Shown here: positions 1-44,577 of the stretch, one piece after another
Position numbering within the stretch: the first letter of the stretch is position 1
How the letters are laid out: each line of letters starts with the position of its first letter
Source of the DNA: a virus
Length of the DNA stretch: 44,577 bases
Virus record (IMG/VR): IMGVR_UViG_3300047548_001888
Span: 1 to 44,577 of that record
Direction: 5' to 3' (one strand)
Made by a program: the position numbers and the translations under genes
The notes under the pieces: model-generated
The model's database searches: none
What the model was told of the DNA's origin: nothing
The model's input: only the letters and a program-made list of their open reading frames with translations

Positions 1-135
1 CCTCCTAAAGATTCAATCGTGACACATGCATTTATTTTGTGTAAATATTGCAACGGTGCTATTGCCACCTGCATGGGACCAAAGTATGATGCAGTATGTT
101 TTACTTGTTATGAGAAAGAACCGGAGTTACGATGA
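1..135 (+). CDS. C-terminal part of a small zinc-ribbon-like protein (5' truncated)
   Basis: The frame is open from base 1 and ends at TGA 133-135, which overlaps the next start as ATGA. The visible 44 residues carry CxxC (LCKYC), a further Cys, then a second CxxC (CFTC), the spacing of a small zinc ribbon. The protein starts upstream of the window, so its length and N-terminus are unknown. Function is not recognised. The overlap with the next gene puts it in the same early-type operon. Confidence 0.6.
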   Translation, partial: PPKDSIVTHAFILCKYCNGAIATCMGPKYDAVCFTCYEKEPELR

Positions 136-440
136 TTGACTATCACGAAGCCGTGAGACAGATGCACAAGGGCAATGTTGTTCGGTATATTGGCACCGTA
201 AATGGCAATGTAATGACTACTAAGGGACACTCTTATTGTATGTGTCGTGGTGTCATTTTCTGTTATCGTGATGGTAAACCAGACCACAAATCCAAAAATT
301 GTATAGTATATGATCCAGATTTTCGTTATGAAATGACTGGTGAAACAGTTGATACGAGATGGTGGTATAAAGGTTACAAAACTGACAAAGAAACTAAATC
401 AAAACTTGGTTATAGTCGTGTAGGATTAGGTAATATATGA
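132..440 (+). CDS. Small conserved phage protein, paralogue of the 10278-10589 gene
   Basis: This 102-aa protein of unknown function shares most of its length with the product of 10278-10589. Both begin MIDY.EA...M..GNVV and share YDPDFRYE.TGETVD and the C-terminal motif KSKLGYSRVGLGN. The start follows from the ATGA overlap with the upstream gene, and its stop overlaps the next ATG. The layout (N-terminal EA..M..GN helix, short beta-rich core, late Trp) loosely recalls small DUF2829/Tad2-type phage proteins. That is only a guess and I would not name it on this basis. Confidence 0.75.
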   Translation: MIDYHEAVRQMHKGNVVRYIGTVNGNVMTTKGHSYCMCRGVIFCYRDGKPDHKSKNCIVYDPDFRYEMTGETVDTRWWYKGYKTDKETKSKLGYSRVGLGNI

Positions 441-634
441 AAATTGAATTGACAAAACCAGACGGAACACCATATCTTTCTCTAAGAAAAGACACTAGGC
501 TGGCTTACATTCAAATTCACGATTATGATTACTTTGGTGGTCCTGTAGAATTTAATTTTGATGTTAGAGCAATTCCTATGTTGATTGATGGTTTAAAAAA
601 ACTGGAAGAACAAGATGAACGAACGAATCGCTAA
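437..634 (+). CDS. Small hypothetical protein
   Basis: This 65-aa protein starts in an ATGA overlap with the previous gene and overlaps the next start by 20 bases. It is predicted beta-rich (YIQIHDYDYFGG, VEFNFDVRAIP) with a charged C-terminal helix (LIDGLKKLEEQDER). I recognise no family. The coupling to both neighbours supports it as a real member of the early operon. Confidence 0.6.
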   Translation: MKIELTKPDGTPYLSLRKDTRLAYIQIHDYDYFGGPVEFNFDVRAIPMLIDGLKKLEEQDERTNR

Positions 635-998
635 ACTTGCCAATGAATCCGGCTTTGATGTTGATAAATCGGGTGCCTTCGGAAATTACTCCGAAATGCA
701 CCGAATCGAACAATTTGTTAATGCCTTAATTAAGGACGCATGTGTGGGTATCAGTGTCGATGATGCGGTTGAGATTTATGAGAAATATGGGCTGGAGTAT
801 AAGCCCACGATGTATAGAATTCCAGACTATGCGGATGTGTATACTGTCGAAGAATTTGAGCAACATGTAAATTCTGGTGCAATTACAGATTATGATGGCT
901 CTGGCTATTGGGCAACCGAAAAAGAAGATTGTGGTTTATCAGTCTGGTCGACCGTTAAACCTGAATGGGCAACTCATGTGACTTGGTATAATAAATGA
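615..998 (+). CDS. Hypothetical early protein of the MNER family
   Basis: This 127-aa protein begins MNERIAKLANESGFD and continues with a helix resembling the EKFAELIVREC segment of the proteins at 1226 and 10586, so the three share an N-terminal module. The C-terminal half is different and aromatic-rich (YRIPDYADVY, SGYWATEKEDC, WSTVKPEWATHVTWYNK). The start lies inside the previous gene, preceded by a GGAAGAA ribosome-binding stretch. The MNER module is common in small phage proteins; no function is known to me. Confidence 0.65.
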   Translation: MNERIAKLANESGFDVDKSGAFGNYSEMHRIEQFVNALIKDACVGISVDDAVEIYEKYGLEYKPTMYRIPDYADVYTVEEFEQHVNSGAITDYDGSGYWATEKEDCGLSVWSTVKPEWATHVTWYNK

Positions 999-1222
999 AA
1001 AGAACTCAATTTGAAGCTGCTATGGATAAAAGACGAGCGGTTAAACAAGATGAAGCCTCAGGTTTAATTGCAGACTCACATGAAGTACGCTTGAAACTGA
1101 TGGAAAGTGTGCATTCCGGTGAAATTACTTTGCAGGAAGCACAAAAACATTTGAAAAATATTCAAAATTCTGCTAAAATGAATGGTATGAAAACTCGTGC
1201 CCAATCCTTCAATGAAGGTTAA
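995..1222 (+). CDS. Small helical hypothetical protein
   Basis: This 75-aa protein starts in an ATGA overlap with the gene before it. It is Lys/Glu/Gln-rich and predicted all-helical (LMESVHSGEITLQEAQKHLKN), with no Cys and no membrane segment. I do not recognise it. It ends three bases before the next gene, consistent with translation as part of one early transcript. Confidence 0.55.
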   Translation: MKRTQFEAAMDKRRAVKQDEASGLIADSHEVRLKLMESVHSGEITLQEAQKHLKNIQNSAKMNGMKTRAQSFNEG

Positions 1223-1225
1223 ATT

Positions 1226-1486
1226 ATGAACGAACGAACAAAAGAACTATGGGCAAAGTGTGTAATAAAACATGCTAACGATCCTATGAACTGGCAAACG
1301 GTTGCTGATGGATTCGCCGAGTTGATTATTCGGGAATGTATGAGCATTTGTGATGTGGAAAAAGCCGATTATGATAAGTACCGAAAAGGTGCCTGGGACT
1401 TTGATGAAAAAAACATCTATAGTGAAGGTGCAGCGGCGTGTGATACAATCAAACACAAAATGAAGCATCGTTTTGGAGTTAAATAG
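1226..1486 (+). CDS. Hypothetical MNER-family protein
   Basis: This 86-aa protein begins MNERTKELW and contains FAELIIRECMSIC, then an acidic/aromatic linker and the C-terminal motif IKHKMKHRFGVK. The 10586-10810 protein has the same architecture (FAELIVRECIGCC and IKQHFGVE), so the two are paralogues. It is the last gene before a 58-base gap that holds a late-promoter-like motif. Function unknown. Confidence 0.65.
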   Translation: MNERTKELWAKCVIKHANDPMNWQTVADGFAELIIRECMSICDVEKADYDKYRKGAWDFDEKNIYSEGAAACDTIKHKMKHRFGVK

Positions 1487-1508
1487 TATCTGTGCAAACT
1501 CTGTTTTT

Positions 1509-1516
1509 CATAAATA
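1509..1516 (+). promoter_or_regulatory. Candidate T4-type late promoter (CATAAATA)
   Basis: CATAAATA lies 29 bases before the HNH gene start in the short gap 1487-1544. It matches the T4 late element TATAAATA except at the first base, and the same motif precedes the genes at 5684 and 8534. The HNH start itself has a good AGGAG site just upstream. The motif is AT-rich and could be fortuitous. Confidence 0.4.
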
Positions 1517-1544
1517 ATCCTGTAGAATATACACAGGAGCAATT

Positions 1545-2075
1545 ATGACAAAAAAGATGCCACAGATGGCCAGAGACGGTAAAAATGGTCATGGAGAACC
1601 TAGACCTAAAGTTGTTTGTGTAGGATGTAAACAACTCTTGCCACAAAACTTGTTTTCGTATATAATCAAAGAAGATCCTTCACAAGGTATCCGTGACAGG
1701 TGTAAATCCTGTTCGGCTGAAAAAGCCAGAAAAGAACGTGAACGCAGGAAAAATGATTGGAAGTACAAGCCTGCACAACATATGTTAAACAATTCCAAAC
1801 AACGTGCTAAAGCCTCAGGTTTAGAACACAATTTAACTATTGATGATATTGTTATACCGGATGTGTGTCCTGTTTTGGGAATAAAATTGGAAACAGGCGA
1901 CAGAAAAGAACATTACAATGCACCAAGTATTGATAGGATTGATAACACAAAAGGTTATCTAAAAGAAAATGTGGTAATAGTTTCAACAAGAGCAAACTTA
2001 TTGAAAAAAGATGCTACAATTGATGAATTGATTATGATTGGTAATTTTTACCGTAACTTGAGAGACCAAAAGTGA
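1545..2075 (+). CDS. HNH/His-Me-finger endonuclease with N-terminal zinc finger
   Basis: This 176-aa protein is probably a site-specific homing-type nuclease. The N-terminus has CVGC and later CKSC, a four-Cys zinc knuckle at about residues 25-57. It is followed by a basic helix (KARKERERRKNDWK), which could bind DNA. The C-terminal half has CPVLGIKL, SIDRIDNTKGY, ENVVIVSTRANLLK and DATIDEL, the arrangement of phage HNH (endonuclease VII-like) nucleases. The start is preceded by CAGGAGCAATT. It sits between early hypothetical genes and its stop overlaps the next start (GTGA). It may be a selfish insertion. Confidence 0.8.
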   Translation: MTKKMPQMARDGKNGHGEPRPKVVCVGCKQLLPQNLFSYIIKEDPSQGIRDRCKSCSAEKARKERERRKNDWKYKPAQHMLNNSKQRAKASGLEHNLTIDDIVIPDVCPVLGIKLETGDRKEHYNAPSIDRIDNTKGYLKENVVIVSTRANLLKKDATIDELIMIGNFYRNLRDQK

Positions 2076-2620
2076 ATATCTTTTATTTGTCGGAAAACGC
2101 ACAAGAATGTGCTCAAATGCATGTGTCAAAGCATGTGACAAAAATGTGCATAGAATACCCCCAACTCATGTCAACGGCGCATCGTGTCCTTGACGGTGAA
2201 GAATACACTGACTTGACCGCAAATGGTCGGCGTATCAAACGCTGGCGACTGAATGATGAACGTGAACAATCTCTAATGAAGGCTTCACACATCAATCATC
2301 CATCGGCCATCTGGTGTCGTGAAAATATTGAAAACTACAACTGGCTCTATGATATGTGGTCTTGTCTCTGTGACGAATACACCTATCGTTACGGTAAAGT
2401 ACATGCTTGTGCAAGACTCAAAGGTATACTGTATTCGGCTCCACGTAGAATTAAAGATGGTAAATTCTATGCGCCAACACCGGCAATGCCAGATGATGTA
2501 AAAATTCCCGGCAATTCGTTGGCGTCTTATCACAATTATTACAACACATCCAAACGTGGCTTTGCATCATGGCAAGGTAAAGTGAACTCTCGCCCAACTC
2601 CTGAGTGGTACAATGTCTGA
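2072..2620 (+). CDS. Conserved T4-like phage hypothetical protein
   Basis: This 182-aa protein starts with GTG in a GTGA overlap with the HNH gene. The pattern near the N-terminus (M-IFYL-EN, C-QMHVSKHVTKM, PQLMSTAHRVL), then HPSAIWCREN and YNWLY, with an EYTYRYGK.HAC segment, is one I associate with conserved hypothetical proteins of cyanophage-type T4-like phages. The invariant-looking His, Lys and Cys residues suggest an enzyme or nucleic-acid binder, but I cannot assign a reaction. Confidence 0.7.
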   Translation: MNIFYLSENAQECAQMHVSKHVTKMCIEYPQLMSTAHRVLDGEEYTDLTANGRRIKRWRLNDEREQSLMKASHINHPSAIWCRENIENYNWLYDMWSCLCDEYTYRYGKVHACARLKGILYSAPRRIKDGKFYAPTPAMPDDVKIPGNSLASYHNYYNTSKRGFASWQGKVNSRPTPEWYNV

Positions 2621-2912
2621 CAAATATTTTGTAATTTCTGGCAACGTGCATGAATTCAGTGTTTTCATCAAAAAGAAATGTGAAGAATTATATGCTGCTG
2701 GAAACACCGACATATCTTATTCACATTTTGTCTATGTTGCAGATATTTTCAGCCTTAAAGGTTATTCCAACCCTACAGGTTGGTTTATTGGAACATGGCG
2801 AGAACGAAAAGACATTGATGAAATCATTGTTCAACTATTGATGGCGAAAAATGGTTTTACAAAGACCGAAGAATTTTCTTCGGTATTGGAATGGTTTAGA
2901 AGTAAAGGGTAA
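2613..2912 (+). CDS. Hypothetical early protein
   Basis: This 99-aa protein overlaps the end of the previous gene by eight bases. It is mixed alpha/beta, with aromatic-rich GWFIGTWRERKDIDEI in the second half and no cysteine cluster or membrane helix. The GWFIGTWR motif suggests a folded compact domain. No family recognised. Support comes from its coupling to both neighbours and the lack of any competing frame. Confidence 0.6.
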   Translation: MSDKYFVISGNVHEFSVFIKKKCEELYAAGNTDISYSHFVYVADIFSLKGYSNPTGWFIGTWRERKDIDEIIVQLLMAKNGFTKTEEFSSVLEWFRSKG

Positions 2913-2920
2913 AAGTAAAA

Positions 2921-3385
2921 ATGAGTAATTTGATAAATCATGCTATGACAGAATTTCGTGCAGCGAAGTTCGTTGATGAGAATGGCGTTTACTGTGACGA
3001 GATGCAGGAAGCCATTTGCAATCATGTTTTGAAATTGCTTGAAATTTTTTCTGAAGAGGGGCACTCCGGTTCTTCTGCACCTTATGCAATCAATATGTTT
3101 AAGACCTTGGCGATGTTTGAGCCAATCGTGCCACTGACGGGTGAAGATTGGGAGTGGGTTGAAGTTGCTCGACAAAATGGACCTCTTTATCAAAATAAAC
3201 GAGCAAGTCGTGTGTTTAAAGATGATGATGGTGCATATGATATTGATGGTATTGTGTGGTATGACTGGTACACCAATGATGCGGGTGAAAAATACAAATC
3301 ACATTTTACCAATCATAAGAGTAAAGTACCTGTGACTTTTCCGTATACACCAAAAACAGAATATAAAGAATGGATTGAAGAATGA
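2921..3385 (+). CDS. Hypothetical early protein
   Basis: This 154-aa protein has an N-terminal helical half (ALKF-type helices around HVLKLLEIFSEEGHSG and YAINMFKTLAMF). Its C-terminal half is Trp/Tyr-rich (EDWEWVEVA, YDIDGIVWYDWYTND). Helical-then-aromatic small proteins like this are frequent near MazG genes in phages. Its stop overlaps the next start (ATGA). Function is not known. Confidence 0.6.
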   Translation: MSNLINHAMTEFRAAKFVDENGVYCDEMQEAICNHVLKLLEIFSEEGHSGSSAPYAINMFKTLAMFEPIVPLTGEDWEWVEVARQNGPLYQNKRASRVFKDDDGAYDIDGIVWYDWYTNDAGEKYKSHFTNHKSKVPVTFPYTPKTEYKEWIEE

Positions 3386-3648
3386 GAGATAGTAAAGAAG
3401 TGATGGCCATTCTCCAAGAAGAATGCGCTGAGGTTATTCAAGCAATTTCTAAAATCAATAGATTTGGGCTTGAGTCTGAATGGCAAGGTGTTACAAATAA
3501 ACAAGCACTTATTACCGAAATTGGTGATGTTTTAGCACTTATTAGTGTTCTTGTTGATGAAACTGACATAAATATTCATGACGAAGATGTACATAAAGCC
3601 ATCAACGCCAAATACAAAAAATTGGAAATCTTTTTACCCCATACTTAA
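3382..3648 (+). CDS. mazG: MazG-like all-alpha nucleotide pyrophosphohydrolase
   Basis: This 88-aa single-domain all-alpha NTP-PPase hydrolyses (d)NTPs or alarmones to the monophosphate and pyrophosphate. The metal-binding glutamates are in EECAEV at residues 13-18 and EIGDVLALI at 46-54, the standard ExxE and ExxD pattern. The length equals a single MazG domain. Phage MazG enzymes are thought to shape the nucleotide or ppGpp pool during infection. It lies between early genes, starts in an ATGA overlap, and is followed after one base by the FmdB-like gene. Confidence 0.8.
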   Translation: MRDSKEVMAILQEECAEVIQAISKINRFGLESEWQGVTNKQALITEIGDVLALISVLVDETDINIHDEDVHKAINAKYKKLEIFLPHT

Positions 3649-3649
3649 T

Positions 3650-3931
3650 ATGCGTTACGATTTTTTAAATAAAGAAACTGGTGAAGTTGAAACACACACA
3701 ATGAGTTTCACAAAGCTTGATGAATTCAAAGAGCAAAATCCTCATCTAGAAAGATATTTCTCCGCTGAGAATCTACCAGGTTTCGGCGATGCTATGAGAA
3801 TGTCTGTCCCAGGCACACAGAAGGCCGATTCAACATTTGAAAAATATGTCATTGATCGAATCAAGAAAACAGTCCCAGGCAACACACTCCACAAAACACA
3901 TAAAACAACATCAGGAAATAAGGAGTGGTAA
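3650..3931 (+). CDS. FmdB-like small protein upstream of phoH
   Basis: I place the start at ATG 3650, one base after the MazG stop, rather than at an upstream ATG inside mazG; from here the protein begins MRYDFLNKETGEVET. It has 93 residues. The opening resembles FmdB-family phage proteins (YDF.. followed by an F..LDEF..NPHLER helix), but the Cys zinc ribbon typical of FmdB is absent. The C-terminal half (STFEKYVIDRIKKTVPGNTLHKTH) matches the basic tail of such proteins next to phoH in marine T4-like phages. A regulatory role is only presumed. Confidence 0.65.
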   Translation: MRYDFLNKETGEVETHTMSFTKLDEFKEQNPHLERYFSAENLPGFGDAMRMSVPGTQKADSTFEKYVIDRIKKTVPGNTLHKTHKTTSGNKEW

Positions 3932-3950
3932 AAATAACGGAAGGAATTTA

Positions 3951-4724
3951 ATGGCTAGTAGAAAAACCCCACTACAGAAGCGTGAAGATGTTATTTCTAT
4001 GGAAGAATATACAACGAAACATCAACCTGTTACAACAAATTCATTGAAAATAAAACTAGATCATTTAAAAACATTTGATCCACTAACAGAAAATCAAAAA
4101 CTTTTTTTCGATATGTATAGAGGTGGTGGTTACTTTATCGGGTTGTGGGGATCACCCGGTACAGGTAAAACCATGATATCACTCTATAGAGCAATCGAAG
4201 AAGTTCTATCAAAAGACAACCCATTCAAACAAGTTGTTGTGGTACGTTCAATTGTACCAACAAGAGATGTTGGCTTCTTACCTGGCACTCTTGAAGAAAA
4301 ACAAGAAATCTACGAATTACCATACAAAGAAATTTGTCAGACATTGTTCGGTCGACCAGATGCATGGGATAGGTTGAAAGAACAAGGTCATGCAAGATTT
4401 ATTTCGACCACAGCTATTCGTGGTATCTCAATTGACGATGCAATCATTATTGTTGATGAGTCACAGAATGCCACATGGGGTGAACTATCAACAGTTATGG
4501 GTCGTGTGGGTCACCGTTCAAAAATTATTTTCTGCGGTGATAAATTTCAAAACGATTTAACAAAGAAAGGCGATCAATCAGGTTTATCTACATTCTTAGA
4601 AGTTGCTAGAACCATGAATGAATATCAAGAGGTTGTTTTCACACCAGATGATATTGTTCGTTCAAGTCTTGTTAAGAATTTTATTATTGCATGTGCAAAT
4701 AAGAATTTGTTACCCGCTAATTAA
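3951..4724 (+). CDS. phoH: PhoH-like P-loop ATPase
   Basis: This 257-aa protein has a Walker A motif GSPGTGKT at residues 67-74 and a Walker B motif AIIIVDE ending at D169/E170. The sensor-like segment FCGDKFQND follows, all diagnostic of PhoH ATPases. A longer frame exists upstream, but ATG 3951 has AAGGA correctly spaced before it and does not overrun the previous gene. PhoH is widespread in aquatic T4-like phages, often linked to phosphate stress or RNA metabolism, but its biochemical role in phages is unsettled. Confidence 0.93.
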   Translation: MASRKTPLQKREDVISMEEYTTKHQPVTTNSLKIKLDHLKTFDPLTENQKLFFDMYRGGGYFIGLWGSPGTGKTMISLYRAIEEVLSKDNPFKQVVVVRSIVPTRDVGFLPGTLEEKQEIYELPYKEICQTLFGRPDAWDRLKEQGHARFISTTAIRGISIDDAIIIVDESQNATWGELSTVMGRVGHRSKIIFCGDKFQNDLTKKGDQSGLSTFLEVARTMNEYQEVVFTPDDIVRSSLVKNFIIACANKNLLPAN

Positions 4725-4735
4725 TTGGAGGTTTT

Positions 4736-4984
4736 ATGAGTGCAGTTGAAGTAAAAGAAAAACATAGCAAACGTATTCATGCTAGAGATGTAGCAATCAA
4801 AAAACAAATGAAGATCGCCAAAGCATATGGGATTGATGTTAAAGAGCCACATAAGTTTGCAAAACACCATGCTCTAGATTGCGGCACTCCCGGTTGCGTA
4901 ATGTGTGGCAATCCACGTAAACTATATAAAGAAGAAACCATTCAAGAGCGAAGAGCTAAACAAGATAGAATTGAAATAGAATAA
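4736..4984 (+). CDS. Small basic Cys-containing protein following phoH
   Basis: This 82-aa, strongly basic protein begins with a Lys-rich helix (KEKHSKRIHARDVAIKKQMKIAKAYG). A compact His/Cys cluster follows (HHALDCGTPGCVMCGNPRK), with three Cys plus neighbouring His that could bind zinc. GGAGG is well placed before the ATG. Proteins with CxxPxCxMCGNPRK-type motifs occur beside phoH in cyanophage-like T4 phages. A nucleic-acid-binding role is plausible from charge alone and unproven. Confidence 0.7.
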   Translation: MSAVEVKEKHSKRIHARDVAIKKQMKIAKAYGIDVKEPHKFAKHHALDCGTPGCVMCGNPRKLYKEETIQERRAKQDRIEIE

Positions 4985-4987
4985 TTT

Positions 4988-5653
4988 ATGATTTATAATC
5001 ACTGCCCACCTAAACAATTACCAAATTTAATTTCTGAAACACAATCAAACGGTACCAGATTTTACGTAACACCGAACGGTATTAAGTTACCATCTGTCAC
5101 AACAGTGGTTGGTGCCAAGAAAAAAAAGTCCATCATGGAATGGCGTAATCGTGTAGGTGAGCAGGAAGCAAATCGCATTTCAAAGTTAGCCACTGGTCGT
5201 GGTAATCGTGTACATGACTTAGCTGAGAGGTATCTAAAGAACGAAAAGATAGACTGGCAAAGAGAAATGCCAGATTCTGTTATGATGTTTCGTTCTTTGA
5301 TACCTCTCATGTTGAATATCAATAACATACATTACATTGAACAAGCATTGTGGTCTGAGAAAGTTGGTCTAGCTGGTCGCGTAGACTTGATTGCTGAATG
5401 GAACGGTGTTCTTTCTGTTATTGACTTCAAAACATCGAAAAGAATTAAACAAAAGGAAGATATTCCGGAATATTTTGCACAATGTACTGCATATGCTGCA
5501 ATGTATGAGGAACTTGTTGGTTCACCAATAGACCAATTAGTTGTGGTGATGGCGGTTGAAGATGAAAAACCTATCGTTTTTGTTGAAAAAACTGAAGATC
5601 ACCTAGAAAATCTGGTGGAACATATAGATTTTTACCATAAAAGTGTTGCATAA
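4988..5653 (+). CDS. PD-(D/E)XK exonuclease (RecB/Cas4-like)
   Basis: This 221-aa nuclease has the PD-(D/E)XK core in order: RGNRVHDLAERYL near residue 75 (conserved His), GLAGRVDLIAEW (catalytic Asp), VIDFKTSKR (the D-x-K element) and QCTAYAAMYEE (QxxxY helix). This is the RecB/Cas4 exonuclease set. T4-like phages of aquatic hosts carry such an exonuclease near phoH, presumably for DNA processing or host DNA degradation. There is no Cys cluster for the iron-sulphur site found in Cas4. Confidence 0.8.
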   Translation: MIYNHCPPKQLPNLISETQSNGTRFYVTPNGIKLPSVTTVVGAKKKKSIMEWRNRVGEQEANRISKLATGRGNRVHDLAERYLKNEKIDWQREMPDSVMMFRSLIPLMLNINNIHYIEQALWSEKVGLAGRVDLIAEWNGVLSVIDFKTSKRIKQKEDIPEYFAQCTAYAAMYEELVGSPIDQLVVVMAVEDEKPIVFVEKTEDHLENLVEHIDFYHKSVA

Positions 5654-5656
5654 ATA
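5649..5656 (+). promoter_or_regulatory. Candidate late promoter before the propeller genes (CATAAATA)
   Basis: CATAAATA overlaps the stop codon of the exonuclease gene and lies 28 bases before the first propeller gene. It would switch that structural block to late control. The motif recurs at 1509 and 8498. It rests on motif match and position only. Confidence 0.45.
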
Positions 5657-5683
5657 TAAAGGTAATAATTACAAGAACCTAAA

Positions 5684-6610
5684 ATGGCAACGACAATAAG
5701 TCAAACAACTGTAGTATATCCAGATACATCAACGGAATCATCGCTTAAGTCGCCGGTGAGGGCTATATTTGGATATGGATATAATGACATTTCCAACCTC
5801 AGTATGACCAATTTCGTTAACAATTATGGCACACTTTCTGTTGATATCACTGGTGTAGGTACACAAAGAAATGTTCTAGCCGCAGCGGGTTATGGTGGTG
5901 ATAAAGCCATATTTGGTTATGGTTATGCATCATCACAAGTTTCCTTAACAAACTTGGTTTCCAATCTGGGTGTTGTTGGTAATGATGTAACTGGTGTTGG
6001 AACTGCAAGATATGAATTGTCCGCAGCGGGTTATGGTGGTGATAAAGCCATATTTGGTTATGGTTATACAACAGTGGAAGTTTCCTTAACAAACTTGGTT
6101 TCCAATCTCGGTGTTGTTGGTAATGATGTAACTGGTGTTGGAACTGCAAGACGAAGCCTTGCTGCGGCAGGTTATGGTGGAGATAAAGCCATTTTTGGAT
6201 ATGGTGTCGGATCTGGTTATTTTAATTTAACCAATTTAGTATCTAATACGGGCGTTGTTGGTAATGATGTAACTGGTGTTGGAACTTCTAGAGAAGGTTT
6301 GGCAGCAGCAGGTTATGGTGGAGATAAAGCCATTTTTGGTTATGGTGATACAGGTTCTACATCCGTCAGTTTAACCAATTTAGTATCTAATACGGGCGTT
6401 GTTGGTAATGATGTAACTGGTGTTGGAACAGCAAGACTATACCTTGCGGCAGCAGGTTATGGTGGAGATAAAGCTATATTTGGATTTGGTTTTATTGGTT
6501 CTCCTGTTCGAACAACCAATTTGGTGTCAAATCTTGGTGTTGTTGCGACCAATATTACTGGGATTGGGACATCCAGATATAGTCTTGCAGCAGCATCATA
6601 CAGTTCATAA
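5684..6610 (+). CDS. Six-repeat Kelch-like propeller structural protein 1
   Basis: This 308-aa protein has about 28 N-terminal residues in the style of phage tail-fibre tips (MATTISQTTVVYPDTST). Six repeats of 42-46 residues follow, each running KAIFGYG, a variable stretch of 4-8 residues, S-TNLVSN-GVV, then TGVGTAR and xxLAAAGYGGD. The GTAR...LAAA.YGGDKAIFGYG run resembles the Kelch/galactose-oxidase blade (R, small residues, double glycine, hydrophobic strand). Six repeats match a six-bladed propeller. The last repeat ends LAAASYSS, closing the ring. The leader lacks a Shine-Dalgarno site. A virion surface or receptor-binding role is likely by context. Confidence 0.8.
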   Translation: MATTISQTTVVYPDTSTESSLKSPVRAIFGYGYNDISNLSMTNFVNNYGTLSVDITGVGTQRNVLAAAGYGGDKAIFGYGYASSQVSLTNLVSNLGVVGNDVTGVGTARYELSAAGYGGDKAIFGYGYTTVEVSLTNLVSNLGVVGNDVTGVGTARRSLAAAGYGGDKAIFGYGVGSGYFNLTNLVSNTGVVGNDVTGVGTSREGLAAAGYGGDKAIFGYGDTGSTSVSLTNLVSNTGVVGNDVTGVGTARLYLAAAGYGGDKAIFGFGFIGSPVRTTNLVSNLGVVATNITGIGTSRYSLAAASYSS

Positions 6611-8499
6611 AGAGAATAATAAATGGCAGTAACACTCACTTCAACTGGCGTTCTCTACAACGACACTACAACAATCACAAATAGTGTGACTGCGACTAGA
6701 GCTATATTTGGGTATGGTTATAGTTCTGCTTTTACGGCCGTTAGTGTAACAAATTTAGTTAATAATTATGGGCAAGTTGCCACAGACACAACAGGTGTGG
6801 GAACTGCAAGATACGACTTAGCGGCCGCAGGTTATGGTGGTGACAAAGCAATATTTGGATATGGCGCACTCACTGACGGCACCGTTGTTTCAATGACCAA
6901 TTTAGTATCTAATTTGGGTGTTGTTGGAAACAATGTAACTGGAGTTGGAACAGCAAGAAAAGGTTTGGCCGCCGCAGGTTATGGTGGCGATAAAGCAATT
7001 TTTGGTTATGGATGGAACGGATCATCAACTGTCAGTTTGACAAACCTTGTATCCAATACAGGTGTTGTTGGAAACGATGTAACAGGAGTTGGAACAACAA
7101 GACAACTATTGGCTGCCGCTGGTTATGGTGGCGATAAAGCAATTTTCGGATATGGCGGGGGTGCATCAATTTATTCATTAACCAATTTAGTTTCAAATAC
7201 AGGTGTTGTTGGAAACGATGTAACAGGAGTTGGAACAGCAAGAACACAGTTAGCTGCTGCTGGCTATGGTGGTGATAAAGCAATTTTTGGTTATGGTTAT
7301 GAAAATTTATCAATGACCAATCTTGTATCAAATATCGGAGTTGTCAGCACAGATGTTACAGGCGTAGGTTCGGGAAGACACGGACCAGCCGCGGCAGGTT
7401 ATGGTGGTGATAAAGCAATTTTTGGTTATGGTTATGCGAGCACAGTTACATGGTACAATTTGACTAATCTGGTGTCGAATACGGGTGTTGTTAGTTCAGA
7501 TGTTACAGGTGTCGGTACAACCAGATATAGTTTGGCGGCGGCCTCATACAGTTCATAAAGAGAAAATAAATGGCAACAAGTTTAGTAAGTCAGGGTGTTC
7601 AATATCCAAACGGTTCGATACGAACAAGTGGTAAATGGGCCGTTAAAGCAATATTCGGACATGGTGCAATAGTTGGTGGTGCTTATGGTGTAACAAATTT
7701 AGTAAACAACTACGGCGTGGTTTCCACGGATATTACTGCGGTAGGCACACCAAGATTTAGATTGGCCGCAGCAGGATATGGTGGCGATAAGGCCATATTC
7801 GGATATGGAAGTGATGATACAACAGTAAGAAGTTTCACCAATTTAATTTCAAATTTGGGTGTTTCATCATCAGATATCACTGGTGTTGGTACGGCGAGAA
7901 GAAATTTAGCAGCAGCTACTTATGGTGTTGATAAGGCCATATTTGGTTATGGGTTTTCAACTGCGAGTGTATCTTTGACAAATTTGGTGTCGAATATTGG
8001 AGTTGTTGCAGGCGATACTACAGGTGTGGGTACTGCAAGAAATGGTTTAGCTGCGGCTGGATATGGTGGAGATAAAGCAATATTTGGTTACGGATTTTCA
8101 ACTGTAAATGTGTCATTAACAAATTTAGTTTCGAATTTAGGTGTGGTTGGCACAGATGTTACCGGTGTCGGAACTGCCAGAGTATATTTGGCCGCAGCAG
8201 GATATGGTGGCGATAAGGCCTTATTCGGATATGGTTACACCAGCACTCCTGTTTCAATGACTAATTTGGTTTCAAATGCCGGTGTAGTTGGTTCAGATGT
8301 TACCGGTGTTGGAACTGCTAGATACTATCTTGCGGCCGCGGGATATGGTGGCGATAAGGCCATATTCGGGTATGGAACAATTGGTAGCGCACCATATATA
8401 AATTTGACAAACTTGGTGACTAATTTGGGTTCCGTCGGTACTGATAAAACTGGCGTTGGAACAGCTAGATATGGTTTAGCCGCGGCATCATATAGTTCA
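5759..8499 (+). repeat. Array of 18 Kelch-like repeats across three genes
   Basis: Eighteen protein repeats of 42-49 residues (six per gene) are visible at DNA level as recurring near-identical blocks such as the GGTTATGGTGG(A/T)GATAAAGC segment. Identity is highest between adjacent blades of genes 1 and 2, which indicates recent internal duplication or gene conversion. The short variable tracts are confined to one position per repeat. Confidence 0.85.
6623..7558 (+). CDS. Six-repeat Kelch-like propeller structural protein 2
   Basis: This 311-aa paralogue lies 12 bases downstream of the first and has the same plan. Its fibre-like N-terminus is MAVTLTSTGVLYNDTTT, the LTSTGV.Y.D.T pattern seen at the start of many phage fibre proteins. 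Six blades and a final LAAASYSS follow. Variable patches between FGYG and S-TN differ from copy 1 (for example ALTDGTVV, WNGSSTV, GGASIY), while the scaffold stays almost constant. This suggests selection for diversity in one loop per blade. The leader is A-rich (AGAATAATAA) without a Shine-Dalgarno site. Confidence 0.8.
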   Translation: MAVTLTSTGVLYNDTTTITNSVTATRAIFGYGYSSAFTAVSVTNLVNNYGQVATDTTGVGTARYDLAAAGYGGDKAIFGYGALTDGTVVSMTNLVSNLGVVGNNVTGVGTARKGLAAAGYGGDKAIFGYGWNGSSTVSLTNLVSNTGVVGNDVTGVGTTRQLLAAAGYGGDKAIFGYGGGASIYSLTNLVSNTGVVGNDVTGVGTARTQLAAAGYGGDKAIFGYGYENLSMTNLVSNIGVVSTDVTGVGSGRHGPAAAGYGGDKAIFGYGYASTVTWYNLTNLVSNTGVVSSDVTGVGTTRYSLAAASYSS

Positions 8500-8502
8500 T
8501 AA
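7570..8502 (+). CDS. Six-repeat Kelch-like propeller structural protein 3
   Basis: This 310-aa third paralogue lies 11 bases after the second. The N-terminus is MATSLVSQGVQYPNGS and six blades end in LAAASYSS. It is the most diverged of the three: repeat 1 has FGHG and TAVGTPR, and repeat 2 ends ATYGVD. Copies 1 and 2 keep AGYGGD almost throughout. Three tandem copies could form a hetero-complex or give alternative binding specificities; the sequence cannot decide. Confidence 0.8.
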   Translation: MATSLVSQGVQYPNGSIRTSGKWAVKAIFGHGAIVGGAYGVTNLVNNYGVVSTDITAVGTPRFRLAAAGYGGDKAIFGYGSDDTTVRSFTNLISNLGVSSSDITGVGTARRNLAAATYGVDKAIFGYGFSTASVSLTNLVSNIGVVAGDTTGVGTARNGLAAAGYGGDKAIFGYGFSTVNVSLTNLVSNLGVVGTDVTGVGTARVYLAAAGYGGDKALFGYGYTSTPVSMTNLVSNAGVVGSDVTGVGTARYYLAAAGYGGDKAIFGYGTIGSAPYINLTNLVTNLGSVGTDKTGVGTARYGLAAASYSS

Positions 8503-8505
8503 ATA
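8498..8505 (+). promoter_or_regulatory. Candidate late promoter (CATAAATA)
   Basis: CATAAATA begins within the stop region of propeller gene 3 and lies 28 bases before the next start, which also has an AGGAG site. It is the third occurrence of the same octamer immediately before a gene block. Confidence 0.45.
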
Positions 8506-8533
8506 TTATTTTACATTATAGGAGAAAAATGAA

Positions 8534-9187
8534 ATGGCAGCAAAATTAAACAGTGAGTTTAATTATCGTTATCAAGTGATTGGTGAAACACCTTGGGAAA
8601 AAATTAAACAACTACAGAACTTTCTTGAGGGTCGCATTCGTGCAGCAGCATTAGAGGAAGTTTCCAATTTGAAATATAAAGCCAAAAAATCTGAATTGGA
8701 TATGGCTATAAAAAACGGTGCCATGGATCATGTCATTATGAATCTACGGGCAGAACTTTTGGAAATGGAATCATTTTTTCCCGCTCAAGACCAAAGCTTT
8801 GAATTGAATCGTCAAGAGATTAAGATTTTAGAAAAACTTTTAGATGAGTTGTTTGAAATTGCGGAGCCAACGAGATTGAGACATGAAGATGGTACACCAT
8901 ATACCGATGAAGAAATGTTTGAAGCTAATGCAGCCAATGAATTTACGGTGATGATTGCAAAAGAAATTCAAGCAGAGATTTTAGCTAATGGTAGACCATC
9001 ACCAGCAAAATTGCGTAATGCTATGTCTAATCCACATACATTTCATGCTCTGCAACAAGTTGGGTTTATTCCTAAAGAAGCAATTTTGATTGAGGGTAAC
9101 GTTGATCCGTTAAAAATTGAATTGCGCCCATCACCATCAATGATACCACTAACAGAAGAAGAAATCCAAAGATTGGAGAACAAGTAA
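8534..9187 (+). CDS. Hypothetical protein downstream of the propeller genes
   Basis: This 217-aa protein has long predicted helices (PWEKIKQLQNFLEGRIRAAALEEVSNLKYKAKKSELDMA is one stretch, shown by its Lys/Glu periodicity) and an acidic C-terminal half. I do not recognise the family. It overlaps the next gene (TAATG) and follows three fibre-like proteins, so a chaperone or assembly role for those proteins is reasonable, by context only. A good AGGAG precedes the ATG. Confidence 0.6.
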   Translation: MAAKLNSEFNYRYQVIGETPWEKIKQLQNFLEGRIRAAALEEVSNLKYKAKKSELDMAIKNGAMDHVIMNLRAELLEMESFFPAQDQSFELNRQEIKILEKLLDELFEIAEPTRLRHEDGTPYTDEEMFEANAANEFTVMIAKEIQAEILANGRPSPAKLRNAMSNPHTFHALQQVGFIPKEAILIEGNVDPLKIELRPSPSMIPLTEEEIQRLENK

Positions 9188-9594
9188 TGTTTTACCTTTG
9201 CACAGTAGAATCAAAAGATTTAGTAACAGTTTTCGGTAACAGAGGATTGCCAGGTGAAGAAGTGATTCCACCGAAATATGAAAATCTAAATGTCATTATG
9301 ATTGGCCAAAGGCCAGATTGTTCTGGTTATCTTTTGTTATCTGATACTGTTGTGAGAGAGTTTAAGAAACAAACTTCTGTTCCTGAAGGTTACGATTTTA
9401 TCTTCCGTCAAGAATGGGGCCTAAGAATTACCGAAGAAAGTATTCACCGAGTAATTGACACTTTGCGTAAGGAAGCTTATCCTCCGATGGCCGATTATCT
9501 TGATGCCAAAGTCAAAGGTGATTTGGAACAAGAACAAGCTTATCTGGATGCTTGTTTAGCAGTCAAAGCAAAATATCCAAAATTTTCTTGGTAA
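9187..9594 (+). CDS. Possible tail-fibre assembly-type protein
   Basis: This 135-aa protein ends with YPPMADYLDAKVKGDLEQEQAYLDACLAVKAKYPK split across its last 40 residues. This YPP-DYLDA-VKGD...CLAVKAKYP pattern is one I associate with the C-termini of phage fibre-assembly and minor tail proteins. The N-terminal part contains a compact beta domain (VTVFGNRGLPGEEV, LNVIMIGQRPDCSGYLLLSDTV). Being coupled to the preceding gene and placed after the propellers supports a fibre-related role. The exact role is unknown. Confidence 0.6.
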   Translation: MFYLCTVESKDLVTVFGNRGLPGEEVIPPKYENLNVIMIGQRPDCSGYLLLSDTVVREFKKQTSVPEGYDFIFRQEWGLRITEESIHRVIDTLRKEAYPPMADYLDAKVKGDLEQEQAYLDACLAVKAKYPKFSW

Positions 9595-9610
9595 TTTATC
9601 AGAAAAACAC

Positions 9611-9639
9611 TTGCCACCTAAATAATAAAACACTATAAT
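9611..9639 (+). promoter_or_regulatory. Strong sigma70 promoter ahead of the truncated acceptor piece
   Basis: TTGCCA (9611-9616) and a perfect TATAAT (9634-9639) are separated by exactly 17 bases. The predicted start, about 7 bases downstream, falls at 9646, which is the 5' end of the region matching the tmRNA acceptor piece. The promoter therefore looks made for that RNA. It now drives only a broken fragment facing the antisense HNH gene. Confidence 0.8.
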
Positions 9640-9644
9640 AGTGT

Positions 9645-9694
9645 TTATGGTTGTACGAAGCAACTAGAAAAATGTTCTGGACGCGGGTTCGATT
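9645..9694 (+). pseudogene. ssrA: Truncated tmRNA acceptor piece (5' part only)
   Basis: These 50 bases align without gaps to 10818-10867, the 5' part of the intact acceptor piece, with 36 identical positions by hand count. The conserved block is GGACG followed by G-GTTCGATT, the T-stem and T-loop of a tmRNA tRNA-like domain. The match stops at the T-loop: the 3' T-stem, acceptor strand and CCA are missing. The next bases are the end of the minus-strand HNH gene, whose stop codon (9693-9695) overlaps the T-loop. The 5' end coincides with the predicted start of the promoter at 9611-9639. It is best read as the displaced 5' half of the original acceptor piece. Confidence 0.75.
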
Positions 9695-10193
9695 AAGCCT
9701 GTTTTACCATGAAACCACCATGTGTCTTATTACCTCGTAATGACGCATTGGCAAAGGCATTAGCATTGTATCCGCGATCCATACACCACTGACGCAACCC
9801 TTCTACTCGCTCAACGGTTCCGTCTGGATGAGTAACATCATAAACCTTCCCAGTCCAAGTTTTACCCCTTGCTTGTCTCGCACTCTTGTATTTCTGGTGT
9901 AGTTCGGCGGCTCTTTCAGCACCGAAGATTTCTTCCCATTTCTTGCCCTTACGCTGTCTGATGTTTGTTTGTCCACCTTTTCTACTACCAGCCATGATTG
10001 CTTCCTTAGCGGCATCAAAGTTAGCATCAAGTTGGGCAAGTCCTTGCCAAGCAACATAATCCTGCCAATGCCCATGTTGTTCATACAATAAACGATGTGC
10101 TTCGGCATGTTCGCCCGGTGTTAGTTCGATGAGGTTGCTTGGATCGTCTGAACCGCCCATGTGTTTTGGGATAATATGATGTTTGTGTCTCAT
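9693..10193 (-). CDS. HNH homing endonuclease inserted at the tmRNA T-loop
   Basis: I choose the ATG at 10193, giving a 166-aa protein that opens directly with the HNH motif (MRHKHHIIPKHMGG, DDPSNLIELTPGEHAEAHRLLYE). A longer frame reaches 10244 but runs into the opposing promoter. Middle residues are basic. The C-terminal 50 residues (TGKVYDVTHPDGTVE, LRQWCMDRGYN, GGFMVKQ) match the NUMOD/IENR-type DNA-binding repeat of homing endonucleases. The gene points against all its neighbours, and its 3' end sits exactly on the truncated tmRNA T-loop. It is probably a selfish gene that uses the tmRNA as its target. No Shine-Dalgarno site is visible. Confidence 0.85.
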   Translation of the reverse strand: MRHKHHIIPKHMGGSDDPSNLIELTPGEHAEAHRLLYEQHGHWQDYVAWQGLAQLDANFDAAKEAIMAGSRKGGQTNIRQRKGKKWEEIFGAERAAELHQKYKSARQARGKTWTGKVYDVTHPDGTVERVEGLRQWCMDRGYNANAFANASLRGNKTHGGFMVKQA

Positions 10194-10225
10194 ACTATTA
10201 TTTAGTCGAAACCATAGAAAAACGC

Positions 10226-10254
10226 TTGACAAAGGTTTCGACAAGTGTTATACT
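10226..10254 (+). promoter_or_regulatory. Sigma70 promoter for the 10278-10810 genes
   Basis: TTGACA (10226-10231), a 17-base spacer and TATACT (10249-10254) form a near-consensus promoter 24 bases before the 10278 start. It overlaps the 5' upstream region of the opposing HNH gene. Transcripts could continue through both small genes into the tmRNA. Confidence 0.75.
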
Positions 10255-10277
10255 CTGTTAAATTCTGGAGTTAATAA

Positions 10278-10589
10278 ATGATTGACTATTATGAAGCCTT
10301 GAGAGAAATGCACCGTGGCAATGTTGTAAAGTATGTGGGCACAGTGAATGGCAATGTAATGAGTGACAATGGTGCCAGTTTCTGTATGTGTCGCGGGTGT
10401 ATATTTCTCTTTGACCGCGGAGAAATCAAATGGAACAAGTTAGGCTACATGGTCTATGACCCAGACTTTCGTTACGAACTAACTGGCGAAACAGTTGACC
10501 CGAGGGCATGGAAGCCAGAGAAGAACAGAGACCGTAAAGAGATTAAATCAAAGTTGGGTTATAGTCGTGTAGGATTGGGGAATGTATGA
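10278..10589 (+). CDS. Small conserved phage protein, paralogue of the 132-440 gene
   Basis: This 103-aa protein shares the full-length plan of the 132-440 product: MIDYYEALREMHRGNVVKYVGTVNG opens both with few changes, and YDPDFRYELTGETVD and KSKLGYSRVGLGN recur near the end. It has its own near-consensus promoter and a GGAG site. It overlaps the next start (ATGA). Function is unknown. A distant similarity in layout to DUF2829/Tad2-type proteins is speculative. Its presence inside the HNH-flanked interval makes it possible cargo. Confidence 0.75.
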   Translation: MIDYYEALREMHRGNVVKYVGTVNGNVMSDNGASFCMCRGCIFLFDRGEIKWNKLGYMVYDPDFRYELTGETVDPRAWKPEKNRDRKEIKSKLGYSRVGLGNV

Positions 10590-10810
10590 ACGAACGAATT
10601 AAAGAACTTGCGAGAGAGGCTGGTCTTCTGGTATATAATCCTGAAGGTGCCCCAACTAAGTTAGAAAAGTTCGCCGAGTTGATTGTTAGAGAATGTATCG
10701 GTTGTTGTGAGCAAGTGATTAGCGATCCTGTTCCCGAATCGGTAGATACTTGGTTGAATGGTGGTGAACAATGTATCCAAGAAATTAAACAACACTTTGG
10801 AGTAGAATAA
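10586..10810 (+). CDS. Small MNER-family protein
   Basis: This 74-aa protein begins MNERIKELAREAGLL, has EKFAELIVRECIGCC in the middle and ends IKQHFGVE. It is a shorter paralogue of the 1226-1486 product and shares its N-terminal module with the 615-998 product. It is coupled by ATGA to the gene before it. Its last codons border the late-promoter-like motif that precedes the intact acceptor piece. Function unknown. Confidence 0.7.
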   Translation: MNERIKELAREAGLLVYNPEGAPTKLEKFAELIVRECIGCCEQVISDPVPESVDTWLNGGEQCIQEIKQHFGVE

Positions 10811-10813
10811 ATA
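10806..10813 (+). promoter_or_regulatory. Possible late promoter at the tmRNA acceptor piece (AATAAATA)
   Basis: AATAAATA straddles the stop codon of the preceding gene. With T4-type spacing, transcription would begin near 10819, within a base or two of the 5' end of the acceptor piece at 10818. The first base differs from the T4 consensus TATAAATA, so this is a moderate match supported by position. Confidence 0.4.
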
Positions 10814-10817
10814 AGAG

Positions 10818-10883
10818 TTATTGCTGTATGAAGTGAAGTGAAACAGGTCTTGGACGGGAGTTCGATTCTCCCCACCTCCACCA
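10818..10883 (+). ncRNA. ssrA: tmRNA acceptor piece (3' half of a permuted tmRNA)
   Basis: This is the alanine-accepting half of a two-piece tmRNA. T-stem GGGAG (10856-10860), T-loop TTCGATT (10861-10867) and CTCCC (10868-10872) are perfect. They are followed by the acceptor strand CACCTCC (10873-10879), discriminator A and an encoded CCA (10881-10883). CACCTCC pairs over seven positions (one G-U) with GGGGGTG at 10971-10977, the 5' end of the coding piece, which lies downstream, so the gene is circularly permuted. TGCTGT (10822-10827) pairs with ACAGCA (11012-11017) of the coding piece, consistent with helix P2. The 5' end at 10818 is set by alignment to the truncated copy. Confidence 0.88.
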
Positions 10884-10970
10884 AAAGAACACACATCGCT
10901 ACTCACCTGAAATAGTGCGATGGTACAGATGATAGTGGTGAAGTAATATCTGCTTATGTGTGCTTTTGAT
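10884..10970 (+). other. Intervening transcribed spacer of the permuted tmRNA precursor
   Basis: This 87-base spacer is removed to yield two mature pieces. Its ends pair: CAAAAG (10882-10887) with CTTTTG (10963-10968) and CACACAT (10890-10896) with ATGTGTG (10956-10962), with a two-base bulge. The helix extends the acceptor stem of the precursor. A smaller internal hairpin (TCGC with GCGA plus ACT with AGT) is visible inside. Such a fold would place the CCA end and the 5' G run for processing by tRNA-type nucleases. Confidence 0.75.
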
Positions 10971-11150
10971 GGGGGTGACTGGTTTCGACAGGGCAAAGAG
11001 TAACAGAGTGGACAGCACGGTAGGCGATGACCGTAAATCAAGCAAATCAAGTAAACGCAGCTAATGATAGCCGCTTCGCTCTTGCCGCTTAAACGGTAAT
11101 CGAATGGGGATTTGTAGATTGTTCCTTATTAACCAAACAATCTACCATTT
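10971..11150 (+). ncRNA. ssrA: tmRNA coding piece with tag AANDSRFALAA
   Basis: This half carries the D-domain and the proteolysis tag used for ribosome rescue. It opens GGGGGTGACTGGTTTCGACA, the hallmark 5' end of tmRNA. CGGT (11018-11021) and ACCG (11030-11033) form a hairpin in the position of the pre-tag pseudoknot. The resume codon is most likely GCA at 11057, preceded by TAAAC as in UAGUC of E. coli. The tag reads AANDSRFALAA and stops at TAA 11090-11092. A ten-base hairpin, GTAGATTGTT (11114-11123) with AACAATCTAC (11136-11145), closes the 3' end. The exact 3' terminus is uncertain. No U-run follows, so read-through into the endolysin is likely. Confidence 0.88.
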
Positions 11151-11165
11151 CAAGAAAGGAAAAAT

Positions 11166-11723
11166 ATGCGAAGTAAACCAATACTTTTCAGCATAGTTTT
11201 TTCCGCAGCAGTGATATCTTTGGGTATGATTAATGTTGATCTACATGGTTTGTTACCCTTCAAAACATCTTATAACAATCTTTCAAAAGATGTGCAAAAA
11301 CAAGTCACATGCCTTGCGGAAAATATTTACTTTGAGGCCGCACATGAGCCACTTTCTGGAAAAAAAGCAGTAGCGTTTGTAACATTGAACCGTCTGCAAT
11401 CTGGAAACTATGCTAATACAATTTGTGATGTGGTCTTTCAAAAGACCAACGGTGTTTGCCAATTCTCTTGGTATTGCGATTCAAATATACTGAAGAAGAG
11501 GTTGACAATACGTGACACTATGCTTTATAATGAGATTCGTGAGTTGGCAACAAACATAGTTGTAAACTTCGAACGCATGAAGGATGTTACCGATGGTGCA
11601 ACCTACTATCATGCGGATTATGTGAATCCTGGTTGGAAACTAAAGAAAATTGACCAAATTGGTCGACATATTTTCTATAGAAGCCATAAGGATAATATTG
11701 ACAGAAACAAGGAAATTATATGA
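11166..11723 (+). CDS. SleB-type cell wall hydrolase (endolysin) with N-terminal membrane anchor
   Basis: This 185-aa protein has a hydrophobic N-terminal segment at residues 6-24 that could be a signal anchor. The SleB/Hydrolase_2 domain follows: LAENIYFEAAHE (catalytic Glu), KKAVAFVTLNRLQSG, TICDVVFQ, GVCQFSW, ATYYHADYVNPGW and IGRHIFYR. SleB enzymes cut peptidoglycan glycan strands. The anchor suggests a Sec-delivered or signal-arrest-release endolysin that does not strictly need a holin. AAGGA precedes the ATG. The gene starts about 15 bases after the tmRNA and overlaps the next gene by four bases. Confidence 0.88.
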   Translation: MRSKPILFSIVFSAAVISLGMINVDLHGLLPFKTSYNNLSKDVQKQVTCLAENIYFEAAHEPLSGKKAVAFVTLNRLQSGNYANTICDVVFQKTNGVCQFSWYCDSNILKKRLTIRDTMLYNEIRELATNIVVNFERMKDVTDGATYYHADYVNPGWKLKKIDQIGRHIFYRSHKDNIDRNKEII

Positions 11724-11953
11724 GTGAAGCTAAAAACCAAAATACTTTGATTACAATTATACTTTGTACCACTATTGTAATTGGTTCAACCGTTATTGGT
11801 GCATTTCTGTACAACATCAATGATCGTAATAACATGGCAAAAAACATCGAGGCAGCTATTCAAAAAGGTGTTGATCCACTTTCTGTCAAGTGTTCTTACG
11901 AAATGAGCCCAACTTCTACCTGCATTGCATACGCAATGGCGACCAAAAAATAA
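11720..11953 (+). CDS. Small single-span membrane protein in the lysis cassette
   Basis: This 77-aa protein has one clear membrane helix (residues 9-31, TLITIILCTTIVIGSTVIGAF) after a short polar N-terminus. Its C-terminal domain is soluble, with two Cys in KCSYEMSPTSTC. It starts in an ATGA overlap with the endolysin. Topology and position fit a pinholin, an i-spanin-like protein or an endolysin regulator. It resembles none closely enough to choose. Confidence 0.6.
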   Translation: MSEAKNQNTLITIILCTTIVIGSTVIGAFLYNINDRNNMAKNIEAAIQKGVDPLSVKCSYEMSPTSTCIAYAMATKK

Positions 11954-12177
11954 TGCCTACGAAAGATGAAATGAGAGATTTCAGTGCCATCATTGAAAAG
12001 TTGGCACTAGAAAAAGCAATAAGTCTAATGGACGCGGTGGTACTACACTGCGAACAAATTGGTTTTGAAGTTGAATTGGCTGCTTCCCTTTTAACACCAC
12101 CAATCAAAGCTAAAATTGGTGAAGAGGCGCAAGCACTAAACTTAATGAAAAAGAAAGTAAATAAATTGCCACTATGA
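11953..12177 (+). CDS. 33: gp33-like late transcription co-activator
   Basis: This 74-aa protein uses the ATG at 11953, overlapping the previous stop by one base; an earlier ATG lies inside the membrane-protein gene and is unlikely. The core FSAIIEKLALEKAISLMDAVVLHCEQ, split by a turn from FEVELAASLLTPPIKAKIGEEAQALNL, matches the conserved part of T4 gp33 (EKMVEEFGMSYLEA..., IIEKIQSEA..NLL). gp33 tethers RNA polymerase to the sliding clamp for late transcription. The protein is shorter than T4 gp33 (112 aa), as expected for aquatic T4-like phages. Its position before gp59 supports the call. Confidence 0.75.
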   Translation: MPTKDEMRDFSAIIEKLALEKAISLMDAVVLHCEQIGFEVELAASLLTPPIKAKIGEEAQALNLMKKKVNKLPL

Positions 12178-12779
12178 ACGAAGCCGGTGGATTTGAAGCC
12201 TATGCAATGTACCATGGATTAAAGTTACATTTCTCAGGCAACTATGATTATGTGAAATATAACGGCAAAACAAATGTGACCAAAGAGCAATTCATGCTTC
12301 GAAAGGATAAATTTTCTTATTATAAATTATCCAGAAAATACAAGCGTGAAGAATTGTTTGGTTTCTATGTGGCAAACTTTCTTAAAAATCCTAAAATTTG
12401 GGTCGGCGATCTTCTAATGGAAGATGCTGAATCAGAATACAAACTGTGGCTTCGTGTTCAACAATCACTGTCTTATATCTTTGAACAAAATTTGGATTAC
12501 CTATTCGACCAGGTAAATGCTCCAGATGAATTGTTAAAAGTTATTGACGGGCAATATCCGTTGTTGTATAATTATCTAACACAGGATAAAATCTATCTTG
12601 AAACGGTAGTAATACTTGACGATATTATGAATTTTATTCCTATGTGGAGTAAAAAAGTTGATGATGATATCATTTTCCCCGACTTCATAAAAAAATGCCA
12701 AAAGTATAAACCATTTTTAAATTATGATAAAGTGAAAATGAAAAAAATATTGAAAGAGAAATTATGTCAGTTAGCGTGA
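12174..12779 (+). CDS. 59: gp59-like helicase loader
   Basis: This 201-aa protein is close to the 217 residues of T4 gp59, which loads the gp41 helicase onto gp32-coated forks. Visible matches are the N-terminal K.HF.GNYD..KYNGK, the FMLRKDKFSYYKLSRKYK segment (T4 has YQKRRDKYFFQKLSEKYK), the FYVANFLKNPKIWVGD segment (T4 FISNLVANQDAWIGD) and the ETVVILDDIMNFI helix. It overlaps gp33 by four bases and the nucleotidase by 16, and lies just before gp32, its binding partner. Confidence 0.88.
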   Translation: MNEAGGFEAYAMYHGLKLHFSGNYDYVKYNGKTNVTKEQFMLRKDKFSYYKLSRKYKREELFGFYVANFLKNPKIWVGDLLMEDAESEYKLWLRVQQSLSYIFEQNLDYLFDQVNAPDELLKVIDGQYPLLYNYLTQDKIYLETVVILDDIMNFIPMWSKKVDDDIIFPDFIKKCQKYKPFLNYDKVKMKKILKEKLCQLA

Positions 12780-13246
12780 TTTATGTGGACATGGATGGCG
12801 TGCTTGCCGATTTTGAAAAAGCATACAAGCAGAAATTTTCAATTTCACCGAAAGAAACCCGAGACAACAAAAGTTTTGGTGGCTATTTCGATAAATTTAT
12901 TTCTGACCAAGAGTTTGCAAAACTTGACATGATGTCAGATACACCACTCTTGCTTGCTTTTCTTGATACACTTTCTATTCCGAAAGAAATTTTATCCTCA
13001 ACTGCAAGCGAAAAATCACATGCAGCCATTCTTCCGCAAAAACAATTGTGGTTGAAAAAACATAACATTCACTACAAAGAAAATTTTGTGCCAGGTAAAA
13101 AGCACAAATATAAATTTGCCACACCGAATTCAATCATTATCGACGATACAAAAAGTGTTATCGATGATTGGAACAAAGCAGGTGGTATTGGTATTCTTCA
13201 CACAGATGCCATCTCTACCATCGCTATGCTTAAGATGTATGTTTGA
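12764..13246 (+). CDS. HAD-family 5'(3')-deoxyribonucleotidase-like phosphatase
   Basis: This 160-aa protein has the HAD nucleophile motif YVDMDGVLADFE with D9 and D11, a Ser/Thr motif II (ILSSTASEKSH) and the acidic motif IIIDDTKSVIDDWNKAGG. That set matches the NT5C-type deoxyribonucleotidases common in T4-like phages, which remove phosphate from deoxynucleoside monophosphates. Inserted between gp59 and gp32, it is probably expressed with replication genes and helps set nucleotide pools. Substrate is inferred. Confidence 0.8.
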   Translation: MSVSVIYVDMDGVLADFEKAYKQKFSISPKETRDNKSFGGYFDKFISDQEFAKLDMMSDTPLLLAFLDTLSIPKEILSSTASEKSHAAILPQKQLWLKKHNIHYKENFVPGKKHKYKFATPNSIIIDDTKSVIDDWNKAGGIGILHTDAISTIAMLKMYV

Positions 13247-13271
13247 CTTCGCCTATATAATAGTATATAAT
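13243..13271 (+). promoter_or_regulatory. Sigma70 promoter of gp32
   Basis: TTGACT (13243-13248), a 17-base spacer and TATAAT (13266-13271) form a near-perfect promoter 59 bases before gp32. A second TATAAT-like hexamer sits inside the spacer. The leader is about 50 bases long and ends in AAGGA. T4 gp32 is autoregulated through its leader; an equivalent pseudoknot is not evident by eye. Confidence 0.8.
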
Positions 13272-13329
13272 GCTTTATGTGGACAAGACGATATACATTT
13301 AATACAACGTTTATACAAGGAAAAATACT

Positions 13330-14211
13330 ATGAGTTCATTCGCTAATCTCAAAAAACAATCTGGTAATCTCGACAAACTAGCCAAAGCTATCGAACAGCT
13401 TAACTCGGCAGAATCTCCCTCCAAAGAAGACAATTTCTGGAAACCAGAAGTAGACAAAGCAGGCAACGGCTATGCAGTCATTCGTTTTCTTCCTGCACCT
13501 GGTGTAGATGGTGATGATGGTCTACCATGGGTCAAAATCTTCAACCATGGCTTTCAGGGTCCAGGTGGTTGGTACATCGAAAATTCTCTAACGACTCTTG
13601 GTCAGAAAGATCCTGTTTCTGAGTACAACTCTCAGTTGTGGAATTCTGGAATTGATGCTAACAAAGAAGTTGCACGTAAACAGAAACGTCGTCTTTCTTA
13701 TATTGCCAACATTTACGTTGTTGAAGATCCGAAAAATCCTGAAAACGAAGGCAAGGTTTTCTTGTACAAGTTCGGTAAGAAAATCTTCGACAAGATCAAT
13801 GAAGCAATGAATCCTCAATTTGAGGATGAGAAAGCAGTTAACCCATTTGACCTATGGGCTGGCGCTAACTTCAAATTGAAGATTCGTAAAGTTGAGGGCT
13901 ATCAGAACTATGATAAGTCTGAGTTTGAATCGCCTTCTGTTCTTGGTGGTTTTGATGACGACAAACTTGAACAAATTTGGAAGAAAGAATATTCTCTGAA
14001 AGAATTCTTGCTGCCAGAAAACTTCAAGTCATACGATGAATTGAAAGCTCGCCTTGACAAAGTTCTTGGTGTTGATGGTTCTGCACCTGTACCACGTACA
14101 ACTGTTGAACAAGCTAAGGCTGCTCCTGCTGCACGTAAAGCAACAATGCCAGAAACGACAGATGATGACGATGATTTGGCTTACTTCTCTAAACTAGCAG
14201 AAGAAGAATAA
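13330..14211 (+). CDS. 32: gp32-like single-stranded DNA-binding protein lacking the zinc knuckle
   Basis: This 293-aa protein coats single-stranded DNA in replication and recombination. Matches to T4 gp32 include the opening AGNGYAVIRFLP, the NHGF..GGWYIE segment, RRLSYIANIYVVEDP..PENEGKVFLYKFGKKI.DKIN and the W.GANFKLK, with a C-terminal acidic tail (DDDDDLAYFSKLAEEE) that recruits partners. T4 gp32 binds zinc through one His and three Cys. Here the His region is present but the protein contains no cysteine at all, so the zinc site is lost. AAGGA precedes the start. Confidence 0.92.
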   Translation: MSSFANLKKQSGNLDKLAKAIEQLNSAESPSKEDNFWKPEVDKAGNGYAVIRFLPAPGVDGDDGLPWVKIFNHGFQGPGGWYIENSLTTLGQKDPVSEYNSQLWNSGIDANKEVARKQKRRLSYIANIYVVEDPKNPENEGKVFLYKFGKKIFDKINEAMNPQFEDEKAVNPFDLWAGANFKLKIRKVEGYQNYDKSEFESPSVLGGFDDDKLEQIWKKEYSLKEFLLPENFKSYDELKARLDKVLGVDGSAPVPRTTVEQAKAAPAARKATMPETTDDDDDLAYFSKLAEEE

Positions 14212-14213
14212 AG

Positions 14214-14237
14214 AAAAAGGACCGAAAGGTCCTTTTT
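14214..14237. terminator. Bidirectional intrinsic terminator between gp32 and the minus-strand operon
   Basis: The ten-base stem AAAAAGGACC (14214-14223) and GGTCCTTTTT (14228-14237) encloses a GAAA loop, with T runs in both directions. It lies directly after the gp32 stop and at the very end of the opposing 474-aa gene, so it can end both convergent transcripts. Confidence 0.9.
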
Positions 14238-15662
14238 TTATACCATCGCGGTTGATTGACTGAACACTCTTTCTAATATAGCAACTTTGTCACGAACGGT
14301 TGCAGTTGCTGGTATAGATTCTTCCGTTGATGTGTTATTAACATTGTTCGAAACAATTGGTGCCATTGGTGTGCTTGATGTAGCTGTTGCCATCATATTC
14401 AAATTGTTGTTTTCTTCACTGGCACCATAAACAGATGAACTCATCGGAGTTGAAGGTACTGAAGAAATGGGTGTTTGAATCTCAGTAGATGTTGGTGCGG
14501 TTTCAGTTTTATTTTGTGGAGTTGTTGTTCTGCTCGGTGTTTCGGATGTTCCTTCCACTTGACCAGCCTCTCCAACATTCAATTTACTTTGAGAATTCAC
14601 TGGTTTAGCCGAAGGCTTCAATTTATTATAAACTTGTGGATTGATATCCTTTAATACTTCCGGTACAACCAATGGTTTTGTGTCATCATAAAGTTGTTCA
14701 ACTTCATTTTGTGGTACACCCAATTTAGTTAAATACTCTCTTTGTCCTATACCGAAATACTTAGTTTTGAATGGTGCATCTTTCAACAAAGCTCTACGAA
14801 CTTCAAATTTTTTATTCAATTCTTCAGGAGAGACATTTTCTTGTTGTTGTTTGTCTATAGCTGAACCCAAAGCATTCGGATCGACCGCACCTAAAATTTG
14901 TTTTGTTGTTTGTTCGGGATTTTTATCACTAGCCAACAAATAGAAAAGAGCACCGGCCGACGCTGCTGCCAAAAAGGCTTGGCTTGTCAATAATGTTAGT
15001 AGATTTGATCCTATTAATTTAAATAATCCTGATTTTCTTAAATCATTAAGCCAAGAAAACATATTTTGAATAGTATCAATAGTATTTTTTACCGACTCGG
15101 CTATCATACTTTTTACCATGTCTAGAAATTGTAAAAGTCCTCCCCCTTCTTTTTCTGGTTTTATAGCAATGGCTGTACCACCACTCGTATAATCTTTCAG
15201 AACTTTTATAAATTCATTATGTCTTCTTTGGTCTTCGTTGGCTTTTTCTTCTTGGAATGATCTTTCAGTTTCTCTCAATTGTAGGTCGCGTTCATAGTTC
15301 TTTTTAATCAAATTAAAAATTTCACTTAGTGAACCAGAAGAATCTCCGGGAAGTTGACCAAGCGATTTCGTTTTCTTTATTTCTGTGGCAGTTTTTCTAC
15401 CGCCAGAAAAATAGTTTATATCCGATTGTTTTCGTCCAGTTAAGCGCCCAAGAATGGCTGGAGCTAAATTACTACCTCCAGTCAAGAACTTTGCAATGTT
15501 AAGTGGATCAAATTTTTCTTTGATGCCGAGGCCTTTAGCTCTCATCTTTTCGGAAACAGAGCTTCGAATAGCAGATGTTACACCACCACCGGCTCGTATT
15601 TTTTGAGTAATTAGAGAAGATAGTGTTCTACCTCTGATAGATTTTGCTGTGCTGTATTCCAT
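14238..15662 (-). CDS. Tail structural protein, last gene of the minus-strand operon
   Basis: This 474-aa protein has a basic N-terminal region (SIRGRTLSSLITQKIRAGGG, then SEKMRAKGLGIKEKFDPLNIAKF), a helical segment with heptad-like charge, and a hydrophobic stretch near residues 220-245 (LLTLLTSQAFLAAASAGALFYLL). The rest is Ser/Thr/Pro-rich. The opening is repeated in spirit in the upstream 588-aa gene. A membrane-like segment in a tail operon protein recalls tape-measure proteins, which often carry such segments. Position after gp26/gp51 fits this. I cannot separate tape measure from another hub component. Confidence 0.6.
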   Translation of the reverse strand: MEYSTAKSIRGRTLSSLITQKIRAGGGVTSAIRSSVSEKMRAKGLGIKEKFDPLNIAKFLTGGSNLAPAILGRLTGRKQSDINYFSGGRKTATEIKKTKSLGQLPGDSSGSLSEIFNLIKKNYERDLQLRETERSFQEEKANEDQRRHNEFIKVLKDYTSGGTAIAIKPEKEGGGLLQFLDMVKSMIAESVKNTIDTIQNMFSWLNDLRKSGLFKLIGSNLLTLLTSQAFLAAASAGALFYLLASDKNPEQTTKQILGAVDPNALGSAIDKQQQENVSPEELNKKFEVRRALLKDAPFKTKYFGIGQREYLTKLGVPQNEVEQLYDDTKPLVVPEVLKDINPQVYNKLKPSAKPVNSQSKLNVGEAGQVEGTSETPSRTTTPQNKTETAPTSTEIQTPISSVPSTPMSSSVYGASEENNNLNMMATATSSTPMAPIVSNNVNNTSTEESIPATATVRDKVAILERVFSQSTAMV

Positions 15663-15663
15663 T

Positions 15664-17430
15664 TTATCTTCCTAATACTGGATTTACATCTGTTTGTGTT
15701 TCTGATCGTGGGCGCACAACCGTTTTGTTGTTGTTCTGATTATTGTTAATGACGATTGTTGCACCTTGACCTTGTGTCATTTGTTTTTTCACATCATTAT
15801 TTTTTATAGACATATCCATTACTCGATTTGAAGTTGCTTCTCCAGAAGAGTGTGGTGTAAAACCTCCCTTTTTTATCAATCTACTCTCAAGTATTTTTTC
15901 AAATTCGGAAACTTTTATCTTATATAATTCTTCATTTTTGCCAACCTTCAAACCAGAATTAATCATTGCCTGAGCCACAGTTATGTCTTCATTTTTTTGT
16001 GTTGCTTTATATACAGCATTTGCTCCACCTGCACCAAGATAATGTGCCATATATTGAAATCCTGGTGTAGTGGGAATGCCAAGTCTTTTTAAGGTTGCAA
16101 CATCTTTTGAATGCAATAATTCAAATAATTTATCTTGAGTTGCTTCATCAAACCTTGTAGTCATTGGTAAATTTAATTCTTGAACTAAACCTGGTAAAAA
16201 ATTACCTTTTTTGTCAGTTCGACCAAACAAAGTCGTAGGCATAAACTGATATTTACCGACTGCTCCTGTTCCGGGAATCTCAGAATTTTTATAATTCTGA
16301 AATTGTTTTACCTCATCTAATGTTAAATCAGTTAAAGGTTTACCAAAAAAATCTTGTGGTGTTTTTAATGTTTGTGATGGATCGCTTTTTGATTTGAGTG
16401 AATTGATGATTTTTCCAGACTTTGAAATTCTATCACCAAATGTAATATTGTAATTTCCACCAGATTCTGCCGCACCAATAGCTTTTGATATACCGGCAAT
16501 GCCGGCAGCTAAAATACCAACTTTTGCGGCTGTTTTTGCTGCTCCCACAACAGCAGGTTTTACAACCGATGGTTTGGCTGCAATGGGTGGTGCAGGAACT
16601 GCCGTAGGTGGTGGAGGTGGTGAAGATGGTGCAGGCTTAGCTGTAACTGGTGGAACATTAGGTGGTGCCGCCGGTGGAGGTGGTGCTTTTACTGGAGGTG
16701 CCGGCGTTGGTGAAGGTGGTGCAGCCGGAGGAGGTGCAGATGGTGCTGGCGCAGGTGGAGGTGGTGCCGGCGGAGGTGCAGCAGGTTTTTCTTCTTTTTT
16801 TACCTCTTTCTTCTTCACCTCAAACTGTCTCGATGCTCTTCTATTTTTCTTCGTAGCTTCAAGAAAAACATTCATTATTTCTTTGTGTCGAGACTCTTTA
16901 AGTTCCTCTTGCTGTCTCTCAAATGCTTCTTTATCGTTTTGATAAGTTATCTTACTGTCATCAATTCTTTTCATGAGGGATAAAAATTGTTCCATTGTTT
17001 CAGAAACATTTTTACCACCCATAAAGGATGATCTGCTTAAAGCTTTAGATATTGGTGCTTCGAATATTTTTTTGATGAGACTTGTTCGTTTTGCGGTTTC
17101 TTTTTTATCACCAGAAACCAGATTCCCGACATTTGATGCGGTGAATTTATCTTTGTATTCGTTACTTTTTTTGAAAACTGTTGCTTCTTTGAGAGTTTCT
17201 TTTTCAATTTTATTCTGAAACATGTTTTTCAGAATTTCAGTTTTTTCTTGTATCTGTACAAATTCTTTATAGCCAGGCATTGTGGCTAATTTCATCTGTC
17301 GTTGTTGTAGTATCAACGCAGATTCTTCAGCACTACGGGATTTCAATTCATCCAATTCTTTTTTAGATAAGTCTATGCCACCGTTAATCAGTTTTTCTGA
17401 ATCGGTAAGCTGTTTCTTTTTGTCACTCAT
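15664..17430 (-). CDS. Virion protein with proline-rich linker and lytic transglycosylase domain
   Basis: This 588-aa protein has an N-terminal helical part (about 1-215), a proline/alanine-rich linker (about 215-300, many PPP and PAP runs) and an SLT-type lytic transglycosylase domain (about 315-530). That domain shows AAESGGNYN, GAVGKYQFMPTTLFG and YMAHYLGAGGANAVY. The Glu of AESGG is the likely catalytic acid. Its length equals T4 gp29 (590 aa), though I see no clear sequence match. Because the gp5-like spike of this phage lacks a lysozyme domain, this is probably the enzyme that opens the peptidoglycan during injection. Its start overlaps the frameshift segment before it. Confidence 0.75.
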   Translation of the reverse strand: MSDKKKQLTDSEKLINGGIDLSKKELDELKSRSAEESALILQQRQMKLATMPGYKEFVQIQEKTEILKNMFQNKIEKETLKEATVFKKSNEYKDKFTASNVGNLVSGDKKETAKRTSLIKKIFEAPISKALSRSSFMGGKNVSETMEQFLSLMKRIDDSKITYQNDKEAFERQQEELKESRHKEIMNVFLEATKKNRRASRQFEVKKKEVKKEEKPAAPPPAPPPPAPAPSAPPPAAPPSPTPAPPVKAPPPPAAPPNVPPVTAKPAPSSPPPPPTAVPAPPIAAKPSVVKPAVVGAAKTAAKVGILAAGIAGISKAIGAAESGGNYNITFGDRISKSGKIINSLKSKSDPSQTLKTPQDFFGKPLTDLTLDEVKQFQNYKNSEIPGTGAVGKYQFMPTTLFGRTDKKGNFLPGLVQELNLPMTTRFDEATQDKLFELLHSKDVATLKRLGIPTTPGFQYMAHYLGAGGANAVYKATQKNEDITVAQAMINSGLKVGKNEELYKIKVSEFEKILESRLIKKGGFTPHSSGEATSNRVMDMSIKNNDVKKQMTQGQGATIVINNNQNNNKTVVRPRSETQTDVNPVLGR

Positions 17431-17627
17431 CTAATTTTTCTCTCGTTTTGTAACTGTTTTAGTTTTCTGTTTTCTTCCTCAATATACTGTATTAATAACG
17501 AAACATAGATATCACGTTCCCAAGGCATCATATTTTCAAGTTCTGTCAAACTATACTTGTGATGCTGCATCAATGAAAAATTTGTTTTATAATAATTTTT
17601 CAGATTTTCATGACCAAAAATTAACCG
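17427..17627 (-). CDS. 51: gp51-like segment, -1 frame extension of gp26
   Basis: A 66-residue open segment follows gp26 in the -1 frame, ending at TGA 17429-17427, which overlaps the next start. It contains YYKTNFSLMQHHKYSL, TELENMMPWERDIYVSLL and an acidic/basic tail, a profile I know from the small gp51-like hub-assembly proteins of T4-like phages. The only internal ATG (17570) leaves 47 residues, drops conserved-looking residues (YYKTNFSL) and has no Shine-Dalgarno site. Entering by -1 slippage at 17633-17627 reads the whole segment. It could alternatively start at the internal ATG. Confidence 0.7.
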   Translation of the reverse strand, partial: RLIFGHENLKNYYKTNFSLMQHHKYSLTELENMMPWERDIYVSLLIQYIEEENRKLKQLQNERKIR

Positions 17628-18346
17628 AAAAAACTTTCTAGACCCTCAACATCTAGTTTGTGTTCAAAACCACAACGAGAACATTTCATTTCAATTTTCT
17701 TTTGCAATTTTGGTAAGTTGGCAAAAAAATCTTCAACTTTAGAAAACTGTTTTTGATTTAATGATTCAACAAATTCAATCAATTCTTCATGTGGCGTTTC
17801 ATGTGAATAGTAAAACTGTTCACCGTCATAGATGTATTCTATAGAATCGGCAATCATTTCAAAAGTTATATCAGCAACATCGGTAAGCTTCGACAGTTTA
17901 CTGAGAATTGAAAACTCTGGATATTTTAATTTAATTGAAATTTTATCAGTTATTTCAATCACATCATTTTTTTCTTTCACACCATCGACTTTGATATCAA
18001 GCAAATTCAATGATGTTTCCATGATATTTCCACACGATTTACCCTCTACGATGTTATCGCAGCGATATTTATTTTCGACAACCTCACCCACAGACCTTGC
18101 ACGAAGTTGTAAAAAATAATATTCAACATCAGTAACGGGTAATTTTTCAATGTCAACTTTTGTTGTCAATGTGCAATTTTGTAACACCTGTTTAATATTA
18201 TTTTCTATTGATTCTCGATCATTAGATTCCATTGCCATTAACAAGTTTTTTTGTTCTTTGACAAGGAAAGGTCTAAATCTAATTTTTTTCTTAGACAGTG
18301 GTAGTGTCAAATCATAGATTGGTGTATCTATTTTTGGTAAAGCCAT
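17621..18346 (-). CDS. 26: gp26-like baseplate hub protein (T4_baseplate family)
   Basis: This 241-aa protein begins with the conserved beta segment LPKIDTPIYDLTLPLSKKKIRFRPFLVKEQKNLLMA (shown by PFLVKEQK.LL) and has YYFLQLRARSVGE. A Cys pair region (YRCD..., SCGN) and a C-terminal CSRCGFEH zinc knuckle follow. This is the gp26/T4_baseplate family pattern. T4 gp26 (208 aa) acts in hub assembly. A GGAG site lies upstream. Its end carries a slippery site leading into the gp51-like frame, the arrangement used by lambda G/GT-type tail assembly chaperones. Confidence 0.85.
   Translation of the reverse strand: MALPKIDTPIYDLTLPLSKKKIRFRPFLVKEQKNLLMAMESNDRESIENNIKQVLQNCTLTTKVDIEKLPVTDVEYYFLQLRARSVGEVVENKYRCDNIVEGKSCGNIMETSLNLLDIKVDGVKEKNDVIEITDKISIKLKYPEFSILSKLSKLTDVADITFEMIADSIEYIYDGEQFYYSHETPHEELIEFVESLNQKQFSKVEDFFANLPKLQKKIEMKCSRCGFEHKLDVEGLESFFG
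17627..17633 (-). promoter_or_regulatory. Slippery heptamer T TTT TTC at the end of gp26
   Basis: On the minus strand the last gp26 codons read AGT TTT TTC GGT TAA. T TTT TTC is a standard X XXY YYZ slippery site in the correct phase. After a -1 tandem slip the ribosome reads TTT TTT CGG TTA ATT TTT and enters the gp51-like frame with no stop for 66 codons. The stop of gp26 is two codons after the site. Confidence 0.7.
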
Positions 18347-18365
18347 AATTAAACTCCATAAATTA

Positions 18366-19079
18366 TTACGATGGTTCTCCTGTACCCGAAGATACTATAT
18401 CTTTTCCTAGTTTCGAGGCAGTCAGACCTCTGAAACCATTTGCAACTGTTTGTAATCCTATTCCAATTCCGGCTGTAGCTGCATTTCCACCCAAGCCACC
18501 CATTCTATCAATAACTTCTCCGATACCGGCCTCAAGCAATTGCATACCAAGAGCTTCGACAGAATTATTTTTCCAAGTTGTAAATGCAAATGTCACAGCC
18601 AATTTATGATGACCGTCTGAAGACCAATCCAAGTCTAGTGCATTAATAGCAATAGGATATGCATCAATCAGATCAACAGAATATGAAATCTCATTTTTTA
18701 AATTGTACTGATTGATTCTGAGCGGCACGGCGTAGTCACCTTTATATTTAAAATTGTGTGTGAGTGATGGATTAATCCATTCTAGCCATGCATCAAAAAA
18801 GATTTTTTCTCTCATATCATCACCAACAATGAAAGTCAAATTAATATCATTGTAGATAGATTGATATGGATATTTTTCTTCAGGACCATAAACTTTCATA
18901 GTTGTTGTTGCGATTGATCTACCTGGTAGTTCGGTATTCTCGCAACGAAAACTTAAACGTCTTGAAGTTCCAATATAAGGAATTAGACCAATAGGTATAG
19001 GCACCTGTACATCGAATCTACTTGGTCTAGCCAAGTCAGAAGTGAAACTCGATTTGAAATCGTTTATTGAACCTGCCAT
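18366..19079 (-). CDS. gp19/gp54-like tail tube or tube-initiator protein
   Basis: This 237-aa protein has the tail-tube fold pattern: RPSRFDVQVPIP, LSFRCENTELPGRSIATT, YGPEEKYPYQSIYNDINLTFI, FFDAWLEWINP, and KLAVTFAFTTWKN at the end of the core, followed by a Gly-rich tail. It matches the gp19 family that includes tail-tube subunits and the baseplate tube initiator gp54. Position beside gp26 and divergent to the tube cap favours the initiator role over the main tube, but both are possible. No Shine-Dalgarno site; A-rich leader. Confidence 0.8.
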   Translation of the reverse strand: MAGSINDFKSSFTSDLARPSRFDVQVPIPIGLIPYIGTSRRLSFRCENTELPGRSIATTTMKVYGPEEKYPYQSIYNDINLTFIVGDDMREKIFFDAWLEWINPSLTHNFKYKGDYAVPLRINQYNLKNEISYSVDLIDAYPIAINALDLDWSSDGHHKLAVTFAFTTWKNNSVEALGMQLLEAGIGEVIDRMGGLGGNAATAGIGIGLQTVANGFRGLTASKLGKDIVSSGTGEPS

Positions 19080-19082
19080 TTT

Positions 19083-19676
19083 TTATCCAGCTTTTATTTT
19101 TGAAATTGATTCTCTGTAAATTTTTTCACTAGATGCACCATTAAAAATCGCAGTTGGAAGAAACAGAGCAACTTCCCATTCATTAGGTTGAATCGGTATA
19201 ATTCTTGATCTTATTTGTGAATCCAAATATCTCTTGATACATGGCTTAAAATCACGTAAAGATTGTACAGTTTTTAAAATCTCATAAGTGACTCTAACTC
19301 TTTCTGGCTCATTGTTTGAATTCATTACCATTAATGGCATTAATCTGTCTAAAAAATTTGCTCTGTAATTCACGGGTAAATAATGCAAATTTAAGCCAAG
19401 AAAACCATCATTATTTCTATTCAATGGTATCACCAAAGGAAAAGAATCATAATAAGGTAGTTTGTTTTTTGTCAGTGGATTATAATAAAAATGGTATAAA
19501 CCACCAAGTTGAAATGAACCATTTCTACCTTTTTCCGTGACTATTTCTCTAGCCAATCTAGTAGGAGATTTTAAGCCCTCCATTTTACTTTTTAACCATG
19601 TGACAGATTCTCTGGACAAAAATTCTTTGTCCAGAGCCGTTTTTTGTGCTGCCAATTGAGTAAGTGTAGAAGTCAT
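19083..19676 (-). CDS. Conserved structural protein of aquatic T4-like phages
   Basis: This 197-aa protein contains GGLYHFYYNPLTKNKLPYYDSFPLVIPL and GFLGLNLHYLP (each within one conserved stretch), a motif I recall from baseplate-region proteins of cyanophage- and pelagiphage-type T4-like phages without a settled function. The remainder is mixed alpha/beta with a basic C-terminus. It lies three bases upstream of the tube-like gene, so it belongs to the tail operon. Confidence 0.65.
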   Translation of the reverse strand: MTSTLTQLAAQKTALDKEFLSRESVTWLKSKMEGLKSPTRLAREIVTEKGRNGSFQLGGLYHFYYNPLTKNKLPYYDSFPLVIPLNRNNDGFLGLNLHYLPVNYRANFLDRLMPLMVMNSNNEPERVRVTYEILKTVQSLRDFKPCIKRYLDSQIRSRIIPIQPNEWEVALFLPTAIFNGASSEKIYRESISKIKAG

Positions 19677-19688
19677 GCCATATTTAGG

Positions 19689-21461
19689 CTAGAATCGGTA
19701 TGCGATTAAATCGTATCCATCTATGAAAGTTTTGTAACCTTTATTGTCGAGAACCCAACGCATCCATACAGATTTATTGTATGTTATGTGTGCAATTTCA
19801 ATTTTGTATATGTCTGCTGTTAAACCATTTTCATGTAGTTGCAGAAATATATTGTAATCGAAACCCTCTGTATCAACCTGAATAAAATTAATATCTTTAT
19901 CCGAGATACCATATTTTTGATAAAGCGATTTAATTGTCAGACCACTAACGGTTTCGGTAACCATATGTTCACGTAAATCCTGTATGTGGTTTTCTGGCAC
20001 TAAAGTTGAACAACCTTCAGCCCATTCTCGCACATCGGTACCTATTTTATGCGTGGGAATCCTATGCATTTCAATTGGTCCGTCTTTGTCGGTTATTGCG
20101 GAACACTCAAAAGTTAGCCTAGGATTGTCCTTGTAGTTCTCGGTCAGTCTTTTGAACATATCAGGAAGAGGTTCAACCAGATATCCAGACCATTCATTAT
20201 TGTTGACATAATCATACAGCTCATCATGCTTGACACCATCCATTGCACCTATTTGCAAGAATGTTACTTTACCGTTTTTTATACGGTTGTATTGATTTAA
20301 TATCTGTTTGAACGTTTTCTTATTTTCTGGATATTCTTTCGTTAGCCATTCAAGCTCTGTTCTAGAATTATTTGGTGCATACCAGCCAGAACCATCTGAT
20401 ACATTTATCAGAGATTGAAAGTATTCGGTATACATTTTACCGACTTTTTCCATATTATAATTTTTTTCTGCCCAATCTCTACATGCTTTGGGTGAAATGG
20501 TATCAATATTTTTTGCTGCCCAAACGAACTGTTCGAAAGTCCGGCAACGAAAACCAGTAATTCCGTGTTGCACAGTTTCAGTGAATGCACCCCAGTCCGT
20601 TGAAATGACTGGTGTGCCAGATAACATTGCTTCAATTGCAACATAACCGAATGGTTCATTGTAGATTGTTGGGCAGAATAGCCCTTTAGCTCCAGCCATC
20701 AGTTTCTTACGTTTTTCAACATCAGCATAACCAACATATTCAACGTGTTTTGGCCATTCGTGACCAACGTGGCAATCATGTGGCCCGTAAGTTGTTCCAG
20801 CCAGTACCAATTTTACACCAAGTTTTTCGCACACTTGTGCTGCAATATTGACACCCTTTGACCATACAAGTCTACCTACCATTAAAAAATAATCTTGCTT
20901 TTCTTCTGTGTACTGAAACTCAGAAAGATCAAAGCCAGATGGGATTGCAACATCATAAAACTTGTATTCTGCATTCGATATCTTCTCTGGTCCCTGTAAC
21001 CCGTGCATGACAGCGTAAGATTCATATACTTTGAAAGGTGCGTATGCGGAGCTATAACCAATGCTGGGTTCACAGATAATTAAATCAGGAAACGCATCTG
21101 TGATAGCTTTGTGCCCATATCCAAAAAACGATAGAACAATATCATGTGGTTGTTTTCTTTTATTGATTTCACGTATTGAATTTTCCGTGAAAGTTTTGTA
21201 CATTTCATCACTGAGGTCGAAAATCAAACCTTTTTCTTTCCAGTTATTGTGACCATAGACCTTTTCCCAAAGTTCTATAGAAGAAACTGGCACGTGTTCA
21301 TCACAAATTACCTGTGAATCTTCTCGCCCATAATGAATAACATACATACCCTGTTCTTTGTACATTTTACAAAAATTGATGACTTTTTGAGTAAAAGCAC
21401 AAACTGTAAATTCTTTTCGTGAAGATGTGTGTGGTATTCCTAATACATGTAATCTAATCAT
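19689..21461 (-). CDS. Glycosyltransferase (GT4) fused to FkbM-type methyltransferase
   Basis: This 590-aa bifunctional protein has a GT-B glycosyltransferase at about residues 1-350: VGRLVWSKGVN, KLVLAGTTYG and the donor-site motif NEPFGYVAIEAMLSGTPVIS. A linker (about 350-400) leads to an FkbM-like SAM methyltransferase at about 400-590: FLQIGAMDGVKHDELY, then FIQVDTEGFDYNIF. Together they could add and O-methylate a sugar. It overlaps gp4 by four bases and sits inside a tail operon where no sugar enzyme is usual, so it is probably an acquired gene. Likely targets are virion proteins such as fibres, or host surface glycans. Confidence 0.85.
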   Translation of the reverse strand: MIRLHVLGIPHTSSRKEFTVCAFTQKVINFCKMYKEQGMYVIHYGREDSQVICDEHVPVSSIELWEKVYGHNNWKEKGLIFDLSDEMYKTFTENSIREINKRKQPHDIVLSFFGYGHKAITDAFPDLIICEPSIGYSSAYAPFKVYESYAVMHGLQGPEKISNAEYKFYDVAIPSGFDLSEFQYTEEKQDYFLMVGRLVWSKGVNIAAQVCEKLGVKLVLAGTTYGPHDCHVGHEWPKHVEYVGYADVEKRKKLMAGAKGLFCPTIYNEPFGYVAIEAMLSGTPVISTDWGAFTETVQHGITGFRCRTFEQFVWAAKNIDTISPKACRDWAEKNYNMEKVGKMYTEYFQSLINVSDGSGWYAPNNSRTELEWLTKEYPENKKTFKQILNQYNRIKNGKVTFLQIGAMDGVKHDELYDYVNNNEWSGYLVEPLPDMFKRLTENYKDNPRLTFECSAITDKDGPIEMHRIPTHKIGTDVREWAEGCSTLVPENHIQDLREHMVTETVSGLTIKSLYQKYGISDKDINFIQVDTEGFDYNIFLQLHENGLTADIYKIEIAHITYNKSVWMRWVLDNKGYKTFIDGYDLIAYRF

Positions 21462-21895
21462 TTAATTCCCAAATCATGTTCTGTTAATACTTTAAATTGC
21501 CAACCTCGGTCTAGACAGAACTCAGTTGCCGCTTTCCATTTCGCTTCATTGATACCCCAAGTTACAACTTCTTGGATGTATTGTTTTGTCACTCTTTTCT
21601 TTTTTTCTGGAGGTTTTGTCTGTTTCGCAGGTTTTATCTCCAAAATCATTGCCTTGATTGTATCATCTTTTTGTCTAACTTTCACGAAAAAATCAGGAAA
21701 ATATCTGTGCCAGCGGTTATCTACCGGAGATTTGTAAGGTATGATGATTTCTTCGGAACTCCATTGGATGATGTTTTCATTATTATCTAGCCAGTTCATA
21801 ACTCTACATTCCCAGGTCGAACGGTAGATTATATTCGTGTAGTCCCCACGATATTTTTGTGGGTTTTTTGGAGTAAATTTTCCGGAATATGACAT
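21458..21895 (-). CDS. 4: gp4-like head completion protein
   Basis: This 145-aa protein matches T4 gp4 (gp50), needed to complete filled heads: IYRSTWECRVMNWLDNN, IIQWSSEEIIIPY, DNRWHRYFPDF and MILEIKPAKQTKPP. The E.., D of YFPDF and E-x-K of LEIKP form the PD-(D/E)XK nuclease-like core noted for this family. The length (T4 gp4 is 150 aa) agrees. It is the first gene of the minus-strand operon, divergent from the tube cap gene. Confidence 0.9.
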   Translation of the reverse strand: MSYSGKFTPKNPQKYRGDYTNIIYRSTWECRVMNWLDNNENIIQWSSEEIIIPYKSPVDNRWHRYFPDFFVKVRQKDDTIKAMILEIKPAKQTKPPEKKKRVTKQYIQEVVTWGINEAKWKAATEFCLDRGWQFKVLTEHDLGIK

Positions 21896-21902
21896 ATAAA
21901 TA
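21895..21902 (+). promoter_or_regulatory. Perfect T4-type late promoter TATAAATA
   Basis: TATAAATA, identical to the T4 late element, lies 30 bases before the tube cap gene and touches the start codon of the divergent gp4. It is the best late-promoter match in the window and would drive the 21.9-26.25 kb block. No equally good motif is visible for the minus-strand operon. Confidence 0.7.
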
Positions 21903-21932
21903 TGTATATTAACTTTCTATAAAAATAATAAA

Positions 21933-23066
21933 ATGGCCACTAAATTGTCAATACCAACTTCGATAGCAGGAATTTCGATTCCTGGTGCAATCACGGGTCC
22001 ATTATCAAAATTATATAACAATCCATACAAGACGTTTGCTTATACTTATCCAAGAAATTTGGGCAGTGACCCAACAAGAAAACATGTGATAGAGTTTGTG
22101 ACAAGAGTACCGGATCCCACTTATTCACAAACGGCAAAAGCCTTAAATGGTTCATTGGATGTGGCGCAAAAAGCTATAGAAACACCAGGCTTTCGAAACA
22201 AAGTTTCTGTTTTAGGACAACAGTTTACCAAGGTTGCTAAGAATACAATAGATACCGCAGTAGATATTGGTGAAAAAGTATCCAATTTTGAGGGGAGAGC
22301 AGCGGCGAATGCAGTAGCAGATGCCACTTTCCCCACATTAACCAACGCCTTCCAAGCTTTAAGTGCCTCTGATGTTGTTAGAAAAGATGGCAATACGATT
22401 AGACTGTATGTTCCAGATACTGTGAATGTTTCCTACAGTGCAGCTTATGATGATTTAAGTTTAGCTGGTGTTTTAGGCAAACCATACTTCCTTGCTCAAG
22501 CTGGCGTTTCAATGTTTGACAAGTATAGAAACTCTTCTGGTGGTTTTGATATCAATAAAATGGTCAATGCGATTGGTGATGATCCATACGTAAGACAACT
22601 GATTGGAGAAGCCGCTGGTGGTCCGGATGCTGCACGATTATTGACAGCAGGTGTTGGCCAGGCTTTAAATCCACAACTACAGGTTATCTTTAGTGGTGTT
22701 GGGTTTAGAACATTTCAATTTGATTTCACATTAACACCCTATTCTGCGGAAGAAGCTCAAACTATAAAGAACATAGTTTTTGCTTTCAAACTGGCCGCAG
22801 CTCCACAAGTACAAGAGACTTCTATTTTTGGTAAAGGCCTTTTTTATAAAGTACCTGATCGTTTCAAAATAAGATTCCTGTACGATGGGCAAGAAAATAG
22901 AAATGTACACAAAATAGCAGAATGTGTTTTGGAAAATATAAATGTTGATTATGCACCAATAGGTTGGGCAACATTTGGTGATGGCAATCCAGTACAAACA
23001 AAACTGACTTTACAATTTAAAGAAATTGAAATTATCGATAAAACAAGAATTGTGGATGGTTACTAA
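21933..23066 (+). CDS. 48: gp48-like baseplate tail tube cap
   Basis: This 377-aa protein is close to T4 gp48 (364 aa), which caps the baseplate hub and starts the tube. The N-terminal half has RLYVPDTVNVSYSAAYDD. The C-terminal half has FRTFQFDFTLTPYSAEEA, a YKVPDRFKIRFLYDGQENRNVHKI segment split by turns, and VDYAPIGWATFGDGNPVQTKLTLQFKE, read in pieces, which is the gp19-like tube fold seen in gp48/gp54. gp54 is the alternative. It follows a perfect late promoter. Its stop overlaps gp53. Confidence 0.8.
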   Translation: MATKLSIPTSIAGISIPGAITGPLSKLYNNPYKTFAYTYPRNLGSDPTRKHVIEFVTRVPDPTYSQTAKALNGSLDVAQKAIETPGFRNKVSVLGQQFTKVAKNTIDTAVDIGEKVSNFEGRAAANAVADATFPTLTNAFQALSASDVVRKDGNTIRLYVPDTVNVSYSAAYDDLSLAGVLGKPYFLAQAGVSMFDKYRNSSGGFDINKMVNAIGDDPYVRQLIGEAAGGPDAARLLTAGVGQALNPQLQVIFSGVGFRTFQFDFTLTPYSAEEAQTIKNIVFAFKLAAAPQVQETSIFGKGLFYKVPDRFKIRFLYDGQENRNVHKIAECVLENINVDYAPIGWATFGDGNPVQTKLTLQFKEIEIIDKTRIVDGY

Positions 23067-23713
23067 TGTTATACTTCGATACATTACCAAAACTTTTAAC
23101 AACTGATGAATTGGGTTATCCAATTCTCTTGACAAATATTCTTACCAGAGCAAAACTGGTAGAAGAATTGCAAAACAACCCAATGTTATTTTATGAATAC
23201 GCTATACAAGATGGTGATACACCAGAAATAATTGCTTTCAAATATTATGGCGATCCATACAAATATTGGATTATTTTATATTCAAATCAAATATTAGATC
23301 CAATTTGGGAATGGCCTATTTTGGATGAACAACAATTCTTAAATTATTTGGATAACAAGTATGCTAGTGATGCTCAAGCTGCTGGAAAAACACCATTTGA
23401 GTATGTTAACACTACCGTATATTCATATTATAAAGTTATAACGACAACAAATTTAAATACAGATCAAATTGATATCAAGAAAATAACGGTTGATCTTGCA
23501 ACTTACAATTCAATTACGCCTTCCGTAAATACTTATGATATAAAAGATCAATTTAATTCTGTCTATAACGCCAAAATTGAAATAGGAAAATCCATTTCCT
23601 ATATCATAGATTATGAAAGAGAACAAAATGAAAAAAGAAGAACGATCAAAATCTTGAATGAAAGTTATTCTTATAGAATGGAAGAACAACTTAAATATGT
23701 GATGGAAAGATAA
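23066..23713 (+). CDS. 53: gp53-like baseplate wedge protein
   Basis: This 215-aa protein starts with the last base of the previous stop (TAATG). The N-terminal half contains YEYAIQDGDTPEIIAFKYYGDPYKYWIILYSNQILDP in conserved pieces (AFKYYGDP, YWIILYSN), the LysM-like gp53 signature. T4 gp53 is 196 aa and joins wedge to hub. The charged helical C-terminus (DYEREQNEKRRTIKIL) is less conserved. Confidence 0.88.
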   Translation: MLYFDTLPKLLTTDELGYPILLTNILTRAKLVEELQNNPMLFYEYAIQDGDTPEIIAFKYYGDPYKYWIILYSNQILDPIWEWPILDEQQFLNYLDNKYASDAQAAGKTPFEYVNTTVYSYYKVITTTNLNTDQIDIKKITVDLATYNSITPSVNTYDIKDQFNSVYNAKIEIGKSISYIIDYEREQNEKRRTIKILNESYSYRMEEQLKYVMER

Positions 23714-23715
23714 TA

Positions 23716-25179
23716 ATGGAAGAACTTAAAGAAGTTGTAGTAATAGGACAAAAAATACAAAGTGATGATGTTTTACAATCATTGGGTGTTTCTTCTATTG
23801 TAAATCCGGATGATTATTTTTTACAAAAAGTTGAAATACTAACATCAATAGGTCCAGTAAACATCAAAGGTGTGATGGTTGAACTTTCATATTATGAAGA
23901 TATATTCAAAGGCACTGTAACCGGTAGCGTGTTAATACATGATGCAATCAGTTTAATAGATAGACTCGCTTTAAATGGTACAGAAATACTTACACTATCA
24001 TATAAAAAGTCTTCACAAGCTAATATTGAATTTAATAGAACGTTTAGAATTTTTAGAGTTGGTGAGAGAATTTTAAATAATAATGCACAAGAAGTTTATG
24101 CGTTACATTTTTGTTCTGAAGAATTATTTTTGTCTGAACAAATTAAAATCAGTAAAGCTTATAGTGGTAAAAAAATTAATGAGATTATCACAGATATACT
24201 CGAAAATGAAATGAAAGCTAAGAGGGAATTGATAATCGAACCCACATTAAATGTTTATGATTTCATAATTCCATACAAAAAACCTTATGAAGCAATAAAC
24301 TGGCTGGCAAATTATGCACAACCAACAAGAAGTTCTGGAGCAGATTTTGTTTTTTTCGAAAACGTTGATGGTTTAAATTTTCGTTCACTTCAATCGTTAT
24401 ATTCTCAAACTCCGTACAGAACTTTTACATATAATTTACGTACCGCAGGTAAAAGAGAAGGTTCTGGTGAAGTTGGTAATTCATTAGTTGGTATTAAATC
24501 ATATAACTTTTTAGATACTTTTGATACTTTATATGCAACAAATTTGGGTGCATTCTCAAATAAAACAATAAGTATTGATCCATTAACAAGAAAATATTAC
24601 ACCAGTGTTTTCAACTATTATCAATATTTGGAAGACGCTAAGACATTGAATGGTCATGCTGTAATTTCCCAAAACAAAAATGCTTTAGGCAAAGCTGCAT
24701 TCGAAAATGAAGACGCTGTTTTGAAAGTTTTGACAACCAATAAGAGTCAGAAAAAAGCTAAAGGTATCGCCGACAAAAACTTACAATTCTCCGTTGCAAA
24801 CGATGTAGGTATTGAAACATATGTTCCTTATAGAACCGCACAGTTAGCTTTGAGTCATTATTCAAGAATTAAAATAGCAGTTTCTGGTGACCCATTATTG
24901 TCAGTGGGACAAACTTTAAATATTATTTTGCCGTCTATGAGAAGTTCAGATAATACTGGATACCAAGAAGGTAAAAAAGACGAGTATCATTCAGGTAAAT
25001 ACATTGTGACGGCTGTTAGACACATCATTGATGTTAATTTGAAATATGAAACCATTTTGGAAATAGCAAAAGATACATTGGGTGCGCCATTACCATTTAG
25101 CGAAAAAAGCACAGCCGAAATACTAAATCCTAATTCCGATCCATCTGAACCAGTTTCTGGTGGTATTTTGAGGAAATAA
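23716..25179 (+). CDS. 27: gp27-like baseplate hub protein
   Basis: This 487-aa protein forms the trimeric hub platform. The N-terminal domain shows VNIKGVMVELSYYEDIFKGTVTGSVLIHDA (tail-tip D1-like), then ALHFCSEELFLSEQ, KINEIITDIL and YEAINWLANYA, which is the domain order of gp27 and related hub proteins. T4 gp27 is 391 aa; the extra length is in the C-terminal half. It is followed four bases later by the gp5-like spike, its binding partner. Confidence 0.8.
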   Translation: MEELKEVVVIGQKIQSDDVLQSLGVSSIVNPDDYFLQKVEILTSIGPVNIKGVMVELSYYEDIFKGTVTGSVLIHDAISLIDRLALNGTEILTLSYKKSSQANIEFNRTFRIFRVGERILNNNAQEVYALHFCSEELFLSEQIKISKAYSGKKINEIITDILENEMKAKRELIIEPTLNVYDFIIPYKKPYEAINWLANYAQPTRSSGADFVFFENVDGLNFRSLQSLYSQTPYRTFTYNLRTAGKREGSGEVGNSLVGIKSYNFLDTFDTLYATNLGAFSNKTISIDPLTRKYYTSVFNYYQYLEDAKTLNGHAVISQNKNALGKAAFENEDAVLKVLTTNKSQKKAKGIADKNLQFSVANDVGIETYVPYRTAQLALSHYSRIKIAVSGDPLLSVGQTLNIILPSMRSSDNTGYQEGKKDEYHSGKYIVTAVRHIIDVNLKYETILEIAKDTLGAPLPFSEKSTAEILNPNSDPSEPVSGGILRK

Positions 25180-25182
25180 ACA

Positions 25183-26253
25183 ATGAGTGCTGAATTTAAA
25201 AATAGAATCGGGCAAGATAACTTCGTTTGGTGGTTAGGCGTTGTTGAAGACAGACAAGATCCATTAAATTTAGGTCGTTGCAAAGTTAGAATATTTGGTT
25301 GGCATACAGAAAATAAAGAATTAATACCAACAGAGTTTTTACCTTGGGCACAGCCAATGGTACCAGTAAATCAATCTTTAACAAATGGTACCGCACAAGA
25401 AGGTGATTATGTTTTTGGTTTCTTTTTTGATGGGCTTTCAGGTCAAGCTCCATGTATTGTTGGAGTGTTTCCAGGTATACCACAAGAATTCGTAAACAAC
25501 TCAAAAGGTTTCACGGACGCAAGAACTGAAAGTTTGCTGGAACAGTCACCACGAAAACCAAACATTGAAAACTCTTCATGGACAGAAGGTCAACCGAAAC
25601 TGAACCCAACAATCATCGGAGAACCGACAACAAGCAGAGTTTATAGAAATGAAAAAATTGATGAAACGTTAATAGGCTACAGAATAAACACTTTGGACGA
25701 GAATGTTCCAACAGCAGATGGATCTACTTGGTCGGAGCCAACAACAACTTATGATAGTAAAGCTCCATATAATAGAGTTTTTGAATCGGAATCTGGGCAT
25801 TTATTAGAATTTGATGATACACCTGGGCACGAAAGAATAAACTTAACACATAGAAAAGGTTCGTTTGTTGAGTTTTATCCCGATGGTCAAAGAGTTACGA
25901 AAATTTTAGCAAAAGACTACGAAATAGTTTTGGATGATAAGAATATACATATTAAGGGTACGTGCAATGTAACGATTGACGGAGACACGAATCTTTATGT
26001 TAAAGGTAACGTTAATGAAAAAATTGACGGTAACAAAGAAACGACAATTTTAGGAAACTATGACGTATCTGTTACCGGAGATGTAAAAATTGACGGAAAA
26101 ACAATCAACTTGAATAGTGGCACAAAGGGTGCTGCAAGAATTGGTGATACTGCTGATACTGGTGATGCAGGCACAGGATCACATTTCGATACGAATTCGG
26201 CCGGCACGAACGTTATCGAAACTGGTTCTTCCACAGTTTTTATTGGAGATTAA
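25183..26253 (+). CDS. 5: gp5-like central spike without a lysozyme domain
   Basis: This 356-aa protein starts with an OB-fold (WWLGVVEDRQDPLNLGRCKVRIFGWH, FLPWAQPM, GDYVFGFFFDG). Then come a linker, the segment VFESESGHLLEFDDTPGHERI and a C-terminal run of short beta repeats (IHIKGTCNVTIDGD, LYVKGNVNEKIDG, YDVSVTGDVKIDG) typical of a triple-beta spike. T4 gp5 (575 aa) has a lysozyme domain between these parts; here it is absent. The cell-wall enzyme is probably supplied by the 15664-17430 protein. Confidence 0.85.
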   Translation: MSAEFKNRIGQDNFVWWLGVVEDRQDPLNLGRCKVRIFGWHTENKELIPTEFLPWAQPMVPVNQSLTNGTAQEGDYVFGFFFDGLSGQAPCIVGVFPGIPQEFVNNSKGFTDARTESLLEQSPRKPNIENSSWTEGQPKLNPTIIGEPTTSRVYRNEKIDETLIGYRINTLDENVPTADGSTWSEPTTTYDSKAPYNRVFESESGHLLEFDDTPGHERINLTHRKGSFVEFYPDGQRVTKILAKDYEIVLDDKNIHIKGTCNVTIDGDTNLYVKGNVNEKIDGNKETTILGNYDVSVTGDVKIDGKTINLNSGTKGAARIGDTADTGDAGTGSHFDTNSAGTNVIETGSSTVFIGD

Positions 26254-26344
26254 AAATTTCGAAAATCCTTCTCCGGCCACCTAAATTTTCCGAGCGAATC
26301 CTTGGTTTTGAAAAAGTCATTTTACTCCTACGATAAATAATAAA
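26254..26344 (+). other. Structured intergenic region between gp5 and gp25
   Basis: This 91-base gap is unusual in a densely packed operon. It holds a TTTCGAAA palindrome just after the gp5 stop, a GC-rich CTCCGGCCACCTAAATTTTC segment, AATCCTT direct repeats and a GATAAATA motif at 26332-26339. No reading frame fits. A late promoter alone would not need this much sequence. It may be a leader RNA or processing site. Confidence 0.4.
26332..26339 (+). promoter_or_regulatory. Candidate late promoter before gp25 (GATAAATA)
   Basis: GATAAATA ends five bases before the gp25 ATG. With T4 spacing, transcription would begin at or next to the start codon, giving a nearly leaderless gp25 message. The leader AATAATAAAATGG is almost the same as that of the tube cap gene. 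Confidence 0.5.
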
Positions 26345-26743
26345 ATGGTAGCACAAACATTAACTAAAAGATATTCAGATATAGACTTTGCTTTTACCAG
26401 AACACCTGGTAGAAATGATATTGCTTTGAGTTATGATGAAATGGCTGTGATAAGATCGGTTAGATATTTGCTTTTAACTAGAAATTTTGAACGCCCATTT
26501 CAACCAAATTTAGGCTCTAAAATGAATGATTTGCTGTTTGAGCCTATCGATGCTTTGACAGCATCTTCTTTGAGAAATGAAATAGAAACAACTATCAATA
26601 ATTTTGAACCAAGAGTGAAGTTAAATACTATAACTGTGACAGAACAACCCGACAACAATGCATATGCTGTGAGACTTGAGTTTTATATTGGTAATAATTC
26701 ACAGCCAACCTCGATTAATTTAACACTTGAGAGAACGAGATAA
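26345..26743 (+). CDS. 25: gp25-like baseplate wedge protein
   Basis: This 132-aa protein equals T4 gp25 in length. Matches include YSDIDFAF..TP.RNDIALSYDEMAVIRSVRYLLLTR read in pieces, then RPFQPNLGSKMNDLLFEP, the signature of the sheath-initiator/wedge protein (EPR-type core). gp25 nucleates sheath polymerisation on the baseplate. It is followed by gp6 after two bases, the conserved T4 order. Confidence 0.93.
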   Translation: MVAQTLTKRYSDIDFAFTRTPGRNDIALSYDEMAVIRSVRYLLLTRNFERPFQPNLGSKMNDLLFEPIDALTASSLRNEIETTINNFEPRVKLNTITVTEQPDNNAYAVRLEFYIGNNSQPTSINLTLERTR

Positions 26744-26745
26744 AC

Positions 26746-28818
26746 ATGGCAGCAGCTAACTCAGGTCTACAGATTACAAATCTGGACTTTACTTCAATAA
26801 AGTCTAGTCTTAAAAACTTTTTATCGCAACAAGATACACTTAAAGATTACAACTTTGAGGGTTCTGCTCTTTCTGTTCTAGTAGATTTACTTGCATATAA
26901 TACACAGTATAATGCTTACTACTTGAACATGGTGGCTAATGAAATGTTTTTAGATTCCGCCGTGCTTAGAAATTCGGTAGTATCTCATGCAAAAATGTTG
27001 AATTATATACCGAAATCTGCCGTAACACCAAAAGCGACTATAAATTTAACGGTTAATCAAGTAACAACACCAACTTTAACTCTTCCAAAGTTTACTGAAT
27101 TTGTATCAGAACCAATTGATGGTGTTAACTATATCTTTGTAACGACAGATGATGAAACAGTAAATGTAAATGCAAACACTGCTTTCTTTGGAAATATACA
27201 AATTTCTCAAGGTATACCATCTTCATACACATACGTAGTAAACACTACAACAAATCCAAAACAAATTTTTGAAATACCTGATACTAACGTAGACACTGCA
27301 ACTATAGTTGTTTCAGTGCAAGAATCTTCTTCAAATCTTAACTCAGAATCTTACACACAAGCAACAGATTATATCAATTTAACACCAACAAGCAAGGTTT
27401 ATTTCTTGCAAGAAGGTATGAATGGCAGATATGAAATCTACTTCGGCGACAATATTTTAGGTCAATCTCTTGTAAATGGAAATATTGTTAATATAACATA
27501 TTTGTCAACTAATGGAACATCATCTTTTGGTGCAAACAGTTTCACAATCACATCACCAGTTTCTGGTTTCTCTAACACTGTAACAGAGGGAGTCAGCGCC
27601 GCTTTTGGTGGTGCAGATAGAGAATCAATCAATTCAATTAAATTTACTGCACCAAAAGCCTATGCTGCACAAGGTAGAGCGGTAACAAAAGAAGATTATA
27701 TTTACCTAATACAGAACAATTCGACTAATTTGCCAATTGATTCTGTGTCGGTTTGGGGCGGTGAAGAAAATGATCCACCAGTTTACGGGCAGATTTTCTG
27801 TGCAGTAAAACCTTCAGGTGGTTTCACTTTAACACCCACACAAAAAGAAAGATTAATCGATGAAGTAATTAAACCAATCAGCGTTTTGACGGTCACACCA
27901 ACTATTGTAGATCCAGATTATACATACGTAAAAATTAATACAAAAGTACTTTATGATCCAAATAAAACAACCTTATCTGGCGGTCAATTAAAACAAACTG
28001 TAATTAATTCAATCAGTAATTTTGGTAAACAAACATTAAATACATTTAATTCAACATTTAAAACACCAACATTAATAACGACCGTACAAAACGCTGACCT
28101 TTCTATTATAACAAATGAGACAGATATAAGACTACAGAAGAAATTTTATCCAACTTTGAATAGTCGATCAACATATTTCTTAAATTTCGGTGTTCCATTA
28201 AAAAGAAATTATTTCAATGCGGGTGTAAATAGTTTCCCCGATTTTAGTGTCACTGACGTTAATGCACCCGGTTTGGTAAGAAACGGTGTTTATTTCGAAG
28301 AAGTTCCAACAACGGTTGGAGGTATTGAACGAATCGACATAACAAATCAAGGTATAGCATATACAAGACCACCCATAGTATCAATAGTAGGTGATGGCCG
28401 TGGCGCTGAAGCTTATGCAGTGTTGGCCGCCGGCAGAGTCGTTAGCATTGTGGTGACAAATCCAGGTTTCGATTATACCCAAGCTACGGTTGTAATAACA
28501 AATGCTCCTGGCGATACAACAGGAACACTTGCGTATGCCAGCCCGGTTCTACAAGGATCAATTGGTACACTGAGAACTTATTACTATTTAAATAATATTA
28601 AATTTATATTAAATAGTAATGCAGGAACAATAGATTATTCAAGTGGGCTTGTGACATTGACCGATTTTACACCATTAAGCATCAATAATCCATTAGGTCA
28701 ATTTACAATATCCGCTGTACCAGATTCTTCAATTATTTCATCCACATATAATAGAATTATTGCTTTAGATGAATTTGATCCCGACGCAATCACAGTAACA
28801 GTTAGTGCATCACAATAA
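26746..28818 (+). CDS. 6: gp6-like baseplate wedge protein (baseplate J family)
   Basis: This 690-aa protein (T4 gp6 is 660) forms the inner wedge ring with gp7 and gp53. The opening has FEGSALSVLVDLLAYNTQYNAYYLNMVANEMFLDSA (in pieces) and LLNYIPKS-type sequence, with FGGADRESINSIKFTAPKAYAAQGRAVTKEDY in the middle, the baseplate J-like core. Near residues 525-590 is an inserted Gly/Tyr module (GIAYTRPPIVSIVGDGRGAEA, ...NPGFDYTQATVVIT) that recurs in gp7, gp8 and the 2169-aa protein. Confidence 0.92.
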   Translation: MAAANSGLQITNLDFTSIKSSLKNFLSQQDTLKDYNFEGSALSVLVDLLAYNTQYNAYYLNMVANEMFLDSAVLRNSVVSHAKMLNYIPKSAVTPKATINLTVNQVTTPTLTLPKFTEFVSEPIDGVNYIFVTTDDETVNVNANTAFFGNIQISQGIPSSYTYVVNTTTNPKQIFEIPDTNVDTATIVVSVQESSSNLNSESYTQATDYINLTPTSKVYFLQEGMNGRYEIYFGDNILGQSLVNGNIVNITYLSTNGTSSFGANSFTITSPVSGFSNTVTEGVSAAFGGADRESINSIKFTAPKAYAAQGRAVTKEDYIYLIQNNSTNLPIDSVSVWGGEENDPPVYGQIFCAVKPSGGFTLTPTQKERLIDEVIKPISVLTVTPTIVDPDYTYVKINTKVLYDPNKTTLSGGQLKQTVINSISNFGKQTLNTFNSTFKTPTLITTVQNADLSIITNETDIRLQKKFYPTLNSRSTYFLNFGVPLKRNYFNAGVNSFPDFSVTDVNAPGLVRNGVYFEEVPTTVGGIERIDITNQGIAYTRPPIVSIVGDGRGAEAYAVLAAGRVVSIVVTNPGFDYTQATVVITNAPGDTTGTLAYASPVLQGSIGTLRTYYYLNNIKFILNSNAGTIDYSSGLVTLTDFTPLSINNPLGQFTISAVPDSSIISSTYNRIIALDEFDPDAITVTVSASQ

Positions 28819-31800
28819 TGACAACAAATTTTGCAAATAAAACCTCATTAAAGGTACCTTTTCAGTTACCGGAATTCGTTAGGTCTGATGAAAATCAGAC
28901 ATTTGTTGCTTTCATACAAGCATATTATGAGTGGATGGAACAACAGAACATTGGTTCAGGTAAAGAAGGTGTTATATACGGTACACAAAATTTATTAAAC
29001 TACCAAAACATAGATTTTGTTGAACCTGGTCAACAATTCAATAAATTTATTGACTATTACATAAATGATTTTTTACCAAATTTCCCTAAGGATGCACTAG
29101 CAGACAAATCGAAATTGGTGAAGATTGCAAGAAAATTATATGAGTCTAAAGGCACTCCTGCTTCATACCAATTCCTTTTCAGAGCATTATTTAATTCTGA
29201 TGCACAAATATTTTTAACAAGAGATGTTGTTCTAAGAGCTTCTGACGGTAAATGGTATGTTTCAAAAAGCCTTAGACTCGGCACAAATGACGAACAATTT
29301 CTATCGATTAATAATCTTAGAATTTTTGGTTTAACCTCCAAATCTTTTGCAACTGTCGATAGAAGTGTAAGAGTTGGTAATAGAATTGAAGTTTACATTT
29401 CAAACATTGAAAGATTGTTTGTTTCAGGTGAAGATGTTGTCGTGGTTGACAACAACAATCAAACTCTCTATTTTAAAGATGGTGTAATTGTACCAAAAGA
29501 AACATCAGGCGCAACAAAGTTGCAGGCTAAAATCCTAGGAACAATTTCAAGCGTACAAATAAATCCGGCTAAAAGAGGTCAACTTTATAAAGGTAGAGAC
29601 TCCTTATATCCAGGTGACCCCGTTGTTTTCTACGGTGGTTTAAATGACGTAAACGACATAGGTGCAACCGCCTATGTTTATGAAACAACGTCGGGTTCTT
29701 TACGTGATATTTCAGTAATTAATGGTTCTTATGGTTACCGAGAAGATCCTAATACTGTCATACAATTCGTCGGCGGCGGTGGTTCTGGCGCAATAGCTAA
29801 TGTTACAACAGTCGATGTGGCTGGTCAAATAAATGTTGCGTTTATTCCAAAAGACTCAATAACATTATCACAATTAACAAGAATAGGTAATACTGTATCC
29901 AATATGATACAGTTGAACATTAGAGATTATTTTGCTAATTCCACAATCATAACTGGAAATGTTGTGAGTACATCTGGTGTGGCAACAGGTGACACAATCA
30001 CGATTGTTGGCTCAAATAATGAACTTAAATTAGATGGTTCTTACACTGTAACAGTTGCAAATGCAAACTATTTCTTTATAACAAATACAAATGGTACACC
30101 AACTGGAACATGGTCCGGATTACAAAACGTAGGTTTGACCGCAAAAGGTGAATTTACTGATTACGCTTTTTTCCCAGCAAATACGACCGCAGACTTAAAA
30201 TCTTCATTGGCTAATGCATTTTATTTTGATGCATTTTCAACTTATCCAATCGGTTCTGTTGTTTTAAATAATGGTGGCGGAGGTTATGTCTCTTTACCTA
30301 CAGTATCAGCAAAAAGTTTATATGGTGGCACTTCACCATTCCAAAAAAATAGCTTAAGTGAATTGGGTATATTAGGTCCAATAACAATCAATACGCCTGG
30401 AATTGGTTATGCAAACGGCGATATAATTAATTTTGAAAACTCGGCCGGCGGTGTCGGCGCCAATGCAGTTGTATCAGTAAATGCCACAGGTTCAATTATT
30501 AGTGCCACATATACCTATGCCAATACAGATTCAATCATAAAATATCCATTAGGTGGTTTGGGTTATAAACAACAAAGTTTACCAACATTATCAGTCGCAT
30601 CTTCTGGTGGAGCTGGAGCCGTATTAACAGTTAACACCGTTTTAGGTGACGGTGCAACATTCTTACCTGTTTCAGATGAAAGAGGTATTGGTGCTATCAC
30701 CTCATTTATTATTGAAAATTTTGGTGAAGATTACATTTCTGCACCTTCTGTTTCTCTGCGTGTTAGAGATTTGGTTGTATCGAACGTATCACTTTCAACA
30801 TTACCTAAAAAAGGTGACGTAGTTTATCAGGGAACAGATTTAGCAACTTCAGTATTTAAAGCTAATGTCGATTCCATTTTCTTATTGGAACCAGGACCAA
30901 CAACAGAAACATCAAAATATGTTCTTAGAACATATAATTATACTTCGAATACGAAAACAAACTTACAATTAACAATCGATAGAACGCCTTCAGCAAACAT
31001 CTATCTTGATTTAGATGTAACTTACAATATCGCTAATGTTTCCACAGGTGAAGTGATTTACCAAAGTGGTATCAGAACATATGGTAATGGTGCCGCTCAA
31101 GCTACAGCAAAATTCTTGAATGGTTTGATTGTAGGTGAAGGTAGATACATCAATGATGATGGTTTCTTAAGTTCAAATCAAGTGCTTGAAGATGAAAATT
31201 ATAATAATTACACCTATGACTTGACAGTTCAAGCTTCTTTTGCCGCCTATAAAGATATATTATATAAATTATTACATCCATCAGGAACAAAAGTCGTTCC
31301 TTTCAACGCACTGAAGTCGCAAAAACAGATCAATATACACAGAGAAAGTTTTCAATCAAATTCATACACTTTGGGTCATTATACAGGTGATGCGGGATCG
31401 AATGCTGCAATGTTTACAACATTCGAAAGACCAAGCAACAATATTATACATTTCGGTTCTTTAGTTGGTGCAAACATTGCACAAATTATCAACGTCGGAT
31501 CAATTATATCCATATCACAGTATCAAGGACCTAATGTTTATTCGGATATTATTTCTGTAGATTACACCACAGACAATGCTGTTATACGCAGCAATGTATT
31601 TACTTCTTTCGCAAATGTTGCACTGGCTAATGTTACAACTTCAAATGATAGAATAAATATAACATCATTCACTGGGCAATATGATTTGATTAACAATGGT
31701 GAATACAGTAATACAGAAAACAAACTTCGTGATATAGCCTTCATTGGAGATAGAATTCGTGTCGTTTCAGGTACAAATGTTTTCCATGGAACAATTACAT

Positions 31801-32006
31801 ATGTTAGTTACCCAAATAATGTTATTTTTGCAAACTCTACACTGGGTTTCACCGCAACAGATGCAAAAGTTTCTATTGCAAGAGATATTGTTTCAACAGA
31901 TGTTGTCATATACAACACACTTGGAACAGTATTTTATCCAGAATTACTCACACAAGATGGCAAAAATATAATAACCCAAGATGGTAGAACCCTCATTTTA
32001 GGATAA
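28818..32006 (+). CDS. 7: gp7-like baseplate wedge protein
   Basis: This 1062-aa protein (T4 gp7 is 1032) overlaps gp6 by one base (TAATG). The N-terminal domain (QLPEFVRSDENQTFVAFIQAYYEWMEQ, SKLVKIARKLYESKGTPASYQFLFRALF) is the conserved gp7-type part of aquatic T4-like phages. The middle holds three or more Gly-Tyr beta modules (for example GSYGYREDP, GGGYVSLPTV, GIGYANGD). The C-terminus has the paired motif LTQDGKNIITQDGRTLILG. Confidence 0.82.
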   Translation: MTTNFANKTSLKVPFQLPEFVRSDENQTFVAFIQAYYEWMEQQNIGSGKEGVIYGTQNLLNYQNIDFVEPGQQFNKFIDYYINDFLPNFPKDALADKSKLVKIARKLYESKGTPASYQFLFRALFNSDAQIFLTRDVVLRASDGKWYVSKSLRLGTNDEQFLSINNLRIFGLTSKSFATVDRSVRVGNRIEVYISNIERLFVSGEDVVVVDNNNQTLYFKDGVIVPKETSGATKLQAKILGTISSVQINPAKRGQLYKGRDSLYPGDPVVFYGGLNDVNDIGATAYVYETTSGSLRDISVINGSYGYREDPNTVIQFVGGGGSGAIANVTTVDVAGQINVAFIPKDSITLSQLTRIGNTVSNMIQLNIRDYFANSTIITGNVVSTSGVATGDTITIVGSNNELKLDGSYTVTVANANYFFITNTNGTPTGTWSGLQNVGLTAKGEFTDYAFFPANTTADLKSSLANAFYFDAFSTYPIGSVVLNNGGGGYVSLPTVSAKSLYGGTSPFQKNSLSELGILGPITINTPGIGYANGDIINFENSAGGVGANAVVSVNATGSIISATYTYANTDSIIKYPLGGLGYKQQSLPTLSVASSGGAGAVLTVNTVLGDGATFLPVSDERGIGAITSFIIENFGEDYISAPSVSLRVRDLVVSNVSLSTLPKKGDVVYQGTDLATSVFKANVDSIFLLEPGPTTETSKYVLRTYNYTSNTKTNLQLTIDRTPSANIYLDLDVTYNIANVSTGEVIYQSGIRTYGNGAAQATAKFLNGLIVGEGRYINDDGFLSSNQVLEDENYNNYTYDLTVQASFAAYKDILYKLLHPSGTKVVPFNALKSQKQINIHRESFQSNSYTLGHYTGDAGSNAAMFTTFERPSNNIIHFGSLVGANIAQIINVGSIISISQYQGPNVYSDIISVDYTTDNAVIRSNVFTSFANVALANVTTSNDRINITSFTGQYDLINNGEYSNTENKLRDIAFIGDRIRVVSGTNVFHGTITYVSYPNNVIFANSTLGFTATDAKVSIARDIVSTDVVIYNTLGTVFYPELLTQDGKNIITQDGRTLILG

Positions 32007-32009
32007 AAA

Positions 32010-33584
32010 ATGTCAACAGTAAAGATTACCGATTTACCGAAAATTAGTACAATTAATGCCAACACAGCAAATACCGTATTGGTTGGTGTTGATATACCGA
32101 CCAATATTACAGGTCAAATGACCCTTACAACATTAGCAGCCGGTTTATATTCAAATAATAATCTTACCGTCGGTGAAAACTATACAATTTTACCTAATGT
32201 TGTTGGTCAATTTACAGGTAACTCTACAAGTTATATTCAAATTAACTTACAAAACCTTGAAAGTGATGGTTCAGCGGACTATGTTATAACTGCCGATATT
32301 GGAGATGATACAAATTATTACGTTGATTTAGGTTTAAATGGATCAAATTACAATTATGCAGGTTATACTTTTGCAAATAAATTGGATGGGTATCTAGTTG
32401 TACAAGGAAGTAATACTGCTCCTGCTTCACCTGGAGGTAATTTGGTCATTGGTACGACCACAGTTGGTAAAGATATCACCTTTACACAAGGAGCTTTCGA
32501 CACTTCTGGCCAAGTTGCAAAATTTATTTACAATACTGGTTTTAAACTTCTGAAAAAACCACTAATTTTTGCTGATGGTACACAACAAAACACCGCCGTT
32601 CTCTATTCAGATGTTGATGCAAGAGTAACAGCAAATGCTGCATCCGCAAACTCCGTAATCAATAGTAGAATATCTTCGAACGTTGCTACTGTAACTACGT
32701 TCACTCAAGCGGCTTTCGATAAAGCTAATAACGCATTAGCTAATGAAACAGGAACATTCACAGGCGATTTGACTATTACCGGTGACACGAATATTCTGAA
32801 AACACTACATGTACACAACACGGCACTACCAGGTAATACACAATTTATTGTTGTAACAAATACGGTCGGTGAAACAATTAGTGCGCCTTCCAATCCTGGT
32901 TATACTTTCCATTCCGCCATTGAAGGCAATGGTAACCGTGTTGTTTCAGAATCATACGGTGCAAACACAGACAATTACACCGCATTTATTGGCCGCCGTG
33001 CAAGAGGTACAGCCTCAGCACCAACAGCCGTACAAAATGGTGACATTATCTTAAGAGTTGGTGGAAATGGCTACGGAGCAACGAAGTTTAGTCAATTCTC
33101 GGATGCCAGAATTGAATTTGTTGCCACACAAACACATACAGATACCTCAAAAGGAACACAAATACAATTCTGGACAACACCATCCGGATCAAACACTGCG
33201 GCACAAATTGGTACAATGAATGGTGATGCAGTGTCATTTACTGGGGTTGTTTCACCACAAAAAGGTTTCATTTATACACCAAGAATTTTGACTGGGGCTC
33301 AGACTGCAATTACAATTGATTTTGCCACAGATTCCATGGTTAGAGCAGAATTTAATTCAACATTGACCATGTCCTTTACGAATTATACATATGGTAAAGT
33401 TGTTGAAGCATGGCTTACAAACACCGCAGGTAATGGGCAAACTATTAACATGGGTGTTCTTGCAAACAATTCTACAACGGGTTCAGCATCTTTATCTGTA
33501 GCTTCAGGTCGATCAGCAAAATTACAATACTTCAGTATTGATGGTGATTTGTCGAATACATTTGTTGCAGTAACTTACGCTTAA
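32010..33584 (+). CDS. Fibre-like baseplate structural protein
   Basis: This 524-aa, Asn/Thr-rich, beta-rich protein starts STVKITDLPKIS, an opening typical of phage fibre and whisker-like proteins. It then has a trimeric-fibre-like body (DGTQQNTAVL, AASANSVINSRISSN) and a C-terminal domain (FSDARIEFVATQTHTD, GTQIQFWTTPSGS, GQTINMGVLAN). It lies between gp7 and gp8, where T4 has no extra gene. A short fibre or attachment role is likely. No specific family recognised. Confidence 0.65.
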   Translation: MSTVKITDLPKISTINANTANTVLVGVDIPTNITGQMTLTTLAAGLYSNNNLTVGENYTILPNVVGQFTGNSTSYIQINLQNLESDGSADYVITADIGDDTNYYVDLGLNGSNYNYAGYTFANKLDGYLVVQGSNTAPASPGGNLVIGTTTVGKDITFTQGAFDTSGQVAKFIYNTGFKLLKKPLIFADGTQQNTAVLYSDVDARVTANAASANSVINSRISSNVATVTTFTQAAFDKANNALANETGTFTGDLTITGDTNILKTLHVHNTALPGNTQFIVVTNTVGETISAPSNPGYTFHSAIEGNGNRVVSESYGANTDNYTAFIGRRARGTASAPTAVQNGDIILRVGGNGYGATKFSQFSDARIEFVATQTHTDTSKGTQIQFWTTPSGSNTAAQIGTMNGDAVSFTGVVSPQKGFIYTPRILTGAQTAITIDFATDSMVRAEFNSTLTMSFTNYTYGKVVEAWLTNTAGNGQTINMGVLANNSTTGSASLSVASGRSAKLQYFSIDGDLSNTFVAVTYA

Positions 33585-33597
33585 TTGGATATAAAAA

Positions 33598-34980
33598 ATG
33601 GCAGCTAATACAGGCATTTTAACATATAATAATGGTTACAACCAAACAAAATACATTTATTTTGCACCAACTTCTACGATTGCAACAACGCAAGAACCCC
33701 TTGCAACATATTATTGCTTTCTATCTAGAGTGATACCTTGGACTAATGAAGAGTTACCACCGGCACCACTTCAGGACACAAAATCCATTAATCAAGTATT
33801 CAAGAATATGTTCGTGGCAAAAAAGATTACGAGCAATGATATTAGCCCAGTAATTGAAAGAATAGATTGGCTTTCTGGTGAAGTTTATTCGTATTATCAA
33901 GATGATGTTAACATGTTTGAGCTTGATATTAACGGAACAATATTAAGAAGATTCTATGTTAAGAATCGATTCGATCAAGTTTTTAAATGTTTGTGGAACG
34001 CAAATGGTGCACCTTCAACAGTTGAACCTTATTTTGAGCCTGGCACATTTAATGATAACTTAATTTTCCAAGGTAATGATGATTACAAATGGAAATATAT
34101 GTATACAATTACAGCGGGTTCCAAACTTAAATTTATGGACGATGCATGGATGCCAGTTCCTGTGGCGAACATTGCACCAAATCCAATTTACAATACTGCT
34201 GGTTCAGGTTCTATCGACGTTATTAATGTCACGTATGGTGGAACGGGATACGATCCTTCCAATTCTCAAATTTTTGTTACCGTTACAGGACCTAACACTT
34301 CGCAAGCTACAGCAAATGCAACGGTTGTTGCAGGACAAATTACAGATATTGTCGTTGCCAATAAAGGTTCAAATTATGTTTATGCAAATGTGGTAATTTC
34401 TTCCGCCAATGGCTCAGGAGCCACAGCAATTGCACCAGTTTCACCAATAGGTGGGCACGGATATAGTGTTCCTACTGAACTCGGTGCCAGACATGTTATG
34501 CTTACTGTTAATTTTTCAAAAGATGAAAATGGTAATTTACCAACAAATATTGATTTTAGACAAATAGGTGTTCTTGTTAACCCATTAGAAATAAAAAGTG
34601 CCACATCTTATGGATTAGCTGATAATGAAATCTATAAATTAAGCACAGATTATATTGTCTCACCTGGTTTTGGTAATTATATTACGGATGAAATCGTTTA
34701 TCAGTCTGGCGACGGTACTTTTGAATCGGCGACATTCACTGCAACAGTTTTGAGTTTTGATGATATAACCAATAGACTTCGTGTAATAAATACCAATGGT
34801 ACCGCAAATAGCAGTCAAATTATTTACGGTCAAACATCAAGTACAGCTAGAGTTATAACAAAAACTGAAACGCCAGAATTAGTGCCATTTTCTGGTTATA
34901 TAACTTATATTGAAAATAGAGAACCAGTTGCAAGAGATCCGGACGGCTCAGAACAATTTAGATTAGTTTTAGGATACTAA
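33598..34980 (+). CDS. 8: gp8-like baseplate wedge protein with inserted module
   Basis: This 460-aa protein matches T4 gp8 (334 aa) at YYCFLSRVIPWTNEELPP, FKNMFVAKKIT, RRFYVKNRFDQVFKCLWN and DDYKWKYMYTI. About 85 extra residues near 200-285 form a Gly-Tyr module (GGTGYDPSNSQIFV, NKGSNYVYANVVISS). T4 gp8 links gp6, gp7 and gp10 on the wedge. Position before the 2169-aa structural gene fits. The leader lacks a Shine-Dalgarno site. Confidence 0.85.
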   Translation: MAANTGILTYNNGYNQTKYIYFAPTSTIATTQEPLATYYCFLSRVIPWTNEELPPAPLQDTKSINQVFKNMFVAKKITSNDISPVIERIDWLSGEVYSYYQDDVNMFELDINGTILRRFYVKNRFDQVFKCLWNANGAPSTVEPYFEPGTFNDNLIFQGNDDYKWKYMYTITAGSKLKFMDDAWMPVPVANIAPNPIYNTAGSGSIDVINVTYGGTGYDPSNSQIFVTVTGPNTSQATANATVVAGQITDIVVANKGSNYVYANVVISSANGSGATAIAPVSPIGGHGYSVPTELGARHVMLTVNFSKDENGNLPTNIDFRQIGVLVNPLEIKSATSYGLADNEIYKLSTDYIVSPGFGNYITDEIVYQSGDGTFESATFTATVLSFDDITNRLRVINTNGTANSSQIIYGQTSSTARVITKTETPELVPFSGYITYIENREPVARDPDGSEQFRLVLGY

Positions 34981-34989
34981 AGGAAAAAA

Positions 34990-37900
34990 ATGCTTAATTT
35001 TAATGTAGATCCATACTACGACGATTTTGATCCAGGTAAAAATTTCCATAGAATTTTGTTTAGACCTGGTCGTGCAGTTCAAGCAAGGGAACTGACACAA
35101 TCGCAAACAATTTTACAAGATCAAATCAGTAAATTTGCTAATCATATATTTAAGCAGAATACTCCCGTTACAGGCGGTCAAGTTACGGTCAATAGTAGAG
35201 CAGTATACTTAAAGCTCAATGAAACATATAATGATAATGACATTGTTGCTTCTGACTTTTTAAATCAAGTAATTACTGATTCAACTGGAGTTGTTTTTGC
35301 TAAAGTTGTGGCAACAGAAGAAGCAGTTTCTGGTGATCCTCCAACATTAATCGTTACTTATCTTTCGGGTAAACAATTCAGTGCAGGTGATATTATCATT
35401 TCTACCACAAGTAGCACTACAGCTCAAATTGCTCCAACGAATTTTACAGGATTCGCCACAACAGCATCTATTTCTGAAGGTGTCTTTTACATTGTAAATG
35501 GTTATTCCTTTTCGAATGTACAAAATCCAGATGGTTCTTATTCAAGATTTTCTATAGGTAATTTCGTATCTGTTTTACCACAAACTATTATTGTACAAAA
35601 ATATGGAAATACACCAACAAGAAGAATTGGTCTGTCAATTTCCGAATTCGTTTCTGATTACGTAACAGATCCATCGTTGTTAGATCCAGCCGTAGGTGCA
35701 ACTAATTACCAAGCTCCAGGTGCTGATCGTTATACAATTAAATTGTATCTGGATACAAAACCCATTGAACTCGGTAATGATTCCGGTTTCATTGAACTTG
35801 TAAGAATTACAAATGGTGTTGTACAGCGTTTGGTTAATGGTACAGTATATGCAACCATTGATGATTATTTCGCCAAAAGAACTTTCGACACAAACGGTGA
35901 TTTCGTAGTTAACGATTTCAAATTGGTACCTAGAGCAAACACAGCAAACTCCCAAACATACCAAGTTCAAATCGGTACAGGTATTGCTTATGTGAAAGGT
36001 TATAGAGTTGAATCTAATCTAGAAACTGTAGTTGAAGCACCTCGCGCAAGAACGACAGAGTTAATTAACAATAATAATCTTACACTAGATTACGGTAACT
36101 ACATATATGTTAATAATGCAAACGGTGTTTTTGATGTTACAAAAGTAGTTCAAGTAGATTTCCACACAATTAATGTCAACACATCAATTGTAACAACGAA
36201 TACCACCACATACAGTTCCACAAAAGCAGGTTCAGCTTTACTTCGTGGGCTTGAATATGAAACTGCTTCAGATTCTGCGAACACACAAACGTATGTTTAC
36301 AAAGCATATCTGACAGATTTGCAAAACTTTTCATTGAGTTCAAATGCAGCAGCAGCAACGACAACAACAATTCAATTCTTTGACACAAATGGCAAATTCA
36401 GTTCTGTTGCTAATGCATACTATGGTGTAACACTTTCTATTGATTCCGGTACTTCTGCTGGAGATGTTAGAAAAATTGTATCTTACAATGGTACAACAAA
36501 AACTGCTACAGTTGACAGAGCATTCACAGTCACACCAACAATAAATTCTCAATTTACATTAAGATTTGATGTAGGTAATTACAACATGATGGTAACACCG
36601 TCTTCAGATGCGGCGAATGTTGTATCTTCTGCTGGTGTTGACAATCTAAGTAAAACTGACGGTATAGTATCTGGGGTAAGCAATTTACCAACAGTGATTA
36701 CAAATCCAACTTCACCTGAATTAATTTTCCCGGTTGGTTTCCCTTATGTTTACAATTTAAATGATGAAACATATCAATCATGGAAAATGTCTCGTTCGGT
36801 TAATTTTGCTTCCGGTGTAGGTCTGTTTACTCTAACAGGCGACATTACATTTGTTGGCAACTCAGGAACACAATCTTCAACTGAAGCGAGAAATAATTGG
36901 CTAGTAGTTAAAAGTACAGGTGAGATTATAAATTTCACCTCAACAAATACAATATCTCTAGATGCAACAAAAAAGATTGCAACACTTACTGTACCCGGCG
37001 GTTCAACATTTACTGCAACAATCTTGGCTAGAACTGCCATAACAGACGCGGGCACAACAGGTGTTGCATTGAAAATTAAGAACCTTGTAAATGCAAATAC
37101 AACAAATGTTAATTTAGCAGGCACTGATGTTGGTGGTGTTAAAGTTGATTTGACGAACGCACAAGTTTATGTCCCAGCAAGCAATGTCGTTACACCAGGA
37201 AATAAGCAATCATTGTATGTGTGTGATGTTAAGAGAATTGTTAAAATTATTGACACTCTTACGCCAACACAGGCACCAATTGATGCTATGTTGACAAACT
37301 CGGCATATGATGTTACAAACAACTTTATATTTGATAATGGTCAGACTGATGCATATTATGGCCACGCGACAGTAACATTGAGAAAAGGTGCGCCGCAAAT
37401 CAAAGGTCAAATGTTGATTTTATTTGACTACTATCAACATGGTGGTGGTGATGGTTATTTCAGTATCAACTCTTATCTCGGTGCAGGAGATGGTGGTGTA
37501 TCATCAAGCCCAGAAAATTATTCACAAATTGGAACTTATACAGGCAAAGTTTCTGGTATAACATATAATCTAAGAGACTGTATTGACTTCAGACTTAGTG
37601 CAATAAATGCACAAGCTACATTGAGTTTCAGATATTCAACATCCATAACAGGCTCAGGTGGAGCTTTATTACCGGTTGATTCAAGTACATTTATTTCCGA
37701 TTATCAACATTATCTTGGAAGAAATGATATACTTGTTTTAACGAAAGATAACAGCTTTAAATTGATTACAGGTAAGCCATCAAATTATCCAACTTTCCCA
37801 TTGCAACCAGATGGAAGCTTGTTGTTGGCTGAACTTTCATTAGATCCATACACAGCATTTTTACCTGGCGAAACAACAAGAGTTTTACCAAATCTGTCAA

Positions 37901-40900
37901 CGAATAAGATTCAACATAAGCGTTGGAGAATGCAAGATATTTCCGATTTGCAAACTCGCGTTAACAATATTGAATACTACACTTCATTAAGTCTATTGGA
38001 AAAACAAGCAGCAGACTTACAAATTCCTGATGCAAATGGTTTAAATAGATTCAAAAACGGTATTCTTGTTGATAATTTCACCAGTTTTGGTACTGCTGAT
38101 CCTGCAAATGAAGATTACAATGCAAAGATCAATAGAAGATTAACTTTCATGACTGCCGCAGATTGGCAATTGAATACACCATTAGTACCAAAAGATGGAT
38201 TGAATGCTTTAGGGAATCTATCAACAACCGCACAAAACAATCTATCTTACAGATATCATACAAAAACTGGTGGTGCAACAAGTGTTATAACATTGCCATA
38301 TACAACTGCAAATATGGCAAGCCAAAAATTGGCAAGTAACACAGTTAGTTTGAATCCATTTGCTGTTTCTGTTGATGAGGGGGTTTTAAATATTAATCCA
38401 CCTATGGACATGTGGGTTCAAACTGGGCGTGAACCCGATATTGTTGTTGTTGATCCAACTTTGACATTGTTTAGAGAAGGTAACACACTCAACACACTTT
38501 CTGCATCAGATTGGCAAGGTATTTCTGGTACGCAAGTAACAACGACCACACAATCTGGTAGAACTGTTACAGTAAGCACATATCAAGATCAACAAAGATC
38601 AGTTATTTCGGGAAATTATGATAAAGTTACATCAGTAACAGGTAATTTTATTACAGACATTTCTGTACAGCCATACATTAGAGCGCAGAATTTAATTATT
38701 CGTGCTAAAGGTATGAAAATTAACACACCTGTCAGTGTTTATTTTGACAATGTGAATGTTAATCAATACATGATACAACCAAACGTTATTGTACTTTCAA
38801 ATGTTTCAGGCACATTTGAAGAAGGTGATGTTATTGGATATTTGTCAGGTGGTACATTTATACCAACAGCGAGAGTATTATCCGTAACTAAGTTGTCAGG
38901 AAATTCTGTAAGACTTTATGTTTCTTCAGATGCAGCGACGACCGCATATTCCACAACAAACTATTTGGGTAACGCACGTTTTAATGAAAATGGTGTCTAT
39001 GTTAGTAACACTGCGTTTGGTATATACTCGTCCGCTGCATCTTCACAGATTAGTTTAAGCGGAAAAGTCATTGGTACTTCAGGCGGAACTTCAGGAAATT
39101 TACCTGGCGGAGCTTCATATCAAACTGGTGCAACATCTGTTACTCTTTCACCAACAGCATCATCAGTGAATAATTTCTACAATGGGTCAACAATAACTTT
39201 CACAACCACAAATCAAGTTGCAAAAACGATATCTGGAAATCCAACAACACAGATGCTATGTGATAATGAAACGTGTTGGATTGACGTAGTACCCTCAACA
39301 CAAACTATTTGGGAAACCTATACGCAGACATTTACTTCGACCATAACAGCTTATAATGGTACAACAAAAGTGGCAACACTTTCAACTCCGGTAAATATTT
39401 CCAGAGGTGAAAATGCACAACAGTCTGGTCAAAAGAAAATTGATGTTACATCAACATATAGTATAAAAGGTACAACATTCTTAATGTCTCAAGGTACATC
39501 ATCACAGGTTGTACCGACTTTATCAACAGATGAGTATGGTAACTTTAATGGAATATTCCAAGTTCCAGCAGGCACATTTAAAACGGGTGATAGAATCCTT
39601 AGAGTTGACAATCGTACCGTTGAGAATAACCAAGATACAGCTACAACATTTGCACAAGGTATATTCACCGCATCTTCTATTGCCACAAAGAGTCAATCAC
39701 TTAATTTTGGTGGAACAATTCAAGCTGCGGCAAAGAGCACAGTATTTACTTCAATTGAGCAACAAAATAATGTTTTAATCTATCAATATAATTACACTGT
39801 TGATCCAGTAGCACAAACATTTATCATAGATCAAAACACATACCCTAATGGTGCATTTATTAAGTCCATTAAAGTGTTCTTTAAATCTAAGGCAACAGGA
39901 AATGCTGCACCACCAGTTCGACTGTTTGTTGTCGATACACTAAATGGATATCCAAGTGGTCAAGTTATTGATGGAACATTAGTTGTTAAAACTTCACAAG
40001 AAATTAATGTTTCAGATAATCCACAATATTTGGATGCAAGCGCCTATACGGAATTTGAATTTGATTATCCAGTTTATATTCGTTCGGGTAATTTGTATGC
40101 ATTCATTTTACAGACAACATCACCAGATTATGTAATTTGGACAGCAGGGCAAAATGAAATTGCAGTGCCATCTTCTGTTAAAAATCTACCATCCGACTCA
40201 CCACCTACAACTATTACGAAAATTGGTGGAACGCCTTATGTTGGTGCATTGTTTGAATCACAGAATGGTATTACTTGGACAGCAAATCAATCTAAACAGA
40301 TGATGTTTGTTATCGACAACTGTATTTTTAATACAGCAGCATCACCGACAGTACAGTTCGTTGTACCTAAGAAAGTTCCTACCAGAAAAATGGTTGGAAT
40401 GGATCTACAATATTCAAGCGATGCTAATACCGTAATTAATCAAAATGGTATATTTTATGGGCAAGATGTTGCGGTGGATGCATTTAATGTAACCACTACC
40501 GATTTCGAACCAACAGGTACATCGCTGTCTTATACTTATACACCAACTCTGTATAACAACGGTTCTTACACCGTTGATAGTACAAAAACAGTTGAACCTG
40601 GTAAATTTGGTACATCTATGATAGACCACATTTATTTGGATGATGGTAAAGGTCAACGAGTTATTGATGCAAATTCTGCGAGTTCGTTTACATTAACTGC
40701 ACAACTGTCTACAACCGATCAATATGTTTCTCCTGTTATTTCGGATGATGGTGTTTCACTGTATTCAGTTAAATACTTAATCAATAACATGAGCCTTGCA
40801 AACAGTGATATCACTGTTACAAGTGGTAATGTAACCAACATTACGGCCGTTTACACTTCGACACCAGCAGTAACAATTTCAGCACCAACAGCAATTGGTG

Positions 40901-41499
40901 GTGAACAAGCTTATGCAACAGCCAATGTGATTAGCATCGGTGGTGGTAATTATATTGTAGATAAGATCAATATAACAACTCCTGGTTCAGGTTACATTAC
41001 TACACCAACAATAACTATTGCATCAAACGGTAGTGTAAGTGCAACTGCGGTTGTTGCAGGTGAAACCTCAGCGAAAGGTGGTAATGGTGCAGCAAAGTAT
41101 ATTACCAAGAAAGTTGTATTGACACCAGAAAATGACTCTGGTGACTTGAGAGTATACTACACTGCTTACAAACCAGTCGGTTCTCAGATTTATGTGTACT
41201 ATAAGATTCTGAATAGAAATGATACTCAAAAATTTGAAGATCAAAATTGGCAACTGATGACTGACATTAGTGCAGGTTCAAATACAAATTCATTGAGTCG
41301 TGATGACCTAAGAGAATTTGTTGCTGCACCTGGAACAAATGGAATTCCAGATAATAGAATTAGTTATACAAGCACAAGTGGTATAACATATAATCAATTC
41401 AGTCAATTTGCTATCAAGATTGTATTGGCAACTTCTGACTCAACAAGAACACCAGTCATTCACGATTTGAGAGTTCTAGCTTTACCTTCAGGAGCATAA
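34990..41499 (+). CDS. Giant virion structural protein (DUF4815-type)
   Basis: This 2169-aa protein is the largest in the window. The N-terminal region (DPYYDDFDPGKNFHRILFRPGRAVQARELTQSQTILQDQI, read in pieces) is the DUF4815-type start common to large baseplate or peripheral tail proteins of aquatic T4-like phages. The long middle is Thr/Asn-rich beta sequence. The last 250 residues include a Gly-Tyr module (GSGYITTPTITIA) and end with TRTPVIHDLRVLALPSGA. It probably anchors distal fibres to the wedge in place of T4 gp10/gp11-type proteins, inferred from position. Confidence 0.75.
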   Translation: MLNFNVDPYYDDFDPGKNFHRILFRPGRAVQARELTQSQTILQDQISKFANHIFKQNTPVTGGQVTVNSRAVYLKLNETYNDNDIVASDFLNQVITDSTGVVFAKVVATEEAVSGDPPTLIVTYLSGKQFSAGDIIISTTSSTTAQIAPTNFTGFATTASISEGVFYIVNGYSFSNVQNPDGSYSRFSIGNFVSVLPQTIIVQKYGNTPTRRIGLSISEFVSDYVTDPSLLDPAVGATNYQAPGADRYTIKLYLDTKPIELGNDSGFIELVRITNGVVQRLVNGTVYATIDDYFAKRTFDTNGDFVVNDFKLVPRANTANSQTYQVQIGTGIAYVKGYRVESNLETVVEAPRARTTELINNNNLTLDYGNYIYVNNANGVFDVTKVVQVDFHTINVNTSIVTTNTTTYSSTKAGSALLRGLEYETASDSANTQTYVYKAYLTDLQNFSLSSNAAAATTTTIQFFDTNGKFSSVANAYYGVTLSIDSGTSAGDVRKIVSYNGTTKTATVDRAFTVTPTINSQFTLRFDVGNYNMMVTPSSDAANVVSSAGVDNLSKTDGIVSGVSNLPTVITNPTSPELIFPVGFPYVYNLNDETYQSWKMSRSVNFASGVGLFTLTGDITFVGNSGTQSSTEARNNWLVVKSTGEIINFTSTNTISLDATKKIATLTVPGGSTFTATILARTAITDAGTTGVALKIKNLVNANTTNVNLAGTDVGGVKVDLTNAQVYVPASNVVTPGNKQSLYVCDVKRIVKIIDTLTPTQAPIDAMLTNSAYDVTNNFIFDNGQTDAYYGHATVTLRKGAPQIKGQMLILFDYYQHGGGDGYFSINSYLGAGDGGVSSSPENYSQIGTYTGKVSGITYNLRDCIDFRLSAINAQATLSFRYSTSITGSGGALLPVDSSTFISDYQHYLGRNDILVLTKDNSFKLITGKPSNYPTFPLQPDGSLLLAELSLDPYTAFLPGETTRVLPNLSTNKIQHKRWRMQDISDLQTRVNNIEYYTSLSLLEKQAADLQIPDANGLNRFKNGILVDNFTSFGTADPANEDYNAKINRRLTFMTAADWQLNTPLVPKDGLNALGNLSTTAQNNLSYRYHTKTGGATSVITLPYTTANMASQKLASNTVSLNPFAVSVDEGVLNINPPMDMWVQTGREPDIVVVDPTLTLFREGNTLNTLSASDWQGISGTQVTTTTQSGRTVTVSTYQDQQRSVISGNYDKVTSVTGNFITDISVQPYIRAQNLIIRAKGMKINTPVSVYFDNVNVNQYMIQPNVIVLSNVSGTFEEGDVIGYLSGGTFIPTARVLSVTKLSGNSVRLYVSSDAATTAYSTTNYLGNARFNENGVYVSNTAFGIYSSAASSQISLSGKVIGTSGGTSGNLPGGASYQTGATSVTLSPTASSVNNFYNGSTITFTTTNQVAKTISGNPTTQMLCDNETCWIDVVPSTQTIWETYTQTFTSTITAYNGTTKVATLSTPVNISRGENAQQSGQKKIDVTSTYSIKGTTFLMSQGTSSQVVPTLSTDEYGNFNGIFQVPAGTFKTGDRILRVDNRTVENNQDTATTFAQGIFTASSIATKSQSLNFGGTIQAAAKSTVFTSIEQQNNVLIYQYNYTVDPVAQTFIIDQNTYPNGAFIKSIKVFFKSKATGNAAPPVRLFVVDTLNGYPSGQVIDGTLVVKTSQEINVSDNPQYLDASAYTEFEFDYPVYIRSGNLYAFILQTTSPDYVIWTAGQNEIAVPSSVKNLPSDSPPTTITKIGGTPYVGALFESQNGITWTANQSKQMMFVIDNCIFNTAASPTVQFVVPKKVPTRKMVGMDLQYSSDANTVINQNGIFYGQDVAVDAFNVTTTDFEPTGTSLSYTYTPTLYNNGSYTVDSTKTVEPGKFGTSMIDHIYLDDGKGQRVIDANSASSFTLTAQLSTTDQYVSPVISDDGVSLYSVKYLINNMSLANSDITVTSGNVTNITAVYTSTPAVTISAPTAIGGEQAYATANVISIGGGNYIVDKINITTPGSGYITTPTITIASNGSVSATAVVAGETSAKGGNGAAKYITKKVVLTPENDSGDLRVYYTAYKPVGSQIYVYYKILNRNDTQKFEDQNWQLMTDISAGSNTNSLSRDDLREFVAAPGTNGIPDNRISYTSTSGITYNQFSQFAIKIVLATSDSTRTPVIHDLRVLALPSGA

Positions 41500-41500
41500 A

Positions 41501-41728
41501 ATGTTGGTTGAAGTAAAAGATACAAAATATGTACGTGACACAAAATCTATGGCACTGATTAATACCGATAGCAGTGCCAGAGATGAATATTATTCGAAAG
41601 TTAGAATTCTTTCCAACCAAAAGGAAGAAATAAATAAACTTAGAACAGAAGTGTCAACGGTCAAAGAAGACATTACAGAAATAAAACAACTGTTAAAGCA
41701 ATTAATAGGTAAAGGCGAAAATGGCTAA
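41501..41728 (+). CDS. Small coiled-coil structural protein
   Basis: This 75-aa protein starts one base after the giant gene's stop. It opens with [22 protein letters not shown], followed by a heptad-rich helix ([33 protein letters not shown]) in conserved pieces. Small proteins with VKDT.YVRD and an EIKQLL coiled coil precede fibre genes in related phages. It overlaps the fibre gene by eight bases, which suggests matched expression and perhaps a connector role. Confidence 0.7.
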
Positions 41729-44577
41729 TCAAGTTACACCACTAAGTCTAGCAAATACGTTTGGTAATTGGCTAGTAACAACAAATCAAGTACTAGCTGA
41801 AGTCAATGATCTTGGTGCTAACAATTACACCAAAGGTTCTGGAACATTTATTATAAATTCAGCCGGCACAGGTTTACAAGTTACGAACGATGCAATTGTT
41901 CAGGGAGCATTTCAAGTAACCGGATCAGGTTCTTCAGCATCGATACAGAATAATTTGACCGTTTCTGGCACAATCAGAGCAGCGAATACAACAACAAATC
42001 CTTCGGGAGCTTTAGGTCTCCGTGTTGATGGTACAGCAAATATTGCAAATTTAAATGTTACTGGCGCAGGTGTGGATGGTGGTGGTTTTTCATTAATTGT
42101 TGGAAACAATGCAAACATTAGAGGTTTTGCACAAGCAAATACAGCAAATGTTGGAACACTATCAGCAGTCACCAGAGTTATTGGTCAAACAATCACAGCC
42201 AATAACGAATTAAATGCTGGTTCGGCTAATGTTGTAAACACAATTCAAGCCAACACTGCTAATGTGGGAACATTATCCGCAGTTACGACGGTTGTTGGTC
42301 AAACAATTACTGCGAACGGGCAACTTAATGCAGGTTCAGCAAACGTAGTTGGAACTATTTTGGGTGGTGTCATAACTTCAAACACACATCTAAACAGTGC
42401 CACATTAAATGTGGATTCTTACGGAAGAATTGCCACAACTTTAAATGTCGGTGTTGTTTCGGTTAATACAAGTGTATATGCAAGTTCTGTTAACGCTACA
42501 ACATTATTTTCTAACACAACAATTGGTGCATTAGGTTCATTGAATGTTGCTGGTGTAGGTGTTATTGCTGGTGCGTTAAACACAGCATCCGTTTGGGCGA
42601 ATAATTTTGTTGCAACACCTATTTTATATTCTTCTAGTAATTCATATTTGGCTTCATTGAATTCAAATAATCACATTACTACAACACAATCATATGCATC
42701 AGGTTCTTCTTTTGCTGGCTCTTTAAATTCAAACAGTCATATTACTACAACACAGGCTTATGCATCAGGTGTTTCATATGCCGGTTCATTGAACTCAAAT
42801 AGTCATATCACCGCAACTCAGGTATATGCATCAGGTTCAATCAATGTTGCTTCAGTTTCGGCAAATGCGTTCGTTAATACAGCCGTTCTTTATACTACAA
42901 GTAATTCTTATGTAGCATCACTGAACTCAAATAGTCATATCACCACAACTCAGGCTTATGCATCAGGTGTTTCTTATGCGGGATCATTGAATTCTAATAG
43001 CCACATTACTACAACACAAGCTTACGCATCAGGTGTTTCTTATGCGGGATCATTGAATTCTAATAGCCACATTACTACAACACAAGCTTATGCATCAGGT
43101 GTTTCTTATGTAGGCTCATTGAACTCCAATACTCATGTTACCGCAACTCAGGTGTATGCCTCCGGTATCGTCAATGCACAAGCATTATTTTCCAACACAA
43201 CAATAGGATCTTTGGGTTCATTGAATGTTGCTGGCGTAGGTGTTATTGCTGGTGCGTTAAATACCAGATCCATATCGGCAAACAGCTTTGTCAATACATT
43301 TGTTCTCTATGCCACAAGTAATTCCTTTGTAGCATCTTTAAATTCGAATAGCCATATTACCGCAACTCAGGTGTATGCTTCTGGTATCGTTAATGCACAA
43401 TCAATTTTTGCAAATTCTTCTATAGAAACACACGATGCTTCCGTTAATAGAAACTTAACTGTAAAAGGCAATTTTATTATTGAAGGTACAACCATTTATG
43501 ATTCGGATGTACTGAATCTAAAAGGTGCCTCACCAATCACAGGTACTTCTGTTGCATCATTTGGTGTAAATAGACAAGCTGGTTTACCAGCATTCACACC
43601 AAACGCACAAATTCGTTTCGATAATGCAGATCGTTTGTGGAAAATTCGTGACATAGCAAATAATAGCACAACGGCAGCACCAAATACATATTATGAAATT
43701 GTTACCACCAAATTTACAGGTAATACCACACATTCTGGTTTGGTACAATTAGATAATACTTCAGGTTCCACGGATACTAGCAAAGCAGCAACAGCGGCCG
43801 CAGTTACATCAGCAAATACCTCATTAAAAGCTTATGTTGACGGCAATAAAGTATCTTCTGTTTCAAGTGCATGTACAGGTAATATTGTTATCGCTGGAAC
43901 ATCTACAGCACCAACTGTTGATTTGGCGACAGGTATTATTACACCAAATTCCGCAGGTTCAAGCACAGTAATTCCCGTTATTACTTGGGATTCATCTGGT
44001 CGTTTAAGAACAGTAACAACAGCAAACATACCTTCAGTTTACGGTCCCACCGGCCCAACTGGCTCAACTGGACCAACAGGTTCAACTGGTCCGACAGGCT
44101 CAACTGGACCAACGGGTCTTGGTTATGCGGGATTAACCAGTTCCAGTTCAGTCGCAATTGGAACTGGATCAAAATCTTTCACAACCAATTTGGATGCAGC
44201 AGCAACAGCATTTGCGGTTGGGCAACGTGTGAGAGTTGTTTCTTCCGCCACGCCGGCCAATTATATGGAAGGCACCATTACTTCGTTTAGTAGCACAACG
44301 TTGACAGTTAATGTCGATGTTATTGGTGGTAGCGGAACAATAGCATCGTGGAATATCGTTGCAGCCGGTTTAAAAGGTGTAGACGGTACCAATGGTACCA
44401 ACGGTACCAATGGTACCAACGGTACTGATGGTGCAACAGGTCCAACTGGTTCTACTGGACCAACTGGTTCTACTGGACCAACTGGTTCTACTGGACCAAC
44501 TGGTTCTACTGGACCAACTGGTTCTACTGGACCAACTGGTTCTACTGGACCAACTGGTTCTACTGGACCAACTGGTT
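41721..44577 (+). CDS. Collagen-like tail fibre (3' end beyond the window)
   Basis: The frame opens at ATG 41721 and is still open at the last base, giving at least 952 residues. The N-terminus [18 protein letters not shown] is followed by beta repeats ([16 protein letters not shown]), then eight 22-residue repeats of the type [18 protein letters not shown]. Next come a head-fibre-like section with DGTVQ-type features, a first collagen block ([10 protein letters not shown]) at 44043-44118 and a second, longer one at 44382-44577. Gly-X-Y tracts form trimeric collagen helices in phage fibres. It overlaps the coiled-coil gene by eight bases. The receptor-binding tip lies outside the window. Confidence 0.82.
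42650..43400 (+). repeat. 66-bp tandem and dispersed repeats in the tail fibre
   Basis: Eight copies of a 22-residue unit ([16 protein letters not shown] plus six variable residues) are arranged as three, four and one copies. The middle group contains adjacent 66-base units that are almost identical at DNA level, so they duplicated recently. A second longer motif ([24 protein letters not shown]) occurs at about 42505 and 43190. Confidence 0.85.
44385..44424 (+). repeat. Four GGTACC sites spaced nine bases apart
   Basis: The coding stretch for GTNGTNGTNGTNG uses GGTACC at every second and third codon, giving four palindromic hexamers in 40 bases. It is part of the Gly-X-Y tract. Periodic palindromes here could favour slipped-strand changes. 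Confidence 0.8.
44439..44577 (+). repeat. 18-bp tandem repeat encoding Gly-Pro-Thr-Gly-Ser-Thr
   Basis: Nearly eight perfect copies of an 18-base unit (CCAACTGGTTCTACTGGA) run to the end of the window and continue beyond it. Perfect identity across copies shows very recent expansion. The block encodes the hexapeptide GPTGST of a collagen-like tract. Confidence 0.92.

Follow-up and report, generated by a model that had tools for sequence, protein, structure and literature searches.

A T4-like phage with a circularly permuted tmRNA gene in two pieces, of betaproteobacterial type

Introduction

tmRNA is the RNA that frees stalled ribosomes. An original prediction, made by inspecting the letters of a viral DNA, placed a circularly permuted tmRNA gene in two pieces in what seemed to be a T4-like phage. 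The DNA is one IMG/VR virus record of 44,577 bases, possibly a fragment, and is called the window here. The locus raises the question of whether this gene is intact and in use, and if so, what a phage would gain from it. To our knowledge, trans-translation during lytic infection has been little studied.

Structure of the gene

A permuted tmRNA is found at 10822-11092 of the window by both ARAGORN and Rfam. The ARAGORN call extends over 10791-11183, gives the tag as AANDSRFALAA with its coding part at 11057-11092, and is the only tRNA or tmRNA that the program reports in the 44,577 bases. The 3' tRNA-like half, with the T-arm, the acceptor strand and the CCA, is encoded upstream of the 5' half that bears the tag, both on the plus strand.

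The acceptor piece (10822-10883) is delimited by the RF04321 and RF01850 alignments, by ARAGORN and by the sequence. It consists of the 5' strand of helix P2 (TGCTGT, 10822-10827), the T-arm (GGGAG-TTCGATT-CTCCC, 10856-10872), the 3' acceptor strand (CACCTCC, 10873-10879) and an encoded ACCA (10880-10883), which closes the piece with CCA at 10883. The coding piece (10971-11150, from the same two alignments and the sequence) opens with the 5' acceptor strand (GGGGGTG, 10971-10977), followed by a D-loop-like TGGTTTCGAC (10980-10989), the 3' strand of P2 (ACAGCA, 11012-11017), the tag reading frame and a 3' hairpin (11114-11122 with 11137-11145). The predicted 3' limit of this piece is probably near 11146, where the hairpin closes. 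The tag frame called by ARAGORN (GCAGCTAATGATAGCCGCTTCGCTCTTGCCGCTTAA, 11057-11092) starts at an alanine resume codon, GCA at 11057, and ends in a hydrophobic-Ala-Ala degron and a TAA stop codon.

The two acceptor strands pair at 7/7 positions. G3-U70, which marks tRNA-Ala and tmRNA for alanine, is their sole wobble. P2, which joins the halves, is paired at 6/6. The T-arm, the acceptor strand, the CCA at 10883, the coding start at 10971, the seven acceptor pairs with one G-U and the P2 helix had all been named in the original prediction, and each was confirmed in its place. The spacing from the acceptor strand to the D-loop is one base shorter in the window than in most relatives, a few of which have the same spacing.

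Minimum-energy co-folding of the two tRNA-like strands gives a z-score of about 0, no better than shuffles. Because this energy is uninformative, the evidence for the structure is provided by covariance models and by covariation among relatives rather than by folding energy.

The window matches RF04321 (tmRNA_permuted) at full length with 121.1 bits (E 2.9e-23; cut-off 47) and RF01850 (beta_tmRNA), also at full length, with 100.6 bits (E 1.4e-29; cut-off 84). The alpha model (34.7 bits, cut-off 50) and the cyano model (41.9 bits, cut-off 70) both stay under their cut-offs, and the window tmRNA is therefore assigned to the betaproteobacterial type. These searches and the ARAGORN run had been proposed as a check of the circularly permuted two-piece tmRNA, and they bear it out. 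Among 45 phage records compared, 39 passed the beta cut-off, the beta model outscored the alpha model in 44, and no record passed the cyano cut-off.

Relatives among phages

To collect relatives, 2.9 million viral contigs were scanned twice with exact patterns, and a further scan used the hydrolase encoded downstream of the tmRNA; the locus set also takes in the window and two cultured phages. A 7/7 acceptor stem, a T-stem and the tmRNA signature were found together at 64 phage loci (63 excluding the window), 55 of them distinct. The first scan gave 26 contigs, in 24 of which ARAGORN called a permuted tmRNA, with varied tags; in most of these contigs the neighbours are homologues of the window exonuclease, SleB hydrolase, gp33, gp59, deoxyribonucleotidase or gp32. 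A blastn search of INPHARED with the window tmRNA gave no match because the tmRNA sequence is too diverged, and the two cultured phages were reached through L010, a relative that scores higher against the beta model. Among 12 good matches to the SleB hydrolase with at least 4 kb upstream, a full tmRNA is present in 8, two of which look like copies of one phage. The tmRNA is common, though not universal, among these phages.

Some loci are unusual in other ways. The permuted tmRNA of L055 (3834-4061) has intact stems and a T-loop, GGCAGTG, near the alpha consensus loop; the SleB of this phage is 76% identical to that of the window. A large phage genome, the L119 record of 349,369 bases, has a permuted tmRNA at 341179-341502 (112 bits with RF04321). 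ARAGORN also reports tRNA-Pyl (cta) in L097 (12247-12322) and L109 (9750-9824), possibly phage amber-suppressor tRNAs.

The acceptor stems vary on both strands by paired changes that leave G3-U70 in place, as GGGGGTG/CACCTCC, GGGGATG/CATCTCC, GGGCCTG/CAGGTCC, GGGCCAG/CTGGTCC and GGGCTTG/CAAGTCC. These sets were prefiltered for pairing, and the larger one also for G3-U70, so they describe the variety of the stem and are no unbiased test of it. A test independent of the pairing filter is provided, for P2 and for the stem of the intervening sequence, by swapping strands between loci. The cognate P2 helix scores 5.71 against 5.26 +/- 0.10 for swapped strands and exceeds all 300 swaps, indicating covariation between phages.

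Position 18 of the D-loop and position 55 of the T-loop sit on separate mature pieces, yet they change jointly in phage loci, as G18-U55 or A18-G55 (L061, L063, L064, L072, L087, L126 and most of L156-L234). This change was considered as a new feature and rejected, since the alpha_tmRNA consensus already has A18-G55; in L063 and L072, though, that alpha combination is found on beta-type bodies.

Tag ends are kept in the phage relatives while their codons vary. An Ala-Ala end is present in 50 of 52 phage tags, and differences in the last four tag codons are mostly synonymous (2631 against 1030, counted pairwise). Ends other than ALAA also occur, namely LMVA, RMVA, LMAA and AVAA (L060, L026, L064, L039 and others), and may change the choice of protease. 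Two loci, L024 and L116, have very long tags of about 28 and 31 amino acids, with a common stretch ADT(I/F)DFSAMSFTGN(S/T)V(S/R)G before the terminal ALAA.

The tag bears on the idea that the phage RNA is a decoy, which would tie up SmpB, alanyl-tRNA synthetase or ribosomes of the host and so inhibit its trans-translation. A precedent can be found in phage DS6A, whose tag-less tmRNA is reported to inhibit the endogenous tmRNA upon expression in E. coli (PMC11915505). The apparent lack of a phage SmpB would also fit: none was detected in 20 phage records, including the window, by a search that gave a detection in 10 of 14 control genomes, though the records may be fragments. It is possible that a phage smpB has gone unseen, as the window and the IMG/VR records may be incomplete. 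A decoy, however, would need no tag, whereas the window frame is intact and ends in ALAA-stop, and in most relatives the tag is complete, its end conserved though the codons vary. Because the tag is intact the decoy reading is weakened, and we consider it improbable.

The intervening sequence

The two pieces are separated by an intervening sequence of 87 nt (10884-10970, plus strand), which is expected to be cut out. Its ends are paired, AAAG (10884-10887) with CTTT and CACACAT (10890-10896) with ATGTGTG (10956-10962), and its last four letters are TGAT. Folded jointly with the acceptor strands it reaches -38.8 kcal/mol (z -4.3), with 0/200 shuffles as good. The stability of the intervening sequence alone is no better than that of shuffles (z -1.2); the gain is seen only together with the acceptor strands.

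The terminal stem covaries over 52 phage intervening sequences, with a mean of 9.82 for the cognate helix against 5.68 +/- 0.21 for swapped strands, again above all 300 swaps. TGAT stands directly before the coding piece in 48 of 55 intervening sequences. Their length is mostly 49-98 nt in the phage relatives, compared with 24-49 nt in the bacterial examples examined.

Those of L072 (171 nt) and L086 (194 nt) are unusually long. Stretches resembling tRNA T-arms (of the GGTTCGAATCC type) occur in L009 and L079, which may mean that tRNA fragments gave rise to some of the intervening sequences.

Genomic context

The window encodes gp32 (PF08804), gp59, gp33, baseplate, tail tube and DNA-end protector proteins, and because of these it is taken to be a T4-like phage, as the original prediction had held. 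The closest relatives of its gp32 among isolates are cyanophages. The tmRNA sits between an exonuclease (4988-5653; phrog_298, E 9.5e-71) on one side and, on the other, a gp33-like late-transcription coactivator (11890-12177; PF16805, E 1.3e-14; phrog_254), the gp59 helicase loader (12174-12779; PF08993, PF08994; phrog_269, E 6.3e-55) and gp32; the three genes with coordinates here are on the plus strand. This is the site seen in the methylophage Melnitz, with extra genes inserted. The exonuclease also lies upstream of the tmRNA in relatives and in Melnitz, and in the window about 5 kb of extra genes come between the two. An HNH homing endonuclease is encoded within this stretch, near the tmRNA (9693-10244, minus strand).

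tmRNA genes are often targets of integration, and fragments of ssrA occur in prophages (PMC9004378). The window gene could thus be imagined as a captured host gene or a functionless remnant of an attachment site, borne on an integrating element. Both of its pieces are complete, however; T4-like replication and tail genes surround it, no integrase was found among the scanned proteins (a subset of the window ORFs), and structure and tag are conserved at one site over many divergent phages. Such an origin is very improbable. The window gene is neither a chance occurrence nor a stray insertion.

The consensus promoter nearest to the window tmRNA lies upstream of two small ORFs, and none lies directly upstream of the tmRNA itself. 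It is of the sigma70 type, TTGACA-N17-TATACT with TG before the -10 element (10226-10254, plus strand; 11/12 consensus match). The ORFs, of 103 aa (10278-10589) and 74 aa (10586-10810), lie on the plus strand between this promoter and the tmRNA, the second ending 11 nt before the P2 strand; neither has a Pfam or PHROG match. The sequence at 10226-10254 is a candidate promoter for a unit of ORF103, ORF74 and the tmRNA. Of 54 phage relatives (L061 left out of the count), 15 (28%) have a promoter of at least 10/12 match no more than about 80 nt before the tmRNA, against 2.5% of control windows.

Directly downstream of the tmRNA is a SleB-type cell wall hydrolase (Hydrolase_2, PHROG endolysin; 11166-11723, plus strand), which is a neighbour in many relatives. 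In the window it begins 16 nt past 11150, and in Melnitz a glutamine riboswitch is found between the tmRNA and gp33 (PMC9004378). The RNA might on these grounds serve chiefly as a cis-regulatory leader for a downstream operon of lysis and late genes (SleB hydrolase, gp33), and only secondarily as a tmRNA. Yet the window has no riboswitch even at a loose threshold, SleB is at least 1 kilobase from the tmRNA in several relatives, and the tag and the tRNA-like parts are conserved on their own. We give a leader role as little credence as a functionless remnant.

A possible host source

When about 85,000 bacterial and archaeal genomes were scanned with exact patterns, none showed the window acceptor sequence together with an intervening sequence of 70-100 nt, and just six copies of the same acceptor pattern had one of 20-49 nt; no host copy was therefore identified. 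Among 399 genomes sampled from the order to which one Herbaspirillum genome belongs, three of 1.9-2.3 Mb gave the best DNA matches, at loci of 40-45% G+C, the best being 83% over 85 nt. These nearest matches point to a freshwater member of that order with a small genome, but fall short of a host assignment.

Proposed function

The gene anatomy is complete, and pairing, tag end and genomic site are conserved across related phages. The gene is on this basis very probably an intact, working phage tmRNA, served by the SmpB, alanyl-tRNA synthetase and processing enzymes of the host. Since no phage SmpB was found, host SmpB would be needed, and trans-translation would most likely proceed with host proteins.

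The steps from processing to tagging can be inferred from known tmRNA biology. The precursor would be transcribed by host RNA polymerase, and the stem of the intervening sequence would stack on the acceptor stem, so that the two processing sites come close to each other. Cleavage by host RNase P would start the coding piece at 10971, and the CCA at 10883 would be freed by the host nucleases that process tRNA 3' ends. The two pieces would then be held together by the acceptor stem and P2. Charged by host alanyl-tRNA synthetase via the G3-U70 pair, the RNA would be delivered by host SmpB and EF-Tu to ribosomes stalled on broken mRNA. Translation would switch to the GCA at 11057 and add AANDSRFALAA, whose ALAA end would direct the tagged protein to ClpXP-type proteases.

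The most likely benefit would be that ribosome recycling is sustained while infection destroys host DNA and mRNA, with amino-acid recovery perhaps an extra one. Such a rescue role of phage tmRNA is plausible. A conserved phage tmRNA with its own tags, seen without a phage SmpB, suggests either that ribosome rescue runs low in infected cells or that the choice of tag lies with the phage.

A wider reading concerns the site itself. The position between exonuclease and gp33 in aquatic T4-like phages may be kept for a two-piece tmRNA, the RNA installed there being exchanged between host lineages: Melnitz has an alpha type and a glutamine riboswitch, the window a beta type, and in mixed forms a beta-type body bears an alpha-like D-loop/T-loop contact. 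We hold this tentatively, at slightly less than an even chance. If true, phage tmRNA would be an exchangeable part of translation, matched to the host and with tags of its own, and not a chance capture.

Comparison with known two-piece tmRNAs

A two-piece tmRNA has been described in the T4-like methylophage Melnitz, in a paper that counts 53 two-piece forms among 133 unique tmRNA structures from 402 tmRNA-bearing phages, 50 of the 53 coming from marine or aquatic phages (PMC9004378). The tmRNA database paper holds 79 unique bacteriophage tmRNA sequences (PMC11915505). The original prediction had thought a permuted copy uncommon in T4-like phages; Melnitz, the 53 structures (PMC9004378) and the 63 further loci found here speak against that view.

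Melnitz (Methylophilales phage EXVC044M, MZ577097, 2022) and the window are both T4-like and have a two-piece tmRNA with a complete tag. They share the gene order PhoH, exonuclease, tmRNA, gp33, gp59 and gp32, with protein identities of 33-56%, and in both the ends of the intervening sequence pair and its last letters are TGAT. The Melnitz tmRNA, however, scores 106.7 bits with alpha_tmRNA and has an alpha-type T-loop, whereas the window copy is of the beta type. Melnitz has the glutamine riboswitch just downstream of the tmRNA, before gp33, and the window has none; unlike in Melnitz, SleB stands between tmRNA and gp33 in the window.

The betaproteobacterial permuted tmRNAs of RF01850 resemble the window in gene order, D-loop and T-loop sequences, P2 and the core of the coding piece. 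The window tag pattern is close to their ANDERFALAA, and several bacterial examples also have an intervening sequence ending in TGAT. The window differs in its longer intervening sequence (87 nt against 24-49 nt) and in the absence of the terminator-like 3' hairpin of the model. To RF04321 (PMC11915505) it is a full-length match, with only ordinary sequence divergence.

Two cultured phages carry permuted tmRNAs that are unannotated in their records. In Alcaligenes phage vB_Af_QDWS595, a member of the Schitoviridae (OK149171, 55063-55316, minus strand; L135, 1374-1627), a beta-type copy lies within a run of tRNA genes and scores 111 bits with RF04321 and 93.8 with RF01850. In Stenotrophomonas phage BUCTxx99 (OR529408, 98615-98817, plus strand; L134, 2987-3189) the scores are 100 and 81.3 bits, the latter just under the cut-off; in this phage of a gammaproteobacterium just 4 nt separate the encoded CCA from the coding piece. 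Both share the beta-type permuted tmRNA with the window and differ in being other phages, with the tmRNA near tRNA genes.

The phage two-piece tmRNA is already known as a kind, and Melnitz holds one at the same syntenic site. The new points are that the beta type occupies this site, how frequent it is among aquatic T4-like phages, and the unannotated copies in Alcaligenes and Stenotrophomonas phages; for the first two, no description was found in the open-licence literature, which leaves novelty unproven. The copies in the two cultured phages make the role of phage tmRNA testable in the laboratory.
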